The position numbers were made by a program, and so were the translations under genes. DNA of 64,000 bases from Candidatus Binatia bacterium (GTDB lineage Bacteria > Desulfobacterota > Binatia > UBA9968 > JAJDTQ01): assembly GCA_951813575.1 (NCBI GenBank), contig OX638375.1:1751042-1815041 (forward strand), given 5' to 3'. Below are positions 1 through 64,000 of the stretch, piece after piece (position 1 is the stretch's first letter; every line of letters begins with the position of its first letter). The notes beneath the pieces are model-generated. The model saw nothing but the letters and a program-made list of their open reading frames with translations. It made no database searches and was not told where the DNA came from.

Positions 1-349
1 CCTCCCAATCGTCGTCGAAACTCTCGATGGCCTCGTCCAGCGAGGCGTAGAACTCGAACGCCCTGTCCATGCCCACCACCCGGAAGATATCCTTCAGGTA
101 GGGGCTCATGCCCGAGAGCTTCAGGTCGCCGTTCATCTCGCGCAGCAGGTTCAGGCGGTCCAGCAACACCCCGATGCTCAGGTAGTTGATATGGTCCACC
201 GCCTTCAGATTCAGAACGACCTTGAGACGCTCCTTCTCGATCAGGCCTCCGATCATGTCCTTGATCCGCACCATTTCCCGGAGATCGATATCGCCGTTGA
301 CGTCGATCACCGCGATGTCCTGAATGGGCTTCCTGTCGAGTCCAAGCAT
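1..349 (-). CDS. STAS-domain protein (anti-sigma factor antagonist-like), C-terminus off the window
   Basis: At least 116 residues are visible, with the end beyond the left edge. The pattern is that of a single STAS domain: a central hydrophobic segment followed by IGVLLDRL, then NGDLKLSGMSP and a C-terminal helix. Such proteins normally bind anti-sigma or RsbW-like kinases and are switched by phosphorylation of a Ser/Thr in a D-S-S-G-like loop. Here the loop reads INYLSIG; aligned with SpoIIAA the phosphoserine position is Leu and the following Gly is Ser, so the classical switch seems altered. It starts ATG 35 bases after mraZ and is probably cotranscribed with it. An anti-sigma partner is not visible in the window. 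Confidence 0.8.
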   Translation of the reverse strand, partial: MLGLDRKPIQDIAVIDVNGDIDLREMVRIKDMIGGLIEKERLKVVLNLKAVDHINYLSIGVLLDRLNLLREMNGDLKLSGMSPYLKDIFRVVGMDRAFEFYASLDEAIESFDDDWE

Positions 350-384
350 GGACCGCTCCTTTCTTTCGGGGCCTTCCCCAGGGC

Positions 385-846
385 CTACAAGCCCAGGTCG
401 GTGAAGGAATCCGGATCTTCCATGAGTTGCTCTTCGGCCTCCGTGAACACCTTGTCCCAGGCGTCCCTGTCCCAGATGCGAAACTTCTCGGCGGCCGCCA
501 CCAGCATGACGTCGCGCTTGAGGTCCGCGTACTTGCGCAGGGTGGGCGGGATGAGGATGCGGCCGTGGGTGTCCGCCGCGCACTCCGTCGCCCCGCCAAG
601 ATAGTAGGTCTGAAACCGCACCATCCGGGCGTCGAACTTGGGCTTGCCGCGGACCGCCTCCTCCAGGGCCAGCCACTCGTCCAGCGGATAGACATCGAGG
701 CACCGCTTGGAGCTGACGACGAAGTTTGTGATAATGAGCCGATCGTCGCCTTTGCCCAGGAGGACTTCGCGATACTTGGCCGGAATGCTCAAGCGCCCCT
801 TGGTATCGATCGTATGCTCGTATCTGCCGCGAAACATGCCTGACAC
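385..846 (-). CDS. mraZ: Transcriptional regulator MraZ
   Basis: The protein has 153 residues, the usual MraZ length, and begins MSGMFRGRYEHTIDTKGRLS, the typical start of this family; two SpoVT/AbrB-like swapped-hairpin repeats follow (DTKGRLSIP near residue 15 and DTHGRILIP near residue 92). MraZ is a DNA-binding protein that represses the division and cell-wall (dcw) operon it heads, including its own gene. The promoter upstream carries MraZ-type boxes, which supports autoregulation. Unusually, the next gene is a STAS protein rather than rsmH; the rest of a dcw cluster, if present, would lie beyond the left edge. Confidence 0.96.
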   Translation of the reverse strand: MSGMFRGRYEHTIDTKGRLSIPAKYREVLLGKGDDRLIITNFVVSSKRCLDVYPLDEWLALEEAVRGKPKFDARMVRFQTYYLGGATECAADTHGRILIPPTLRKYADLKRDVMLVAAAEKFRIWDRDAWDKVFTEAEEQLMEDPDSFTDLGL

Positions 847-850
847 CGTA

Positions 851-914
851 TGGGATTTTATCCCACTTTATCCCACCTGACGGGAATATAGCCAGACCAT
901 CTCGCCCCTGTCAA
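851..914 (-). promoter_or_regulatory. mraZ promoter with MraZ boxes
   Basis: Read on the minus strand there is TTGACA (914-909), an 18-base spacer and TATATT (890-885), a good sigma-70 promoter. Just downstream come two direct TGGGA repeats with a 10-base period (875-871 and 865-861), followed by an inverted TCCCA (855-851). Direct TGGGN repeats separated by 5 bases are the known MraZ operator in E. coli. Their position over the start of transcription predicts autorepression. Confidence 0.75.
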
Positions 915-1100
915 CACAAAAACGTCATATTTTCCGGAGATCGAGAGCCGGGCCAATTTCCCGAAAAACAGCCGTTTTGCCCTACATCTGGGTGCATGCA
1001 GGGTCTGTCGCGGGCATGGACGACAAGATATGGGTTATGAGGAGTGTTCCGACCGGGCCCGGAACGCCGTGTGGTCCGGCCATTGGCCGAAGGGGGAGTG

Positions 1101-1485
1101 GGGGCCAGCGGATCGTTAAGCCGGATTCTGTAACGCCTCTCAAAAAGAGGCGGGACGGTCATTCATCTTGCCCCGTGGTTGCCCACGGGGTCCAGCGACC
1201 TTACCCGAGGGTTTTCGGGCGGACGACCCGACCCTCCTATTTGGTCTTGCTCCGGGTGGGGTTTACCATGCATCCGCCATCACTGACGGACCGGTGAGCT
1301 CTTACCTCGCCTTTTCAACCTTACCCGAGGGTCCGGTTCGACCCGGAGCCCGCCGGGCGGTGTGTTTTCTGTGGCACTTTCCCCCGATCGCTCGAGGCCG
1401 CCGTTAACGGCCACCCTGTCCTGTGGAGTCCGGACTTTCCTCCTCCGCGTTGCCGCGGAAGCGACCGTCTGATCCGCTGTCCCCG
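1101..1485 (-). ncRNA. rnpB: RNase P RNA (bacterial type A)
   Basis: On the minus strand the conserved GAGGAAAGTCCGGACTCC segment lies near the 5' end and ACAGAATCCGGCTTA near the 3' end, both hallmarks of the RNase P catalytic core. The ends pair as helix P1: CAGCGGATC near 1479 with GATCCGCTG near 1106, extended by GGGG/CCCC. The length of about 385 nt fits a type A RNA. It is the ribozyme that removes 5' leaders from tRNA precursors. It follows the zinc-ribbon gene by about 60 bases on the same strand and may share its transcript. End points are estimated from the P1 pairing. Confidence 0.95.
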
Positions 1486-1548
1486 AGACTCAGTTTCCCG
1501 GTTACCGGGCGAGGTTGCAACCCCTGGGAACCCGCTACGGGATTGCAG

Positions 1549-2283
1549 CTACGGCTGCCCCCCTTGTTCAGGGGCCGGCGGGTTGTAGAAGAGGATGCGC
1601 TGGCAGCTCGGACAGAGATTGACGCGCTCGTTGCGAAGCACGTCGTTCCATAGCTGCGGCGGGATATTCATGTAACAGGCCTGGCATATGGCCGACGACA
1701 CGGCGACCACCGCGGTGCCGCCGCGCCGGTCGAAGAGCATCTCGTACTTTCCCATGAGATCGTCGTTGAGACGCGACGCCGTCGCTTCGCGCGCGTCGCG
1801 CGTCTGCGCGATCTTGTCCTCCATGGCGGCGACCTCCGCCTCCAGGGACTCCCTCTTGCCGTTCCAGTCATCCCGGAGGCCGGTGAGCTCTTCCTCTTTC
1901 TGCTTCAGGATCTCCTCCTGCCCCTCCAGGTCGGTCATGACCTCGATCAGCTCCTCCTCGACGATGGAGTTGGACTCCTTGATCGCCCCGATCTCGCGCT
2001 GCAGCGCCTGCAACTCCTTGATATTCTTGATCTGGTTCATGCGCATGCGCTTCTCGGTGGCCTTTCGGCTGGCATCGTGGATGGTCTGTTCCTTGCCCTT
2101 CCGAACTCCGTCCTTCTCCTCCCACGCATCCCTCAACGTCTTCACCTCCGCCGCCAGACGGGCAATTTCGCCCTCGCGCCGTTCGATTTCCTTGACCCGT
2201 TCCGTTTGCGCGTCCTTGTGCTTCTTCACCTCCAGATCGATTCCTTGAAGCACAGCCAATGTTTCCAACTGCTCGCGCAACAC
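1549..2283 (-). CDS. Coiled-coil protein with C-terminal C4 zinc ribbon (zf-RING_7 type)
   Basis: The 244-residue protein has a long charged coiled-coil from about residue 5 to 180 (many Glu/Lys/Arg heptads) and a C-terminal zinc ribbon with CQAC and CPSC pairs about 25 residues apart, ending in a short Pro/Gln tail. This is the conserved bacterial 'C4-type zinc ribbon domain protein' family, often found beside rnpB as here; its function is not established. The start is GTG with GGAGG five to eight bases upstream. It has its own promoter and a leader containing a terminator-like hairpin, so expression of this gene and rnpB may be attenuated. Confidence 0.85.
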   Translation of the reverse strand: MLREQLETLAVLQGIDLEVKKHKDAQTERVKEIERREGEIARLAAEVKTLRDAWEEKDGVRKGKEQTIHDASRKATEKRMRMNQIKNIKELQALQREIGAIKESNSIVEEELIEVMTDLEGQEEILKQKEEELTGLRDDWNGKRESLEAEVAAMEDKIAQTRDAREATASRLNDDLMGKYEMLFDRRGGTAVVAVSSAICQACYMNIPPQLWNDVLRNERVNLCPSCQRILFYNPPAPEQGGQP

Positions 2284-2310
2284 AGCTACCCTCCGGTCGT
2301 GGGACGCCTG

Positions 2311-2346
2311 AAAAAAAGAACCGCACCTCAGCGGGTGCAGTTCTTT
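2311..2346 (-). terminator. Terminator-like hairpin in the leader of the zinc-ribbon gene
   Basis: On the minus strand AAAGAACTGCACC and GGTGCGGTTCTTT form a long stem, followed by a run of seven T residues. It lies between the promoter near 2408-2437 and the zinc-ribbon ribosome-binding site, so it could end a small RNA of about 90 nt or attenuate the zinc-ribbon/rnpB transcript. It is a canonical intrinsic terminator in shape. Confidence 0.75.
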
Positions 2347-2407
2347 CCATACGGATCCGGGCTGTCTTGTCGTGTTCGATCGGCCTTTTGTCTCATGCTT
2401 TGAACGT

Positions 2408-2437
2408 ATCCTATCGAATATTCCATGTATTTGTCAA
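2408..2437 (-). promoter_or_regulatory. Promoter for zinc-ribbon/rnpB unit or a small RNA
   Basis: The minus strand reads TTGACA (2437-2432), an 18-base spacer and TAGGAT (2413-2408), a plausible sigma-70 promoter. Transcription would start near 2400 and run about 117 bases before the zinc-ribbon GTG. Confidence 0.55.
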
Positions 2438-2468
2438 AGGCCGGCGGGGATCGGATTCCCCGCGGCCG
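2438..2468 (-). terminator. Terminator of the FAD-linked oxidase gene
   Basis: Immediately after the oxidase stop the minus strand has GGCCGCGGGGA and TCCCCGCCGGCC forming a very stable GC-rich hairpin, followed only by TTT. The short T run makes it a weaker intrinsic terminator, but the position right after the stop codon is typical. It abuts the TTGACA of the next promoter. Confidence 0.5.
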
Positions 2469-3815
2469 TCATAGGCCCAGCTTGCCGGGGTTCATGATGC
2501 CGTTGGGGTCCAGACAGCGTTTCACCGAACGCATGAGCTCCAGGCTGTCGCCGTGCTCGCCCGCCATGAGCGGCGCGAGCTTGACCCCCACCCCGTGGCA
2601 GTACTCCACCGATCCGCCGAACCCGTGAACGTTTCGAAGGAGTGCCAGGATCGCATCGCCGAGCTCGGCCCGGGCCGGCTCGCCGCCCTCCTTGGACAGG
2701 CGCAAGGAGAAGAGCTCGGGGCCGGTCCAGAGCCCGCTTTCCCGGAAACGCACTCCGCGCGCGGCGGCCAGGGCGATGGCCTCCCGCCGGAAGGCGAGCA
2801 CCCTGGATGCGGGCAGGGCCACGTGCACCCAATCCTGATGCACTCCGGCCGCGCTCCGGCGCCGCCGCTCGCTTCGGTCGGCGGCGAACCGCCGGGCGGC
2901 GGCGTGGCGTTCCTCCCAAAACCGCCGAGCCTTCTCGTCGTCCAGTCGCTCGCCCCCGCGCTCCAGGCACGCGGCCAGCGCCACACCTTCCTCCGCGGCC
3001 ACGAGCTCCGCTTTCCCCTCGAACCCGAGGTAGAGGATCGACGGTCCCTCCGGATCCTCCGTCTCGTCGCCGTAATCCAGCAGGATCGGCCTCAGGCCGG
3101 CGGCAAAGAACTCCCGGACGGCCTCGAAACCCCGTGTGAAGGACTCGAAACGGAAGGCATGGAGCGACCTCGCCTCGGGAACAGGAAACACCCGCAAGGT
3201 CACTTCCGTAAGGATCCCGAAGCAGCCCTCGCCGCCGATGAACAGGTGGTTGAGATCGATTCCGGTGGAACTCTTGGCGACGGGGCGGGTACGGCAGAGC
3301 TCTCCCTGGGGCAGCACCGCCTCCACCCCCAGCACCTGGCTCCCCATGGAGCCGTACTTGCCGCCGCGATAACCGAGGCTGTTGGTGGAAACCGCCCCGC
3401 CCACCGTGGCCACCGGCAACGTCCAGGGGTCGTGGCCCAGCATGAGGCCGGACTCCCGGAGCCGGAATTCGAGGTCCTCCAGCACCACCCCGGCCTGGAC
3501 CCGGGCCGTGAATGCGATTGCGTCGACCTCCAGCACGGCGTTCAGCCGTCTCAGGTCCACGACGATGCCCGGGGTCAGCGACGCCGCCGCCCCCATGAGC
3601 CCCGACCCTCCGCCGTAGGGCACCAGCGGCAAGCGGGCCTCGTTGGCCACGCCCACGACCGTCTGCACCTCGGCCGCGGAGGCCGGGGTGCAGACGCACA
3701 GGGGATGAACGGGGACGATGGGATGACCGGGATGAATGCGGCTCGGGCTCAGCGCATCCCAGGAATACAGGTCCGTCTCATCCGCGTCCGTAAGGACCGA
3801 GGCGGCACCCAGCAA
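2469..3815 (-). CDS. FAD-linked oxidase of the GlcD/vanillyl-alcohol oxidase type
   Basis: About 448 residues. The N-terminal PCMH-type FAD-binding domain shows VPYGGGSGLMG near residue 65 and TVGGAVSTNSLGYRGGKYGS near 135, then GGEGCFGILTEVTLRVFP near 195; the C-terminus ends DPNGIMNPGKLGL, the classic end of the FAD-oxidase C domain. The family oxidises 2-hydroxy acids such as glycolate or D-lactate, or forms alkyl-glycerone-phosphate; the substrate here is unknown. The only ordinary start near the N-terminus is TTG at 3815. The frame stays open for about 20 more codons upstream without ATG or GTG, and a GGAG motif lies in that stretch, so the true start is uncertain. No iron-sulfur partner (GlcF) is adjacent. 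Confidence 0.85.
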   Translation of the reverse strand: MLGAASVLTDADETDLYSWDALSPSRIHPGHPIVPVHPLCVCTPASAAEVQTVVGVANEARLPLVPYGGGSGLMGAAASLTPGIVVDLRRLNAVLEVDAIAFTARVQAGVVLEDLEFRLRESGLMLGHDPWTLPVATVGGAVSTNSLGYRGGKYGSMGSQVLGVEAVLPQGELCRTRPVAKSSTGIDLNHLFIGGEGCFGILTEVTLRVFPVPEARSLHAFRFESFTRGFEAVREFFAAGLRPILLDYGDETEDPEGPSILYLGFEGKAELVAAEEGVALAACLERGGERLDDEKARRFWEERHAAARRFAADRSERRRRSAAGVHQDWVHVALPASRVLAFRREAIALAAARGVRFRESGLWTGPELFSLRLSKEGGEPARAELGDAILALLRNVHGFGGSVEYCHGVGVKLAPLMAGEHGDSLELMRSVKRCLDPNGIMNPGKLGL

Positions 3816-3891
3816 GCCGGCGAGCCGGCGGATCGTATCGGCGTGTTTTCCCGTAACTCCTCGAAAATACAGGGATCAGGACCGTGACCCG

Positions 3892-4662
3892 TCAGTGCAT
3901 GTTCTGACCCCCATCCACCACCAGGGTCTGGCCGGTCATGAAATCCGCCAGCGGCGAGGACATGAACAGCACGCCGCCGACGAGGTCCTGGGGCACCTGC
4001 ACCCGCTTCAGGGCGCGCGTGCCGATGTTGCTCTGGCGCATCTTGAGGATCTCCTCGGTGGGGTTCTCCTCGGACAGGGTCGACCCCGGGCACAGGATGT
4101 TGACCTGGATGTTGTCCTCGCCCACCTCCCGCGCCAGGGTGCGGCTGAATCCCATCACTCCGGCCTTGGAGGCGACGTAGTGGATGCGTCCGGGAGGGCC
4201 GTAGAGCGCGGTGCCGGAAGCGATGTTGATGATCTTGCCTGATTTCTGCTGGCGCATCTGCGGCAGCACCGCGCGGCAGCACAGGAACACTCCCTTGAGG
4301 TTCACCGACATGAGCTTGTCCCACTCCTCGATGCTGATCTCCTCGATGCGGCCGCGGCTCATGGGAATGGTGGCGAAGATCGACGCGTTGTTGATGAGCA
4401 CATCCACCCGGCCGAAACGCTCGACGGTCTTGGCCACCATCTGTTTGGTGGACTCATCGTCGGACACGTCCACGGTCACCGCCATGGAGCCGGCCTCGCT
4501 CAGCTTCCCGAGGTCCGCCGCCACCTTCTCCGCCGCGTCGCCGTCGATGTCCGCCACCACCACCCTGGAACCGGACTTGGTAAACCCCTCGGCGTAGGCC
4601 TTGCCGATGCCGTGGCCGCCGCCCGTGATGATCACCACCTTGCCCTGCAACCCTTCGATCAT
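3892..4662 (-). CDS. Short-chain dehydrogenase/reductase
   Basis: A 256-residue classical SDR. It has the Rossmann glycine motif TGGGHGIG (13-20), acidic residue D38 after the second strand (favouring NAD), NNAS (91-94), structural N121 and the catalytic set S149, Y162, K166. The C-terminus VVDGGQNMH is typical. Such enzymes oxidise or reduce a secondary alcohol/ketone in the cytoplasm; the substrate cannot be read. It starts ATG with GAGGAG upstream. It is divergent from hyuA and precedes the FAD-linked oxidase on the same strand with 76 bases between, so the two may act on one substrate. Confidence 0.88.
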   Translation of the reverse strand: MIEGLQGKVVIITGGGHGIGKAYAEGFTKSGSRVVVADIDGDAAEKVAADLGKLSEAGSMAVTVDVSDDESTKQMVAKTVERFGRVDVLINNASIFATIPMSRGRIEEISIEEWDKLMSVNLKGVFLCCRAVLPQMRQQKSGKIINIASGTALYGPPGRIHYVASKAGVMGFSRTLAREVGEDNIQVNILCPGSTLSEENPTEEILKMRQSNIGTRALKRVQVPQDLVGGVLFMSSPLADFMTGQTLVVDGGQNMH

Positions 4663-4827
4663 GAGTGCTCCTCTCAGGCCCAGCCGGTGGCCCGCAACAG
4701 GCGGGGGGCCGGCGCGGCCGCGAAACGATTATGGCACTGCTCTATCGGGAAACCGAGGCCAGTGTCAAGCGGCCCGCACGGCGCGAAAACCCGCCCCCGG
4801 AACAGCCGCTCCGGGCCTTCCCCGGCC

Positions 4828-4851
4828 CGATTTGTACCCCCTGACAAATCG
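4828..4851. promoter_or_regulatory. Inverted repeat, possible operator between SDR and hyuA
   Basis: CGATTTGT and ACAAATCG form a perfect 8-base inverted repeat around an 8-base centre, 17 bases before the hyuA start in the SDR/hyuA divergent region. Its size and TTGT/ACAA arms resemble GntR-type operators. No regulator gene is adjacent, so this is only a candidate. Confidence 0.4.
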
Positions 4852-4867
4852 TGTTAACGCAACTCCG

Positions 4868-6937
4868 ATGGCGCGATATCGAGTAGCGGTGGACACCGGA
4901 GGCACCTTTTCCGACTTCGTTTTCTTCAACGAGGACAGCGGCGAGATCGGCATCACCAAGGTGCCCTCCACCCCCAGGGAGCCGTTCCAGGCGGTGCTCA
5001 ACGGGGTGCAGGAATTGCTCGACCAGGGCGTGCCGGCCGGGGACGTCAGCTTCTTCTCCCACGGCACCACCGTGGGCACCAACGCCCTTTTGGAGGAGAA
5101 GGGAGCGGTCACCGGCCTGCTGGTGACCGAGGGTTTCCGCGGCATCTACGAGGTCATGGAGCAGAGCCGGGGCTACGGGCCGGTCACCTACGACCTCTTC
5201 TTCGAGAAACCCCGGCTGCTGGCCACCCCGTACACCACCGAAGAGGTCCGGGAGCGGGTGGATTTCCAGGGCAACGCGCTGACGCCGGTGGACCCGGAGC
5301 AGGCGGCGGAAGCCGTCCGGCGCCTCAAGGCCAAGGGCGTCGAGTCCGTGGCCGTGTGCTTCCTGTTCTCCTTCCTGAACCTCGAACACGAGCTGGCGGT
5401 GAAGAAGATCATGGCCGAGGAGTTCCCGGACGCGAGCCTGTCGCTCTCCTGCGAGGTGCTGCCGCAGATCCGGGAGTTCTACCGGATGAGCACCACGGTC
5501 ATCAACGCCTACATCGCGCCGGTGATGAGCCGCTACCTGAACGCGCTGGAGACGCACCTGCGGGAGCTGGGGGTCGCCACCCCGCAGCTCTATATCATGC
5601 AGTCCAACGGCGGCGTGTCGACCTTCAGGACCTCGGCCCGCATTCCCGTGGCCACGGTGCTCTCCGGGCCCGCGGGCGGCGTGATCTCGTCCCTGGGGGC
5701 CAGCGGCAAGGTGGGCATCGACAACATCATCACCTTCGACATGGGCGGAACCAGTTGCGACGTGGCGCTGATCCACCAGGGCCGCCCGGTGGTCACCACC
5801 CAAGGGCGCATCAGCCAGCGGCCCATCAGCCTGCCCATGCTGGACATCCACACGGTGAGCGCCGGCGGCGGCACCATCGCCCGCATCGACTCGGTGGGGG
5901 CGCTCCAGGTGGGACCCGACAGCGCCGGCGCCGATCCCGGCCCGATCTGCTACGACCGGGGCGGCGAGAACGCCACCGTCACCGACGCCAACGTCATCCT
6001 GGGGGTGCTGGACCCCGACCACTTCCTCGGCGGGCGACTCACCCTCGACAAGGCCAAGGCGGAATCGCTGGTGGAGGAGAAAATAGCCAAACCGCTGGGG
6101 CTGAGCCTCCACGAGGCCGCAGACGGCGTGCTCCGGATCATCAACGTCAAGATGGAAGAGGCCATCAAGGCGGTTTCGTCCCAGCGCGGCTACGACATCC
6201 GGGAGTTCACCCTGGTGGCCTTCGGCGGCGCCGGACCCATGCACGCCGGCCGGCTGGCGCTGGACCTGGGCATCCCGACGCTGCTGGTGCCGCTCACGCC
6301 CGGCGTCCATTCCGCCTTGGGGCTGCTCATGTCGGACGTGAAGCACGACCACGTGCGCTCCAAGCTGGCGCCCATGCAGGAGCTGGAACCGGACGACATC
6401 AACACCTTGTTCGACCAGCTCATGGGCCAGGCCCGCGAGGAGCTGTCCGGAGAGGGGTTTTCGGACGAGGAGATCGTGCTGACGCCCTACCTGGACCTTC
6501 GCTACGCCGGGCAGGGCTACGAGCTAACGGTGCCCTGCCCGACTCCCCCGCTCAAGCCCGAGGACATGGAACTGGCGCAGCAGCGCTTCCACGAGGCCCA
6601 CGAGCACGCCCACGGCCACAAGGCCGAGTCCGAACCGGTGGAGCTGGTGAGCGTGCGGCTGGTGTCCGAGGGGCGCGTGCCGAAGACCCGGCTGTCGCCG
6701 TTCCAGGCCACCGGGGCAAGCGTGGACGACGCCCGCACCGGCGAGCGCCGGCTCTTCTTCGGCCGGGACCTGGGCTTCCAGGACACGCCCATCTACGACC
6801 GCGACCGCCTGGAGCCGGGACACGAGCTGGCCGGCCCGGCGGTGGTGGAGCAGATGGACACCACCACCGTCATTCATCCGGAACAGCAGGCGCGGGTGGA
6901 CGACTACAAGAACCTGATCATCACGGCGAAAGGGTAA
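4868..6937 (+). CDS. hyuA: Hydantoinase/oxoprolinase subunit A (ATP-binding)
   Basis: 689 residues, the usual length of HyuA-type proteins. The N-terminus carries the actin/Hsp70-like phosphate loop VDTGGTFSD (8-16), followed by SHGTTVGTNALLE near residue 65, and a second nucleotide motif TFDMGGTSCDVALI near residue 290; FGGAGPMHA lies near 453. HyuA with HyuB hydrolyses five-membered cyclic amides such as hydantoins or 5-oxoproline using ATP, and relatives act in acetone/acetophenone carboxylation; the substrate is not predictable here. ATG was chosen because the family begins M-x-x-(Y/R)-R-V-A-V-D-T-G-G; no clear Shine-Dalgarno precedes it. It is followed after 10 bases by hyuB. Confidence 0.92.
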   Translation: MARYRVAVDTGGTFSDFVFFNEDSGEIGITKVPSTPREPFQAVLNGVQELLDQGVPAGDVSFFSHGTTVGTNALLEEKGAVTGLLVTEGFRGIYEVMEQSRGYGPVTYDLFFEKPRLLATPYTTEEVRERVDFQGNALTPVDPEQAAEAVRRLKAKGVESVAVCFLFSFLNLEHELAVKKIMAEEFPDASLSLSCEVLPQIREFYRMSTTVINAYIAPVMSRYLNALETHLRELGVATPQLYIMQSNGGVSTFRTSARIPVATVLSGPAGGVISSLGASGKVGIDNIITFDMGGTSCDVALIHQGRPVVTTQGRISQRPISLPMLDIHTVSAGGGTIARIDSVGALQVGPDSAGADPGPICYDRGGENATVTDANVILGVLDPDHFLGGRLTLDKAKAESLVEEKIAKPLGLSLHEAADGVLRIINVKMEEAIKAVSSQRGYDIREFTLVAFGGAGPMHAGRLALDLGIPTLLVPLTPGVHSALGLLMSDVKHDHVRSKLAPMQELEPDDINTLFDQLMGQAREELSGEGFSDEEIVLTPYLDLRYAGQGYELTVPCPTPPLKPEDMELAQQRFHEAHEHAHGHKAESEPVELVSVRLVSEGRVPKTRLSPFQATGASVDDARTGERRLFFGRDLGFQDTPIYDRDRLEPGHELAGPAVVEQMDTTTVIHPEQQARVDDYKNLIITAKG

Positions 6938-6947
6938 CGGGGAAACC

Positions 6948-8840
6948 ATGGCACATCCGGAATCCAACACCGACACCGCCGCTTCCGCGGACCCCATCAC
7001 CCTCCAGGTGATCCAGGCGCGGCTGGCCGGCATCGTGCAGGAGATGCAGAACTCGCTCTTCCGCACCGGCTTCTCCACCATCATCCGCGAGTCCCAGGAC
7101 GCAAGCTGCGCCCTCCTCACCTGCGACGGCGAGGTGGCGGCGCAGCACGTGGTGCTGCCGCTCCACATGGGAGCCTTCCCGGCCTGCGCCCAGGGGGTGC
7201 TGCGGAACTACCCGCCGGAGGAGATCCACGAGGGCGACGCCTACATCACCAACCATCCCTACCTCGGCGGCAGCCCCCACGCCCCGGACATGTGCGTGAT
7301 GACGCCGATCTTCTTCGATGGCGAGTGGGTGGGCTTCTCCGCCACCATGGCCCACAAGAGCGACATCGGCGGGCCGGTGCCCGGAAGCTGCTGGAGCCAG
7401 GCGCGGGAGGTGTACCAGGAGGGGCTGCAGGTGCCGCCGGTGAAGTACATCGACCGCTTCAAGACCAGCAAGGACATCGAGGAGATCATCGGCTGCAACA
7501 GCCGCACCCCGGAGCTGGTGGTGGGCGACATCCGCGGTCAGGTGGGGGCGGCGCGCCTGGGCGAGCGGCGCTTCGGCGAGATGATGGCCAAGTACGGCCG
7601 GGAAACCGTGCTGGCCTGCTACGACCGGCTGTTCCAGCTCACCGAGGAGCGGGTGCGCAAGGAGATCTCGACCTGGCCGGACAGCAGCGCCGAGGGCGAG
7701 CGCTTCCTGGACAGCGACGGCATCGACCTGGACAAGCCGGTGCGCATCCGGGTGCGCATCGACAAGAAGGGCGATCGGCTCCTGTTCGACTTCACCGGCA
7801 GCGCCGACCAGACCCGCGGCCCGGCCAACATCCGACCGTCGGTGGTGCGGGCGGCGTGCTCCTACTGCCTCACGGCCCTCACCGACCCCGCCCTCCCCAC
7901 CAACCAGGGGCTGGCCCGGGTGGTGGAGGTCAACTGCCCCGAGGGGAGCGTGCTCAACCCCCGCTTCCCGGCGCCGGTGAACACCTACAACCCCACGGTC
8001 CACGCCCTGGTGGAGGCCCTGTTCGAGGCCCTGAGCCGGCTCACCCCGGTCAAGAAGATCGCCGACGGCTGCGCCAGCCGCTCCATCATCATAGGCGGCA
8101 GGAACGAGAAGACCGGCCGCAGCTACGTCCAGTACGAGATCTTCGGCGGCGGCTCCGGCGCCCGCACCGGCAAGGACGGCGTCTCGGGAACCAACGTCAA
8201 CCAGTCCAACGCCCGCATCGCCCCCATCGAGATCATCGAGTCGGAGTTCTCCACCCGGCTGCGGCGCTTCGAGCTGGTGCGGGACTCCGGCGGCGCCGGC
8301 CGGTTCCGCGGCGGCCTGGGCTTCGTCCGGGAGTACGAGTTCCTGAACCCCGAGGGCCGCTTCTCGCTCCGCTCCACCAAGCACGTGGTGGCGCCCAAGG
8401 GCGTCGAAGGCGGCGGCAACGGCCGCACCGGCAAGGGCATCCTCAACCCGGGCGCGCAGGAAGAAAGGGAGATCCCCTCCCGGTGCTCCGACGTCGCCGT
8501 GCGCCGGGCCGACGTCTTCCGCCTGGAGACCCCCGGAGGCGGCGGCCTCGGCGCGCCCCTGGAACGGGATGCCGAGGCGGTGGTGCGGGACGTGAAGAAC
8601 GGCTACGTGTCGGCGGAGAATGCCCTGGAGGTCTACGGCGTGGCGGTGGAGGAGGCGGGCGGAGCCTTCGTGCTGGACCAGGCGCGGACGGCGGCGGTGC
8701 GACAGGAACGGGCCGAGGCGGTGCGCCAGGAGCGGGCCGAGGCGGTGCGCCAGGAGCGGGCCGAGGCCGGGACGCCTTCCGCGTCATCCCGCACCACCTC
8801 TCCGTCATCCCGCACCCCCTCTCCGTCATCCCGGGCTTGA
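6948..8840 (+). CDS. hyuB: Hydantoinase/oxoprolinase subunit B, first copy, with repeat-derived tail
   Basis: 630 residues. The HyuB domain covers about 1-570: ITLQVIQARLAGIVQEM near the start, SLFRTGFSTIIRES, NHPYLGGSPHAPDM near 105, HKSDIGG, then GPANIRPSVV near 290 and GGGGLGAPLERD near the end. It forms the catalytic B subunit with HyuA. About 60 C-terminal residues are unlike the family: three perfect or near-perfect copies of an 8-residue unit AVRQERAE, then a Ser/Thr/Pro-rich end. The DNA for the end consists of REP-like palindromes, so the reading frame has run into intergenic repeats. A second hyuB follows. Confidence 0.9.
   Translation: MAHPESNTDTAASADPITLQVIQARLAGIVQEMQNSLFRTGFSTIIRESQDASCALLTCDGEVAAQHVVLPLHMGAFPACAQGVLRNYPPEEIHEGDAYITNHPYLGGSPHAPDMCVMTPIFFDGEWVGFSATMAHKSDIGGPVPGSCWSQAREVYQEGLQVPPVKYIDRFKTSKDIEEIIGCNSRTPELVVGDIRGQVGAARLGERRFGEMMAKYGRETVLACYDRLFQLTEERVRKEISTWPDSSAEGERFLDSDGIDLDKPVRIRVRIDKKGDRLLFDFTGSADQTRGPANIRPSVVRAACSYCLTALTDPALPTNQGLARVVEVNCPEGSVLNPRFPAPVNTYNPTVHALVEALFEALSRLTPVKKIADGCASRSIIIGGRNEKTGRSYVQYEIFGGGSGARTGKDGVSGTNVNQSNARIAPIEIIESEFSTRLRRFELVRDSGGAGRFRGGLGFVREYEFLNPEGRFSLRSTKHVVAPKGVEGGGNGRTGKGILNPGAQEEREIPSRCSDVAVRRADVFRLETPGGGGLGAPLERDAEAVVRDVKNGYVSAENALEVYGVAVEEAGGAFVLDQARTAAVRQERAEAVRQERAEAVRQERAEAGTPSASSRTTSPSSRTPSPSSRA
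8694..8765 (+). repeat. 24-bp tandem repeat, three copies, inside hyuB
   Basis: Three consecutive 24-base units starting GCGGTGCG and ending GGGCCGAG; copies two and three are identical and the first differs at two positions. They encode AVRQERAE three times near the C-terminus of the first HyuB. Near-identity indicates recent slippage. Confidence 0.9.
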
Positions 8841-9030
8841 CCCGGGATCCAGAGGCCGGGGCGGGGACTCGTGGCGACAGGTCGCGGCCGCCGGCACTGG
8901 AACTCGCCGGTCGCTGCCCCAATGCCTGGATCCCGGAGCCTGCCGCGGACTTGATCCCGGGTCAAGCCCGGGATGACGGAGAGGGGCAAGGATGACACAG
9001 AGAGGCAGGGATGACGCGGAGAGGCGGAAA
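8781..9030. repeat. Cluster of REP-like palindromes
   Basis: Several copies of a GTCATCCC...-type unit occur: two short ones at 8782-8815, a full palindrome around 8823-8852 with CCCGGGCTTGACCCGGG, and its mirror near 8953-8979 with CCCGGGTCAAGCCCGGG followed by ATGACGG. Fragments (GGATGACACAGAGAGG, GGATGACGCGGAGAGG) continue to about 9030. This is the layout of bacterial intergenic REP elements. The first part lies in frame within the end of hyuB; the rest fills the gap before the second hyuB. Confidence 0.8.
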
Positions 9031-9069
9031 TGACCAAGCGCGCCGGAGAATCCACCGAGGCATGAACCC

Positions 9070-10830
9070 GTGTCCATGACCAGCCAAGCCGACCCCATCA
9101 CCGTCCAGGTCATCCGCGCCGCCCTGGACGGCATCGTGCAGGAGATGCAGACCTCGCTCTTCCGCACCGGCTTCTCCACCATCATCCGGGAATCCCACGA
9201 CGCCAGCTGCGCCATCCTGAACACCAAGGCCGAGGTCATCGCCCAGCACGTGGTGCTGCCCCTCCACATGGGCGCCTTCCCCGCCTGCACCGAAGGCCTG
9301 CTGGAGCGATTTCCCCCGGATGAGCTGCGGGAGGGCGACGCCTACATCGTCAACCACCCCTACCGGGGCGGCAGCCCCCACGCCCCGGACATGGGCGTGC
9401 TCACCCCTGTCTTCTACCGGGGCGAGTGGGTGGGCTTCTGCGCCAGCATGGCCCACAAGAGCGACATCGGCGGCACCGTGCCCGGCAGCGGCTCGGGTAC
9501 GGCCCGGGAGATCTTTCAGGAGGGTCTGCACCTGCCGGCGGTGAAGTTCATGGACGAGGGCCGCCCGGTACGCGAGCTGGAGTGGTTCATCCACGCCAAC
9601 AGCCGGACACCCGAGGTGGTGGTGGGCGACATCCGCGGCCAAGTGGGCGCCAACCGGCTGGGCGAGAGACGGCTGGTCGAGTTGTTGGACAAGTACGGCA
9701 AGGACACCGTGGTGGACTCCACCGAAGAGCTGGCGGGACACGCCGAACGGCGGCTCCGGCAGGTCATCGCCTCCTGGCCCGACGGCCGCTACCAGGGCGA
9801 AGCCTGCGTCGACAACGACGGCATCGACCTGGACAAGCCCGTGCGCATATGCGTCACCGTGGAGAAGACCGGCGACCGCATCCTGTTCGACTTCTCGGAA
9901 TGCGGCCCCCAGACCACCGGCCCGGCCAACATCCGCCCTCCCCTGGTGCGGGCCTGCTGCTACTACTGCCTCATCGCCCTCATCGACCCGTTCCTGCCCA
10001 TCAACCAGGGACTCGCGCGTGTGGTGGAGACCCGTTTCCGCCAGGGCACCGTGGTCTGCCCCGACTACCCCGCCGCGGTGAACGCCTACATGCCCACCGC
10101 CCTGGTGGTGGCCGAGGCCGTGCTCCAGGCCATGAGCACCCTGGTCCCGGACAAGACCATCGCCGAAGGCTCCGGCAGCGGCGCCATCGCCCTCGGCGGC
10201 CGCGCCCGGGACGGCAAGCGCAGCTACGTCCAGTACGAGATCTTCGCCGGCGGCGTCGGCGGCAGGAACGGCAAGGACGGCGCCTCCGCCACCTCCTTCC
10301 ACCTGAGCAACGGCAAGATCGCCCCCGTGGAGATCATCGAGTCCGAGTTCCCCACCCGGGTCGAGCGCTTCGAACTCCTCCCCGACTCCGGCGGCCCCGG
10401 CCGCCACCGCGGCGGCCTCGGCTTCGTCCGCGAGTACCGCATCCTCCAGGACGAGGTCCGTTTCTCCATGCGCACCGACAAGCACGCCCTCGCCCCCCAG
10501 GGTATCGACGGCGGCCACCCCGGCGGCACCGGCGGCTGCATCATCAACCCCGGCGGCGAGGACGAGCGGAGCATGCCGTCCCGCTTCGGCGACCAGCGGC
10601 TCAAGACCGGCGACGTGCTGCGGGTGGAGAGGCCGGGCGGAGGCGGGGTTGGGGCGGCCTTCGAGCGAAGTCCGGAGGCGGTGCTGGACGACGTGCGGCG
10701 GGGGTACGTGTCAGCGGAGCGGGCGAAGAACGATTACGGCGTCGTGGTACGTCCCCACAGCGGCGAGATCACGTTGGACCCAGACGCCACTGGAGAGTTG
10801 CGCGGCAAACAGAACGCCGGTGCGAGTTAA
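9070..10830 (+). CDS. hyuB: Hydantoinase/oxoprolinase subunit B, second copy
   Basis: 586 residues, a full-length HyuB with no unusual tail. The same signatures as the first copy are seen (ADPITVQVIRAALDGIVQEM, NHPYRGGSPHAPDM, HKSDIGGTVPGSGSG, TGPANIRPPLVRACC, RPGGGGVGAAFERS), and the two proteins are clearly paralogous over their whole length. GTG at 9070 has GAGG at a suitable distance; ATG at 9076 is an alternative. Having two B subunits behind one A subunit suggests two enzymes of different specificity sharing HyuA, or a recent tandem duplication. A broken third copy lies near 12.9 kb. Confidence 0.9.
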   Translation: MSMTSQADPITVQVIRAALDGIVQEMQTSLFRTGFSTIIRESHDASCAILNTKAEVIAQHVVLPLHMGAFPACTEGLLERFPPDELREGDAYIVNHPYRGGSPHAPDMGVLTPVFYRGEWVGFCASMAHKSDIGGTVPGSGSGTAREIFQEGLHLPAVKFMDEGRPVRELEWFIHANSRTPEVVVGDIRGQVGANRLGERRLVELLDKYGKDTVVDSTEELAGHAERRLRQVIASWPDGRYQGEACVDNDGIDLDKPVRICVTVEKTGDRILFDFSECGPQTTGPANIRPPLVRACCYYCLIALIDPFLPINQGLARVVETRFRQGTVVCPDYPAAVNAYMPTALVVAEAVLQAMSTLVPDKTIAEGSGSGAIALGGRARDGKRSYVQYEIFAGGVGGRNGKDGASATSFHLSNGKIAPVEIIESEFPTRVERFELLPDSGGPGRHRGGLGFVREYRILQDEVRFSMRTDKHALAPQGIDGGHPGGTGGCIINPGGEDERSMPSRFGDQRLKTGDVLRVERPGGGGVGAAFERSPEAVLDDVRRGYVSAERAKNDYGVVVRPHSGEITLDPDATGELRGKQNAGAS

Positions 10831-10908
10831 TCCGGTCCCGTAACCGTATCACACTTCGGAACCGGTTGTTGAATCGGAACCGGAGACGTAGAATGTCTCA
10901 AAGGAAAC

Positions 10909-11154
10909 ATGTCCGACGATCAAGAAAGAGACCTACGCGCGTTTGTCGAAAGGTGGCGGCTGGCTTCCGCCAAATTCGAGGAACTGCGACGCAAAGACCT
11001 CCGCAACGTCAACGTGGCTGACCACATCGAGGCCCTGAACGGCGCCTTCGAGGCCGCACTGGCAAATCAGACGAGAACCACATCCGGGCTCGTGGAACAA
11101 CAGGCGATTTTCGCCAAGATGCGAGATGCGCGATCTGTTCCTCCTGGCAAGTGA
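10909..11154 (+). CDS. Small helical protein, putative partner or antitoxin of the nucleotidyltransferase
   Basis: 81 residues, hydrophilic and predicted helical, with charged segments LRAFVERWRLASAKFEELRR and TTSGLVEQQAIFAKM. It precedes and overlaps the next gene by 29 bases in another frame, an arrangement typical of toxin-antitoxin modules. Small proteins with similar RTTSGLVEQQ-like C-termini often sit before such nucleotidyltransferases; that is recollection of a pattern, not a search result. No DNA-binding motif is obvious. Confidence 0.6.
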   Translation: MSDDQERDLRAFVERWRLASAKFEELRRKDLRNVNVADHIEALNGAFEAALANQTRTTSGLVEQQAIFAKMRDARSVPPGK

Positions 11155-11686
11155 GGTCCAATCCTTCTGTCAGGTCCGCGGGTGGCGGTTCTGTTTCATC
11201 GGCGGCATCGCGTTACAGCGTTGGGGCGAGCCTCGACTGACTGCGGACGTTGACCTTACCATTCTCACCGGCTTCGGTCGGGAAGCGCCGTACATCGACG
11301 CACTTTGCAGCGCATTTGCCGGGCGCCTTCCCGACGCTGCCGACTTCGCTCGCAGGAGCCGGACTCTGCTGCTTCAGTCGGAGCGGGGCATCCCCATCGA
11401 CATCACGCTCGCTGCGCTACCCTTCGAGGAGCGAGTCATTGAGCGCGCTACATTCTATCCGTTCCTGCCGATAGCGCGTTTGAACACCTGCTCAGCGGAA
11501 GATCTGGTCATCCTCAAGGCGTTCGCGGACCGTCCCCGCGACTGGAGCGACATTGAGGGTGTCATACTTCGCAGAGGTCAAGAGCTCGCCTGGGACACCG
11601 TCGTGACCGAGCTTCAGCCTCTCTGCGACGCGAAGGAAGCCCCGCATATCTTGCCTCGGTTAGCGACCCTGCGCACAGAGAATTGA
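11126..11686 (+). CDS. Nucleotidyltransferase-fold protein, AbiEii/MNT-like (toxin-like)
   Basis: 186 residues. The N-terminus has FIGGIALQRWGEPRLTADVDLTI (split here as FIGGIALQRWG followed by RLTADVDLTI, residues about 22-46), the GG-x-A-L...R-x-T-x-D-x-D signature of minimal nucleotidyltransferases, with the two metal-binding Asp in DVD; a third acidic position is likely in IPIDITL near residue 92. Relatives transfer NMPs to tRNA or proteins and act as toxins in AbiE/MenT-type systems. It overlaps the small upstream gene. The surrounding DNA (hyuB relic, decayed IS, less biased codons) is accessory in character, in keeping with a mobile defence-type module. Confidence 0.7.
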   Translation: MRDLFLLASEVQSFCQVRGWRFCFIGGIALQRWGEPRLTADVDLTILTGFGREAPYIDALCSAFAGRLPDAADFARRSRTLLLQSERGIPIDITLAALPFEERVIERATFYPFLPIARLNTCSAEDLVILKAFADRPRDWSDIEGVILRRGQELAWDTVVTELQPLCDAKEAPHILPRLATLRTEN

Positions 11687-11937
11687 GACTGAACAAACCA
11701 AGGTTGGGGCCTACACGGCCTTGGCCTAGCGGTGGTCAGGGCCGTGCTTCCAGACACACAGGAACTCGCTCGCAGCAAGAAAATTGGGAGCGGGCACCCG
11801 TAGTCGCCTGACATGCACTACGGTCGGTATCGGCGAATCGCCCGTTGCAATACCTCGTGGACCGATGTGCGAGAAACCAGTTGGCGGGGTAGTAGGCAGC
11901 AACCGTCAGGACATGGGAAGACCAAAGGGCGTCGCAC

Positions 11938-12765
11938 TCAGTCTTCTACCAGAGCCTCACTCCCCCAGGTTTCGATGGCCGTCAAATAGTCCTGCATATC
12001 GTGATCCTCTATGTGGTCCAACCCTTCTTCACGAAATGCTTCCAAAGCGCCATCCACCGCATCCAGAAATCTGAACCAGAAACCGGGAGCGTCGCACAAT
12101 TGTTTTTCTTCGGAAATGTAGATGCAGGTCCCCACATGGCTGTATCCCATTACCCGTGCAGGGACACGCGTGACGATATCGTTGTTGTTCTGAAACCGAT
12201 ACGTTCGCCCAGCCGCACCTTCGGATCTATAGTATCTTGCCGCCTCGCGGTCCATGCAACGTGGCTGGCCAAAAGTATAGACCCCCGAGAACGGACGATC
12301 TTCGTACACGTATATCACCCCTGTGATCACGGCCATTGCGCCGCCGAGGCTATGGCCTGTAAACCAGACAGGACGTTTCTTTTGTTTCCTTGCCGCCGCC
12401 ACAGATTTCTCGATCGCTGTCCAGAGATCCATGACGGATCGATAGAAGCCACGATGGAAGGCGCCGAACAGTTGGGCGGTGGGAATCGCATTTATGTTGT
12501 CCAACCAATCCTGCCACTCGTCTGTGCCTCGAAAGGCGACGGCGATATAGTCCCTGTGCAAGACGGTGATGGCTTGCGCACTGTTCTTGTCAAAACCCAG
12601 AACCTGCTCGAAGTGCTCATCATCATTTCGCAGGCTTGACAGAATCCTTTTCTCGTCGGGCGATTGACTACCCTTCTTGTCCTTGTAGACGGCATCCGAC
12701 AAACGCGCCATCCAGTACGCGTTTCCGCAATCGTAACGGGTCTTGTACGGCTTAACGTCAAACAT
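11938..12765 (-). CDS. Class 3 (fungal-type) lipase family protein
   Basis: 275 residues. The nucleophile elbow is GHSLGG (137-142, nucleophile S139) after a beta strand RPVWFT; FRGTD (78-82) is the conserved oxyanion-loop motif of lipase_3 proteins; NNNDIVTRVP near 195 contains the likely catalytic Asp, and a His is expected near HVGT or later. There is no signal peptide, so a cytosolic or leaderless location is expected. The gene stands alone on the minus strand. A-T richer codons and odd composition relative to the neighbouring operons suggest horizontal acquisition. Confidence 0.83.
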   Translation of the reverse strand: MFDVKPYKTRYDCGNAYWMARLSDAVYKDKKGSQSPDEKRILSSLRNDDEHFEQVLGFDKNSAQAITVLHRDYIAVAFRGTDEWQDWLDNINAIPTAQLFGAFHRGFYRSVMDLWTAIEKSVAAARKQKKRPVWFTGHSLGGAMAVITGVIYVYEDRPFSGVYTFGQPRCMDREAARYYRSEGAAGRTYRFQNNNDIVTRVPARVMGYSHVGTCIYISEEKQLCDAPGFWFRFLDAVDGALEAFREEGLDHIEDHDMQDYLTAIETWGSEALVED

Positions 12766-12909
12766 TTCGAGACTCCTTCAATTGCACACTACTTGGTCCA
12801 TTGCTGGCGTTCCCGAGGCGTAGACCGCACGGAGTCTTCACAGTAAGCTCCTCCAAACGAGATCAAGCAATCAAATACCGGCTGGTCCAAGCCGCCCGAT
12901 GGTTCGGAT

Positions 12910-13031
12910 CAGGTGGGCGCCACCGGTCGGGCGAGAGACGGTTGGCCGAGCTGCTGGACAAGCCCGTGCGCATTCGCGTCACCGCGGAGAAGACCGGCGA
13001 CCGCATCCTCTTCGACTTCTCCGAATGCAGC
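12910..13031 (+). pseudogene. Relic of a third hyuB gene with internal deletion
   Basis: The DNA matches the second hyuB in two blocks that are joined directly: the block encoding GERRLAELLDK and the block encoding PVRIRVTAEKTGDRILFDF followed by SEC. In the intact gene these are about 140 bases apart and both junctions carry TGGACAAG, so the deletion probably occurred between direct repeats. One base is missing near the left end. The right edge is cut off exactly by the IS3-type inverted repeat. Confidence 0.85.
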
Positions 13032-13093
13032 TGACCTGCCCCCCTTGAATGTCCTCACTTGAGGGTTAGTGTTAGCCCAGAGAGGAGGGGCAG

Positions 13094-13380
13094 ATGCGCA
13101 GGAGCCGATTCAGCGAAGAGCAGGTGATCGGGATTCTCAAGGAACATCAGGCGGGCTGGCGGTGGCGGAGCTTTGTCGGAGGTACGGTATCAGCGACGCG
13201 ACGTTCTACAAGTGGCGCTCGAAGTACGGCGGGCTTGAGGTATCGGAGGCGCAACGGCTGAGGAGCCTGGAAGCGGAGAACGCCAAGCTGAAGCGGCTTC
13301 TGGCCGACGCGATGCTGGACGTGTCGACGCTCAAGGAGATGCTGGGAATAACTTCTGACGCCCAGATCCAGGAGGGAAGC
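13094..13380 (+). pseudogene. IS3-family OrfA (helix-turn-helix), frameshifted
   Basis: The gene starts MRRSRFSEEQVIGILKEHQ, a standard IS3 OrfA start, then loses frame near 13153 where one base appears to be missing. The following frame continues LAVAELCRRYGISDATFYKW, the transposase_8 helix-turn-helix, and the leucine-zipper part LRSLEAENAKLKRLLADAML. The right boundary is approximate. OrfA would normally bind the IS ends and supply the N-terminal part of the OrfAB transposase. Confidence 0.85.
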
Positions 13381-13381
13381 G

Positions 13382-14206
13382 GTGGACTGGGCGATGGAGG
13401 AGCGAGGGTACACGCGGCGCCGGGCCTGCAACCTGGTGGGGATCGACCCGCGGGTGTACCGCTAACGGTCGAGCAGGCCGGGGGAGGGAGAGCTGAGGCA
13501 GAGGCTACGGGAGCTGGCGGCGGAACGTCGCCGCTTCGGGTACCGGCGGCTGCACCTGTTGCTGGCTCGGAAAGGGGTCGTGGTGAATCGCAAGAAGCTC
13601 TACCGGCTCTACAAGGAGGAGAAGTTAACCGTGCGCAAACGGGGAGGCCGCAAACGTGCGCTGGGGACCCGGGCGCCGATGACGATTCCCCAGGGAGCCA
13701 ACCAGCGCTGGTCGGTGGACTTCGCCTCCGACACCTTGGCGGACAGCCGGCGTTTCCGTGTGCTCTGCGTGATCGACGACTTCACTCGGGAGTGCCTGGC
13801 CACCATCGTGGACAACTCCATCACCGGAGAGCGAGTTTCGAGAGAACTGGACGGGATTGCTGAACGTCGCGGCTACCCCCTGCTGGTGGTCTCGGACAAC
13901 GGCACCGAGTTCACCTCGAACGCCATGCTCCGGTGGCAACAGGACCGAGGGGTCGACTGGCACTACATCGCTCCCGGCAAGCCCATGCAGAACGGGCTGG
14001 TCGAGAGCTTCATCGGCCGGCTGCGTGATGAATGCCTTAACGAGCACATGTTCACCAGCTACCGCCACGCCCGGGGGATCATCCAAGACTGGAGGATCGA
14101 CTACAATGCCAGACGACCTCACACCAGCCTCCAGGGACTGACGCCCATGGAGTTCGCTACCCGGTCCTGTGAGGACCACAACCAAAAACCACTAACTTAT
14201 GGGTGA
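13382..14206 (+). pseudogene. IS3-family OrfB transposase, nonsense mutation
   Basis: The expected start (GTG, DWAMEERGYTRRRAC) is followed by a TAA at 13463-13465 in the segment normally reading VYRYRSRRP. After the stop the frame is intact to the end, with the integrase-core residues: D in [11 protein letters not shown] in VVSDNGTEF and E in [10 protein letters not shown] shorter product could start at 13559 and would still contain the DDE core but lack the N-terminal HTH_21-type part. Very probably inactive. Confidence 0.85.
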
Positions 14207-14228
14207 GGACAAATTGGGGGGCAGGTCA

Positions 14229-14457
14229 ACGGGAATTGAGGTAATGTCGGCGTTCCAAGCCTGATTGGGCTACTCGATCACGAGTTCCTTGAGAAGGGGT
14301 AAGCCCGGTGCTGGGCATACCGAGTGGTAGTCCGAAACTCCTTGCCGCCACTGATGACGGACCACTTGGCGGCCGCTCTAGAACGGGTACTACTCAGAGC
14401 TCATCGATCCAGCGCCTCAACGCCAAGTTCATCTCAGCCTTTGGTGTGCACTCCGTG
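14229..14457. other. Non-coding stretch between the IS element and purF
   Basis: No convincing gene, terminator or repeat is seen. It contains a 17-base stretch (14368-14384, GGCGGCCGCTCTAGAAC) identical to part of a common cloning-vector polylinker; see findings. Confidence 0.5.
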
Positions 14458-15885
14458 TCACCGCCGGCTCACCGCCTCAAACAAATGCAACTGCGGCGTC
14501 TTGCTGTTATCGTCCGCCAACACGGGGTAGTTCGCCGTGAAGCAGGCGTCGCAGTAGCCGGTGGTGTCGCCCTTGAAGAAGGTGTAGAGGCCTTCGCGGC
14601 TGAGGTAGGCGAGGGAGTCGGCGCCGATGAAGGCGCGGATGCCTTCGACGGAGTGGACGGAGGCGATGAGCTCCTTGTGGGTGGGGGTGTCGATGCCGTA
14701 GTAGCAGGGGCTGATGGTGGGGGGTGAGCTGATGCGGACGTGGACTTCGGTGGCCCCGGCCTCGCGCAGCATGCGGATGATCTTCTGGCTGGTGGTGCCA
14801 CGGACGATGGAGTCGTCCACCACCACCACGCGCTTGCCCTGCAATACCTCGCGCATGGCGTTGAGCTTGATCTTGACGCCGAAGTTCCGGATGTGCTGCT
14901 GCGGCTCGATGAAGGTGCGGCCGACGTAGTGGTTGCGGATCAGGGCCAGGTCCAGGGGGATGCCGGACTGCTCGGCGTAGCCGATGGCGGCAGGGACCCC
15001 GGAGTCGGGCACGGGAGTCACCAGGTCGGCTTCCACGTGGCTTTCCCGGGCAAGCTGGCGGCCCAGCTCCTTGCGGTACTGGTAGACGCTGTGGCCGTAG
15101 ACGTTGCTGTCGGGCCTGGAGAAGTAGATGGACTCGAAGATGCACCGGGCGGGAGGGACGTCCGGGAAGGGTTTGATGGACTCCATGCCGCCGGGGCCGA
15201 ACACCAGCACCTCTCCCGGCTCCACCTCGCGCACGTACTCGGCTTCGATGAGATCGAGCACGCAGGTCTCCGACGCCACCACGTACGAGGCGGACTTGTC
15301 GGCTCGCGGAAAACGGCCCAGGATCAGCGGCCGGAAGCCCACCGGGTCGCGGGCGGCGATCATGGTGTCGGCGGTAAGGAACACGAGCGAGTAGGAGCCT
15401 TTGACCTGACGGAGCGCGTCGATCACCCTGGCCGTCAGGGTGGTCTCCTTCGAGGTGGCGATGAGGTGGATGATGACCTCGGTGTCCGAGGTGGACTGGA
15501 AGATGGAGCCGGCCGCCTCCAGGTCCTGCCTGAGCTGGTTGGCGTTGATCAGGTTGCCGTTGTGGGAGACCGCGATGGGTCCGTTCGCATACTCTACCAC
15601 GAACGGTTGGGCGTTCTTGATGTCGGTCTGTCCGCTGGTGGAGTAGCGGTTGTGCCCGATGGCCGAGCCGCCCTGGAGGTTCTTGATGATGTCCTCGTTG
15701 AAGACGTCCGCCACCAGACCCATCTGGCGGTGCGAGATGAGCGAACCGGCGGCGGAGGAGACGATGCCCGACGATTCCTGGCCGCGGTGCTGCAGGGCAT
15801 AGAGCCCCAGGTACACCATGTTGGCGGCTTCGGGGTGATTCTGAACCCCCACCACGGCGCACTCTTCATGAAATTTGTCGAACAT
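14458..15885 (-). CDS. purF: Amidophosphoribosyltransferase
   Basis: About 475 residues. PurF makes 5-phosphoribosylamine from PRPP and glutamine, the first step of purine synthesis. The N-terminal Ntn glutaminase begins after a short propeptide, with the nucleophile Cys in HEECAVVG. HNRYSTSG and SHNGNL are glutaminase motifs, and the PRPP loop is VVVVDDSIVRGTTS. Cys residues in RCIFES, ISPCYY and GYCDAC match the four ligands of the iron-sulfur type (B. subtilis-like) enzyme. ATG at 15885 directly follows a GTG at 15888; either could be used. It ends a pur gene run, 31 bases after purL. Confidence 0.96.
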   Translation of the reverse strand: MFDKFHEECAVVGVQNHPEAANMVYLGLYALQHRGQESSGIVSSAAGSLISHRQMGLVADVFNEDIIKNLQGGSAIGHNRYSTSGQTDIKNAQPFVVEYANGPIAVSHNGNLINANQLRQDLEAAGSIFQSTSDTEVIIHLIATSKETTLTARVIDALRQVKGSYSLVFLTADTMIAARDPVGFRPLILGRFPRADKSASYVVASETCVLDLIEAEYVREVEPGEVLVFGPGGMESIKPFPDVPPARCIFESIYFSRPDSNVYGHSVYQYRKELGRQLARESHVEADLVTPVPDSGVPAAIGYAEQSGIPLDLALIRNHYVGRTFIEPQQHIRNFGVKIKLNAMREVLQGKRVVVVDDSIVRGTTSQKIIRMLREAGATEVHVRISSPPTISPCYYGIDTPTHKELIASVHSVEGIRAFIGADSLAYLSREGLYTFFKGDTTGYCDACFTANYPVLADDNSKTPQLHLFEAVSRR

Positions 15886-15919
15886 CACGTCTTTGCATCT
15901 ATGTTACGGAACACCTCGT

Positions 15920-18129
<2,210 letters not shown>

Positions 18130-18133
<4 letters not shown>

Positions 18134-18834
18134 GCGCCGCTCCCGCGCCGGAACTCGGCCACCATGGACGCGAAGATCTTGAGGCCGCTCTCACCCCCGA
18201 GCATGGCCTCGGTGGCGTCCTCGGGATGGGGCATCAGGCCGAACACGTTGCGCTCGCGGTTGCAGATGCCGGCGATGCCGTCTACCGAGCCGTTGGGGTT
18301 GGCCTCCTCCGAGACCTCGCCCGCCGCATCGGCGTAGCGCAGCAGCACCTGTCCGTTGTCGTTGAGGTCCATCAGGGTCGCGCCGTCGGCGTGGTAGCGG
18401 CCCTCGCCGTGCTTCACCGGCATCTCCAGCAGCTCGCCGGGGCGCGCCAGGCGGGTGAACGGGGAGCGGTTGTCCTCCACCCGCAGGAACACCCGCCGGC
18501 ATACGAAGCGCAGGGAGGCGTTGCGGGTCAAGGCGCCCGGCAGCAGGCCGGACTCGCACAGGATCTGGAAGCCGTTGCAGATGCCGAGCACCAGGCCGCC
18601 GGCCCGGGCGAACTCGACGATGCCCTGCATCACCGGCGAGAAGCGGGCCATGGCGCCGGCCCGCAGGTAGTCGCCGTAGGAGAAGCCGCCGGGAAGGACC
18701 ACGCCGTCGCAGCCGCCGTCGAAGGGGTCCTTGTGCCAGAGGGTGCGGACTTCCTGCCCCAGCACGTGGCGCAGGCAATGGACGACGTCGTCGTCGTCGC
18801 AGGAGCCGGGAAAGACGGCCACCCCCCAACGCAT
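18130..18834 (-). CDS. purQ: Phosphoribosylformylglycinamidine synthase, PurQ glutaminase subunit
   Basis: 234 residues, a class I glutamine amidotransferase. The nucleophile Cys is in [10 protein letters not shown] near residue 90 and the His/Glu pair in GLMPHPEDA near residue 207. [17 protein letters not shown] is the oxyanion region. It supplies ammonia to PurL through the PurS-bridged complex. It lies four bases after purS and overlaps purL. Confidence 0.96.
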
Positions 18835-18838
18835 GCCG

Positions 18839-19090
18839 CTATTCCGCGGGTTCCGCGATCTCGAAGCGGTAGTCTTCGATGACCGGGTTGGCCAGGAGCT
18901 TCTCGCACATGCGCCGGGCCTGCTGCTCCGCCTCCTCGGCAGCGGGCACGTCCAGGTGCAGCTCCAGATACTTGCCCACGCGCACGTCCTGCACCGCGCC
19001 GAAGCCGAGGCTGTAGAGGGAGTTCTGGACCGCCTTGCCCTGGGGGTCCAGAACTCCCTCCTTGAGGGTTACGAAGACTTTGACGAGCAT
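18839..19090 (-). CDS. purS: Phosphoribosylformylglycinamidine synthase, PurS subunit
   Basis: 83 residues, the standard PurS size. MLVKVFVTLKEGVLDPQGKA at the start and a conserved ARRMCEKLLANPVIEDYR near the end are diagnostic. PurS dimers link PurQ to PurL and help channel ammonia. First gene of the tight purS-purQ-purL set, separated from purC by a gap of about 90 bases with a REP-like palindrome. Confidence 0.95.
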   Translation of the reverse strand: MLVKVFVTLKEGVLDPQGKAVQNSLYSLGFGAVQDVRVGKYLELHLDVPAAEEAEQQARRMCEKLLANPVIEDYRFEIAEPAE

Positions 19091-19120
19091 GGGTCGGGTA
19101 GTCGTCCCCGCCCCTTGCCC

Positions 19121-19150
19121 CTGGATACCGGGTCAAGCCCGGTATAACGG
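19121..19150. repeat. REP-like palindrome between purC and purS
   Basis: CTGGATACCGGGTCAAGCCC followed by GGTATAACGG is a palindrome of the same family as the cluster near 8.8-9.0 kb, with the ACCGGG/CCCGGT variant of the stem. Such elements can stabilise upstream mRNA ends or reduce downstream expression. Confidence 0.65.
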
Positions 19151-19179
19151 GCAGGTGACGGTCGATGACCGCGATTCGC

Positions 19180-19887
19180 CTAGCTGCCGGTCACCCGGCG
19201 GCAGACTTCCTGGTACGCCTCCTCCACGCCGCCCAGGTCGCGGCGGAAGCGGTCCTTGTCCATCTTCTCGAGGGAGCCCTTCTGCCAGAAACGGCAGGTG
19301 TCGGGACAGATCTCGTCGGCGAGGACGACCTGCCCTTCGCGCTTGCCGAACTCGAGCTTGAAGTCCACCAGGATCAGGTCCCGCTCGTCGAAGAACGCCG
19401 TCATCACCTCGTTGATGCGGAAGGTGAGGCGCTTGATCTCCGCCAGCTCCTCGGCGGTGGCGTAGCCCAGGGCGAGGATGTGGTAGTCGTTGATGATCGG
19501 GTCATCGAGCTCGTCGCACTTGTAGCAGAACTCGAGGATGGTGGTGGACAGCGACTGCCCCTCCTCCAGGCCCAGGCGCTTGGCCATGCTGCCGGCCACG
19601 ATGTTCCGGATGATCACCTCGATGGGCAGCATGTCCAGCTTCCACACCAGCATCTCCCGTTCGTCGAGGCGCTCCAGGAAGTGCGTCGGCACGCCGTTGT
19701 CCTCCAGGTGCTTGAACAGCACCTCGGAGATGGCGTTGTTGACGATCCCCTTGGACATGACGGTGCCGAGCTTCTTCTTGTTGAAGGCGCTGGCGTCGTC
19801 CTTGAAGAACTGGATCATCTTGGCGGGATCGTCGGTGGCGTAGAGCTTCTTCGCCTTGCCCTCATACATGAACTCGCGCTTTTCCAT
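19180..19887 (-). CDS. purC: Phosphoribosylaminoimidazole-succinocarboxamide synthase (SAICAR synthetase)
   Basis: 235 residues, typical of the bacterial enzyme. It joins CAIR and aspartate using ATP. Motifs: YEGKAKKLYATDDP near the start, FNKKKLGTVMSKGIVNN, the family signature near LPIEVIIRNIVAGSMAKRLG, and LVDFKLEFGKREGQVVLADEICPDTCR near residue 190. It follows purB by about 57 bases on the same strand and belongs to the pur run. Confidence 0.96.
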   Translation of the reverse strand: MEKREFMYEGKAKKLYATDDPAKMIQFFKDDASAFNKKKLGTVMSKGIVNNAISEVLFKHLEDNGVPTHFLERLDEREMLVWKLDMLPIEVIIRNIVAGSMAKRLGLEEGQSLSTTILEFCYKCDELDDPIINDYHILALGYATAEELAEIKRLTFRINEVMTAFFDERDLILVDFKLEFGKREGQVVLADEICPDTCRFWQKGSLEKMDKDRFRRDLGGVEEAYQEVCRRVTGS

Positions 19888-19944
19888 CTTTCTCCTCGTG
19901 CGCGTGCGGCGACGTATTGAATCCGTTCCGGCGAAGCTGCCGCT

Positions 19945-21243
19945 TCAAGCTTCGCCGAACACCCTGTCGAAGATCGTTTCCACGTGCTTGAGACAGTCCT
20001 TGAGGTCCCAGATGTCGTCGATCTCTTTGGCCGTCAGGTGCTCCATCACCGTCGGGTCTTCCAGGAGCTGCTGCTTGAGGTCCTTCCCCTCCTTGGCGGC
20101 CACCAGACCGTGGCGCTGGACGATCTTGTAGGCGTCGTCCCGGGCCATCCCCTTCTCCACCAGACGGAGAAGAACGCCCTGGGAGAACACCGCGCCGCCG
20201 CTCAGCGCCAGGTTCCGCTCCATGTTCTCCGGGTAGACGCAGAGGTTCCGGATCACGTGGGTCATCCGGTGGAGCATGAAGTGCAGCAGAATGGTGGCGT
20301 CCGGGCCGATGACCCGTTCCACGGACGAGTGGCTGATGTCGCGCTCGTGCCAGAGGGCGACGTTCTCCAGCGCCGAGACCGAGTACGAGCGCACCAGCCG
20401 GGCGAGCCCGCAGACGTTCTCGGTGAGGATCGGGTTGCGCTTGTGGGGCATGGCCGACGAACCCATCTGCGTCGCCGCGAACGGCTCCTCGGCTTCCAGC
20501 ACCTCGGTGCGCTGGAGGTGGCGGATCTCCACCGCGAACTTCTCGATGGAGCTGGCCAGCACCGCCAGCACGCTGAAGAAGTAGGCGTGGCGGTCGCGCT
20601 GCACGATCTGGTTCGACACCGGATCCGGGGTGATGCCGGCGGCCTTGCACACGTAGGCCTCCACCTCCGGCGGGACCTGCGCGTAGGTGCCCACGGCACC
20701 CGAGATGATGCCGCAGCCGATCTCGCCGGCGGCGCCCTCCAGCCGCGAGAGATTCCGGCGCATCTCCTCGTGCCACAGCGCCATCTTGAGGCCGAAGGTG
20801 ATGGGCTCGGCATGGATCCCGTGGGTGCGGCCCATCATCGGCGTGTCCTTGTAGCGGAACGCCTGCTCCCGCAGCACCGAGAGAAACTCCCGCACCGAGT
20901 TCAACAGCAGCTCGCTGGCGTCCTTGAGCTGCAGCGAGAAGCCGGTGTCCATGACGTCCGAGGAGGTCATGCCCACGTGCACGTACCGGGCGTCGTCGCC
21001 GATGGACTCGGCCAGGCAGCGCAGGAACGCGATGACCTCGTGGTGGACCTCCCGCTCGATCTCGCGGATCCGGGCGACGTCGACGCGGGCGTTTTGCCGG
21101 ATGCGCGCCGGCGCGTCCTCCGGCACCTTGCCCATGCCGGCCAAAGCCTCCGTGGCGAGGATCTCGATCTCCAGCCACTTGTCGAAGCGGTTCTCCTCGG
21201 ACCAGATCCGCGCCATCTCGGGGCGTGTGTAGCGGTCGATCAT
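19945..21243 (-). CDS. purB: Adenylosuccinate lyase
   Basis: 432 residues, of the shorter bacterial type. It cleaves SAICAR and adenylosuccinate, releasing fumarate in two steps of purine synthesis. The fumarase/aspartase-superfamily signature SSAMPHKRNP (flexible loop with catalytic Ser) is near residue 263; MTSSDVMDTG and MGRTHGIHAEP carry substrate-binding and catalytic His residues. It lies 18 bases after the dut stop and is probably in one operon with dut and the M16 protease. Confidence 0.96.
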   Translation of the reverse strand: MIDRYTRPEMARIWSEENRFDKWLEIEILATEALAGMGKVPEDAPARIRQNARVDVARIREIEREVHHEVIAFLRCLAESIGDDARYVHVGMTSSDVMDTGFSLQLKDASELLLNSVREFLSVLREQAFRYKDTPMMGRTHGIHAEPITFGLKMALWHEEMRRNLSRLEGAAGEIGCGIISGAVGTYAQVPPEVEAYVCKAAGITPDPVSNQIVQRDRHAYFFSVLAVLASSIEKFAVEIRHLQRTEVLEAEEPFAATQMGSSAMPHKRNPILTENVCGLARLVRSYSVSALENVALWHERDISHSSVERVIGPDATILLHFMLHRMTHVIRNLCVYPENMERNLALSGGAVFSQGVLLRLVEKGMARDDAYKIVQRHGLVAAKEGKDLKQQLLEDPTVMEHLTAKEIDDIWDLKDCLKHVETIFDRVFGEA

Positions 21244-21261
21244 CTCACGCGTTTTCCAATG

Positions 21262-21747
21262 TCATGACGCCGCCGGGTCATCGTCGGCGGCAGCGCCCTT
21301 CGCCTGTGCCGCGCCCGTGTGCCCGAAGCCTCCGGCTTCCCGCGCCGAGGCCGGAAGCTCGTCCACTTCTTCCCAGCGCACGCGGGGGACGCGCTGAATC
21401 ACCATCTGGGCGATCCGGTCGCCGTGACGGATGGTCACCGCCTCCGAGCCCAGGTTGATCATAGCCAGTTGCACCTCGCCGCGGTAGTCCGAGTCGATGG
21501 TGCCGGGGCTGTTCACCAGGGTCACGCCCTGTTTGAGCGCCAGGCCGCTCCGGGGCCGGATCTGAGCTTCGTAACCCGCGGGCAACGCCAGCGCGAATCC
21601 GGCGGGTATCAGTCGCCGCTCCAGCGGCGCCAGCACCACCGGGGCCTCCACCGCGGCCGCCAGATCCATGCCCGCGGACCCCTCGGTCATGTACCGGGGC
21701 AGTGGAACGTGGCGCACCCGTTTGATCTGGACCTTGACTTCGGCCAT
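21262..21747 (-). CDS. dut: dUTP diphosphatase
   Basis: 161 residues from the chosen ATG (a longer frame begins 17 codons upstream, but the family starts near [10 protein letters not shown]). Trimeric dUTPase motifs in order: AGMDLAA (I), [11 protein letters not shown] (II), [11 protein letters not shown] (III, with catalytic Asp), RIAQMVIQR (IV) and GGFGHTG (V). It removes dUTP and makes dUMP for thymidylate synthesis. A short Ala-rich tail follows motif V. It lies about 75 bases after the M16 protease gene. Confidence 0.95.
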
Positions 21748-21823
21748 GGGCTCGGACCGGCCGGATCTCGGAAGCTCTCCTGCCCGGCCTTCGGTCACCT
21801 CTCCCGACAGGAGAGGCGTTGTC

Positions 21824-23113
21824 TCAGTGGTTGACGCCGGCAGCCGCTTGCGGGGCGGCCGTGCCGAACGGCAGACCCTCGACGCTATGCCCCTCGAGGT
21901 CGCCCAGCAGCGTTGCGGTCATGGCTTCGGGCTGGAAGAATTCGCGGGCCAGGGCCGTGACGGCGTCGAGGGTGACGTCACGGACACCCTGGGCGATCTC
22001 TTCCACCGGGATCTGCCTGCCGTGGTGCATCTCGCTGCGGGTCATGTGGCTCATCCACGAATCGGCGGACTCCAGGCCCAGCAGGGTGTTGCCCACGAGC
22101 TGGTTCCGGGCCCGGTCGAGCTCTTCCCCGCTCACCTTCCCCCCGGCGATCTTGAGCATCTCCTCGACGGCGAGCTCGACGACCTCCCGGGTCCATTCCG
22201 CCTTGGTGCCGACGTAGACGCCGAGGTAGCCCACGTCGCGGTACGCCGACAGAAAGGAATAGACCGAGTAGGCCTTGCCCCGCCGCTCCCGTATCTCCTG
22301 GAAGAGCCGTGAGCTCATGCCCCCGCCCAGCAGCGTGTTGAGCACGTGCGCCACGTATTGCCGGGGATCGCCATGGGCCAGCGCCGGCACGCCCAGGCAG
22401 ATGTGCACCTGTCCGAGCTCCCGGTGATGGACGGACACGCCGCGGCCGACCGCCGGCGGCGTGTCAGCGTTCCCCAACCGACCGGAAGGCAGAGCGCCGA
22501 ACTCTTCCACCACGGCGTCCACCATCCCGGCATGGGTCAGATTGCCTGCGCCGGCGATGATGACCCGGCCCGGGAGATAGCGGTCGGCCATGAACCCCGT
22601 CAGGTCGTCCCGGGCGAACCCGGAGACCGTATCCGCCTCGCCGCAGACCGGCCGCCCGAGCGGATGATCGCCGAAATAGTCGCGGCTGAAGAGGTCGTGG
22701 ACGAAGTCCTCGGGGTTTTCGTCCGCCGAGGCGATCTCCTGGAGGATCACGGTGCGTTCGCGCTCGATCTCGTCCGGGTCGAACACCGAGTTGAGGAAGA
22801 TGTCCTTGAGGACGTCGACGGCCAACGGGAGGTGCTCGTCGAGTACCTTGGCGTAGTAGCAGGTGGATTCCTTGCCGGTGAAGGCGTTGATGAAGCCCCC
22901 GACGGAATCCATCTCCTCGGCGATCCGTTGCGGGCTACGTTTCTCCGTCCCTTTGAAGAGCAGGTGCTCGAGGAAGTGTGACAGCCCGCCCTGCCGGCGT
23001 TCCTCGTGACGGGAGCCGTTCTCCACCCAGATACCGAGGCTCACCGCCCGGGTACCGGAGCGCTGTTCCGTCAGGATTCGGACGCCGTTGTCCAGCAGAG
23101 TCTTTTCGAACAT
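21824..23113 (-). CDS. M16 family zinc metallopeptidase (processing-peptidase-like)
   Basis: 429 residues. The inverted zinc motif HFLEH (in [17 protein letters not shown]) near residue 46, with the third ligand Glu expected about 75 residues later in the REIVILQEI-like helix ([18 protein letters not shown]). The C-terminal half is the second M16 domain with the R/Y region SGLIY-like [20 protein letters not shown]. No signal peptide. Homologues commonly follow pnp in bacteria (PepR/YmxG-type), as here with a 19-base gap; the physiological substrate is usually unknown. Confidence 0.92.
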
Positions 23114-23132
23114 CGTGGGGAAGGCGAACCCG

Positions 23133-25223
23133 TCAGGATGCCTGCTCTTCCTTGAGGGCCTCTTTGCGGCTGAGCCTGATCTTTCCCTGCCTGTCGACGT
23201 CCAGGACCTTCACCATCAACTCGTCGCCCTCGTTGAGCACGTCCCTCACGTGGCGGACGTGGTCGTCGGCGATCTGCGAAATGTGGACCAGTCCGTCCGT
23301 GCCCGGAAGGATCTCGACGAACGCGCCGAAATCCATCACGCGCCGGACCGTGCCCTTGTAGATCCTGCCGATCTCCACCTCGGCCACGATGCCCTCGATC
23401 ATGTCCAGCGCCTGGCGGCTGCCGGCCTCGTCGACGGCCGCCACCGTGACGGTGCCGTCGTCCTGCACGTCGATCTTGGTGCCGGTGGCCTCGACGATGC
23501 CGCGGATAACCTTGCCTCCCGGTCCGATGATGTCGCGGATCTTCTCCGGCCGGACCTTGATGGTGGTGATCCGCGGCGCATGCTGGGAGACATCCTCGCG
23601 GTTCTTCGCCAGGGTGCCGTCCATGATCTCCAGGATATGCAGCCGGCCTTCCCGGGCCTGGTACAGGGCTTCCGTCATGATCTCGCGGGTAACGCCGCTG
23701 ATCTTGATGTCCATCTGCAGCGCGGTGATCCCGTCGCGGGTCCCGGCCACCTTGAAGTCCATGTCGCCCAGGTGATCCTCGTCGCCGAGGATGTCGGTCA
23801 GCACCCGCACCTTGTCGCCGTCCATGATCAGGCCCATGGCGATGCCCGCCACCGGCGCCTTGATGGGCACGCCGGCATCCATCAGCGACAGGGAGCCGCC
23901 GCAGACGCTGGCCATGGACGATGATCCGTTGGATGCCAGGATCTCCGAAACCACGCGCAGGGTGTAAGGGAAATCATCCGCCGCGGGCAGCACCGCCGCC
24001 AGCGCCCGCTCGGCCAGGGCCCCGTGGCCGATCTCCCGCCGGCCAGGGCTCCGGAGGAACTTGACCTCGCCGGTGCTGAAGGGAGGGAAGTTGTAGTGCA
24101 GCATGAACTTCTTGAACTGCTCGCCGGTGAGTGCGTCGACGCGCTGGGCGTCCTGGGCCGTGCCGAGGGTGGCCACCACCAACGCCTGGGTCTCGCCCCG
24201 GGTGAAGATCGCCGACCCGTGCGTGCGCGGCAGCAGGCCCACCTCACAGGTGATGGGGCGCACGTCCTTGAGGTCGCGTCCGTCGATGCGCTTGCGCTGC
24301 TGCAGCACCAGGTCCCGGAGCTGGAACTTCTCCAGGTCGCGGAAAGCGCCCTTGAGCTCCTTCTCGCGTCCGGGGAACTCCTCCGAACCCGTGGTCATGA
24401 CCTCGTTTCCCACCTCGTCGATGCCGGCGTTGCGCTGCTTCTTGTCGGCGATGCACACCGCCTGCTTGACCTTCTCCTCGGCGAGATTCTTCACCCAGGC
24501 GGTCAGCGCCTCGTCCTTCTGCTCCGGAGGCGGCACCCGCTTGGGCTTGCCGAGCTGCTCCTGGAGCTTCTGCTGCAGGTCGATGAGCGGCTGGACGGCC
24601 TGGTGCCCCTGGAACAGCGCGTCGAGCACGTCCTCTTCGGGGACCATCGATGCGCCGCCTTCCACCATGACGATGCCGTCCCGGGTGCCCGAGAGGAAGA
24701 TGTTGACGTCGCACCGCGCAATCTCGCTCACGAGCGGGTTCATGACCCACTCGCCGTTGATCCTGCCCACGCGAATCCCCGCCAGCGGCCCCTGGAACGG
24801 GATGTCGGATATCACCAGCGCTACCGAGGCGGCGAGCATGGACACCGCGTCGGTGTCGTTCTCGCCATCGGCGGAGAGCACGGTGATGATGACCTGCGTC
24901 TCGGCCTTGAGCCCGCCCGCGAACAGCGGACGGATGGCGCGGTCGATCAACCGGCAGTTGAGGATCTCCTTTTCCGAAGGGCGGCCTTCACGCTTGAAGA
25001 ACCCGCCGGGGATACGGCCCGCGGCGAACGTCTTTTCCTGGTAGTCGACGGTCAGCGGAAAGAAGTCGATGTCTTCCCGGACGTCCTTGGAAGCCACGGC
25101 GGTGGCCAGGACCACGGTCTCGCCGAAGCCCACCAGCGCGGCGCCGTCGGCCTGCCCGGCGACCTTGCCCAGGTCGATGCATAGAGGCCGGCCGCAATAA
25201 TCCAACTCGATCTTTGTGTGCAT
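23133..25223 (-). CDS. pnp: Polyribonucleotide nucleotidyltransferase (PNPase)
   Basis: 696 residues. It degrades RNA 3' to 5' with phosphate. Order of domains: RNase PH 1 (about 1-140), helical linker, RNase PH 2 (about 310-540, with FPPFSTGEVKFLRSPGRREIGHG), KH domain (KIRDIIGPGGKVIRGI near 560) and S1 domain (GRIYKGTVRRVMDFGAFVEI near 620). The start chosen is the ATG with GAGGGG upstream; an earlier in-frame start would add 18 atypical residues. It follows rpsO, the classic rpsO-pnp pair. Confidence 0.97.
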   Translation of the reverse strand: MHTKIELDYCGRPLCIDLGKVAGQADGAALVGFGETVVLATAVASKDVREDIDFFPLTVDYQEKTFAAGRIPGGFFKREGRPSEKEILNCRLIDRAIRPLFAGGLKAETQVIITVLSADGENDTDAVSMLAASVALVISDIPFQGPLAGIRVGRINGEWVMNPLVSEIARCDVNIFLSGTRDGIVMVEGGASMVPEEDVLDALFQGHQAVQPLIDLQQKLQEQLGKPKRVPPPEQKDEALTAWVKNLAEEKVKQAVCIADKKQRNAGIDEVGNEVMTTGSEEFPGREKELKGAFRDLEKFQLRDLVLQQRKRIDGRDLKDVRPITCEVGLLPRTHGSAIFTRGETQALVVATLGTAQDAQRVDALTGEQFKKFMLHYNFPPFSTGEVKFLRSPGRREIGHGALAERALAAVLPAADDFPYTLRVVSEILASNGSSSMASVCGGSLSLMDAGVPIKAPVAGIAMGLIMDGDKVRVLTDILGDEDHLGDMDFKVAGTRDGITALQMDIKISGVTREIMTEALYQAREGRLHILEIMDGTLAKNREDVSQHAPRITTIKVRPEKIRDIIGPGGKVIRGIVEATGTKIDVQDDGTVTVAAVDEAGSRQALDMIEGIVAEVEIGRIYKGTVRRVMDFGAFVEILPGTDGLVHISQIADDHVRHVRDVLNEGDELMVKVLDVDRQGKIRLSRKEALKEEQAS

Positions 25224-25291
25224 ATGTATCCCCTCAAGGGTAGTGGGGGCTGAAGAGAAGAACGCGGGAAGGGACACCAGCGGCCGGGTAT

Positions 25292-25561
25292 CTATCGGCG
25301 GATACCCAGCCGCTGGATCAAGGTCTGGTACCTCTGGACGTCCGTCTTCTTGAGGTAGTCCAGAAGCCGCCGCCTCTTGCCGACGAGCCTGAGCAGGCCC
25401 ATCCGTGTGTGATGGTCCTTCTTGTGAGTCCTCAGATGCTCTGTCAGGTAGGCGATGCGGTGGCTGTGAATGGCAACCTGCACCTCAGGCGACCCGGTGT
25501 CGGTATCGTGGAGTCTGAAGTTCCTGATCGTCTCGCTGGTCTGCTCCCGAGCTAATTCCAT
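25292..25561 (-). CDS. rpsO: 30S ribosomal protein S15
   Basis: 89 residues, the exact usual length. Motifs: [20 protein letters not shown] and [26 protein letters not shown]15 binds 16S rRNA early in 30S assembly. In E. coli its mRNA is translationally autoregulated; the 95-base gap upstream could hold such a site but I cannot identify it. Confidence 0.98.
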
Positions 25562-25656
25562 CTGTACCCTTTTCTTTCTCCCTTTTTCTTGTATTTCACA
25601 TGGTTTCTAGCATACCGGCCTCGTCCATGTAAAGCTGCCGGCACGTCGCATCACGA

Positions 25657-26565
25657 TCACCGGGAAGGGTTCAGGACCCGGAGGAGCTGCCACGCCCTCA
25701 GGGGCTTCTCCCAGCCTATGAGGGCCACCAGTTCCCCGTCCCGGTCCACCGCCCGCCGGGTGGTCTCGCCGGCCACGGGCTCCGGGACGCCGGCCAGGGA
25801 ACCCTGGATGCCCCGCCGCAGCCGCTCCACCGCCTCGGGGGCGAAGACCGCGCTTTGGAGATGTCCCAACGCCCGGTTCAACGACACCAGCGGCACGTCC
25901 GGGGCCGCCTGTAGGTCTTCGAGGGTCATGGCGTCGGCGATCCCGAAGGGGCCCGACGCCACTCTGCGGAGCCGGCTCAGGTGCGCACCGCAGCCCAGGA
26001 ACGTGCCGATGTCCGCCGCCAGGGTCCTCACGTAAGTCCCCTTGGAACAAGTCAACTCAAACTCCAGCTCGTGGCGACTCACTTGCTCCAGGCGGACCAG
26101 ATCCACCCGGATGGCGCGGGACTCCCGGCCTACCTCCATGCCCTTGCGGGCCAGCTCGTAGAGCCGGGTCCCTTCCTGCTTCAGCGCCGAGTACATGGGC
26201 GGCACCTGATTCAGGCAACCGCTGAACTCGCGCCGCAGGGCGTCGAGTTCCGCCGCGGCGAGGAGGGGCGCATCGCGCCGGGACAGCACGGTCCCGGTGC
26301 GGTCCTGCGTGTCCGTCTCCGTTCCCAGCGTGATCGCCCCGGTGTATCCCTTGTCGGCGTCCAGGAAGTGTTGCGCGACCTTGGTGCCCTCGTTCACCGC
26401 CAGCGGCAACAGACCGGAGGCGAACGGATCCAGGGTCCCGAGGTGTCCGACCTTCCGGGCTCCGATGATCCCCTTCACGGCGGCGACCACCCGCGCCGAG
26501 GACGGACCCTCCGGCTTGTCCACCAGCAGGATGCCGCTCCCAGAGAAGTGCATGGTCCGCGTCAC
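25657..26565 (-). CDS. truB: tRNA pseudouridine(55) synthase
   Basis: 302 residues. Catalytic Asp in GHLGTLDPFASGLLPLAV near residue 46; KPEGPSSARVV and the C-terminal PUA-like region (AVDRDGELVALI) are also seen. It makes pseudouridine 55 in the T loop of tRNAs. The start overlaps the rbfA stop by four bases, indicating translational coupling in the nusA-infB operon. Confidence 0.96.
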   Translation of the reverse strand: MTRTMHFSGSGILLVDKPEGPSSARVVAAVKGIIGARKVGHLGTLDPFASGLLPLAVNEGTKVAQHFLDADKGYTGAITLGTETDTQDRTGTVLSRRDAPLLAAAELDALRREFSGCLNQVPPMYSALKQEGTRLYELARKGMEVGRESRAIRVDLVRLEQVSRHELEFELTCSKGTYVRTLAADIGTFLGCGAHLSRLRRVASGPFGIADAMTLEDLQAAPDVPLVSLNRALGHLQSAVFAPEAVERLRRGIQGSLAGVPEPVAGETTRRAVDRDGELVALIGWEKPLRAWQLLRVLNPSR

Positions 26566-26927
26566 GCCTTCGGCCGGACCGACCTGAGGAGGTCCTCGAT
26601 GCGCCGGGCCTGGTCGGGAGCCTCGTCGTGGACGAACTCGATGGCGGGGACGTAGCGCAGCTTGAGCTCCGCGGCGACCCGGCCGCGAATGAAGCCCGTG
26701 GCTCCGCGCAGACCCGCCAGCGCGTCGTCCTTGCCCGACACGCCGTCCCGCACCGTGAAGTAGATGCTGGCGTGCTTGAGGTCGGGCCTGACGTCCACTC
26801 CCGTCAGCGTCACCGAACGAAGGCGCGGATCATCGAGCGAGCGCGCCAACAGACGGGAGACGAACTCGATCAACAGGTCGCCGACCCGCTGCGAGCGCGA
26901 GACGTCTGTTTTTTGACGATTCCTCAT
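26562..26927 (-). CDS. rbfA: Ribosome-binding factor A
   Basis: 121 residues. The start chosen is the ATG giving MRNRQKTDVSRSQRVGDLL, the usual N-terminus. A KH-like fold is indicated by VTLTGVDVRPDLKHASIYFTV; the C-terminal FVHDEAPDQARRIEDLL is typical. RbfA helps 30S maturation and cold adaptation. It lies between ylxP and truB. Confidence 0.94.
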   Translation of the reverse strand: MRNRQKTDVSRSQRVGDLLIEFVSRLLARSLDDPRLRSVTLTGVDVRPDLKHASIYFTVRDGVSGKDDALAGLRGATGFIRGRVAAELKLRYVPAIEFVHDEAPDQARRIEDLLRSVRPKA

Positions 26928-26949
26928 GTGCCGAACGCAAAAGCGGAGC

Positions 26950-27237
26950 CTATTCGTGCAGGATCCGGATGTCCGACTCGCCCAGCTCGGCCAAGCCAAG
27001 CCGGTCCACGAACTCGATGACCTGCCGGAGCGTGGCCTCGACGATTCTGGCGTTGCTGCCTGCGGCCGCGAACCCCAGCATCGACCGCTGCCACAGGTCC
27101 TGGTCGCCGCACTCCGTTACCGAGATGTTGAACTTACTGGAAACCCGGGATTGGATCCTGCGCAGGACCGACCGTTTCCCCTTGAGGGAGTGATTCTCCG
27201 GCAGGATCAACGCGATCTTGAGAACGCCGACCACCAT
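26950..27237 (-). CDS. ylxP: DUF503 family protein (YlxP)
   Basis: 95 residues. MVVGVLKIALILPENHSLKG and KRSVLRRIQSRVSSKFNISV are the DUF503 hallmark (the family consensus reads L-x-x-S-L-K-x-K-R). Function not established in most bacteria; usually next to rbfA and infB, as here. The start is the ATG in front of the conserved VGVLK, with an open frame upstream that lacks homology. Confidence 0.9.
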   Translation of the reverse strand: MVVGVLKIALILPENHSLKGKRSVLRRIQSRVSSKFNISVTECGDQDLWQRSMLGFAAAGSNARIVEATLRQVIEFVDRLGLAELGESDIRILHE

Positions 27238-27298
27238 GTGGGTACCGTCCTTCGACTTCGCCCCGCTCCACCAGCGAAGTCGAAGGGAGTCTGAAGCG

Positions 27299-30160
27299 CT
27301 ACCGGTCCGCCGAGAGCTGCGCCCCGCCGCCGTCCATGCGCGCCTGTGCACGCGTGATGGGGACCTTCTCGAAACCCTCGATGACGTCGCCTACCTTGAC
27401 GTCCTGATACCCGTCGATGGCGATGCCGCACTCGTAGCCCGTGCCCACCTCGCGCACGTCGTCCTTGAACCGCTTCAGGCTGGCGAGCTTGCCCTCGTGC
27501 ACCACCACCTGGTCCCGCAAGAGGCGCACCATGCTCGAACGCAGTATCTTGCCGTCGGTGACCGAGCAGCCGGCGATGGTGCCCACGCCGCGGATGTTGA
27601 AGACCTCGCGGACCTGGATCCGGGCGTGGAACTCCTCGCGGAAAACGGGCTCGAGCATCCCCTCCATGGCGGAGCGGATGTCGTCGATCACCTCGTAGAT
27701 GATGGTGTAGAGGCGCACGTCCACGCCCTGCTGCATCGCCAGGCCCGTGGCCTTGGGCTCGGGACGGACGTTGAAGCCGATGACGATGGCGTTGGACGCG
27801 CTGGCCAGCAGCACGTCGCTCTCGGTAATACCGCCCACCGAGCCGTGGATCACCCGGATCTTCACCTCGTCGGTGGAGATGCGGGTCACGGCCTCGTTCA
27901 GGGCCTCCACGGAGCCATGCACGTCCCCCTTGAAGACCACGCGCAACTCCTTGACTTCGTTGGCCTTGATCTGGTCGTAGAACTCTTCCAGCGACACCTT
28001 GCTGGTCTTGGCCAGCTCCGCCTCCCGCTGCTGGGTCTCGCGGAACTCGGCGAACTGCCTTGCCGTGCCCTCGTCGGTCAGCGCCGAGAACGCTTCGCCG
28101 GCCTGCGGCGCCCCCTGTAGCCCGAGGATCTCCACGGGTATGGACGGCGTCGCCTGGTCGACCTTGCGGCCCTGATCGTCGATCATCGCCCTTACGCGGC
28201 CGTGATGAGGGCCGGCGAACAGGGGATCGCCCACCTTCAACGTACCCTCCTGCACCAGCACGGTGGAAACCGGACCGCGGCCCCGTTCGAGCTTGGCCTC
28301 CACCACCGCGCCGCGGGCCAGCTTGTTGGGGTTCGCCTTGAGCTCCAGCAGGTCCGCCTGAAGCAACAGCATCTCCATCAGGTTGGGCAGACCCTCGCGG
28401 GTCACGGCCGACACCGGAACGAAGATCGTGTCGCCGCCCCACGCCTCGGGCACCAGGCCGTGGTCGGCCAGGCCGCGCTGGACCCGCTCCGGATCCGCGT
28501 CGGGACGGTCGATCTTGTTCACCGCCACGATGATGGGGACCTCCGCCGCCCGGGCGTGGTCCACGGCCTCGATGGTCTGCGGCATCACGCCGTCGTCCGC
28601 GGCCACCACCAGGACCACGATGTCGGTGACCTTCGCGCCCCTGGCGCGCATGGCCGTGAAGGCTTCATGTCCCGGGGTGTCGAGGAAGGTCACACCCCGC
28701 CCGTCGAGCCCGACATGGTAGGCGCCGATATGCTGGGTGATGCCGCCCGCCTCCGCGTCGGTGACGTTGGTGCTGCGGATGGCGTCCAGCAGCGACGTCT
28801 TGCCGTGGTCCACGTGTCCCATGATGGTGACGACCGGGGGCCTCGGTTCCAGTGCCTCCTCCGGATCGACGACCTCGTGTTGATCCTGGAGCGCGGTTTC
28901 GACGTCGAAGGCCACGTCCTCCACCTGGTAGTCGAACTCGTTGCCCACCAGGGTCGCGGTGTCGAAATCCAACACCTGGTTGATGGTGGCCATCATGCCG
29001 AGGCCCATGAGCTTCTTGATGACCTCGCCCGCCTTGATGCCCATGGACTTGGCCATGTCGCCCACGGTGATGACCTCTGCCATCCGCACCACCCGCTTGC
29101 TGGCCTTGGGCACCGTGATCTCGGTCTTCTTCTGTTCCTTGCCGGGCAAGGCGCGCTTTTTCCGCAGCACCCGGCCGCGCGGAGAGCGGAACTCGCGTTC
29201 CTTGAGCTCGATGACCTCCTGCTTCCGGATGACCCGCTTCTTCCCCTTGGTCCCCTTCCCTGACTTGTCCTGCCCGTCGGCTTCGGCCGGCTGACCGCCT
29301 TCGCGCGCCACCCGTTCTCCGGCGGCCGGGGCCTTGGGGGCGCCGGCCTTTGCCGGCGCGGGTGCGGGTTTCCGGTTCAGATCGATGCGGCCGAGGATTC
29401 GCGGACCGGCGGGCCGCGCCGCCTGATCGGCGGCCGCGCCATTGGCGGCTTCCGCGGCAACTCCGTCCGGGGCCGGCCGGGCCGGCTCGGATCCCTCCGC
29501 CGGTACCGGGGCCGCGTCGTCCGCGCGGGTCTCCGCCGCCTCTTCCACCGGCTCGGGCGCCTCGGGCGGACTGACGGCTTCCGGCTCCGCCGGCACCGTT
29601 TCCACCGGGGCGGCCCCCTCCGCCGCCGGGGTGTCCGCCGGCTCGATCTCGGGGCTCTCGGGCGCGGATGCGACGGCTTCGGCTTCCTGCGCCGCGACCT
29701 CCTCGACCACGGTTTCCTGAGCCGGCGCCGCGATGGGCGCGCCTTCCTGGGGCGCGGTTTCGCCGGCGGCGGCCTCCTGGGCCTCCAGTTCCTCGGCCTC
29801 CGGTTCCTCCGGCACCACGGGGTGAATGGGCTTGCGGGTGACCAACTCGACCGTGCTCCTGCGGCGCCGGATGACGTTGGTGCGGACGCGCCGCTCCACC
29901 ACCTTCTCGTGCGCCTGCACCTCGCCCATCTCCTCGTCTTCGGCGGTGATCGTGCGATCGACGACGACCTTTTCCTCGCCAACCGTCACCTTCGGCTTCT
30001 CCATGGCGGCGATCGCCGCCTTGACCGCCTCGATATCCGAGTCGTCGAGGGAGCTCTGCGGCTTCTTGCCACGGATCCGGAGCTTCTCGAGTTGCGCGAT
30101 GAGATCCTTGGGCTCGATCTCGAGCTGCTTGGCCAGTTGATGCACTCTCACTTTGGTCAT
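27299..30160 (-). CDS. infB: Translation initiation factor IF-2
   Basis: 953 residues. IF2 N-domain ([20 protein letters not shown], with a second copy near residue 360, [19 protein letters not shown]); a long Ala/Glu/Pro-rich linker at about 100-300; then the G domain from about residue 447 with [17 protein letters not shown] and [10 protein letters not shown]; then the IF2 beta-barrel domains and the C2 domain ending [13 protein letters not shown]. It brings initiator tRNA to the 30S subunit and promotes subunit joining. The start is supported by GGAG upstream and overlaps ylxR by four bases. Confidence 0.97.
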
Positions 30161-30420
30161 TTCCCACTCCGTTGAGCACGAAGCTTTAGCAACAGGTCCT
30201 CGCGATCCTTGCGGGGCAGATCGCGACGAAAGGCCCGGTACAGGCTCTTCCTCTTCAGGAAAGCTCGCCAGCAATCCTCGCTGTCATGAAGATAGCCTCC
30301 TCGTCCGTTGTGCTCTTCGAGCTGCAAGCCTTCCTCCGTGATCGCTACTCGCCGCAGAACGGCCTTCTGGTCACGTTGACCGCAACCCATGCAGGTCCGT
30401 AAAGGCGAACGGCCGCTCAT
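30157..30420 (-). CDS. ylxR: YlxR family RNA-binding protein (DUF448)
   Basis: 87 residues. [19 protein letters not shown] is the conserved YlxR start and [20 protein letters not shown] the middle motif, with the Cys residues of the fold. The gene lies between nusA and infB, its universal location, and overlaps infB by ATGA. YlxR is a nucleoid- or RNA-associated protein; its role is only partly known. Confidence 0.93.
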
Positions 30421-30429
30421 CCCCCGGCT

Positions 30430-31926
30430 TCACGCCCCTTGCTGGGGAGTCGGCTCCGCTTCCCCCTCACCTTCCGCGGTGGCAGGCTCCTCCACGGCTT
30501 TGCCGGCCACCGACTCCGGCTCGGCCGACGCTTCCTCACCCTCGGACGCCGCATCCGCTGCCTCGCTCACCGCTCCGCCGGCGTCGCCCGCGTCTCCCTC
30601 CGCGTCGGCTTCCGCCGCTTGGGCCGCTGCGTCCGCTTCCGCCTGCTCCGCTTCCGCCTGCTCCGCCTCAAGCGCCAACCGTTCGCGCTCTTCCTCCACG
30701 TGCCTGGTGCTCGCTTCCAGAATGACGACAGCCTTCTCGAGCTCGATCCCGGTGATCTCGTTGATGGTCGACGCCTCGGCCTCGGACAGATCTTCCGCCG
30801 ACTTGAACCCCGACTGATAGAGCAACTCGGCCATCACCTCGCTGACGCCCGGGACCGCGGCCAGCGACTGCCTTGCCTGCCGGCTTTCCTCTTCGGCTTC
30901 GGACTCGCTGCGGGCGTCGATGCCCCAACCGGTGAGGCGCGAGGCCAGCCTGACGTTCTGCCCCTTTCGTCCGATGGCCAGCGAGAGCTGCTCATCCGGC
31001 ACGATGACCTCCATGCTGTGCGCATCGTCGTCCAGCAGGATCTTCGTGACCTTGGCCGGCGCCAGCGCCCGGCAGACGTACTCGGCCTGCTCCGGTATCC
31101 AGTGGACGATGTCGATCTTCTCGCCGCGCAATTCCTGCACCACGGACTGGACCCGGGTCCCCTTCATGCCCACGCACGCGCCCACGGGATCCACGTCGGC
31201 GTCGTTGGAGGTCACGGCGATCTTGGCGCGGCCGCCGGGCTCGCGGGCGGCGCCCTTGACCTCGACGATCCCTTCGTAGATCTCGGGGACCTCCTGCTCG
31301 AACAGCTTGATCAGCATCCCCGGGTGGGTCCGGGACAACACGATCTGGGGTCCCCGGCTGGTCATCTCCACGCTCACGATATAGGCCCGGATCCGGTCGC
31401 CCTGGCGGTACCGTTCCCGCGGCACCTGTTCCTTCTCCGGCAGGATCGCGTTGGTCCGCCCCAGGTTGACGATGATGTTGTTCTTCTCGAAGCGTTGGAC
31501 GATGCCGTGCACCAGCTCGCCCTGACGGTCCTTGAACTCGTTGAAGATGATCTCGCGCTCGACGTCCCGCACCCGCTGCACGATGTTCTGCTTGGCCGCC
31601 TGCGCTGCAATCCGGCCGAACACGGAGGAGTCCATCTTCATGAGCAACTCGTCGCCCAGCTCCACGTCCGGGTCCAGGGTCTCCCGCGCGTCCTCCAGAT
31701 CGATCTCGGTGTCGGGGTCCGCGACGTCGTCCACCACCACCTTGGCCTCGAACAGCTCGATCTCCCCGATTTCGGGATTGTACTGCGCCTCGAAGCTCCT
31801 CTCCGCGCCGAACGTCTTCTTGGCCGCCGATACCATGGCGGACTCGATGGCCTCGACCAGGATCTCCCTGTCGATACCCTTTTCCTTGGTCACCTGCTCG
31901 ATGACCCGATTAAGATCCTGTTGCAT
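30430..31926 (-). CDS. nusA: Transcription termination/antitermination factor NusA
   Basis: 498 residues. The N-terminal RNAP-binding domain covers about 1-130 (MQQDLNRVIEQVTKEKGIDR), then the S1 domain (GIVQRFEKNNIIVNLGR near 145), KH domains (GACVGMKGTRVQSVVQELRG near 255; LAIGRKGQNVRLASRLTGW near 318) and a helix-hairpin region around 350-420. The last 70 or so residues form an Ala/Glu-rich acidic tail not part of the conserved core. It controls pausing, termination and antitermination, and often feeds back on its own operon. Confidence 0.96.
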   Translation of the reverse strand: MQQDLNRVIEQVTKEKGIDREILVEAIESAMVSAAKKTFGAERSFEAQYNPEIGEIELFEAKVVVDDVADPDTEIDLEDARETLDPDVELGDELLMKMDSSVFGRIAAQAAKQNIVQRVRDVEREIIFNEFKDRQGELVHGIVQRFEKNNIIVNLGRTNAILPEKEQVPRERYRQGDRIRAYIVSVEMTSRGPQIVLSRTHPGMLIKLFEQEVPEIYEGIVEVKGAAREPGGRAKIAVTSNDADVDPVGACVGMKGTRVQSVVQELRGEKIDIVHWIPEQAEYVCRALAPAKVTKILLDDDAHSMEVIVPDEQLSLAIGRKGQNVRLASRLTGWGIDARSESEAEEESRQARQSLAAVPGVSEVMAELLYQSGFKSAEDLSEAEASTINEITGIELEKAVVILEASTRHVEEERERLALEAEQAEAEQAEADAAAQAAEADAEGDAGDAGGAVSEAADAASEGEEASAEPESVAGKAVEEPATAEGEGEAEPTPQQGA

Positions 31927-31947
31927 CTTTTTCCCCCAACCCCGGCA

Positions 31948-32439
31948 TCAGGGTGACGCCCACTCGTACTCGACGTTGGCCTTGACGATGACGCCGAACG
32001 GGATGAACACTTCACACCCGTCCTGCACCACCACCACGCCGTCCCCGGCGGCTCCGTTGAGAGGTCCGAGGAAGTTTTTCCGGCCGTTGATCATCTCGCC
32101 GGTACGAACCCGGACCCTTTGACCGACGAACCGGGCGAAGTGCTCCGGTTTCCTGAGCGGACGATTGACACCCGGAGAGGACACCTCCAGGGTATAGGCG
32201 CCCTCGACGACGTCGTGCACATCCAGAATGTCGCTCAACTCCCGGCTGACCCGGCTCAACTCGTCGAGGCCCGGGGCGTCGAGCTCTTCCTGTTTTTCGA
32301 CTTTGTCCAGATATACGCGCAACACGCGGCCCGATCTTCCCTCGTGCCGGAGCTCGATGTCCACAACCTCCAACTCCACACCGGCGGCCAACGGATCAAC
32401 GATCTCCCAGAGACGATCCAGTGTCTCGCTTGTCGCCAT
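31948..32439 (-). CDS. rimP: Ribosome maturation factor RimP
   Basis: 163 residues. The start is the ATG with GAGGTG upstream; motifs GVELEVVDIELRHEG, VRVYLDKVEK and LEVSSPGVNRPLRKPEHFAR are diagnostic. It is needed for 30S subunit maturation. First gene of the rimP-nusA-ylxR-infB operon; a terminator-like hairpin lies directly before its ribosome-binding site, which could allow attenuation of the entire operon. Confidence 0.95.
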   Translation of the reverse strand: MATSETLDRLWEIVDPLAAGVELEVVDIELRHEGRSGRVLRVYLDKVEKQEELDAPGLDELSRVSRELSDILDVHDVVEGAYTLEVSSPGVNRPLRKPEHFARFVGQRVRVRTGEMINGRKNFLGPLNGAAGDGVVVVQDGCEVFIPFGVIVKANVEYEWASP

Positions 32440-32452
32440 CGGCACCTCAAAT

Positions 32453-32473
32453 AAAAAAGCGGGCAAGCTGCCC
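32453..32473 (-). terminator. Terminator-like hairpin in the rimP leader (possible attenuator)
   Basis: On the minus strand GGGCAGCTTGCCC forms a hairpin followed by GC and six T residues, then ATTTGAGG (the ribosome-binding site) and the rimP ATG. No gene on the minus strand lies upstream (the next gene is divergent ntrB), so this structure is in the rimP leader and not the end of another transcript. NusA-sensitive attenuation in this operon is a reasonable inference. Confidence 0.6.
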
Positions 32474-32609
32474 ACTGATGTTTATCCTTTTACACACTGA
32501 CGCCCCCGAATGCAAGTTCGCCGCCGGCGTCGGAACCCCCGGCGAAGGGCCCGGACAGCGGTTGCCCCCCAAGGGCGAACTCGTTATCATCCTGTCCCTG
32601 AAACCGTCC

Positions 32610-33731
32610 ATGCTCAACTCCCAGCCCATGCCCACCACACCGCATTCCGGCGACGTCCCGGCGACGGTCTCCTGGCAGGACGTTCTTACGAGCCTGGAGG
32701 ATGCAGTCATGGTGGTGGACAGCACACGCGCCGTCGCTTTCGTGAACCAGGCCGCCGAAACCCTGACCGGGCTGTCCGCGCGGACCATGCTGACACGGGA
32801 TTCCGACGATCTGTTTCATGCCAACGGCTGGCTGGTGGCCCTGATAGACAAGAGTCTCGGGCCGGACGAGGGCACCAGCCACGCGGAGAACGACTTCGTC
32901 CGGCGGCGGGGGCAGCGCGTGCCCGTGAGCGCCCTGGTCTCGCCCCTCCGGGACCAGGACGGAGGGGTCGCCGGAAGCGTGCTGCTGCTGCGGGACCGGA
33001 CCCTGCGGCAGGCCATGGAGGAAGACCTGCGGCGATCCGACCGGCTGGCGCTTCTGGGCAAGCTGGCGGCGGGGCTCGCCCACGAGATCAAGAATCCCCT
33101 GGGGGGCATCAAGGGAGCGGCCCAGCTCATTCGCGCCGAGGTGGCCCACGACCCCTCGCTGCTGGAAAACACCGACATCATGATCCGGGAAGTGGACCGC
33201 GTGAATCAACTCCTGGACCAGCTTCTGGACCTGGCGCGTCCGGTGGGGCTCCACGTGGAGCCGCTGAACGTGCACGAGCTGCTGGAGCACGTGCTGGGCC
33301 TGGAGGTCCATACCGCCGCCGCCGCCAACGTGCGCATCCGGCGCTCCTTCGACCCCAGCCTGCCGTCCATCATGGGCGACCGGGGCCGGCTGATCCAGGT
33401 CTTCCTGAACCTGGTGGAGAACGCCCTGCAGGCCCGGCCCACATACATGACCGTGACCACCCACATCGAGACGGACTTCTCCTTGCGCACGGATCGCTCC
33501 AATTCCACCAAATTCGTCACGGTGGACATCCGTGACGACGGCACGGGGATCGACGAGGACGACCTGCCCGACATCTTCTCGCCCTTTTTCACCCGGAAGC
33601 GTCGCGGGACCGGCCTCGGCCTCGCCATCTGCGACCGCACCGTCAAGGAACACGGGGGCCGGCTGGGAGTGGAAAGCCGCCTGGGCGAGGGGTCGGTGTT
33701 CAAGGTCTCCCTGCCCACCCAACAGGGTTAG
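32610..33731 (+). CDS. ntrB: Nitrogen regulation sensor histidine kinase NtrB-like
   Basis: 373 residues, cytoplasmic. An N-terminal PAS domain (about 20-130, SLEDAVMVVDSTRAVAFVNQ), then the H-box AAGLAHEIKNPLGG with phospho-acceptor H158, an X region, the N-box (VFLNLVENALQARP), G1 (DIRDDGTGIDEDD) and F/G2 boxes (RRGTGLGLAICDRTVKEHGG). No transmembrane segment. It should phosphorylate NtrC five bases downstream. An alternative start is six codons later. Divergent from rimP. Confidence 0.88.
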   Translation: MLNSQPMPTTPHSGDVPATVSWQDVLTSLEDAVMVVDSTRAVAFVNQAAETLTGLSARTMLTRDSDDLFHANGWLVALIDKSLGPDEGTSHAENDFVRRRGQRVPVSALVSPLRDQDGGVAGSVLLLRDRTLRQAMEEDLRRSDRLALLGKLAAGLAHEIKNPLGGIKGAAQLIRAEVAHDPSLLENTDIMIREVDRVNQLLDQLLDLARPVGLHVEPLNVHELLEHVLGLEVHTAAAANVRIRRSFDPSLPSIMGDRGRLIQVFLNLVENALQARPTYMTVTTHIETDFSLRTDRSNSTKFVTVDIRDDGTGIDEDDLPDIFSPFFTRKRRGTGLGLAICDRTVKEHGGRLGVESRLGEGSVFKVSLPTQQG

Positions 33732-33736
33732 GCGAC

Positions 33737-35209
33737 ATGGAACAAGGCCGTATCCTGCTGGTGGAAGACGACGAGTCCCTGAGCCGCGTGCTGCGGAAGG
33801 CGCTGGAGGGCCAGGGGTACTGGGTGGCCGCCACCGCCACGGGAGCGGAGGCCCGACAGCTCATGGAGGAGGCCGCCACCACGACCACCGCGGGGCCGCG
33901 TCCGGGCTTCGACGCCGTGCTGCTGGACATCGGACTCCCCGACATCGAGGGGCTGGCCCTCCTGGACTTCGCCAAGGAGTCCGGCCTGCAAACGCCGTTC
34001 ATCGTCATGACCGCGCAGAACACCATGCGCAACGCCATCGACGCCATGAAGGCCGGCGCCTTCGACTACCTCACCAAGCCCTTCGACCTCGACGTCCTGA
34101 TGGTGGTGGTGGAACGGGCCCTGGACCGGCGCCAGCTCATCCGGGAGCTCAGCGACCTCAAGAAAGAGGTCAAGAAGAAGTACGAGCCCGGGGTCGACAT
34201 GATCGGCACCAGTGCGGCCATGCAACAGGTCTTCAAGACCATCGGGCAGGTCGCGGGAACCGACACCACGATCCTGATTCAGGGAGAGAGCGGAACCGGC
34301 AAGGAGCTGGTGGCCAAGACGATTCACTACAACTCCGCACGCTGGGACAAACCCTTCCTGCCGGTCAACTGCGCCGCCATTCCCAGGGACCTGCTCGAGT
34401 CCGAGCTGTTCGGCCATGAGAAGGGCGCGTTCACCGGCGCCCTGGAACGGCACCTCGGCACCTTCGAGCTGGCCCAGGGGGGGACCTTGTTCCTCGACGA
34501 GATCGGCGAGCTCCCGCTGGAGCTGCAGACCAAGCTGCTGCGGGTGCTGCAGGACGGCTCCTACCGCCGGGTGGGCGGAAAGGACATGCTCCGGTCCGAT
34601 GCCCGGCTGCTGGCGGCGACCAACCAGGATCTGGAGAAGGCGGTCCATGACAACCGTTTCCGGGACGATCTCTACTTCCGCATCAATGTCATACCGGTGC
34701 AGATCCCTCCGCTGAGGGGCCGCCGCTCCGACCTGCCGGCCTTGATCGACTTCTTCATCGCCAAGGTCAACGGCGATATGGGGACGCAGGTGTCCGGGGT
34801 CTCACCGGATGCATTGAAGAATCTCCAGCAATACGACTGGCCCGGCAACGTGCGGGAGCTGGAGAACGCCATCATCCGCGCGGCGGTGCTGTCCCCGGGG
34901 CCGGTCCTGTCGGCAAGGGACTTCGCCCTGTCGAGCCCCGAGCCGCCGCCGTCGAGCGACTTTGACAGCCTGTCGCTGGAGGATGTGGTGCGGGGGAAGC
35001 TCGAGGACTACTTCCGGCGCACCCGTGGAGTCCAGGTGGAAAATCTCCATTCGGTGATCATGGAACGGGTGGAACGGCCCCTCATCGAGCTGAGCCTGCG
35101 GGCCACCCGCGGCAACCAGATCCGCGCCGCTCAACTCCTCGGCATCAACCGCAACACGCTGCGCAAGAAGATCACCGACCTGCGCATCACCGTAAAGCGG
35201 GAGCCATGA
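33737..35209 (+). CDS. ntrC: Sigma-54-dependent response regulator NtrC-like
   Basis: 490 residues. Receiver domain (1-125, ILLVEDDES, phospho-acceptor D64 in [10 protein letters not shown] in LTKPFDLD), AAA+ domain with Walker A GESGTGKE near 183, the sigma-54 contact loop GAFTGA near 230, Walker [14 protein letters not shown], and a Fis-type helix-turn-helix C-terminus ([20 protein letters not shown]). All elements needed for activating sigma-54 promoters are present. A partner to NtrB; no glnA or glnB is in the window, so the regulon cannot be named. Confidence 0.93.
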
Positions 35210-35826
35210 GCTGTCTGCCGTCCCGGTTGTACGCCATCGTGGACACCGCGCAGACCGGCGGGCGTCCGTTGGACTCGGTGGTCGACGCCATGCTGGCCGG
35301 GGGCGTCGCGGTGCTCCAGTTGAGGGTGAAGGACCCGCCGGCGGACGAGTTCCTGCGCATGGCCCTGACGCTGCGGGAGCGGACCGCCCGCGCGGGCTGT
35401 CTCTTCATCGTCAACGACCGGGTGGACATCGCCCTGGCCGCCCGGGCCGACGGGGTGCACCTGGGGCAGGAGGATCTGCCGCTGGATGCCGCGCGGCCCC
35501 TGGTGGGGAACAAGCTCATCGGCATCTCCACCCACAGCCTCGAGCAGGCCGAAGCGGCGGAGCGGGGCGGAGCGGACTACATCGGTTTCGGCCCCATGTT
35601 CCCCACCCGCACCAAGGAAACCGGCTACGCCTCCCGGGGACTCTCGATGCTCGAGTCCGTGCGCCGGCGGGTGGCGATCCCCATCGTCGCCATCGGCGGC
35701 ATCACCGCGGAAAACGTCGCACAGACATGGGAGAGCGGCGCCGACGCCGCCGCCATGATCAGCTACCTGACCCGGAGCGACGACGTGGAGGCGCGGGTGC
35801 GAAGCGTTCTCGACCGATCGCCCTAG
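35206..35826 (+). CDS. thiE: Thiamine-phosphate synthase
   Basis: 206 residues, a TIM barrel of the expected size. FIVNDRVDIALAARADGVHLGQ binds the pyrophosphate/Mg site (split here: FIVNDRVDIALAARADG then VHLGQEDLP), YIGFGPMFPTRTKE and IVAIGGITAENV are ThiE signatures. It joins HMP-PP and the thiazole phosphate to give thiamine phosphate. The start overlaps the ntrC stop by four bases, so it is translationally coupled to a nitrogen regulator, an unusual neighbour. Its stop codon TAG is formed by the end of the palindromic element that follows. Confidence 0.93.
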   Translation: MSCLPSRLYAIVDTAQTGGRPLDSVVDAMLAGGVAVLQLRVKDPPADEFLRMALTLRERTARAGCLFIVNDRVDIALAARADGVHLGQEDLPLDAARPLVGNKLIGISTHSLEQAEAAERGGADYIGFGPMFPTRTKETGYASRGLSMLESVRRRVAIPIVAIGGITAENVAQTWESGADAAAMISYLTRSDDVEARVRSVLDRSP

Positions 35827-36031
35827 TGTCCTGTCCGGTTAATTCGCACCATAAGATGCGCCGGATTCTTCGTTGTCGGCAAGGCGCGATGACGAGCAGT
35901 GGCGGTTACGACGCGAGGAAGACCCCGGGTCAAGCTTGCCCCGGGCCTGACCCGGGGCCCGGGGTGACGTACGCGGCCGACGGCGAAAAAGACAAGCAGA
36001 TTGTGGTGTGAATTAACCGGACAGGACACTA
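35824..36031. repeat. Long palindromic element, copy A (thiE/dnaB junction)
   Basis: 208 bases. The outer arms begin TAGTGTCCTGTCCGGTTAAT and are matched at the right end by the exact reverse complement for at least 22 bases. The centre reads GTCGGCAAGGCGCGATGACG, GAGCAGTGGCGG and so on, and is closed by GCCGACGGCGAAAAAG. A double REP-like palindrome (CCCGGGTCAAGC type) occupies the loop. Both flanking genes end inside it: TAG of thiE at the left and, on the minus strand, TAG of dnaB at the right. Confidence 0.88.
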
Positions 36032-37408
36032 GGAACCCTCGTACTCCTCCGCGCCCGGGTAGCCTTCGTCGTCCCGCCCGGAATAGTCTTCGAACCGGGT
36101 GTATTCCTTCAGGAAGGTCATCCTGATGGTATCCACGGGCCCGTTGCGCTGCTTGGCGATGTTGATCTCGGCGACGCCCGGGTTCTTGTTGGCGTCGTAG
36201 GCGTCGTCCCTGTACACGAACATGATCACGTCGGCGTCCTGCTCGATGGCGCCGGACTCGCGCAGGTCCGCCATCTGGGGATGTTTGTCGCCCCGTTCCT
36301 CCACTCGCCGGTTGAGCTGCGACAGGGCGACCACCGGGACCCTCAGCTCCTTGGCGAGGGCCTTGAGGGAACGTGAGATCTCGGAGATTTCCTGCTCGCG
36401 GTTGGGCGAGTCCCGGTGTCCGCGCATGAGCTGCAGGTAGTCGATGATCACCAGTCCGATCTTCCGGGTCCGGTCGCGCAGCAGCCGCCGGGTCTTGGCG
36501 CGCACCTCCAGCACCGTAATGGCGGGGGTGTCGTCGATGTAGACCGGCGCGTCCCCCAACTGCCCGGCCGTCTTCACCAGCGCGGGGAACTCGTGCTCCC
36601 GGAGATAGCCGGTGCGGAGCCGGGAGTGGTCCACCCGGGCCTCCGAGCACAGCATCCGCAGGACGAGCTGCTCCATCGCCATCTCGAGGGAAAAGATGGC
36701 CACGCCGATGCCCTGCAAGGCCGCGTTGACGGCGATGTTGAGCGCGAACGCGGTCTTCCCCATGCCCGGCCGCCCGGCGACGATGAGCAGGTCCGAGGGT
36801 TGGAACCCCGCGGTGAGGCGATCGAGGTCGCGATAGCCCGTGGGCACGCCGGTGACCATCTCCTTGCGGTGGTAGAGCTCGTCGACCTTCTTGATGGTGT
36901 CGGTCATGACGTCGCCGACCCTCACGAAAGACGCGCGGACGCGGTCTTCCGAGATGTCGAAGATGGCGCGCTCCGCGTCGTCGAGGAAGTCGTCCACGTC
37001 GCCCCGTTCCTCCATCCCGCGGGTGGCGATGTCGGTGGACGTCCGGATGAGGTGGCGGAGAATGGCCTTCTCCCTGACGATGCGCGCGTAGTAGGCGATG
37101 TTGGCGGCGGTGGGGACCTGGCTCGCGAGCTCCGCCAGATAGGCCGAGCCGCCCACGTCCTCCAGCTCTCCCCTGGCCTTGAGCTGGTCGCTCAGGGTGA
37201 TGAGGTCCACCGGCTCGTTGCGGTCCCAGAGGTCCACCATGGCCCGGTAGATCTTTCGGTGCGACTCCCGGTAGAGGTCGTCGGCCTTGACCAGCTCGAT
37301 GACCGTGTTGATGGCCTCGTTGTCCAGCAGCACGCCGCCGAGGATCGATGCCTCCGCTTCCAGGTTCTGGGGCGGGAGCTTGTGAATGCTGTCCGTCACG
37401 TCCGCCAT
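36029..37408 (-). CDS. dnaB: Replicative DNA helicase DnaB
   Basis: 459 residues. N-terminal primase-interacting domain (about 10-110, PPQNLEAEASILGG), linker, then the RecA-type motor: Walker A AGRPGMGKT near residue 217, IFSLEM, IIDYLQLM (Walker B), SQLNRRVE, and arginine-finger region DLRESGAIEQDADV. It unwinds DNA at the replication fork. The start has GAGGGG upstream. The C-terminal tail is acidic and ends within the palindromic element; the last codon and the TAG stop touch the element end. Confidence 0.96.
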   Translation of the reverse strand: MADVTDSIHKLPPQNLEAEASILGGVLLDNEAINTVIELVKADDLYRESHRKIYRAMVDLWDRNEPVDLITLSDQLKARGELEDVGGSAYLAELASQVPTAANIAYYARIVREKAILRHLIRTSTDIATRGMEERGDVDDFLDDAERAIFDISEDRVRASFVRVGDVMTDTIKKVDELYHRKEMVTGVPTGYRDLDRLTAGFQPSDLLIVAGRPGMGKTAFALNIAVNAALQGIGVAIFSLEMAMEQLVLRMLCSEARVDHSRLRTGYLREHEFPALVKTAGQLGDAPVYIDDTPAITVLEVRAKTRRLLRDRTRKIGLVIIDYLQLMRGHRDSPNREQEISEISRSLKALAKELRVPVVALSQLNRRVEERGDKHPQMADLRESGAIEQDADVIMFVYRDDAYDANKNPGVAEINIAKQRNGPVDTIRMTFLKEYTRFEDYSGRDDEGYPGAEEYEGS

Positions 37409-37411
37409 GGG

Positions 37412-37789
37412 TCACCCCTCGCCGCCGGCTCCGGTGTCCTGACCGTGCTCCGCGGTCACCACCGTGTGGATGCCGCCCCGGACGTTGAAATCGCCGGTGA
37501 CCTTCATGTACTTGGGCGAACAGGCCGCCACCAGGTCGTCGAGGATCCGGTTGACCACATCCTCGTGAAAGGCGCCTTCGTCACGGAACGACCAGAGATA
37601 GAGCTTGAGGGACAGGAGCTCGATACACCGCGGACCGGGAATGTAGCGGATCCGGATGGCGGCGAAGTCGGGTTGTCCGGTCTTGGGGCACACGCAGGTG
37701 AACTCCGGGCATTCCATGGCCACTTCGTAGTCCCGGTCCTGCCGCGGGTTGGGAATGGTCTCGATCTGTTTGCTGGGTTGCGTCGGCAC
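37412..37789 (-). CDS. queF: 7-cyano-7-deazaguanine reductase (QueF, NADPH-dependent)
   Basis: About 125 residues, the unimodular QueF size. The catalytic Cys is in [15 protein letters not shown] and the following Asp completes the pair; [20 protein letters not shown] carries the substrate-binding Glu/His. It reduces preQ0 to preQ1 in queuosine synthesis. GTG at 37789 has AGAGG upstream and is preferred; another GTG six codons earlier is possible. It lies three bases before dnaB on the same strand. Confidence 0.93.
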
Positions 37790-37866
37790 GGTGCCTGCCT
37801 CTCCCACGTCACCCGGCGCCGAGGGCGCCTTGACTTGACGCCCCCCGGACGCCAGACTGACGCCGC

Positions 37867-38115
37867 ATGAAACTCGACATCCACGTTCCTTCCATCGACG
37901 GCGTCGTCAGGGCCGAGATCCGATCGGTCGAAGACGGCGACTCGTGGTCGGCCTACCTCGTCCTCATCGGCGGCGTCGCGCTGGCGGATGCCTGTCTGGT
38001 GCTGGCGCGCTCCGGGGCGCCGCTCCGTTTCAGCGGCGAGACGGCCGAGGCCGCCGAATCCCAAGCCAAGGAGTACGTCCAGGCTCACTACCGGGTCGCG
38101 CGCATGATCTGGTGA
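37867..38115 (+). CDS. Hypothetical protein
   Basis: 82 residues, beginning [20 protein letters not shown], with a charged N-terminal half and a C-terminal helix rich in Ala/Glu ([20 protein letters not shown]). No family recognised. No convincing ribosome-binding site. It is kept because the codon bias looks coding and the frame is open between queF and the next genes. Confidence 0.45.
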
Positions 38116-38146
38116 GCCCGGGCGCCCGCCTGCCGGGGCGGCCCCG

Positions 38147-38359
38147 TCACGTCAGCCGCACGCTGTACTCGAGGACCTCGCTGAGCCTTCGTATCTTGGT
38201 GGCCTGGTCCAGGCGCTCCTCGCGGGGCGCGAGGAAATAGCGATCCAGGCTGTTCCGGAGATTCCACTCCAGCACCTCGATGCATTGCTCGGTGACGTCC
38301 CGCTCGAGCCGCCGTTGTTGCTGCTGGCGGACCTTGCTGATCTCTACGACGCGCGCCAT
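38147..38359 (-). CDS. Hypothetical small basic/helical protein
   Basis: 70 residues from the ATG giving MARVVEISKVRQQQQRRLER. Predicted helical with Arg/Gln/Glu clusters; no family recognised. It lies 40 bases after the aguA stop on the same strand and may be the last gene of that unit. Confidence 0.5.
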   Translation of the reverse strand: MARVVEISKVRQQQQRRLERDVTEQCIEVLEWNLRNSLDRYFLAPREERLDQATKIRRLSEVLEYSVRLT

Positions 38360-38398
38360 GACACAGGGAGACCACACTAGGAACACGCGAGCAGACTG

Positions 38399-39445
38399 TC
38401 AAGTCGCGGGCTGCTGCTGGGTGACGCAGTGGATGCCTCCGAGTCCGAGGATCAACGCCCGGGTGTCGATGCCGGCCACCCGGCGTCCCGGAAACAGCGG
38501 CGCCAGCGTGTCCAGAGCGACTTGGTCCCTGGGTCCGCCGTAGAGCGGCACCAGCACCACCCCGTTGGCCATGTAGAAATTCGCGTAGCTCGCGGGCAGC
38601 CGCGAGCCGTCCGCCGTCACCGGATCGGGTTGCGGCAGCGGCACCACCCGGAGCGGGCGCCCGCGCAGATCCTCGGCGGACGCCAAACAGCGGAAATTCT
38701 CTTGCAGCGCGCGGTGGTTCGCGTCCCGGGGGTCGTCTTCCACCACGCACACGACGGTATCCGTGCTCACGAAGCGCGCCAGGTTGTCGATGTGTCCGTC
38801 GGTGTCGTCTCCCACCATGCCGGCCGGGAGCCAGAGGACGCGCCGGACCCCGAGGGTGGAGCGCAGCACGGCCTCGATGTCCTCCCTTGTCCGGCCGGGG
38901 TTGCGGTTGGGGTTCAGAAGGCACGCCTCGGTGACGAGGCAGAGGCCGGCGCCGTCGACGTCGATGGAGCCTCCCTCCAGCACGATTCCCGGAACGAACG
39001 CCCGCAGGCCGAGGGCCTCGTTGATCCGGGGCGGCACGGCGTCGTCCGCCACGTAGTCCGGGTACTTCAACCCCCAGGCGTTGAAGCGCCAGTCCACCAA
39101 GGCCTCGGACCCGCCCGCCGCGGTAATGAAGGTCGGCCCGTAGTCCCGTATCCACACGTCGACGGTGGGGATGCGATGAAACAGGACCCGGCGCGTATCG
39201 ACGCCGGCGCGCCCGAGACGTGCCGATGCCGAGGTTTCGGAAAGAGCGTCGTCGACCAGCAGACGGACCCGCTCGCCGCCGGTCAGCGCCCGGATCATCT
39301 CGACCCAGGTCTGCCGCACCCGGTCGAGGTCGTGCGGCCAGGTGTCCTGGTTGTGGGGCCACGCGAGCCACGTGGCGGCGTGGGGCTCCCACTCCGCCGG
39401 CATCCGGTAACCCGCCGCCCGGGGCTCCGCCGCGTCGCGTCGCAC
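38399..39445 (-). CDS. aguA: Agmatine deiminase
   Basis: 348 residues, a pentein-fold guanidine-modifying enzyme. Conserved WIRDYGPTF (near 96), LEGGSIDVDG (160), DDTDGHIDNLARF (213) and the nucleophile Cys in LGGIHCVTQQ (C340) are all present. It hydrolyses agmatine to N-carbamoylputrescine and ammonia. The gene starts GTG three bases after the aguB stop; an ATG 14 codons in is an alternative. With aguB it forms a complete agmatine-to-putrescine path. Confidence 0.95.
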   Translation of the reverse strand: MRRDAAEPRAAGYRMPAEWEPHAATWLAWPHNQDTWPHDLDRVRQTWVEMIRALTGGERVRLLVDDALSETSASARLGRAGVDTRRVLFHRIPTVDVWIRDYGPTFITAAGGSEALVDWRFNAWGLKYPDYVADDAVPPRINEALGLRAFVPGIVLEGGSIDVDGAGLCLVTEACLLNPNRNPGRTREDIEAVLRSTLGVRRVLWLPAGMVGDDTDGHIDNLARFVSTDTVVCVVEDDPRDANHRALQENFRCLASAEDLRGRPLRVVPLPQPDPVTADGSRLPASYANFYMANGVVLVPLYGGPRDQVALDTLAPLFPGRRVAGIDTRALILGLGGIHCVTQQQPAT

Positions 39446-39448
39446 GAG

Positions 39449-40318
39449 TCAGTCCAGCAGTTGCCGGGTGAGGCCGCCGTAGGCGTCGATGCGCCGGTCC
39501 CGGAGAAACGGCCAGTTGTGGCGAGCTTCCGCCACGGCGCCCAAGTCGCATTCCACCAGCAGGGTTTCGGGCCGGTTCCTGCCAGCGCGCGCCAGCACCC
39601 GGCCGGACGGGTCGGCGGCAAAGGAGTTGCCCCAGAAGGCGATCCTGTCCTCCCGGCCAACACGGTTGACCGCGGCCACGTAGACGCCGTTGGTGACCGC
39701 GTGGGAGCGCTGCACCAGCTCCCACGCTTCGAGCTGGGCGTGGCGCGAGGCCTGGGTCTCGCCCGCGCCCCAGCCGATGGCGGTGGGGTAGAAGATGATC
39801 TCGGCCCCGCCCAGGGCCGCCAGCCGCGCCGCTTCCGGAAACCACTGGTCCCAGCAGATCAGCACGCCCACATGGGCGTAGCGGGTGCGGAAGGTCCGGA
39901 ACCCCAGGTCGCCGGGGGTGAAATAGAACTTCTCGTAGAAACCGGGGTCATCCGGGATGTGCATCTTGCGGTACTTGCCCAGGATCGCTCCGTCCGCGTC
40001 GATGACCACCGCGGTGTTGTGGTAGATGCCCCGCGCCCGGGCCTCGAACACGGAAGCCACGATGACGACCTCCAGCTCCTGCGCCAGTGGACAGAAACGC
40101 TCGGTGGTGGGACCGGGGACGGGTTCCGCCAGGGAAAAGGCCTCCGTCTCCTCGGACTGCGGGAAATACCGGGAGCGGAACAGCTCCTGGACGCAGACGA
40201 TGCCGGCGCCGGCGCGGGCGGCGAGCCGGATGCGCCGCGCGGTGGCGGCGAGGTTGCGCTCTGGGTCCGGAGCCGCCCTGGACTGGATCAACCCCACGGT
40301 CACGTGGTCATTAGCCAT
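39449..40318 (-). CDS. aguB: N-carbamoylputrescine amidase
   Basis: 289 residues of the nitrilase superfamily. The catalytic triad is E in VQELFRS, K in GKYRKMHIPD and C in VLICWDQWFPE. It converts N-carbamoylputrescine to putrescine, CO2 and ammonia. It lies immediately before aguA. No arginine decarboxylase (the source of agmatine) is in the window. Confidence 0.94.
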   Translation of the reverse strand: MANDHVTVGLIQSRAAPDPERNLAATARRIRLAARAGAGIVCVQELFRSRYFPQSEETEAFSLAEPVPGPTTERFCPLAQELEVVIVASVFEARARGIYHNTAVVIDADGAILGKYRKMHIPDDPGFYEKFYFTPGDLGFRTFRTRYAHVGVLICWDQWFPEAARLAALGGAEIIFYPTAIGWGAGETQASRHAQLEAWELVQRSHAVTNGVYVAAVNRVGREDRIAFWGNSFAADPSGRVLARAGRNRPETLLVECDLGAVAEARHNWPFLRDRRIDAYGGLTRQLLD

Positions 40319-40466
40319 GGCGGAATCCGCATCTTCAAGAGTTCCGGGGTACCGGACGGGACGTGTGTACCTCTAACAAAATGACCGCGGAGGGTCCAGT
40401 GCCAATGAGCCTGTGGTTGGAACTTGCGCGTCATCTCCCATATCCTATTGCCCGGGTAGCACAACG

Positions 40467-41519
40467 ATGGCGCAATTGACTTTAGAACGATTATCAAAGG
40501 ACTTCGACACGATCAGGGCCGTCGATGGCGTTACGCTGACGGTCAAGGACGGCGAGTTCCTGGCCTTGCTGGGCCCTTCCGGCTGCGGCAAGACGACGAT
40601 CTTGCGTCTCATTGCCGGCTTTGAGCGCCACACGTCGGGCCGCATCCTGTTTGACCAGACGGTGATGTCGGGCCCTGGCGTTCACGTGCCGCCGGAACAG
40701 CGGCGCGTCGGGATCGTCTTCCAGTCCTATGCGCTTTGGCCGCACATGAGCGTGGCCGACAACGTCGGCTACCCGTTGCGGGTCGCCGGCGTCAGCGCCA
40801 GGGACCGTCACGGGCCGGTCCTCGACGCCCTCGCGACCGTCGGGCTGGAGAGCTTCGCGGCGCGCCGTCCGGCGGATCTTTCCGGTGGCCAGCGCCAGCG
40901 CGTAGCGCTGGCCCGATGTCTGGTCATGAAACCGAGGATCCTCCTGTTCGACGAACCCCTGGCGAATCTTGATGTCCATCTGCGGGCCGCGATGCAGGAC
41001 GAGTTCGTCGACCTGCACCGCAAGACCCGCACGACCATCGTCTACATCACCCACGATCAGGCCGAGGCAATGGCGATGGCCGACCGCATCGCGGTTATGT
41101 CGGACGGCCGCATCGAACAGACGGCGGCGCCCGAAACACTCTACGACGAACCCGAAACGCCGATGGTAGGGAACTTCATCGGCGAAGGGGTCATCGTCGA
41201 GGCGACCCTGACGGAGACACCGGTAGAGGGCCATGGCCGGGCCAGGGTGTTCGGCCATGAGTGCACCGTAAGGGCCGGCAGCCGCGCCACGCAGGGGCCG
41301 GTGCGGCTCTGTCTTCGCCCCGAGGCCCTGCGCCCCGATGAGGGTCACGGCTTTGCCGCCACCGTACGGCGCACAAGCTATCGCGGCGGCATCTATGCCG
41401 TCGAGGCGACCGCCGACCATGCCAGGGTACCGGTACGACTGTGGCTGCGACGGCCGCCGGCCATCGGCGAGACGCTGCGTATCGCCGTCGATGACGCATG
41501 GGTCATCCCGTCGGTCTAG
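40467..41519 (+). CDS. ABC transporter ATP-binding protein (iron-type, FbpC-like)
   Basis: 350 residues. Walker A GPSGCGKTT near 38, Q-loop FQSYALWPHM, signature LSGGQRQRVALAR near 137, Walker B ILLFDEP and H-loop YITHDQAEAMAMAD; a C-terminal TOBE-like regulatory region (about 240-350). The pattern fits the Fe3+/spermidine/sulfate subfamily. The matching permease and binding protein lie on the opposite strand just downstream, so the transporter genes are convergent rather than one operon. Its stop codon TAG is provided by the palindromic element copy B. Confidence 0.88.
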   Translation: MAQLTLERLSKDFDTIRAVDGVTLTVKDGEFLALLGPSGCGKTTILRLIAGFERHTSGRILFDQTVMSGPGVHVPPEQRRVGIVFQSYALWPHMSVADNVGYPLRVAGVSARDRHGPVLDALATVGLESFAARRPADLSGGQRQRVALARCLVMKPRILLFDEPLANLDVHLRAAMQDEFVDLHRKTRTTIVYITHDQAEAMAMADRIAVMSDGRIEQTAAPETLYDEPETPMVGNFIGEGVIVEATLTETPVEGHGRARVFGHECTVRAGSRATQGPVRLCLRPEALRPDEGHGFAATVRRTSYRGGIYAVEATADHARVPVRLWLRRPPAIGETLRIAVDDAWVIPSV

Positions 41520-41700
41520 TGTCGTGTCCCACGTAAATGTTGACAAAGATGCGCCGGATTTTCGTTGTCGGCAAGGCGCGATGACGAGCAGTGGCGGTTA
41601 CCACGCGAGGAAGACCCCGGGTCAAGCCCGGGGTGACCAACGCAGCCGACGACGAAAAAGACCAGCAGATTTGTCAATATTTACGTGGGACACGACACTA
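41517..41700. repeat. Long palindromic element, copy B
   Basis: 184 bases between the convergent ABC ATPase and permease genes. The left arm TAGTGTCGTGTCCCACGTAA is repeated as its exact reverse complement at the right end for at least 22 bases, although the sequence differs from the arms of copies A, C and D. The central part is nearly the same as in copy A, including a REP-like CCCGGGTCAAGCCCGGGG insertion at the same point. Confidence 0.88.
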
Positions 41701-41727
41701 GTGTCGTGTCCCGGGCGATCGTTCACC
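41699..41727. repeat. Solo end of a second palindromic element
   Basis: Immediately right of copy B, the sequence TAGTGTCGTGTCCC occurs again, then diverges (GGGCGATCGTTCACC). It equals the first 14 bases of copy B and may be what remains of a second element that was inserted in tandem or partly deleted. Confidence 0.5.
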
Positions 41728-41738
41728 AATCGGGTGGA

Positions 41739-43445
41739 CTAGCCCTCCCATGGCAGGACGCCGCGGGGCAGCCGCCGTGCAATCACCTGCGTCGCCAACA
41801 TCAATAGCAACACGACCAGCACCGTGACCACCGCGACCGAGGCCGCCAGCGTCGTATAGCCGCCGTCGTCGAGGTTGAAGACGATGACGCCAAGCGTCTC
41901 CGCGCCCGACGACCACAGCAGAGCCGATACGGTCAGTTCGTTGAACGCGGTCAGAAACACGACGATCCCGCCCGCCACGGCAATCGGCGCGAGCAGCGGC
42001 ATCATCACCGTGCCCAGCCGGTACATCAGGGTGGCCCCCGCCATCTGCGCCGCTTCCTCGAGGGTGGGGTCGAGTTGGTGGTAGCCGCTGATCACCGGCC
42101 TTAGACTCAACGTCAGGAAACGCGCCAGGTACGCCGCGAAAATGATCCACACCGTGTTGTAGATGCTGAAGCCGAGCAGCGGCAGAGGCTTCAGGAAGAT
42201 CAGAATGGCGGCGATGGCGAGGACGACCCCCGGGAGCGCGTAGGGAAGCTCCGCCGCCAGGTTCAGGGCGCCGAGGATGCGGCTGCGTCGTCGGGTCACG
42301 AAGTAGGCCAACACCAGCGAGACGCCGACCAGCGTCACGGAGGCCCCGCCCGCCAGGAAAAAGCTGTTGCGAAAGGCACGAATCGTCGCGTCCTGCCGCG
42401 CAAGCACCTCGACATAGTTGTCCAGGGTCGCCGTGCCGGGACCCAACGTCACGCCATAGGCGGGCACCAGCGAGGTTGAGATCAACGCCGTCAGGGGCGC
42501 CACCAGAATGAAGAAGATCACGAGCCAGCTTGCCGCCTCGACGAACGGCCGCAACCTCCCGAGCCTGAAGTCGAGGGGCTGAGACGCCGGTCCGATGGTC
42601 CGGTAGTCGCGCCGCCGCAACATCCAGCCCTGGAGCAGAACGCCCGAAAACGCGATCAGACCCACGATGATCGACAACACCGCGACCTCGGAGATGATGG
42701 TGGGTCCGAAGCTCGACAACCGCTGATAGATGAGTGTCGGGAGCACGGTGTAGCGGGCCGGAATACCGAGCAGCGCGGGAATGCCGAAGTTGCCCACCGC
42801 CGACACGAACGCAAGCGCCGCACCCGCCACCAGCGCCGGCGTCATCACGGGAATCACCACATCGCGCAGCACTCTGGCGATGCCGGCGCCGGAGGCGCGG
42901 GCGGCCTCGACGATCTCCCGCGGCAGGCCACGCAAACCGGCCCGCATGGCCAGGAACACCAGCGCGGAGTGCTGGATGCCGAGCAGCAGGGCGATGCCCT
43001 CGCGCGAATACATGGGGTGCGGCGTGCCCGGCGGCGGCGCGAGGCCGAGCGCGTTGAGAAGCGGGCTCGAAGGACCGAAAAGCTGTATCCAACTGAGCGC
43101 GGTGATCTGGGGCGGGATCATCAAGGGCAACATGAAGCAAAAGACGAGAGCCCCTTTCGCGCGCACGTCGGTGAGCGCCACCGCCAGCGCAAACGCCGTG
43201 CCCAGAGTGGTGGCGACGATGGTGCCCAGGCCGGCCGTGAACAGGGTGCGCCCCGTGGTCCGCCACGTCGAACGCGCCGACAGTACTTCTTCAAGGACCG
43301 CGGTATCGAACGCGCCGCCCGGGGCGATGCCTTCCAGCAGAAGCCGCCCCATGGGCAACACGCTCAGCACGCCGACGAACAGAACAAGGGCGGCGAACAG
43401 CACGTGTTCGCCGCCCCGTTGAAACCGTCCCCGGAATCGGGTCAA
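41739..43445 (-). CDS. ABC transporter permease, two fused FbpB-like halves
   Basis: 568 residues from TTG. A double-length permease with about 12 membrane segments and two EAA-type loops (REIVEAARASGAGIARVL near 200 and EEAAQMAGATLMYRLG near 470). Such FbpB-like permeases import iron or similar anions with an FbpC-like ATPase and FbpA-like binding protein. TTG at 43445 is preferred because CAGGGA precedes it; the open frame continues upstream into element copy C, so a longer protein is not excluded. Stop TAG lies just beyond the solo element end. Confidence 0.85.
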   Translation of the reverse strand: MTRFRGRFQRGGEHVLFAALVLFVGVLSVLPMGRLLLEGIAPGGAFDTAVLEEVLSARSTWRTTGRTLFTAGLGTIVATTLGTAFALAVALTDVRAKGALVFCFMLPLMIPPQITALSWIQLFGPSSPLLNALGLAPPPGTPHPMYSREGIALLLGIQHSALVFLAMRAGLRGLPREIVEAARASGAGIARVLRDVVIPVMTPALVAGAALAFVSAVGNFGIPALLGIPARYTVLPTLIYQRLSSFGPTIISEVAVLSIIVGLIAFSGVLLQGWMLRRRDYRTIGPASQPLDFRLGRLRPFVEAASWLVIFFILVAPLTALISTSLVPAYGVTLGPGTATLDNYVEVLARQDATIRAFRNSFFLAGGASVTLVGVSLVLAYFVTRRRSRILGALNLAAELPYALPGVVLAIAAILIFLKPLPLLGFSIYNTVWIIFAAYLARFLTLSLRPVISGYHQLDPTLEEAAQMAGATLMYRLGTVMMPLLAPIAVAGGIVVFLTAFNELTVSALLWSSGAETLGVIVFNLDDGGYTTLAASVAVVTVLVVLLLMLATQVIARRLPRGVLPWEG

Positions 43446-43468
43446 GCGACAATCCCTGGCCGGTGAAC

Positions 43469-43632
43469 TAGTGTCCTGCGTCACGAATAGCTTGATGAAT
43501 CCGCGAGGGCATTTTTGTCGTCGGCAAGGCGCGATGACGAGCAGTGGCGGGCACCACGCGAGGAAGAGCAACGCAGCCGACGGCGAAAAGGACCCGCGGA
43601 TTCGTCAAGTTATTTGTGACGCAGGACACTTA
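43469..43632. repeat. Long palindromic element, copy C
   Basis: 164 bases between the ABC binding-protein and permease genes. The left arm is TAGTGTCCTGCGTCACGAAT; the right arm reads its reverse complement with a few mismatches and one extra T at the very end (CACTTA instead of CACTA). The centre has GTCGGCAAGGCGCGATGACG and GAGCAGTGGCGGGCACCACG without a REP insertion. The TAA stop of the binding-protein gene overlaps its right end. Confidence 0.85.
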
Positions 43633-44613
43633 GTTCCCGAAGACCTCGCTGAAACGCTTCTTGTTGGTGTCGGCCTCGGTGAGCGCCTTGCCGGCATCGA
43701 AGTCCATCAGCTTGATCCGGCTGCGCGGGGGAAAGCCTTGCGGCGGCGACACTTCCGGGTGGGCGGGGAGATACCCCTGACTCGCCGCAAGCTCCTGGCC
43801 CTTGCGCGACAGCAGGAAGTCGATGAAGGCCTTGGCCGCCTCGGGGTTCTTCGCCGTGCTCAGGATCGCGACGGGCTCGGTGACCGCGCTCACTCCTTCC
43901 TCCGGAAAGACGAAGTTGACCGGCGAACCCTTGGCCTTCTCCCGGATTGGCAGGAAGTCGACAACCATGCCGTACAGTTTCTCGCCGCCGGCCACCGCGC
44001 GGAAGGTGCCGCCGTTGCCACCCTTGGGATTGACACCGTTGGCCGCGAGCTTGTCGTAGTAGGACCAGCCCAGTTCGGGATGAGCCGTCAGCGTGGCGAG
44101 GTGTATCAGCGCCGCGCCCGAGGTCAGAGGGCTCGGCATGGCAACGAGGCCCTTGGCCTTGGCGTCGACGAGATCCTTCCATGACGAAGGCTTCATCGGG
44201 GCCTTGGTGTTGTAGACGATGCCGGTGGTGATGAGCTTTGTGGAGAAGTAGTGTTTCTCCTTGTCATAGAGGGCGGGATCATAGACGTTGACCGGGGCTT
44301 CGGCATGGGCCATCAGACGTCCCTCGCGCCGCAAGCCCTCCATGGTGACCGTATCGGCGATGAGCAAGACGTCCGGCTGTGGGCTGCCGGCCGCGAACTC
44401 GGCTCGCAGCTTGGCCATGACCTTGGTGGTTCCGTCACGAATCCACTCGACCTCGACGCCGGCGTGTTGGGCCTTGAAGGCATCGACCGTCTGCTGCGCG
44501 TCCCGGTTCGGCTGGCTCGTGTAGAGCACCAACTTGCCCGATACGGCCCAGGAAGGGCCTCCGAGGGCGAGCATTGCCGCCAGAACGCCGGCTGTCGTGA
44601 GCAATTTTCTCAT
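43630..44613 (-). CDS. ABC transporter substrate-binding protein (AfuA/FutA-type iron binder)
   Basis: 327 residues. A Sec signal peptide covers about the first 23 residues, with likely cleavage after SWA. Mature protein starts KLVLYTSQPNRDAQQTVDAF, the form seen in Fe3+-binding periplasmic proteins of the FbpA/FutA type; SSWKDLVDAKAKGLVAMPSP and GYLPAHPE also match. Specificity cannot be determined. The start has GGAAAGGA upstream. It is transcribed towards the permease but separated from it by element copy C. Confidence 0.87.
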   Translation of the reverse strand: MRKLLTTAGVLAAMLALGGPSWAVSGKLVLYTSQPNRDAQQTVDAFKAQHAGVEVEWIRDGTTKVMAKLRAEFAAGSPQPDVLLIADTVTMEGLRREGRLMAHAEAPVNVYDPALYDKEKHYFSTKLITTGIVYNTKAPMKPSSWKDLVDAKAKGLVAMPSPLTSGAALIHLATLTAHPELGWSYYDKLAANGVNPKGGNGGTFRAVAGGEKLYGMVVDFLPIREKAKGSPVNFVFPEEGVSAVTEPVAILSTAKNPEAAKAFIDFLLSRKGQELAASQGYLPAHPEVSPPQGFPPRSRIKLMDFDAGKALTEADTNKKRFSEVFGN

Positions 44614-44789
44614 GTCAAATGTCCTTTCCGGGGCTCCCTTGCACCTTTCTGATAACGGGGCGCAGATGCGCTCGTGGTCGGCACCTTCGGGAGGTGCAGC
44701 CTTTATGATATCAGCCCCCTGTGAACGGATTGTGACGTCGGGGTGAAGTCTCGGTGTCGGTTTTGTCGAACCCGTTCGCGGCGGAACGC

Positions 44790-46085
44790 CTACGCCGCCT
44801 GACGGCGGCCCATGGGCACGTAGTCGCGGACACCCGAGCCAAGATAGAGCTGGCGCGGGCGGGCAAGCTTCTGCTCCGGATCCTCCAGCATCTCGATCCA
44901 CTGGGCGAGCCAGCCGGAGGTCCTGGCGATGGCGAAGAGCACCGGGAACATGCTCACGGGCAGTCCCATGGACTGGTAGATGAGCCCGGAGTAGAAGTCG
45001 ACGTTGGGGTAGAGCTTCCGCTGGATGAAGTAGTCGTCTTCCAGGGCGATGCGCTCGAGCTCAAGGGCGATGTCCAGCAACGGGTTGCGGCCGGTGATCT
45101 CGAACACCTGGTCGGCGATCCTCTTGATGACCTTGGCCCGGGGATCGTAGTTCTTGTAGACCCGGTGACCGAAGCCCATGAGCCGCCCTTCGCCCGCCTT
45201 CACTCCCTTGATGAACTCCGGGACCTTGTCCTTGGAACCGATCTCCGCCAGCATACGCAGCACCATCTCGTTGGCGCCGCCGTGAAGCGGGCCGTACAGC
45301 GCGGCGGCGGCGCCCGCCAGGGCGGAGTACGGATCGGCCTGGGAGCTGCTGATGCTCCGCATGGCGTTGGTGCTGCAGTTCTGCTCGTGGTCCGCGTGCA
45401 GGATGAAGAGCACGTCCAGTGCCTTTTCCAGCACCGGGTCCGGCGAATACTTGAGCTCCGTCATCTTGTACAGCATGTTCAGGAAGTTGCCGGTGTAGCT
45501 CAAGTCGTTGTCCGGATAGGCGTAGGGAAGCCCCATGCTGTGGCGATAGACGAACGCCGCCAGGGTGGGAATCTTGCCCATCAGGCGGAAGATCTGCCTG
45601 CGCCGGGACTCCGGATCGAACATCTGCTTGGCGTCCGGATAGAAGGTCGACAGCGCCGCGATGGAGCTGATCAGCATTCCCATGGGGTGGGCGTCGTACT
45701 TGAAGCCGTCGATGAACTTCTTGATGTTCTCGTGGAGCAGCGTGTGGTGGTTGATGTTCCAGCTCCAGTCTTCCAGCTCCGCGCCCGTGGGCAGCTCGCC
45801 ATGGAAGATCAGGTAGGTGGTCTCCAGGTAGGTGCTCTCCTCCGCCAACTGCTCGATGGGGTAGCCGCGGTAGCGCAGAATGCCCACGTCGCCGTCGATG
45901 AACGTGATGCGACTGTGGCATGAAGCCGTGTTCAGGAACCCCGGGTCGTAGCTCATCAGCCCGAAATCGCCCTCCGAGGCCTTGATCTGGCGAAGCTGGG
46001 AAGCATTGATGGCGCCGTTCTCGATGGGGATCTCGTAGGAGGTCCCGGTCCGGTTATCCGTCACGGTCAAAGTGTCTGCCGTCAT
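44790..46085 (-). CDS. gltA: Citrate synthase (type II)
   Basis: 431 residues, the hexameric type II length. Catalytic residues: H in GPLHGGANEMVLRML, H in GFGHRVYKNYDPRAK and D in NVDFYSGLIYQSMG. The N-terminal beta region (DNRTGTSYEIPIENGAIN) is typical of the NADH-regulated kind. It condenses acetyl-CoA and oxaloacetate in the TCA cycle. It has a recognisable promoter and is alone in its unit. Confidence 0.97.
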   Translation of the reverse strand: MTADTLTVTDNRTGTSYEIPIENGAINASQLRQIKASEGDFGLMSYDPGFLNTASCHSRITFIDGDVGILRYRGYPIEQLAEESTYLETTYLIFHGELPTGAELEDWSWNINHHTLLHENIKKFIDGFKYDAHPMGMLISSIAALSTFYPDAKQMFDPESRRRQIFRLMGKIPTLAAFVYRHSMGLPYAYPDNDLSYTGNFLNMLYKMTELKYSPDPVLEKALDVLFILHADHEQNCSTNAMRSISSSQADPYSALAGAAAALYGPLHGGANEMVLRMLAEIGSKDKVPEFIKGVKAGEGRLMGFGHRVYKNYDPRAKVIKRIADQVFEITGRNPLLDIALELERIALEDDYFIQRKLYPNVDFYSGLIYQSMGLPVSMFPVLFAIARTSGWLAQWIEMLEDPEQKLARPRQLYLGSGVRDYVPMGRRQAA

Positions 46086-46121
46086 ACGTCGTTCCTCTTC
46101 CTGTGCGTTTTCAAAGTAGCT

Positions 46122-46150
46122 GTCTTAGAACATCCCCGGTGAGGGGTCAA
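46122..46150 (-). promoter_or_regulatory. gltA promoter
   Basis: The minus strand has TTGACC (46150-46145), a 17-base spacer and TAAGAC (46127-46122), about 40 bases before the gltA ATG, which is preceded by AGGAAGAGG. It is a moderate sigma-70 match. Confidence 0.55.
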
Positions 46151-46236
46151 CCCAATTGTCAGGGGCTTTCGCTTGACATTCGGGGCCGTTTTCGTTCTCG
46201 GAATCCGGCCTCTGAACGGGTCTTCTTGACCCGGAA

Positions 46237-46989
46237 TCACGCGCCGGTGAGGCGCATGCCGCCGTCCACCGGCAGGATGGCGGCGGTGACGTGGGAGGCC
46301 GCATCCGACGCCAGGTACAGGGCCGCCCGGGCCACGTCCTCGGGCTCTCCGATGCGGCCCAGGGGCACCCGGTCGGCGTAGCGGGCGAGCTTCTCCGGCG
46401 TCGACGTGTCCACCATGGGAGTGCGGTTGGGGCCGGGGCAGATGCAGTTGACCCGGATGTTCTGGCGGGCGTGGTCCTCGGCCATGGCCTCGGTCAACCG
46501 GACCATGCCGCCCTTGGACGCGCAGTAGGCGGCCCGCCCCGCCTGCCCCATCATTCCCGAGCGGGCGGCGATGTTGATGATGACGCCGCCGCCGCGCCTG
46601 GCCATCTCGGGGATGGCGTGGCGGCACACGTTGAATACCCCCTTCAGGTTGGTGTCCAGGGTCCGGTCCCAGTCCTCCTCGGTGATCTCCGTCACCGCGC
46701 CGTTGGTGCGGACGCCGGCGCTGTGGACGACGATGTCCAGGCCGCCGTAACGCTCCACCGCCGCCGCCACCACTTCTCTCATAAGGTCGTGCCGCCTTAC
46801 GTCGGCCGGCGTGAACATGGCGGTGCCGCCCTCGGCGTCGATGAGCCGGAGAGTCTCTTCGCCCTTGCTCGCGGTGGTGGAGGTCCCCGCCACCGCACAG
46901 CCCTCCCGGGCGAAGGCCGCCGCGATGGCGCGCCCCAAGCCGGAGCCGAATCCCGTCACCAGGGCTACTTTGCCTTCAAGTTGTGGCAT
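46237..46989 (-). CDS. Short-chain dehydrogenase/reductase
   Basis: 250 residues. TGFGSGLG (12-19), N114, S144, Y155 and K159 give the full classical SDR set; HSAG replaces the more common NNAG. It ends PVDGGMRLTGA. Substrate unknown. It is the last gene of a minus-strand unit with the enolase-superfamily enzyme, from which it is separated by about 110 bases containing a REP-like palindrome. Confidence 0.88.
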   Translation of the reverse strand: MPQLEGKVALVTGFGSGLGRAIAAAFAREGCAVAGTSTTASKGEETLRLIDAEGGTAMFTPADVRRHDLMREVVAAAVERYGGLDIVVHSAGVRTNGAVTEITEEDWDRTLDTNLKGVFNVCRHAIPEMARRGGGVIINIAARSGMMGQAGRAAYCASKGGMVRLTEAMAEDHARQNIRVNCICPGPNRTPMVDTSTPEKLARYADRVPLGRIGEPEDVARAALYLASDAASHVTAAILPVDGGMRLTGA

Positions 46990-47050
46990 GGATCCCTTCC
47001 TTTCCGGATGCCGGCCGACACTGCCGTATATCCATTTCCACCCCGCCCGG

Positions 47051-47074
47051 TTTCCCGCTTTCGCGGGAATGACG
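47051..47074. repeat. REP-like palindrome
   Basis: TTTCCCGCTTTCGCGGGAAT followed by GACG is a compact palindrome of the widespread TTCCCGCGAAAGCGGGAA type, lying between the enolase-superfamily gene and the SDR gene. It is a different family from the CCCGGGTCAAGC type at 8.8 kb. Confidence 0.65.
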
Positions 47075-47102
47075 ATACGTGGGTCGGCGCCATTGCCGGC
47101 CT

Positions 47103-48227
47103 TCAGCTCCCGGCGTACTCCTGCACCGCGTCGTCGTCCAGGACCATCCCGTGTCCGGGGGTCTCCGGCAGCGTCACCCAGCCGTCCACCGGCTCGGGCG
47201 GGTCCTTGTAGAGGGATCTGGCCATGTGCCAGTCGTTCACGTGGAACTCGGTGCGCCAGCCGTTGGGCACGGCGGCGTGCAGGTTCATGTCGTAGTAGGC
47301 GCCGTTGCCGATGGGCAGGTCGAAGGCCTGGGCCACCGCCGCCGCCTTCGTGCCCATGGTGAAGCCGCCCACGGAGCCGACCTGGATGTTCAGGAAATCC
47401 ACGGCCTCCGCCCGCGCGAGGCCCGCCAGCCCGTAGAAGTCCTCCCATTGGCCGGCGGCGATGGGAATGGAGGTATGGCGCCGCAACGCCGCCAGCCTGG
47501 CCGGGTCGTTCCGCAGGAGGGGCTCCTCGAACCACATCAGGTTGTAGGGCTCCAGCCGCTTGCACCACCGGAGCGCCGCGTCGTAGCGCAGCAGGCAGGC
47601 GGCGTCCACCATGAGCTCTACTTCGTCCCCCACCGCTTCCCGCACGGCCCGCACCCGGCGCTCGTCCTCCGAGGGATCGTCCTCGCGGTGGGCGCCGCTG
47701 GCGCCGCGCATGTCGATCTCGCCGTGGATGTTGACCCGGCCGACCATCAGCTTGAGGCGCTTGTGGCCGCGCTCCACCCAGTGCCGCGCCGCTTCCACCA
47801 GGGCGTCCCGGCCGTAGCTCCGGACCCCGAACGTGAAATAGCAGGGCACGGACTGCTGCGCCCCTCCCAGGAGGCGCCACACCGGCAACTCGTAGAGCTT
47901 GCCCCGGAGGTCCCACAGCGCGATGTCGATGGCGCTCACCGCGGCGTTCCACACGCCGGGCTCGGCCCGCGGGTTGAAGCGCCAGCGCATCTCGTGCATC
48001 AGGCGTTCGTTCTCCAGGGGGTCCCGGCCCAGCAGGAAGGGCGTGAGGTCCGACTCGATGAACCGCAGGATGGCGGATCCGGGACCGTGGCCGATCTCGG
48101 CAGTGCCGGTGAGGCCCTGGTCGGTCTCCACCCACACCAGGTCCACGGAGGCGGTCCGGCGGTCGTGGAAGGGCAGGTCCAGGGGAATGTTCGAGAGCCG
48201 CCGGGTCTTGATGGCTGTGATCTTCAT
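47103..48227 (-). CDS. Enolase-superfamily enzyme (mandelate racemase/muconate lactonising-like)
   Basis: 374 residues. A capping domain (1-125) and a barrel domain with probable metal ligands D in ELMVDAACLL, E in MWFEEPLLR and a third acidic residue in IPIAAGQWEDF. The catalytic KxK motif on the second strand seems to be KLM (in KRLKLMVG), with the second Lys replaced, and the usual His-Asp dyad is not obvious, so the reaction is uncertain (dehydratase or other). The ATG overlaps the stop of the macrodomain gene by four bases. Confidence 0.82.
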   Translation of the reverse strand: MKITAIKTRRLSNIPLDLPFHDRRTASVDLVWVETDQGLTGTAEIGHGPGSAILRFIESDLTPFLLGRDPLENERLMHEMRWRFNPRAEPGVWNAAVSAIDIALWDLRGKLYELPVWRLLGGAQQSVPCYFTFGVRSYGRDALVEAARHWVERGHKRLKLMVGRVNIHGEIDMRGASGAHREDDPSEDERRVRAVREAVGDEVELMVDAACLLRYDAALRWCKRLEPYNLMWFEEPLLRNDPARLAALRRHTSIPIAAGQWEDFYGLAGLARAEAVDFLNIQVGSVGGFTMGTKAAAVAQAFDLPIGNGAYYDMNLHAAVPNGWRTEFHVNDWHMARSLYKDPPEPVDGWVTLPETPGHGMVLDDDAVQEYAGS

Positions 48228-48808
48228 GGTGTCGAGTCTCCGTCGGTCTGTTGGGGGCCTGTGGCGAAAGCCTGGTGGCTCACGAACACCTCCGCGTCCC
48301 GGGGCAGGAAGAACACCAGCCGGACTTCCCGGATGGAGAGGTTGGAACGGAGGGCGTCCTGGATGGCCCGGGACGACACCGCAGCGGCCTCATCCATGGG
48401 ATATCCGAAGATGCCGGTGGAGATGGCCGGGAAGGCCACCGTGGCCAGACCCGCCTCGGCGGCGAGGGCGAGGGAGTTGCGGTAACAGTCGGCCAGCTTC
48501 TCCGCCTTGTCCGCACCGCCGCTGCCGTACACGGGACCCACGGTGTGGATGACGTGACGCGCGGGCATCCTGCCGGCCGTGGTCAGCACGGCCCCGCCGG
48601 TGGGAAGACCGTCGGGGTAGCGCGTGCTCCGGATGTCCTTGCACTCCTCCAGGATGGCCGGCCCGCCCGCCCGGTGGATTGCCCCGTCCACGCCGCCGCC
48701 GCCCAGCAGCGACCCGTTGGCGGCGTTCACCACCGCGTCCACCGCCTCCTGGGTGATGTCCCCCACCTTGACGACCACACGGCCGTCCTGAAAGCTGGGG
48801 AGTTTCAC
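48224..48808 (-). CDS. Macrodomain protein (ADP-ribose-binding, MacroD/YmdB-like)
   Basis: 194 residues. Conserved elements: VKVGDITQEAVDAVVNAANG (5-30 region), LLGGGGVDGAIHRAGG near 40, PTGGAVLTTAGRMPARHVIH and the second loop FPAISTGIFGYPMDEAA near 125. These bind ADP-ribose and in YmdB/MacroD proteins hydrolyse O-acetyl-ADP-ribose or mono-ADP-ribosylation. Start GTG overlaps the preceding stop. It sits inside a catabolic unit, between a MetE-like gene and an enolase-superfamily gene, with four-base overlaps on both sides. Confidence 0.9.
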   Translation of the reverse strand: MKLPSFQDGRVVVKVGDITQEAVDAVVNAANGSLLGGGGVDGAIHRAGGPAILEECKDIRSTRYPDGLPTGGAVLTTAGRMPARHVIHTVGPVYGSGGADKAEKLADCYRNSLALAAEAGLATVAFPAISTGIFGYPMDEAAAVSSRAIQDALRSNLSIREVRLVFFLPRDAEVFVSHQAFATGPQQTDGDSTP

Positions 48809-49956
48809 GCCTGTCCCCACACCTGCCGCGCCGTCTCCACCACCCGTTCGAGCTTCCGCTTCTGGTCGTCCGGCGTGATGAGATTGCCGACCGCGTCCGA
48901 AGAGAAGCCGCACTGGGGACTGATGGCCAGTTGCTCCAGCGGCAGGAACCGGGCGGCGTCATCGATACGCCGTTTCAGATCGTCCACGCTCTCCAGCTCC
49001 GGCACCTTGGTGCTGACCAGTCCCAGCACCACCACCGTGCCCTTGCGGACGAACCGCAGCGGCTCGAACCCCCCGGCCCGTTCGGTGTCGTACTCCAACA
49101 GCAGCCGGCGATGCTTCAGTCCGGCGAACAACCGCTCCGCCACCGCGTCGTAGGAGCCCTCACGGTGCCACATGCTGCGCTGGTTGCCCCGGCAGAGATG
49201 GATGCCCGACACGGCCTCGCCGAAGGCATCGAGAATCCGGTTGTCGGCGGCGATGGACCGCTCCAGGTTGACGTCCGGGTCTTCCCCCCGCTGCCGCATG
49301 GCCTGCAGCGACGGCTCGTCGACGTAGGCCGTGTAGCCCGGTGCGTCGATCTGGATATAACGGCAGCCGGCCTCCACCAAGCCCGTCACCATGGCCTTCT
49401 CGATGGCCACGACGTCATCGAGGAAGTCCTCGACCGTGGGATAGATGTCGCGCGAGTTCTCGTAATCGAACCGCTGGCTGATGCGATCGGGGCCCACGAG
49501 CGCCACCTTTGCGGGGGTGTGGGTCACGGTGCCGAGGTAACGGTATTCCTCCAGCGGCAGGTTCCGCGCCAGACGCAGGCGCTCCACCGCCGGCAGCCGG
49601 TGCCAGACCGGCACCTGGGGGTTCACGTCGCGCTGAACGTCCCAGCGCCGCAGCGCCGTGCCGCCATGGGACTGGCGTTCCAGGATCTCCATGCGGGCCG
49701 CCCCCGAGCGAAACCCTTCCACGCAGGCGCCGAAGCTGTCCTGGAAGTTCAGCCTGCGGAACTCGCCGTCGGTCACCACCCCCAGGCCAAGGCTCTCCTG
49801 CAATGCCACGGCCGCGCGGATTTCCTCGTCCTCCACCTGCCGTAGTCCGGCGGCATCCACGTCGCCGGCCTCGAAACGGCGCCGCGCCTGCTTGAGCCGC
49901 TCAGGCCGTAGCAGGCTTCCCACCACATCGGTCCTCATGGTCGCCAGTTCGCTCAT
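48805..49956 (-). CDS. MetE C-terminal-like, zinc-dependent methyl- or alkyl-transferase
   Basis: 383 residues, corresponding only to the catalytic half of cobalamin-independent methionine synthase. The four zinc ligands can be seen: H and C in GIHLCRGN, E in LLLEYDTERAG and C in SPQCGFSS. TDGEFRRLNFQDSF near 60 is also typical. Such short proteins are archaeal-type methionine synthases or unrelated alkyl transferases; the acceptor is unknown. The start has GGAGG upstream. First gene of the unit with the macrodomain and enolase-superfamily genes. Confidence 0.85.
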   Translation of the reverse strand: MSELATMRTDVVGSLLRPERLKQARRRFEAGDVDAAGLRQVEDEEIRAAVALQESLGLGVVTDGEFRRLNFQDSFGACVEGFRSGAARMEILERQSHGGTALRRWDVQRDVNPQVPVWHRLPAVERLRLARNLPLEEYRYLGTVTHTPAKVALVGPDRISQRFDYENSRDIYPTVEDFLDDVVAIEKAMVTGLVEAGCRYIQIDAPGYTAYVDEPSLQAMRQRGEDPDVNLERSIAADNRILDAFGEAVSGIHLCRGNQRSMWHREGSYDAVAERLFAGLKHRRLLLEYDTERAGGFEPLRFVRKGTVVVLGLVSTKVPELESVDDLKRRIDDAARFLPLEQLAISPQCGFSSDAVGNLITPDDQKRKLERVVETARQVWGQA

Positions 49957-49974
49957 CTCCAACCTCCTTCCAGC

Positions 49975-50040
49975 CCGCTGCAACCACTCCGTCTGCTCCA
50001 TGAGGATGGCGTCTGTCAAGCCCTTGAAGGTCTTGCCCGG
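49975..50040 (-). pseudogene. Relic of an ATP-dependent DNA ligase gene
   Basis: Sixty-six bases match the DNA ligase gene near 59.6 kb with about ten differences. In frame they encode GKTFKGLTDA, then a segment with EQTEWLQR, against GKTFKGLTDA and EQTELLQR in the intact ligase. No ligase sequence is seen on either side. It is a small fragment in the upstream region of the MetE-like gene. Confidence 0.75.
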
Positions 50041-50192
50041 CTGCCTCGCCGGGTCGCCGCGTAGGCCGCCATACCTTCTGGCGCCGGCCCAATGCCCGTG
50101 ATAGAGTCCGCCGACGTGGCTCGTGCAACCCGCGGGAAGCGCGGGCTTGACCACGGGTGTGCCTGTCGGTTTTCGCCGGGAGAGTCACAGGT

Positions 50193-52139
50193 GTGAAGGA
50201 AACCCAAGACGGATCTGAAACCTCTGGCAATCCGACCTTCATCGGGCTCTTGATCGTCGGCTTGTCGTTGTTCCTCGCCCTTTTCCACCTCTACACGGGT
50301 GTGTTCGGCACTCTGAATGCGATGCTGCAACGCAGCATTCATTTGGGGGTCGCCCTGGTGCTGGTTTTCCTGATTTATCCCGCGAAAAAGGGGGCCAAAG
50401 GCACGCCGGGCGTCTCCAATTACGTTTTCCTGGCGCTCGCGATCACGTCGATGGGTTATCTCTATTGGAATAGCGAGTATCTGACCCAGGAACGCATCTC
50501 CATGTTGACACCGGCCACCTTGATCGAGACGGCTCTCGGCATTTGCCTGATATCGGTTGTTCTCGAAGGCGTGCGAAGAACGCTCGGGATGCCTCTGGCC
50601 ATCGTCGTTGCCGTGTTCATCGTCTACTACATCGTCGGCCCGTATTTCCCGTCCGACGGCATCGGCTATGCGGCGCTCGGCTACGAAGTCTTTATCGACA
50701 ATCAATACCTTTCGCTGGCCGGGATGTTCGGCCTGGCGCTGGGCATCTCGGCCACGTTCCTGCCGCTGTTCATCATCTTCGGACGCATCATGAACGCCAC
50801 GGGTTTCGGCGGATTCCTGACGGACTTCGCCATGGGCGTCGCCGGGCGCACACGGGGCGGACCGGCGAAGGTTGCGATCATTTCCAGCGCGCTCTTCGGC
50901 ACCATCAATGGCAGCGCCACGGCGAATGCGCTCACCACGGGCAATTTCACCATCCCGCTGATGAAGCGGTCCGGCTACTCGGATCACTTTTCCGCCGGGG
51001 TCGAGGCCTCGGCCTCGACGGGCGGCCAGATCATGCCGCCGATCATGGGAGCGGCTGCCTTCCTGATGGCCGAGTTTGCCAGGATTCCCTACGTCACCAT
51101 CATGCAGTACGCGATATTTCCGGCGATCCTCTTCTTCCTGGGCATCTTCGTCACCGTCGACCTGGAGGCCAAGAAGCTGCGGCTCAAGGGCCTCGCGAGC
51201 GACGAACTGCCGGACTGGAAATCGCAGGTTCCGAAATACCTTCATTTGCTGGTGCCCATCGGAATACTGATATGGCTGATCGTCGAGAACCGCTCGCTGA
51301 TGTATTCGATCACGGTCTCGATCATCGCCTTGTTCGTTCTCGCCTATTTGCACAGCGCCACCCGCATGAACTGGCGGGCGCTGGTGGATGCCCTGGTGGC
51401 ATCGAGCCGCGACATTCTCGGGGTGGCCATGGCAACGGCGGCGGTGGGAATCATCGTCGGAATCGTGGGATTGACGGGGCTCGGGATCAAGCTCTCTTCC
51501 CTGATGGTGGACCTCAGCGTCGGCAATCTGTTGGCGTCCCTGCTGCTTGCGTTCCTGGGCGCCATGGTCCTCGGAATGACCATGAACACGTCGGCGGTTT
51601 ATCTGCTGCTGGTGGCGCTGATCATACCGGGGTTGCTCAAAGTCGGTCTCGCCGTGCCGCAGGCGCACTTCTTCGGCTTCTACTTCGGCGTGCTGGCCCA
51701 GGTCACCCCTCCCGTGGCGGTGACCGCATACGCGGCCGCGGGGCTCGCCCGGGCCGACCTGAACAAGACGGGCTATGCCGCGGTCAAGCTGTGCGCATCG
51801 GGCTTCGTGGTCCCGTTCATGTTTGCATACTCGCCGGAATTGCTGTTGATCGGCTCCTGGCAGGACATCGCCATCGCCATACCGTCCGCCGTGATCGGGG
51901 TCTACGTGGTGTCGGTCGCGGCGTCGGCGTACTGGCTGACGCACATGCGCTGGTATGAACGCCTGGTGGCGTTGGGTGGCGCCCTTCTGACTATATTCCC
52001 CGGAATTTGGTCCGATATCATCGGCCTTGCGCTGATCGGAGTCGTGTTGGCGAGCCAGTACAAGCGGGTCCGGGACGAAGACGTGCGTGCGGCGCGCCGG
52101 GACCGCGAGTATGACGTTGATCCAGGTGTCACGAAATGA
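50193..52139 (+). CDS. TRAP transporter fused permease (small and large subunits)
   Basis: 648 residues, strongly hydrophobic with about 16 membrane segments: an N-terminal DctQ-like four-segment part (about 1-140) followed by a DctM-like part. GTINGSATANALTTGNFTIP near 245 and GVEASASTGGQIMPPIMGAA near 270 are the highly conserved TAXI-TRAP large-subunit motifs, and QVTPPVAVTAYAAAGLA near 510 follows. It imports a small organic acid using a sodium or proton gradient with the TAXI binding protein next door. GTG with GGGAGAG upstream is the chosen start. Confidence 0.93.
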   Translation: MKETQDGSETSGNPTFIGLLIVGLSLFLALFHLYTGVFGTLNAMLQRSIHLGVALVLVFLIYPAKKGAKGTPGVSNYVFLALAITSMGYLYWNSEYLTQERISMLTPATLIETALGICLISVVLEGVRRTLGMPLAIVVAVFIVYYIVGPYFPSDGIGYAALGYEVFIDNQYLSLAGMFGLALGISATFLPLFIIFGRIMNATGFGGFLTDFAMGVAGRTRGGPAKVAIISSALFGTINGSATANALTTGNFTIPLMKRSGYSDHFSAGVEASASTGGQIMPPIMGAAAFLMAEFARIPYVTIMQYAIFPAILFFLGIFVTVDLEAKKLRLKGLASDELPDWKSQVPKYLHLLVPIGILIWLIVENRSLMYSITVSIIALFVLAYLHSATRMNWRALVDALVASSRDILGVAMATAAVGIIVGIVGLTGLGIKLSSLMVDLSVGNLLASLLLAFLGAMVLGMTMNTSAVYLLLVALIIPGLLKVGLAVPQAHFFGFYFGVLAQVTPPVAVTAYAAAGLARADLNKTGYAAVKLCASGFVVPFMFAYSPELLLIGSWQDIAIAIPSAVIGVYVVSVAASAYWLTHMRWYERLVALGGALLTIFPGIWSDIIGLALIGVVLASQYKRVRDEDVRAARRDREYDVDPGVTK

Positions 52140-52226
52140 GAAAGGAGGACAATATCCAGGCCCTTTGGAATGCGTTCAACAACACGGTCCGTATCCGCTA
52201 ACCGTCAATACCAAGGAGGAAATGTC

Positions 52227-53207
52227 ATGAACAAAGGGAACTCGGCGGCGCTCTTCGCCGCGACCGTGCTGATCTCGATTTGTGTCGTGTTCTCCGGCAT
52301 CCCGTCCGCGGCTGCGCAGAGCGCCAAGAAGGTTGACTTCTTCCTGGCCACCTCCGGCCCGGGCAGTTCGTTCTATCCGCTTTCGGTGGCGCTCGCGGAG
52401 GTGTGGAAGAAAAACATTCCCGGACTCAATGTCAGCCTGGCGCCGGGCGGTGGCGTCGGATCGGTGGTGGCCACCGGCACGGCCAAGGCTCATGTCGGCA
52501 TGACGCTCTCCAGCGCCGCCGTGGACGGCATAAAGGGCAGGCCGCCCTTTCCGGGACCGCATCCGGATGTCCGTGCCCTGGCATCGCTCGACCCGCAAGC
52601 CTTCCAGTTCCTGGCCTACAAGCGGTCAGGGCTCACCAAGCTTGAAGAGCTCGCCGGCAAGCGCGTCTATGTCAAGCCGAAGAGATTTGCCGCCCATGCC
52701 ATCAATCTGCTGGTGCTGAAGGTTCACGGAATGACGCTCAAGAGCCTCTCCAAGGCCGAAACGGTGTCCAAACCCGACGCGGTCAACCTGTTCAAGGACG
52801 GCCACGTCGATGCGATGCTGTGGATGGGGCCGGTTCCGGACTCGCTCATCCTGAACGCCTCGCTCAACCGTCCCATCAATCTCCTGCGGATATCCGATGC
52901 GAAGAAGCAGGAGCTTCGGAAGATCAACCCGGGTATCGTTCCGCTCGTACTTTCCAAGGGGCTTTACCCCGGCGTGGATGAGGATTTCCAAACTTTGTCC
53001 GTACCGCGCGTGCTGGTCATGAGCAAGGATGTTTCGGATGACAAGGCCTACAGCCTTGCGAAGACCCTGGTGGAAAAATGGGAAGACCTGAAACTTGCGG
53101 ATCCGGGGCTCAAGCTGGTGAAGGTCGAGAGCACCGCCACCGACTTCGGCGTCACTTATCATCCGGGTGCCGCCAAGTACTACAAGGAGCGGGGTTGGAT
53201 GAAGTAG
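52227..53207 (+). CDS. TAXI family TRAP transporter solute-binding protein
   Basis: 326 residues. A Sec signal peptide spans about the first 30 residues (cleavage after SAAAQ or nearby). The mature part begins VDFFLATSGPGSSFYPLSVA, the G-x-x-S-x-F-Y-P-x-x-x-A pattern of TAXI proteins; ALASLDPQAFQFL and GVDEDFQTLSVPRVLV are also typical. It binds the substrate for the fused permease upstream. Start supported by AAGGAGGA. Substrate unknown, perhaps the same compound metabolised by the dehydrogenase and amidase-like genes downstream. Confidence 0.92.
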   Translation: MNKGNSAALFAATVLISICVVFSGIPSAAAQSAKKVDFFLATSGPGSSFYPLSVALAEVWKKNIPGLNVSLAPGGGVGSVVATGTAKAHVGMTLSSAAVDGIKGRPPFPGPHPDVRALASLDPQAFQFLAYKRSGLTKLEELAGKRVYVKPKRFAAHAINLLVLKVHGMTLKSLSKAETVSKPDAVNLFKDGHVDAMLWMGPVPDSLILNASLNRPINLLRISDAKKQELRKINPGIVPLVLSKGLYPGVDEDFQTLSVPRVLVMSKDVSDDKAYSLAKTLVEKWEDLKLADPGLKLVKVESTATDFGVTYHPGAAKYYKERGWMK

Positions 53208-53338
53208 GACCGTGGACGAAGGGATCGATCCTGTTCGCCGGTTCCGGGGCGGCGGCGTGCGAGCGTGGCCCCGCCGCCGAGCCCGGCGGGGTCGGTCCCG
53301 CTTCGTCTCCGCTGTCAATTCGAACGGGAGGGAAGACA

Positions 53339-54370
53339 TTGTCCGCACTCGAGTCCATGAAGGATAGCTTCGAACGAATGCTCCTGATCCGGCGCTTCGA
53401 GGAAGGCATGCTGCGCCTGCACCGGCGGCGCCTCCTGCCGTGCCACTTTCACGTCTCCATCGGGCAGGAAGCCACGGCGGTTGCGGTCTGCCGCGCCGCC
53501 GAGGAGCATGATGTGCTCTTTACCAACCACCGGAGCAACGGCCACCTGATCGCCCGCGGGGCCGATCCGGGATGGATGTTCGCGGAGCAGTTGGGCCGCG
53601 TGGGCGGCAACACCAACGGCAAGGGCGGAACGCTGCATATGATCGCTCCCGAGCTGGGGATGCCCTGGACGACCTCGCTCGTCGGGTGCGTCGTGCCGTT
53701 GGCGGTGGGCGCGGCCCTGGTCCACAAGCAGCAGCGCCGGCCCGGCGTCGTCATCGCCTTCTTCGGCGACGGGGTCATGGAGGAGGGCGCCTTTTACGAG
53801 GGCATCAACCTGGCCGCTCTGTGGCAGGTGCCGCTTGTTTGTGTTTGCGAGAACAACGGCGTGCCGGCCGAGCTGCGAGGGCTCGACACCACGCAGCCCT
53901 CCACGTTTCTGGCCAGACGCCTCGCCGACATTCCGTCCGCTTTCGGCATCCCCTGCGCCACCATCGACGGCGCGGATGTGGAAGGGCTGTCCGACCTGAT
54001 GACAGAGGTGGTCGGCACGGTGCGGCGCAACCTCGCCCCGTATTTCGTCGAGGTCCGCACCACGCGCTATCCGGGCAACCGGGCCCTGTGGCCGGAGCTG
54101 GCGGGGGCGGAAACCGACCTCGGCTGGGCCTGGGACGACGGTGAACCGCCGGAGGAACTGGCCGCCTGGAGCCGTCACAGCGATCCGCTGATGGGTTTCG
54201 TTCGCAGGCTCGCGGGCCAGGGAGCCATCTCCCGCGACGAGGCGACGCGGATCGATGCCGCCATCGCCGCGCGCATCGATGAGGCCATGGAGTCCGCCAT
54301 CGGCAGCCCGCATCCGCCGCCCGACAGCGCTTACCGGGATGTCTGGGCCGGGCAGGAGACCTCGTCATGA
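53339..54370 (+). CDS. Thiamine-diphosphate-dependent dehydrogenase E1, alpha subunit
   Basis: 343 residues. TTG start with GGGAGGG eight bases upstream; an ATG six codons later is an alternative. The ThDP motif is FFGDGVMEEGAFYEGINLAA ... CVCENN, and GGNTNGKGGTLHM and HRSNGHLIARG are typical of pyruvate/acetoin dehydrogenase E1 alpha. With the beta subunit it decarboxylates a 2-oxo acid or cleaves acetoin, normally passing the product to a lipoyl E2; no E2 or E3 is nearby. The next gene overlaps by four bases. Confidence 0.9.
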   Translation: MSALESMKDSFERMLLIRRFEEGMLRLHRRRLLPCHFHVSIGQEATAVAVCRAAEEHDVLFTNHRSNGHLIARGADPGWMFAEQLGRVGGNTNGKGGTLHMIAPELGMPWTTSLVGCVVPLAVGAALVHKQQRRPGVVIAFFGDGVMEEGAFYEGINLAALWQVPLVCVCENNGVPAELRGLDTTQPSTFLARRLADIPSAFGIPCATIDGADVEGLSDLMTEVVGTVRRNLAPYFVEVRTTRYPGNRALWPELAGAETDLGWAWDDGEPPEELAAWSRHSDPLMGFVRRLAGQGAISRDEATRIDAAIAARIDEAMESAIGSPHPPPDSAYRDVWAGQETSS

Positions 54371-55365
54371 AGATGTCGTACCTGCAGGGCTTGGCGGCCG
54401 CCATCGACGAAGCCATGGCGGCCGATCCTGGAGTCATAATGATGGGCTCCCGCATGGGGGGCCACTTCACCGCGCAGGAAAACGAGGCATTCGCCGACCT
54501 GCTGCACCGCCATGCGGAGCGGATCTTCATGAACGTGCCCATCGCGGAATTCGGGCTCGCCGGCGCCGCGGCCGGCGCGGCGCTGGCAGGCGGCCGGCCG
54601 CTTCTGAGTTTCAACATCGCCAGTTTCATGCTGCATGGCTTCCCCCCGATCGTGAACGAGGCCCCCAACGTGCACTACACCACCGGAGGACGGTCTATCG
54701 CACCGGTGACGTACTACGCGCTGGGCGGGATCCGGGGGGGCGGTTCGTCCCAGCATTCGCACCGGTTGCAGGCGATGCTGGGCAACGTCCCGGGGCTGCA
54801 GCTCTTTGTGCCGGCGACCGCCGGCGATGCCTATGGGCTGCTCAAGTGGTGCCTGCTCAAGAGCCGGAACCCGACGGTCTTCTTCACGCACACCGATTTG
54901 CTCCTGTCCGAGGACGAGTTCGATCCGGCGTCGCCGATGCTGCCCGTGGGGTCCGCCCGCATCAGCCGGGCCGGACATGACATAACCCTGATCGCGCATT
55001 CCGTGACGGTGTCGAGGGCCCTCGAGGCAGCGGACGCCCTGGCCGCGGATCACGGCGTTTCCGCCGAGGTGATCGATCTCCGGACGCTGGCGCCTCTCGA
55101 CGCGGCGACTGCGGTCGACTCCGTAAGAAAGACCGGACACGCCGTGGTCGTCGACGAGTGCCACAAGAGCTTTGGCGTCAACGCCGAGATCGCGGCCACG
55201 CTGGCGGAAGCGGCCTTGTCGTATCTGAAGGCGCCCGTTGGCCGTGTGGCCACGGCCGAGGTGCCGATCCCCTACAACTTGAACCTGGAGCGCGAGATCA
55301 GCGTCACCCCGGACAAGATCGTGCAGGGGACAATGTCAACACTGGAGGGTCGAGCGTCGTGTTGA
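54367..55365 (+). CDS. Thiamine-diphosphate-dependent dehydrogenase E1, beta subunit
   Basis: 332 residues. The N-terminal domain has the pattern MNVPIAEFGLAGAAAGAALA (E1 beta Glu that activates ThDP is in the IAE) and RGGGSSQHSHRLQAMLGNVPG; the transketolase C domain includes VIDLRTLAPLD and VVVDECHKSFGV. It forms the heterotetramer with the alpha subunit. Translationally coupled by ATGA overlap. Confidence 0.9.
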   Translation: MKMSYLQGLAAAIDEAMAADPGVIMMGSRMGGHFTAQENEAFADLLHRHAERIFMNVPIAEFGLAGAAAGAALAGGRPLLSFNIASFMLHGFPPIVNEAPNVHYTTGGRSIAPVTYYALGGIRGGGSSQHSHRLQAMLGNVPGLQLFVPATAGDAYGLLKWCLLKSRNPTVFFTHTDLLLSEDEFDPASPMLPVGSARISRAGHDITLIAHSVTVSRALEAADALAADHGVSAEVIDLRTLAPLDAATAVDSVRKTGHAVVVDECHKSFGVNAEIAATLAEAALSYLKAPVGRVATAEVPIPYNLNLEREISVTPDKIVQGTMSTLEGRASC

Positions 55366-55462
55366 CGGAAGACGGGACCCTCCATGGGCCGGAACCCCTC
55401 GGTATTCCTGTTGGGCGAGCCCTTTCCACAACCGTCGACATATTTCGGATGAGGTGCCGGAC

Positions 55463-56443
55463 ATGAAAGCGATGGTCGTTGTTCAGAGGAATGGACACGG
55501 AGAGCTGGTACTGGAAGATGTTCCCGACCCCGTTGCGGGTGAGGGGCAGGTGGCGATCCGCATGGAGGGAACGGCCGCCAGTTTCGGCGACATCGAAATG
55601 CGCCGGGGCAATTATCATACCCCCCGCAAGCCGCCGGTCATTCCGGGACACGACGTCGTCGGCACTTTGGTTGCCCTGGGCCCCGGGACGGCCGGTTTCC
55701 GCGTCGGCGAGCGGGTGGCGGCGATCTCGCTCACCGGCACCTACGCCGACATCGTCGTGGCGCCTGCTGCCATAACCTGGTCGCTGCCGGCCGAGATCGA
55801 CACTATCTCGGCCGCGGCCTTCCCGACCAACGGCGTCACGTCATACAACCTGCTCACGAAGGCGGGGCGCCTGGCGGCGGGCGAATCGGTGTTGATTCAC
55901 GCGGCGGCGGGCGGCGTGGGGACAACCACCTGCCAGTTGGCCAAGTTGCTCGGCGCGGGCACGGTGATCGGCACCGTCGGTGACGAATCCAAGGTTGATT
56001 TGGCCCGCAGCCTCGGCTGCGATCACGTCATCCTGTATCGGACGGAAGACCTCTCATCCCGGGTCATGTCCATCACGGGGGGTAAGGGCGCCGATCTGAT
56101 TCTCGATTCGATAGGGGGTTCGGTTACGGAGCAGAGCCTTGCCTGCCTGGCCCCCTGGGGGCGCATTGTCGCCTGCGGCAAGTCGAGCGGGAGTGCCGGT
56201 CAGATTCCAACCGATCTTCTCCACGCCGGAAACAAATCCGCCATCGGATACAGTACCGGCGGGCATCGCTACACAAGGCCGGAAGCACTGCGGCCCGCCG
56301 GCGATGCGGTGCTTGGCTACCTGCGCTCGAAGGAGCTGAGAATGGTGGTGAACGCCCAATTTCCCCTCAGCGAGGCCAACGCGGCCCTGGACCTGGTGGC
56401 AAGCCGCAAGAGCACCGGAAGGGTCGTGCTGACCAACTCCTAG
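55463..56443 (+). CDS. Medium-chain alcohol dehydrogenase/quinone oxidoreductase
   Basis: 326 residues. GroES-like N-domain (PGHDVVGTLVALGPGTAGF) and Rossmann domain with HAAAGGVGTTTCQLAKLLGA (AAGGVG). The structural and catalytic zinc Cys residues of classical alcohol dehydrogenase are not evident, so it resembles the zinc-free quinone-reductase (NADPH) branch. GAGG precedes the ATG; a GTG three codons earlier is possible. It is the last gene of the plus-strand cluster before the element, whose first three bases form its TAG stop. Confidence 0.85.
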   Translation: MKAMVVVQRNGHGELVLEDVPDPVAGEGQVAIRMEGTAASFGDIEMRRGNYHTPRKPPVIPGHDVVGTLVALGPGTAGFRVGERVAAISLTGTYADIVVAPAAITWSLPAEIDTISAAAFPTNGVTSYNLLTKAGRLAAGESVLIHAAAGGVGTTTCQLAKLLGAGTVIGTVGDESKVDLARSLGCDHVILYRTEDLSSRVMSITGGKGADLILDSIGGSVTEQSLACLAPWGRIVACGKSSGSAGQIPTDLLHAGNKSAIGYSTGGHRYTRPEALRPAGDAVLGYLRSKELRMVVNAQFPLSEANAALDLVASRKSTGRVVLTNS

Positions 56444-56603
56444 TGTGGTGTCTGGTTAATTCGCGTCATAATATGCGGAGGATTTTTTGTCGTCGGCAAG
56501 GCGCGATGACGAGCAGTGGCGGGCACCACGCGAGGAAGAGCAACGCAGCCGACGGCGAAAAAGACCCGCAGGTTATGATGCGAATTAACCAGACACCACA
56601 CTA
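56441..56603. repeat. Long palindromic element, copy D
   Basis: 163 bases. The arms start TAGTGTGGTGTCTGGTTAAT and are matched by their reverse complement at the right end (last bases CACCACACTA). They resemble copy A but with GG instead of CC at positions 7-8 and T instead of C at position 13, and both changes are compensated in the right arm. The centre equals copy C and has no REP insertion. Confidence 0.9.
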
Positions 56604-56676
56604 GCAGGCGCTCTCCAACGCCGCAAAGATTCGTGCGCCCCGCTACAAGAGGCTGTCATAGCCAGGGAGACCCGAT

Positions 56677-58884
56677 ATGCTTCCCATCACCGCTTATGCC
56701 GACCGCTACTCGGTAGCCCCCGGCGAGACCATCGCGTTCAAGGTGAGTTCGGCCGCGTCCGAGGACTACGAGGCGCGCTTGGTGCGGGTCATCAGCGGCG
56801 ACCCCAATCCGGACGGGCCCGGCATCCGCGAGCTGCCGGTCGACGCCGCCTTTTCCGGGCGCTACCCGTCCCGGGTGCAGCCGATCCACAGCGGCTCGTA
56901 TGTCCGGGTTGCCGGCGCGGCGCCCCTGGACGCCCTTCGGAGCTTCACGGTGACGGCGGTTATCTGGCCGACCCTGCCGGTCGTACCCGGCCGGCAGGCC
57001 CTCGTGTCACGGGTCGATGCCGCGACCGGCGCGGGCTTCAGCCTGGAGATCGACGAGGAGGGCTCGCTCGCCGCCACCTTGAGCGACGGCGCCGGGACAT
57101 GCGGCGCAAGCGTCGGCAAGGAGCTGCGCGCCCGGGCCTGGTACCGGGTCTTCCTCAGCTACGACGCGGACAGGGGGAAGCTGGCGCTCGGCCAGCAGGC
57201 ATTCGCACCGGCGATGATGGTGGACGACTCGGGCGCCACCGTCGCTGACACCACGTTCGGGGAGAGTTGCGCGGGGAGCGGCGATCTTCTGTTCGCGGCG
57301 CGCGCGGGCTCGCTCCCTTGCGACCACTACAACGGCAAGCTCGAAGCGCCGCGGGTGCTGGCGGCGGCGCTGGATCCGGACGCGGCGTTCCGCGCCGCGG
57401 GCGAGGCTCCCGGCTCGGGCGAGGCAGCGGTTGCGGCCTGGGACTTCTCCCGCGAAATGTCGTCGGCGCGCGTCATCGACACCGGCCCGGACGCGCTGCA
57501 CGGCGAGACCGTCAACCTGCCGACGCGGGCCATGAAAGGCTCGCGCTGGACCGGCGAGGAGATGTGCTGGCGCCACGCGCCGGAGCACTACGGCGCCATC
57601 CACTTCCACGACGACGACATCTACGACTGCGGCTGGGAGACCGACTTCAGCTTCGAGGTGCCGGAGGACTTCAAGAGCGGCGTCTACGCCGTCCGGCTGC
57701 GCGCGGGCGAGGACGAGGACATGGTGCCCTTCTTCGTGCGCGCCGCCCCGGGGCGGCCCCAGTCGAGGGCCTGCGTGCTCATCCCCGTCTTCACCTACAT
57801 CGTCTATGCCAACTCCGTCCGCGACAGGGCCAACGACGCCTACCGCGAGCACGTGGCGCGCTGGGGGGCGAGCCCCTGGACGCCGGACGAACATCCCGAG
57901 TACGGCATCTCCACCTACAACTACCACCGCGACGGCAGCGGGGTGGCCTATTCGTCGCGGCTCCGTCCCATCCTGAACCAGCGCTCCGGCTACCTGTCCT
58001 ACGCGGTTCCCGAAGCCGGTTCCGGCCTGCGCCATTTCCCCGCCGACACCCACCTGCTTGCGTGGCTGGAGGCGCTGGGCCACGATTTCGACGTCATCAC
58101 CGACGAGGACCTCCACGCCGACGGCGTCGACGCCATCGCGCCGTACAAGGTGGTGATGACGACCACGCACCCCGAGTACCAGACGCCGCGCTCGCTCGAC
58201 GCCCTGACGGACTACACCGGGCAGGGCGGGCGGCTGATGTACCTCGGCGGCAACGGGTTCTACTGGCGCGTCGCGGTCAATCCGGAGTTCCCCGGCGCGG
58301 TGGAGATCCGCCGGGGCGAGAGCGGGATCCGCGCCTGGGCGGCGGAGCCCGGAGAGTACTACAACGCCTTCGACGGCTGCTACGGCGGACTGTGGCGGAG
58401 CAGCGGCCGCGCTCCCCAGCGTCTGGCGGGAGTGGGGTTCATATCACAGGGCGACTTTCGCGGCACCTGTTACCGGCGCCTTCCCGCTTCCCACGATTCC
58501 CGCGCCGCCTGGATCTTCGAGGGTATCGGGGACGAGGTCCTCGGCGACTTCGGACTGAGCGGCGGGGGCGCGGCCGGCTTCGAGCTCGACCGGCTGGACA
58601 CGAACCTGGGATCTCCGCCCCACGCCCTCGTGCTCGCCCGCTCGGCGGAGCCGGACGACAGCTTCACGCTGGTCCCGGAGGAGATCGTCGCCCTTTACCG
58701 CAGACGTCCCCACCTCGTGCGGGATCTCCTCCGCTCCGAGATCGTGTTCTTCGAGACCCCCAACGGCGGCGCGGTGTTCTCGGTGGGCTCCATCACGTTC
58801 TGTGGCAGCCTCCCCCACAACGACTTCCACAACGACATCTCGCGCATGGTCGACAACGTGCTGCGGCGGTTTCGCAGCGACTGA
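56677..58884 (+). CDS. N,N-dimethylformamidase large-subunit-like protein
   Basis: 735 residues. The N-terminal part starts ITAYADRYSVAPGETIAFKV (a beta-sandwich with an ARLVR motif as in DMFase large subunits) and includes a concanavalin/LamG-like segment (about 85-200, QALVSRVDAATGAGFSLEID); the C-terminal two-thirds has the DMFase family core: FHDDDIYDCGWETDFSFEV, LIPVFTYIVYAN, YLGGNGFYWRV and GSITFCGSLPHND. DMFase hydrolyses dimethylformamide with a mononuclear iron site. No small-subunit gene is adjacent, so the substrate may be a different amide. It has no obvious signal peptide. Confidence 0.83.
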   Translation: MLPITAYADRYSVAPGETIAFKVSSAASEDYEARLVRVISGDPNPDGPGIRELPVDAAFSGRYPSRVQPIHSGSYVRVAGAAPLDALRSFTVTAVIWPTLPVVPGRQALVSRVDAATGAGFSLEIDEEGSLAATLSDGAGTCGASVGKELRARAWYRVFLSYDADRGKLALGQQAFAPAMMVDDSGATVADTTFGESCAGSGDLLFAARAGSLPCDHYNGKLEAPRVLAAALDPDAAFRAAGEAPGSGEAAVAAWDFSREMSSARVIDTGPDALHGETVNLPTRAMKGSRWTGEEMCWRHAPEHYGAIHFHDDDIYDCGWETDFSFEVPEDFKSGVYAVRLRAGEDEDMVPFFVRAAPGRPQSRACVLIPVFTYIVYANSVRDRANDAYREHVARWGASPWTPDEHPEYGISTYNYHRDGSGVAYSSRLRPILNQRSGYLSYAVPEAGSGLRHFPADTHLLAWLEALGHDFDVITDEDLHADGVDAIAPYKVVMTTTHPEYQTPRSLDALTDYTGQGGRLMYLGGNGFYWRVAVNPEFPGAVEIRRGESGIRAWAAEPGEYYNAFDGCYGGLWRSSGRAPQRLAGVGFISQGDFRGTCYRRLPASHDSRAAWIFEGIGDEVLGDFGLSGGGAAGFELDRLDTNLGSPPHALVLARSAEPDDSFTLVPEEIVALYRRRPHLVRDLLRSEIVFFETPNGGAVFSVGSITFCGSLPHNDFHNDISRMVDNVLRRFRSD

Positions 58885-59068
58885 ATCGCCGGATGGGTTG
58901 CCGCATCGCCGGGGCGGGGGCGAGCACAGTGGTCCAACTCCCTCCTTTGAGGCCCTCCCCAATTCTGGGGAGGACCATGAAACCGTAGAGCACCATACTG
59001 TTTCGACAGAAGACTGAGACTCTGGCGAACGAGTAGCGGAAGAGGCGCCAATGAGTCGACCCTGACTC

Positions 59069-59362
59069 ATGCCGAGACAAGACCTTGACCCCACCTTGCC
59101 GCTTTCCGACTATGCGAAGGGTGCTGCCGACAGACTTGCGTGGGACGGCGCGGAATGGCCCGCGTATCTGCCCGGCCGTGTCCATCAAGTCGACTGCAGC
59201 CGGCTCGTGAGCGGCGTCATCGAACACGGCTACTACCACTGCGGCGCGGTCAACGACGACATTTGCCAAACCATCGAAGGGATGCCGCAAGACTCGCGCG
59301 ACCGGGCTCGCGAACCCGCCCGTCACAGGTGGCCGAATGTCTGGCGTCTTGTAGATGGTTAG
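59069..59362 (+). CDS. Hypothetical protein downstream of the DMFase-like gene
   Basis: 97 residues starting MPRQDLDPTLPLSDYAKGAA. Three Cys and several Trp/His residues (VDCSRLVSGVIEHGYYHCGA), no family recognised. It lies 184 bases after the DMFase-like gene on the same strand; it does not resemble the DMFase small subunit as I remember it. The C-terminal region may be out of frame by chance. Confidence 0.4.
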   Translation: MPRQDLDPTLPLSDYAKGAADRLAWDGAEWPAYLPGRVHQVDCSRLVSGVIEHGYYHCGAVNDDICQTIEGMPQDSRDRAREPARHRWPNVWRLVDG

Positions 59363-59382
59363 AGAGCGGGAACCGAGGGTCC

Positions 59383-60921
59383 TTATTCCGCCTCGGCCGC
59401 GTAGATGGCGCGCACGGCCTCGATGGTGTCAGCCTGTTCGGCGCGCTTGTCGGGCCGGTACCGTTTGACCCGGGCGAAGCGCAGGGCCAGACCGGCGGGG
59501 TACTGCGGGCTCGCCTGAAGGTCGTTGAAGGCCACTTCCACCACCAGTTCCGGTTGTACGTAGACCGTGTGCCGGTCCCGGACGGTCTCGAGCCGCTGCA
59601 ACAACTCCGTCTGTTCCTTGAGCATCGCATCCGTCAGGCCCTTGAAGGTCTTGCCCAGCATGACGAACGAGCCGTCAGCAGTGTCCCGGGCGCCCAGGTG
59701 CAGGTTGCTGAGCCAGCCCTTGCGGCGGCCGTGGCCCCACTCGGCGGCGAGGACTACGAGGTCCAGGGTGTGCACGCGCTTGATCTTGAGCCAGTTGCGG
59801 CTGCGTTCACCCACCTCGTAGAGGCCGTCGGGGGCCTTGGCCATGACGCCCTCGTGGCCGGCTGACACGGCGGCGGCAAAGAATGCCTCCGCCGCGGCCG
59901 GGCTGTCGGTGATCATCCGGGGCATCCGCAGGGCCGCCGGCACCGTGGCCGCCAGGGCGCCGATGCGGTCCCGGCCGGGTGCGTCGACAAGGGTGTCGCC
60001 GTCCAGGTAGAGGCAGTCGAAGAAGTACGGCGTCAACGGCAGCTCGCGGCGCATCTCGGCGACGTCGAGCTTGCGGCCGAAACGCCGCATGGTGGTCTGG
60101 AACGCGTGGGGCCTGCTGTCCGGCCGGAAGGCCAGCAACTCGCCGTCCAGGATCAGATCCCCGGCGCCCAGCGCATGCACCGTCTCCACCAGCTCGGGCA
60201 CGGCCGCGGCCACGTCCCTTAGCCCCCGGGTGAATACCGCCACGTCCGACCCGACCTTGTGGACCTGCACACGCGCCCCGTCCATCTTGTACTCCAGGGC
60301 GGCGGTTCCGAGTTGCCGCAGCGCGCCGGCGACATCATCGCAGGGTTGCGCGAGGGCCGGCAGGATGGGCCGCCCCGGCGTCAGTTGGAAACCGCTCAGG
60401 CCGGCTTCGCCCTCGCTCAGCGCGACCGAGGCCACCTGCCCGAGGGACCCGTTGACGAAGTAGGCCCGCCGCACGGAGCGGGACGGCAGGCCCGACGCCT
60501 TTGCCACCGCCTCCATCATGACCCCCTCCAGAGCGCCGTGACGCATCTCTCCCATCACCAGGCGTTGCAGGAACTCCCGTTCCGTTGCCGAGGCCCGTCC
60601 GAGCAGACCGGCCAAGTTCGCTGTCCGCCGCGAGCTCGATCCGGAGCCCGTGGTCCGCCGCACATTCTCGAAACACGCGTCGGCATCGGCCAGAGTCAGG
60701 ACGCCGCCTTCCGAAGGCGCGCAGGCCAGCGCGTCCTTCAGCATGGACCAGCCGATGCCGATCTTTCCCTGGGGCAGCTCACCGCAGAGGTACGCTACCG
60801 CGATGGGGATCTCCTCCGGCCCCAGACGCCGCAGACCTTCGGCCAAGTGTCCGATCTTGGCCAGCCGGCCGGCGCTCCGGGTTACCCGGGTAGAGAGGTC
60901 GGCCAGTTCTTGCAGCTTCAT
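59383..60921 (-). CDS. ATP-dependent DNA ligase
   Basis: 512 residues. N-terminal helical DNA-binding domain (about 1-170, LADLSTRVTRSAGRLAKI); adenylation domain with the nucleotidyl Lys in EYKMDGARVQVHK (motif I, near 213), motif III DLILDGELLAF, motif IIIa FFDCLYLDGD, motif IV HEGVMAKAP and motif V WLKIKR; then the OB-fold (GSFVMLGKTFKGLTD). It is an archaeal/LigB-type enzyme that works beside the usual NAD-dependent ligase. The next gene is 15 bases upstream on the same strand. A relic of a related gene is at 49975-50040. Confidence 0.93.
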   Translation of the reverse strand: MKLQELADLSTRVTRSAGRLAKIGHLAEGLRRLGPEEIPIAVAYLCGELPQGKIGIGWSMLKDALACAPSEGGVLTLADADACFENVRRTTGSGSSSRRTANLAGLLGRASATEREFLQRLVMGEMRHGALEGVMMEAVAKASGLPSRSVRRAYFVNGSLGQVASVALSEGEAGLSGFQLTPGRPILPALAQPCDDVAGALRQLGTAALEYKMDGARVQVHKVGSDVAVFTRGLRDVAAAVPELVETVHALGAGDLILDGELLAFRPDSRPHAFQTTMRRFGRKLDVAEMRRELPLTPYFFDCLYLDGDTLVDAPGRDRIGALAATVPAALRMPRMITDSPAAAEAFFAAAVSAGHEGVMAKAPDGLYEVGERSRNWLKIKRVHTLDLVVLAAEWGHGRRKGWLSNLHLGARDTADGSFVMLGKTFKGLTDAMLKEQTELLQRLETVRDRHTVYVQPELVVEVAFNDLQASPQYPAGLALRFARVKRYRPDKRAEQADTIEAVRAIYAAEAE

Positions 60922-60936
60922 GAACAGACCTCCCCT

Positions 60937-62196
60937 TCACAAGCGCAGGGCGTAGAGCGGCACGTACACCTCGTCGGCCGAAAGCCCCCCGTGATTGCCC
61001 TTGTGAACCCGGGCCTTGGTCAGGGAAGCGGTCACGCGGAAGGCGTAGTCGTCGCGGGCCAGTAGAACATAGTCGCCGAGACGGCCCCGCAGAGAGGAGT
61101 GTCGCCGGCCGGGGCCGAAGAGTCCGCCATCCAGGAGCTCCTCTCCGGTGATGCAAACACACGCGTCCGCCAGATGGCGGCCCACGACGTCGTGAAACCG
61201 CTCCACGAGGCCTGGGCGGACGAAACAGGAGACCTGCCGGCCGTCTCCGACGGGAAGCAGGGTGAGGCAGTCGAACAAACCCGGGACGGCGGCCGGATCG
61301 ATTCGCCTGGGCGGCGGCGCGTCCACCACCCCGTGGTCAGCGGTGACCAGGAGAAGCGTTCCGGTGCCGGCAAGCCGGCTTACGAGGCGGCCGAGGGAGG
61401 CATCGATCTCGGCCAGATGAAGCCTCGTCTCCCTGGCCTGAACGCCCTTCCGGTGACAGAGGGTGTCGTAAAGCGGCCAGTAGACATAGGCCACGCCGCG
61501 TCCGCGCTCGCGGGCAAAACACGCGGTCTGCCGCTCCATACCCCTGAGGGTCTTGTAGGCGCCGTACCCGTTCCAGCGGGTACCGGCGTTGGAATAGGCG
61601 CTCCGGCCCAGGTTGCCGAAGGACAGCAGCCGTTTGTGCCTGCGCACCGATGAGAGATACGACGGCAGGCCGAGGTAGCGCCTGAGATTGAAGCCGTCCC
61701 CCGCCATGGGGGTCCCCGTGAGCGTCATCCCCGGCAAGACCGCCCCAATGAGGCCCAGGTCGGGGAGGTGCAGGTGCCAGCTCAGGACCCCATGTTCGAC
61801 CGGGGTCGCGCCGGTCGAAAGCGTCGTCACCGCCGCGGCGGTGGTGGTGGGAAAAACCGTCGTGATGCGCTCGAATGGATGACGGGAAAAGAAATGTCCG
61901 CCGCCCCCGGAGGCCAGGAACCGGATCAGTTGATTGTAGCCCACCCCGTCGAGCACCAGGTAGACGATTCGCGAGATACCGTCGAACAACCCTGGGGCAA
62001 CTCCCCTGAGCCGCGGGTGGGGTGAGGTACCGCCCGAGGCATGGATGATGGACGAGAGCAGGTTCACGATGGAGCCGCCCCGGTAGTCGGGGAAGTGGAA
62101 CCCCGCGTCTTGCAGGCCGTCCAGGATGCCGGCACCGTCTTTCCGGGGCGGCTTCGATGGCGTGCCGGCGAGCTCTGGCGAAACGTTATCGACCAT
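60937..62196 (-). CDS. Alkaline-phosphatase-superfamily phosphodiesterase/pyrophosphatase
   Basis: 419 residues. Motifs: IVYLVLDGVGYNQLIR (first metal Asp), the nucleophile region TTVFPTTTAAAVTTLSTGATP (split here as TTVFPTTTAAAV then TTLSTGATP; likely Thr), HGVLSWH, DTLCHRKG and LLVTADHGVVD (metal D and H). It fits the type I nucleotide pyrophosphatase/phosphodiesterase group. No signal peptide is apparent. Substrate unknown. It lies directly before the ligase on the same strand. Confidence 0.82.
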   Translation of the reverse strand: MVDNVSPELAGTPSKPPRKDGAGILDGLQDAGFHFPDYRGGSIVNLLSSIIHASGGTSPHPRLRGVAPGLFDGISRIVYLVLDGVGYNQLIRFLASGGGGHFFSRHPFERITTVFPTTTAAAVTTLSTGATPVEHGVLSWHLHLPDLGLIGAVLPGMTLTGTPMAGDGFNLRRYLGLPSYLSSVRRHKRLLSFGNLGRSAYSNAGTRWNGYGAYKTLRGMERQTACFARERGRGVAYVYWPLYDTLCHRKGVQARETRLHLAEIDASLGRLVSRLAGTGTLLLVTADHGVVDAPPPRRIDPAAVPGLFDCLTLLPVGDGRQVSCFVRPGLVERFHDVVGRHLADACVCITGEELLDGGLFGPGRRHSSLRGRLGDYVLLARDDYAFRVTASLTKARVHKGNHGGLSADEVYVPLYALRL

Positions 62197-62342
62197 GGAG
62201 ACCGGATACCCTTTCCGGCGTTCGGAGTCGGCCGGCGGATAGAGAAGATAGAATAGGGAGAACCCCGAAACAACCGCCCTTGACGCACCGAGAAGGAATT
62301 TGAGATGAGAAAAGGGAACTCGGAGCCAAGGGAGGGGCGGCC

Positions 62343-63161
62343 ATGGTCATTCGTGAAACAGGTGACGGTTCAACCTACGTGAGCACACAGGAAGAACACG
62401 CCGAGCTGTCGGCGCAGTTCGCGGCCCACTGGGGCAACCACCGGTTCGCCCAGCTCCGGCCCTACGACACCCTGGTTTTTGCCACCACGTACCACGACAG
62501 CGGCTACCGCGAGTGGGAAGGGATGCCTCGGATGGACATCGAGAAAGGCCGTCCCTACGGGCACCGCGAGAGGATCCCGGGGTTCGAGGACACGGAACTG
62601 AAGGCCTACCGGCGAAACGTGGAATGGGTCCGCGGCCACGACCTCTACGCCGGCCTGCTCGTCTCCATGCATCGCACCGGCCTGTGGCGCGGGCGCTACG
62701 ACGTCCTGACCCGTCCCAAGCCGAGAATCCGCGACTTGAGCGACGGGGTACAGGTCGTGCTCGGCGAGCTCGAGACCCAGCAGAAACAGGATAAGGCCGC
62801 GCTCGCCGCCGGCAACGCCGGGTTCGAAGACGAGCTGTGGATCAATTACCGCATGCTCCAGCTCTTCGACCTGCTGTCGCTCTATTTCTGTTGCGACGGC
62901 TACGGCGACGGCGCCTTCAAGGAAGAATGCCTCGCGCCCATCCCCGCCGGCTACTCGCCCGACGGCGGAGTCGAGCTTCGCATCACGCCGAACACCGACG
63001 GGTCCGTGAAGATGGATCCCTACCCCTTCGATGTCGCGCCGCTCCGGGTCGCCGTGCGCACGCGCCGGATGCAGCCCGGCTCGTACTCGTCAGAGACCGA
63101 CTGCCGGGAAGCCTACTACAAGACGCCTGCCACACTGCTCCACTTCGATATCACCGACTGA
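62343..63161 (+). CDS. DUF3891 family protein
   Basis: 272 residues. The N-terminal MVIRETGDGSTYVSTQEEHA and the segment VFATTYHDSGYREWEG with conserved His, Asp and Trp are those of DUF3891; MSLHRTGL-like SMHRTGLWRGRYDV and LFDLLSLYFCCDG follow. The several conserved His and Asp residues suggest a metal-dependent helical (HD-like) hydrolase, but that is inference. Start ATG with GGAGGGG upstream. Divergent from the phosphodiesterase gene. Confidence 0.82.
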   Translation: MVIRETGDGSTYVSTQEEHAELSAQFAAHWGNHRFAQLRPYDTLVFATTYHDSGYREWEGMPRMDIEKGRPYGHRERIPGFEDTELKAYRRNVEWVRGHDLYAGLLVSMHRTGLWRGRYDVLTRPKPRIRDLSDGVQVVLGELETQQKQDKAALAAGNAGFEDELWINYRMLQLFDLLSLYFCCDGYGDGAFKEECLAPIPAGYSPDGGVELRITPNTDGSVKMDPYPFDVAPLRVAVRTRRMQPGSYSSETDCREAYYKTPATLLHFDITD

Positions 63162-63343
63162 AGGGCACGGCCGAACACAGCTGCTGGTCCGGCCGTATCC
63201 CCACTGCCCGGCCTCTCGCCCGGGAGTACGAGTCTAGCCTGGAACACAAGTCGCGAATCCTTGCGGGCAGTCGCAAGGGTCGAAGGAAGGAGCAAATCGC
63301 TGGAAACCCACGGGTTATGGCATCCTGGATCCGTTTGAGAACG

Positions 63344-63610
63344 TCAACTGCCGTAGAGTTGGACGAATTTTCGGGCCGCCCGCGTGGCCCTAACCTCAAT
63401 ATCCGCTTCACCCGGCGCGTCTACCACGCCAAGCAGTCGTCGTGTCTGGAGGTCTCCCAGCAACAGTCCGGCGAAGGTGTCGACGGCCTCATCCGGGTCC
63501 TCGACATGGAGGAGGCCGTGCGCGTTGCACTGCTCCAGGTACCGGACGAAGGTGTGGTGAATCGAATCGTTTCCGCCGGTAGTCCCACCTTCAGGAGCCG
63601 GGTTGCGAAC
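63344..63610 (-). pseudogene. TetR-family regulator relic (C-terminal domain only)
   Basis: About 88 codons are open on the minus strand with no start codon and no helix-turn-helix. The last 70 read RYLEQCNAHGLLHVEDPDEA, then VDTFAGLLLGDLQTRRLLGV and ARKFVQLYGS, the usual C-terminal domain of AcrR/TetR regulators. It begins directly after, and in frame with, the TGA of the ThDP-enzyme gene. The DNA-binding half is missing. Confidence 0.7.
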
Positions 63611-64000
63611 TCATGGCCGTTTTGCCTGAGAGAGCCGGTCCGCTTTCACCGTCTCCTTTCTGCGGGGCTCCGGAAACACATCCGGCGTGCACAAGACATC
63701 CACCAGCACGGGTTGGGTCTTGCCCACGCGTAGCGCCTCGGCGAAGGCGTCCTCGAGTTCGGACGGTTCGGTGACTCGGATGCCGGCAGCGCCGAAGAGG
63801 CGGGCGTATTGGTCGAAAGGCGGGTTGCCGATGGCGTCCCCGATGTAGCGCTCGTCGTAGTAGAACTTCTGGTAGGCACGCTCGGAACCGTAGTTGAAGT
63901 TGTTGAGGATTATGCAGGTCGTGGGGATGCCTTCGCGCACGGCGGTCTCCAACTCGGCGCCGTTGTACAGGAAAGACCCGTCGCCGCTGAGGGTGACTAC
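63611..64000 (-). CDS. Thiamine-diphosphate enzyme, acetolactate-synthase-like (C-terminal part)
   Basis: About 129 residues of the end of a longer protein; the start is beyond the right edge. VVTLSGDGSFLYNGAELETA and IILNNFNYGSERAYQ form the GDG ... NN ThDP-binding motif of the pyrimidine-binding domain, as in acetolactate synthase or benzoylformate decarboxylase relatives. The tail RRKETVKADRLSQ is charged. Substrate unknown. A TetR relic follows its stop. Confidence 0.85.
   Translation of the reverse strand, partial: VVTLSGDGSFLYNGAELETAVREGIPTTCIILNNFNYGSERAYQKFYYDERYIGDAIGNPPFDQYARLFGAAGIRVTEPSELEDAFAEALRVGKTQPVLVDVLCTPDVFPEPRRKETVKADRLSQAKRP

Follow-up and report, generated by a model that had tools for sequence, protein, structure and literature searches.

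The zinc-ribbon gene in the 64,000-nucleotide stretch of Candidatus Binatia DNA analysed here (the window) is preceded on the minus strand by a promoter, a short upstream ORF (uORF) and an intrinsic terminator hairpin whose core sequence is invariant across the order (UBA9968) to which the genome belongs. On balance, we favour reading this arrangement as a cis-acting transcription attenuator that is controlled, in this order, by the uORF. The element is probably an unrecognised on/off gate and not an ordinary terminator.

A promoter followed by a hairpin with seven T residues and then by the ribosome-binding site (RBS) and GTG codon of the zinc-ribbon gene had been proposed in a sequence-only reading, and this layout is confirmed on the minus strand. 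The leader promoter (2408..2437) is sigma-70-like, TTGACA-18-TAGGAT, with TTGACA at 2437-2432, TAGGAT at 2413-2408, an 18-nt spacer and 10 of 12 consensus matches. It is one of two promoter-like sites in window positions 1-5000, both on the minus strand; the second (TTGACA-18-TATATT, 885-914) lies upstream of mraZ (385-846). Transcription is predicted to start at about 2401. Approximately 5 nt past this point begins a uORF of 22 codons (2328..2396, minus strand), which was absent from the sequence-only reading; its ATG is at 2396-2394, its TGA (2330-2328) is inside the hairpin loop and its translation is MRQKADRTRQDSPDPYGKNCTR. The hairpin (2315..2346, minus strand), assigned from folding and order-wide conservation, has a 13-bp stem, whose 5' arm contains UGCACC, and a loop of 6 nt. 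Its sequence is AAAGAACTGCACC-CGCTGA-GGTGCGGTTCTTT, with pairs running from 2346:2315 to 2334:2327, and the fragment containing the core folds at -18.2 kcal/mol. The T-run (seven T, 2311..2317) and the RBS GGAGGG (2289..2294), both read from the sequence on the minus strand, are followed by the gene itself (1549..2283, minus strand, GTG start at 2283), which encodes a C4-type zinc-ribbon protein of 244 amino acids with the PF24481 (CT398_CC) and PF02591 domains. We take the protein family to be COG1579/PF02591, described as predicted nucleic-acid-binding. The RNase P RNA gene, rnpB (RF00010; 1101..1480, minus strand), starts 68 nt beyond the zinc-ribbon stop codon.

A GC-containing stem followed by a U-run, the hallmark of an intrinsic (Rho-independent) terminator, is found in the window and at all 31 loci of the order, with at least five consecutive T in every leader. 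A terminator scan flagged the plus-strand face of the hairpin as terminator-like and missed the minus-strand face, probably because the outer A-U pairs consume part of the T-run. Folding of the entire leader is just modestly more stable than that of shuffled sequences (z of -1.5 and -2.2). The hairpin pattern, with up to three mismatches allowed, has no other match in the window and none in 100 shuffles. A generic terminator of this genome was ruled out, as TGCACC..GGTGC alone is not enriched (41 occurrences versus 75 in reversed controls) and the pattern combined with the T-run is confined to a single site in the 4.2-Mb genome. Comparison of the leader with 4227 Rfam models gave no family at the gathering threshold, which in the window is reached by rnpB alone; seven lax matches in 2270-2480 scored 12-19 bits against gathering scores of 45-90. 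No tRNA remnant was detected in the leader by the lax Rfam scan, nor by ARAGORN in five focal loci.

Conservation was assessed in 35 genomes of the order, in which zinc-ribbon genes were found by protein and the best match per genome was used. The protein is encoded in 31 of the 35 (G008, G025, G026 and G027 had no match; G032 had a second, distant one). Upstream of all 31 genes there is a promoter box, the hairpin, the T-run and a purine-rich, RBS-like stretch. The -35 region reads TTTGAC in 30 leaders and TTTAC in the other (L020), and the TA of the -10 region is invariant. The 5' arm TGCACC is identical at all 31 loci, whereas the outer base pairs covary. Poor conservation of the hairpin was what the sequence-only reading had named as speaking against it, and the hairpin proved to be very strongly kept across the order. 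TGCACC..GGTGC with T5 occurs at the zinc-ribbon locus in 27 of the 35 genomes, with two extra matches elsewhere (G034:C154 and G024:C116); the eight genomes without it are four congeners of the window genome, in which the 3' arm is GGGGCGG, and the four that had no zinc-ribbon match.

Pair counts and a covariance model were based on an alignment of 22 leaders (A3; all except L022 and the window's genus). In these, 96.6% of the cells in the 12-bp stem are paired, three outer pairs show changes in both partners, and six core pairs are constant. In another alignment (A2) RNAalifold gave no pairs, probably because MAFFT had misregistered the 3' arm of the window's genus. The covariance model, built without this genus, recovered the window copy as the only match in its genome (E 3.7e-4). 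It matched 28 of the 35 order genomes and detected no further full-length copy at another site in any of the 35; three congeners (G001, G003 and G005) have the leader and fall under the threshold. With stricter filters the model matched none of 113 genomes from other orders of the class. As a control, the sequences downstream of tmRNA in the same order share no terminator by eye, even within a genus (24 of 27 full-length loci, omitting L096, L099 and L112, with little or no downstream sequence in L103 and L111). In the upstream regions of three congeners (L002, L005 and L008), CGGACAC(GA) before the terminator is, by eye, a complete or near-complete complement of (TC)GTGTCCG between the terminator and the RBS. 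These stretches could form an enclosing helix, which is not kept in the window.

Between the -10 region and the hairpin, the only columns conserved in at least 90% of the leaders are the T and G of an NTG start codon (30/31 each in A2). An NTG start is present in all 31 leaders, and the first base at this position takes three forms: ATG in L017 and throughout the window's genus, TTG in L019, L022 and L024, and GTG in the other 19. In A2 the column is shared by 29 of the 31, with L017 and L022 within 3 nt; in a MAFFT alignment of the 31 it is shared by 21, the eight congeners being off by one, L017 by three and L022 by one. In every leader the frame that follows has no stop before -14 nt relative to TGCACC, and in 27 it stays open up to TGCACC, the remaining four stopping 6-14 nt short. 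In dinucleotide shuffles of 15 genus representatives, the joint probability of no stop before -14 is 1.6e-4 (L001 and L022 being uninformative), and frames open up to TGCACC number 13 of 15 versus 6.5 expected (P 4e-4). The peptide is not conserved, and close pairs are without sign of purifying selection. The uORF has no fixed frame with respect to the hairpin, the distance from its start to TGCACC being 1 modulo 3 in 16 of the 23 leaders outside the window's genus; TGCACC falls in each of the three frames among the order leaders, which indicates that it is conserved as RNA. No well-placed Shine-Dalgarno sequence was found for the uORF, and its predicted 5' UTR is approximately 5 nt in the window's genus; many leaders outside this genus have GGAG approximately 12 nt before the uORF start (by eye).

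At all 20 order loci scanned, rnpB is downstream of the zinc-ribbon gene, either directly or past an RNase H-like ORF, which belongs to PF13456 in the two tested. From the zinc-ribbon start to rnpB there is no promoter-like site in 17 of these loci and no terminator in any of the 20, in a scan that likewise fails to detect the leader promoters of L016 and L029. Just before rnpB, all eight congeners have TTGC-17-GAAACT by eye (TTGC-N19-GAAACT), which in the window is the non-consensus TTGCAA-17-GAAACT (1492..1520, minus strand). This motif could be rnpB's own promoter and counts against dependence of rnpB on the leader. In L028 (1332-1730) the RNase H-like ORF overlaps the start of rnpB, and L018 and L023 are alike by eye; at such loci the RNase P RNA may thus be processed from a coding transcript. 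In L003 and L004 the interval between the zinc-ribbon gene and rnpB contains a palindrome (CCCTAGTGTCCTGTCT..AGACAGGACACTAGGG in L004) that may be a mobile repeat. Upstream of the zinc-ribbon gene, 18 of 19 loci from other orders of the class (L058-L070 and L072-L076) have a tRNA(CAU) gene, and the hairpin is present at none of the 19.

The terminator is also found elsewhere in the phylum (Desulfobacterota). Among 395 phylum genomes the covariance model gave weak matches in 20 further genomes, seven of which were fetched: four have the order tRNA(CAU), hairpin, zinc-ribbon gene or Nif3 (L117, L118, L121 and L122) and three have the hairpin ahead of aroC. The leader ORF peptides of L117 and L118, from related genomes of the phylum, are similar (MGxTxSSLHGTDxKxIKxxP) and end just before or in the hairpin. 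Sixty zinc-ribbon upstream regions, about one per family from the matches listed (L169 covering only 136 nt), yielded 22 terminator-like hairpins, of which 17, from 11 families, have the exact core; the other five are a one-base variant (L199) and four unlike it. The exact-core terminator was not found in 43 of the 60, in some of which the hairpin may sit ahead of Nif3, outside the fetched stretch. Ten of the regions were not blind, as they or their relatives had model matches (four from family f46, four from family f35, G330 and G484); without them the exact core is found in 10 of 50 regions, or 10 of 14 hairpins.

The pattern occurs in 23 of 30 chosen genomes, at a single place except in G398 and G292, and its reversed control in none; the T6 pattern occurs in 79 of the 395 phylum genomes versus 3 of 395 for the reversed control. 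Twenty further contexts, picked from T6-pattern matches that had not been placed before, comprise 12 with tRNA(CAU), hairpin and Nif3 and/or the zinc-ribbon gene, two before aroC and six others. L225, L231 and L238 are in other contexts and L227 follows an apparent secretin gene (by eye). L223 and L224 were ruled out as members, being the terminators of Mn riboswitches and unrelated. The gene next in line is rnpB at 4 of 14 loci with tRNA(CAU), hairpin and Nif3 or zinc-ribbon gene, six of the fetched stretches being too short to reach it; in L219 and L232-L234 it was not found in the 700 nt or more past the zinc-ribbon gene. In 34 phylum hairpins selected by the core pattern, where the core is invariant by construction, the first outer pair is AU in 20, GC in 12, GU in one and unpaired in one (shuffle mean 26.0 paired; 0/1000 as high). 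Where a tRNA is seen, the gap between it and TGCACC is 12-173 nt. In L162 and L196 the hairpin is 21 and 12 nt past the tRNA, leaving no room for a uORF, which is therefore not essential to the element. At a second, unrelated locus the same TGCACC/GGTGCA terminator stands ahead of aroC, in families f72, f107, f59 and f67 (L213/L120, L214/L119, L215/L116, L222 and L228); where this locus was read, in three genomes, a secretin-like ORF precedes the terminator.

On the attenuation model, a polymerase starting near 2401 would meet an intrinsic terminator that ends approximately 90 nt downstream and precedes the zinc-ribbon gene; genes beyond this one would also be gated if they have no other promoter. 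In this order the short ORF would begin near the transcript 5' end and run to or into the hairpin. By analogy with pyrBI/pyrL of E. coli, a ribosome keeping pace with the polymerase would sit over UGCACC in the 5' arm and permit read-through, whereas a transcript that is not translated would end at the hairpin as an RNA of approximately 90 nt. The position of the ribosome would matter and the peptide would not, and the retention of start codon and open frame but not of the peptide fits control of this kind. According to sections of PMC4824070 and PMC5021804, a terminator in E. coli is suppressed when ribosomes are close to it or within it, as happens in pyrBI, and early terminators depend on pausing for such suppression. 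No polymerase pause signal common to the order was identified; T-rich stretches occur, by eye, in several leaders from outside the window's genus. Ribosome control alone leaves the invariant UGCACC unexplained, and a sequence-specific binder is thus the simplest addition; the core is probably also read by a trans-acting factor, perhaps the zinc-ribbon protein. Since the core is common to the phylum, it is probably older than the uORF. A wider proposal, which we consider rather unlikely, is that of a phylum-wide, undescribed, usually single-copy RNA element at which the zinc-ribbon protein or another dedicated factor would adjust how much of the transcription begun at a tRNA(CAU) or leader promoter continues into the zinc-ribbon genes, as well as into RNase H and RNase P RNA at loci where these are linked. 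A translated uORF would have taken the place of the tRNA in this order, tying the operon, and possibly the supply of RNase P RNA, to translation.

The main rival to uORF-controlled attenuation is autoregulation through the core, in which the zinc-ribbon protein, by putative binding to the UGCACC/GGUGCA hairpin on nascent RNA, would stabilise or block termination without any role for translation. As a full account we hold this to be possible, if somewhat doubtful, and it can coexist with attenuation by the uORF. The invariance of the 5'-arm core at 31/31 order loci while the outer pairs covary speaks for such binding, and the core precedes the zinc-ribbon family in at least 11 phylum families, plus further ones. 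Part of PMC5947703 states that the zinc ribbon of a family member, HP0958, binds flaA mRNA, and a protein with an HP0958-type domain is again said to bind flaA mRNA in an excerpt of PMC13285594; part of PMC8469502 gives COG1579 as predicted to bind nucleic acids and as the commonest operon partner of DUF34/Nif3. However, the gene is present without the hairpin in the 43 phylum regions and at the 19 Binatia loci of other orders, and in some families the hairpin is ahead of aroC instead.

The sequence-only reading had left open a choice between a small RNA and an attenuator. A discrete trans-acting RNA of approximately 90 nt, with the zinc-ribbon gene merely behind it, would account for the promoter and terminator, which fit a unit of that length, for its single copy and for its conserved ends. 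Its body, however, is unconserved apart from the start codon, is kept stop-free and looks translated; it has no Rfam match, it is directly ahead of the zinc-ribbon gene at 31/31 order loci and the covariance model finds no separate full-length copy in the 35 genomes. The small RNA is accordingly improbable, and the constant position of the hairpin ahead of the zinc-ribbon gene favours the attenuator. An ordinary terminator, conserved by descent, that insulates against upstream transcription (from the tRNA(CAU) gene elsewhere and an oxidase gene here) would suit the phylum loci, where the hairpin often follows tRNA(CAU) genes and a terminator is expected. In the window, though, the terminator sits downstream of its own conserved promoter, the sequences after tmRNA are unconserved, and an insulating terminator needs no fixed sequence; we regard simple insulation as no likelier than the small RNA.

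No description of the element was found among the papers listed in searches on zinc-ribbon/rnpB leaders, COG1579 and DUF164, which mostly covered papers outside subscription, and a term search of a survey of premature terminators (PMC2965389) gave no match. The role of COG1579 zinc-ribbon proteins, a widespread group, is unsettled, and the element supplies a concrete RNA target. Its place beside RNase P RNA, and often tRNA(CAU), suggests that tRNA, RNase P and translation may be connected. The terminator stem is kept in sequence across many families, unlike the terminators compared here, and its core has been kept over long evolutionary times.

Among known systems, the pyrBI/pyrL attenuator of E. 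coli is similar in having a short leader ORF that runs through an intrinsic terminator ahead of structural genes, termination being suppressed there by a close ribosome (parts of PMC4824070 and PMC5021804). The leader ORF here likewise extends up to the terminator or into it, with 27 of 31 order leaders open up to TGCACC. It differs from pyrL in its length of 11 to 40 or more codons, its unconserved peptide and its weak initiation signals; moreover, some of the ORFs end shortly before the hairpin or within it, no pause that would sense nucleotides was identified, the core of the terminator does not vary in sequence, and both operon and phylum are different. Amino-acid leader-peptide attenuators (trp, his and ilv type) also combine a leader ORF with a terminator before an operon. 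The 31 translated leaders, however, share no run of regulatory codons (by eye), and folding of the 31 truncated leaders gave no mutually exclusive antiterminator order-wide. The conserved alternative pairings for which the sequence-only reading had looked to aligned related leaders are thus not borne out across the order, a GCATT...AATGC-like pairing being present in about 8 or 9 of the 31 (by eye). Rfam Thr_leader and Leu_leader scored 14.0 and 12.8 bits against gathering scores of 55 and 50. Compared with the rplJL leader of B. subtilis and L10(L12)4, the element is one simple hairpin with no competing structure and its binding is putative, but the two would be alike, on the autogenous alternative, in that a product of the operon controls read-through of its own leader (as described in part of PMC4538822 for rplJL).
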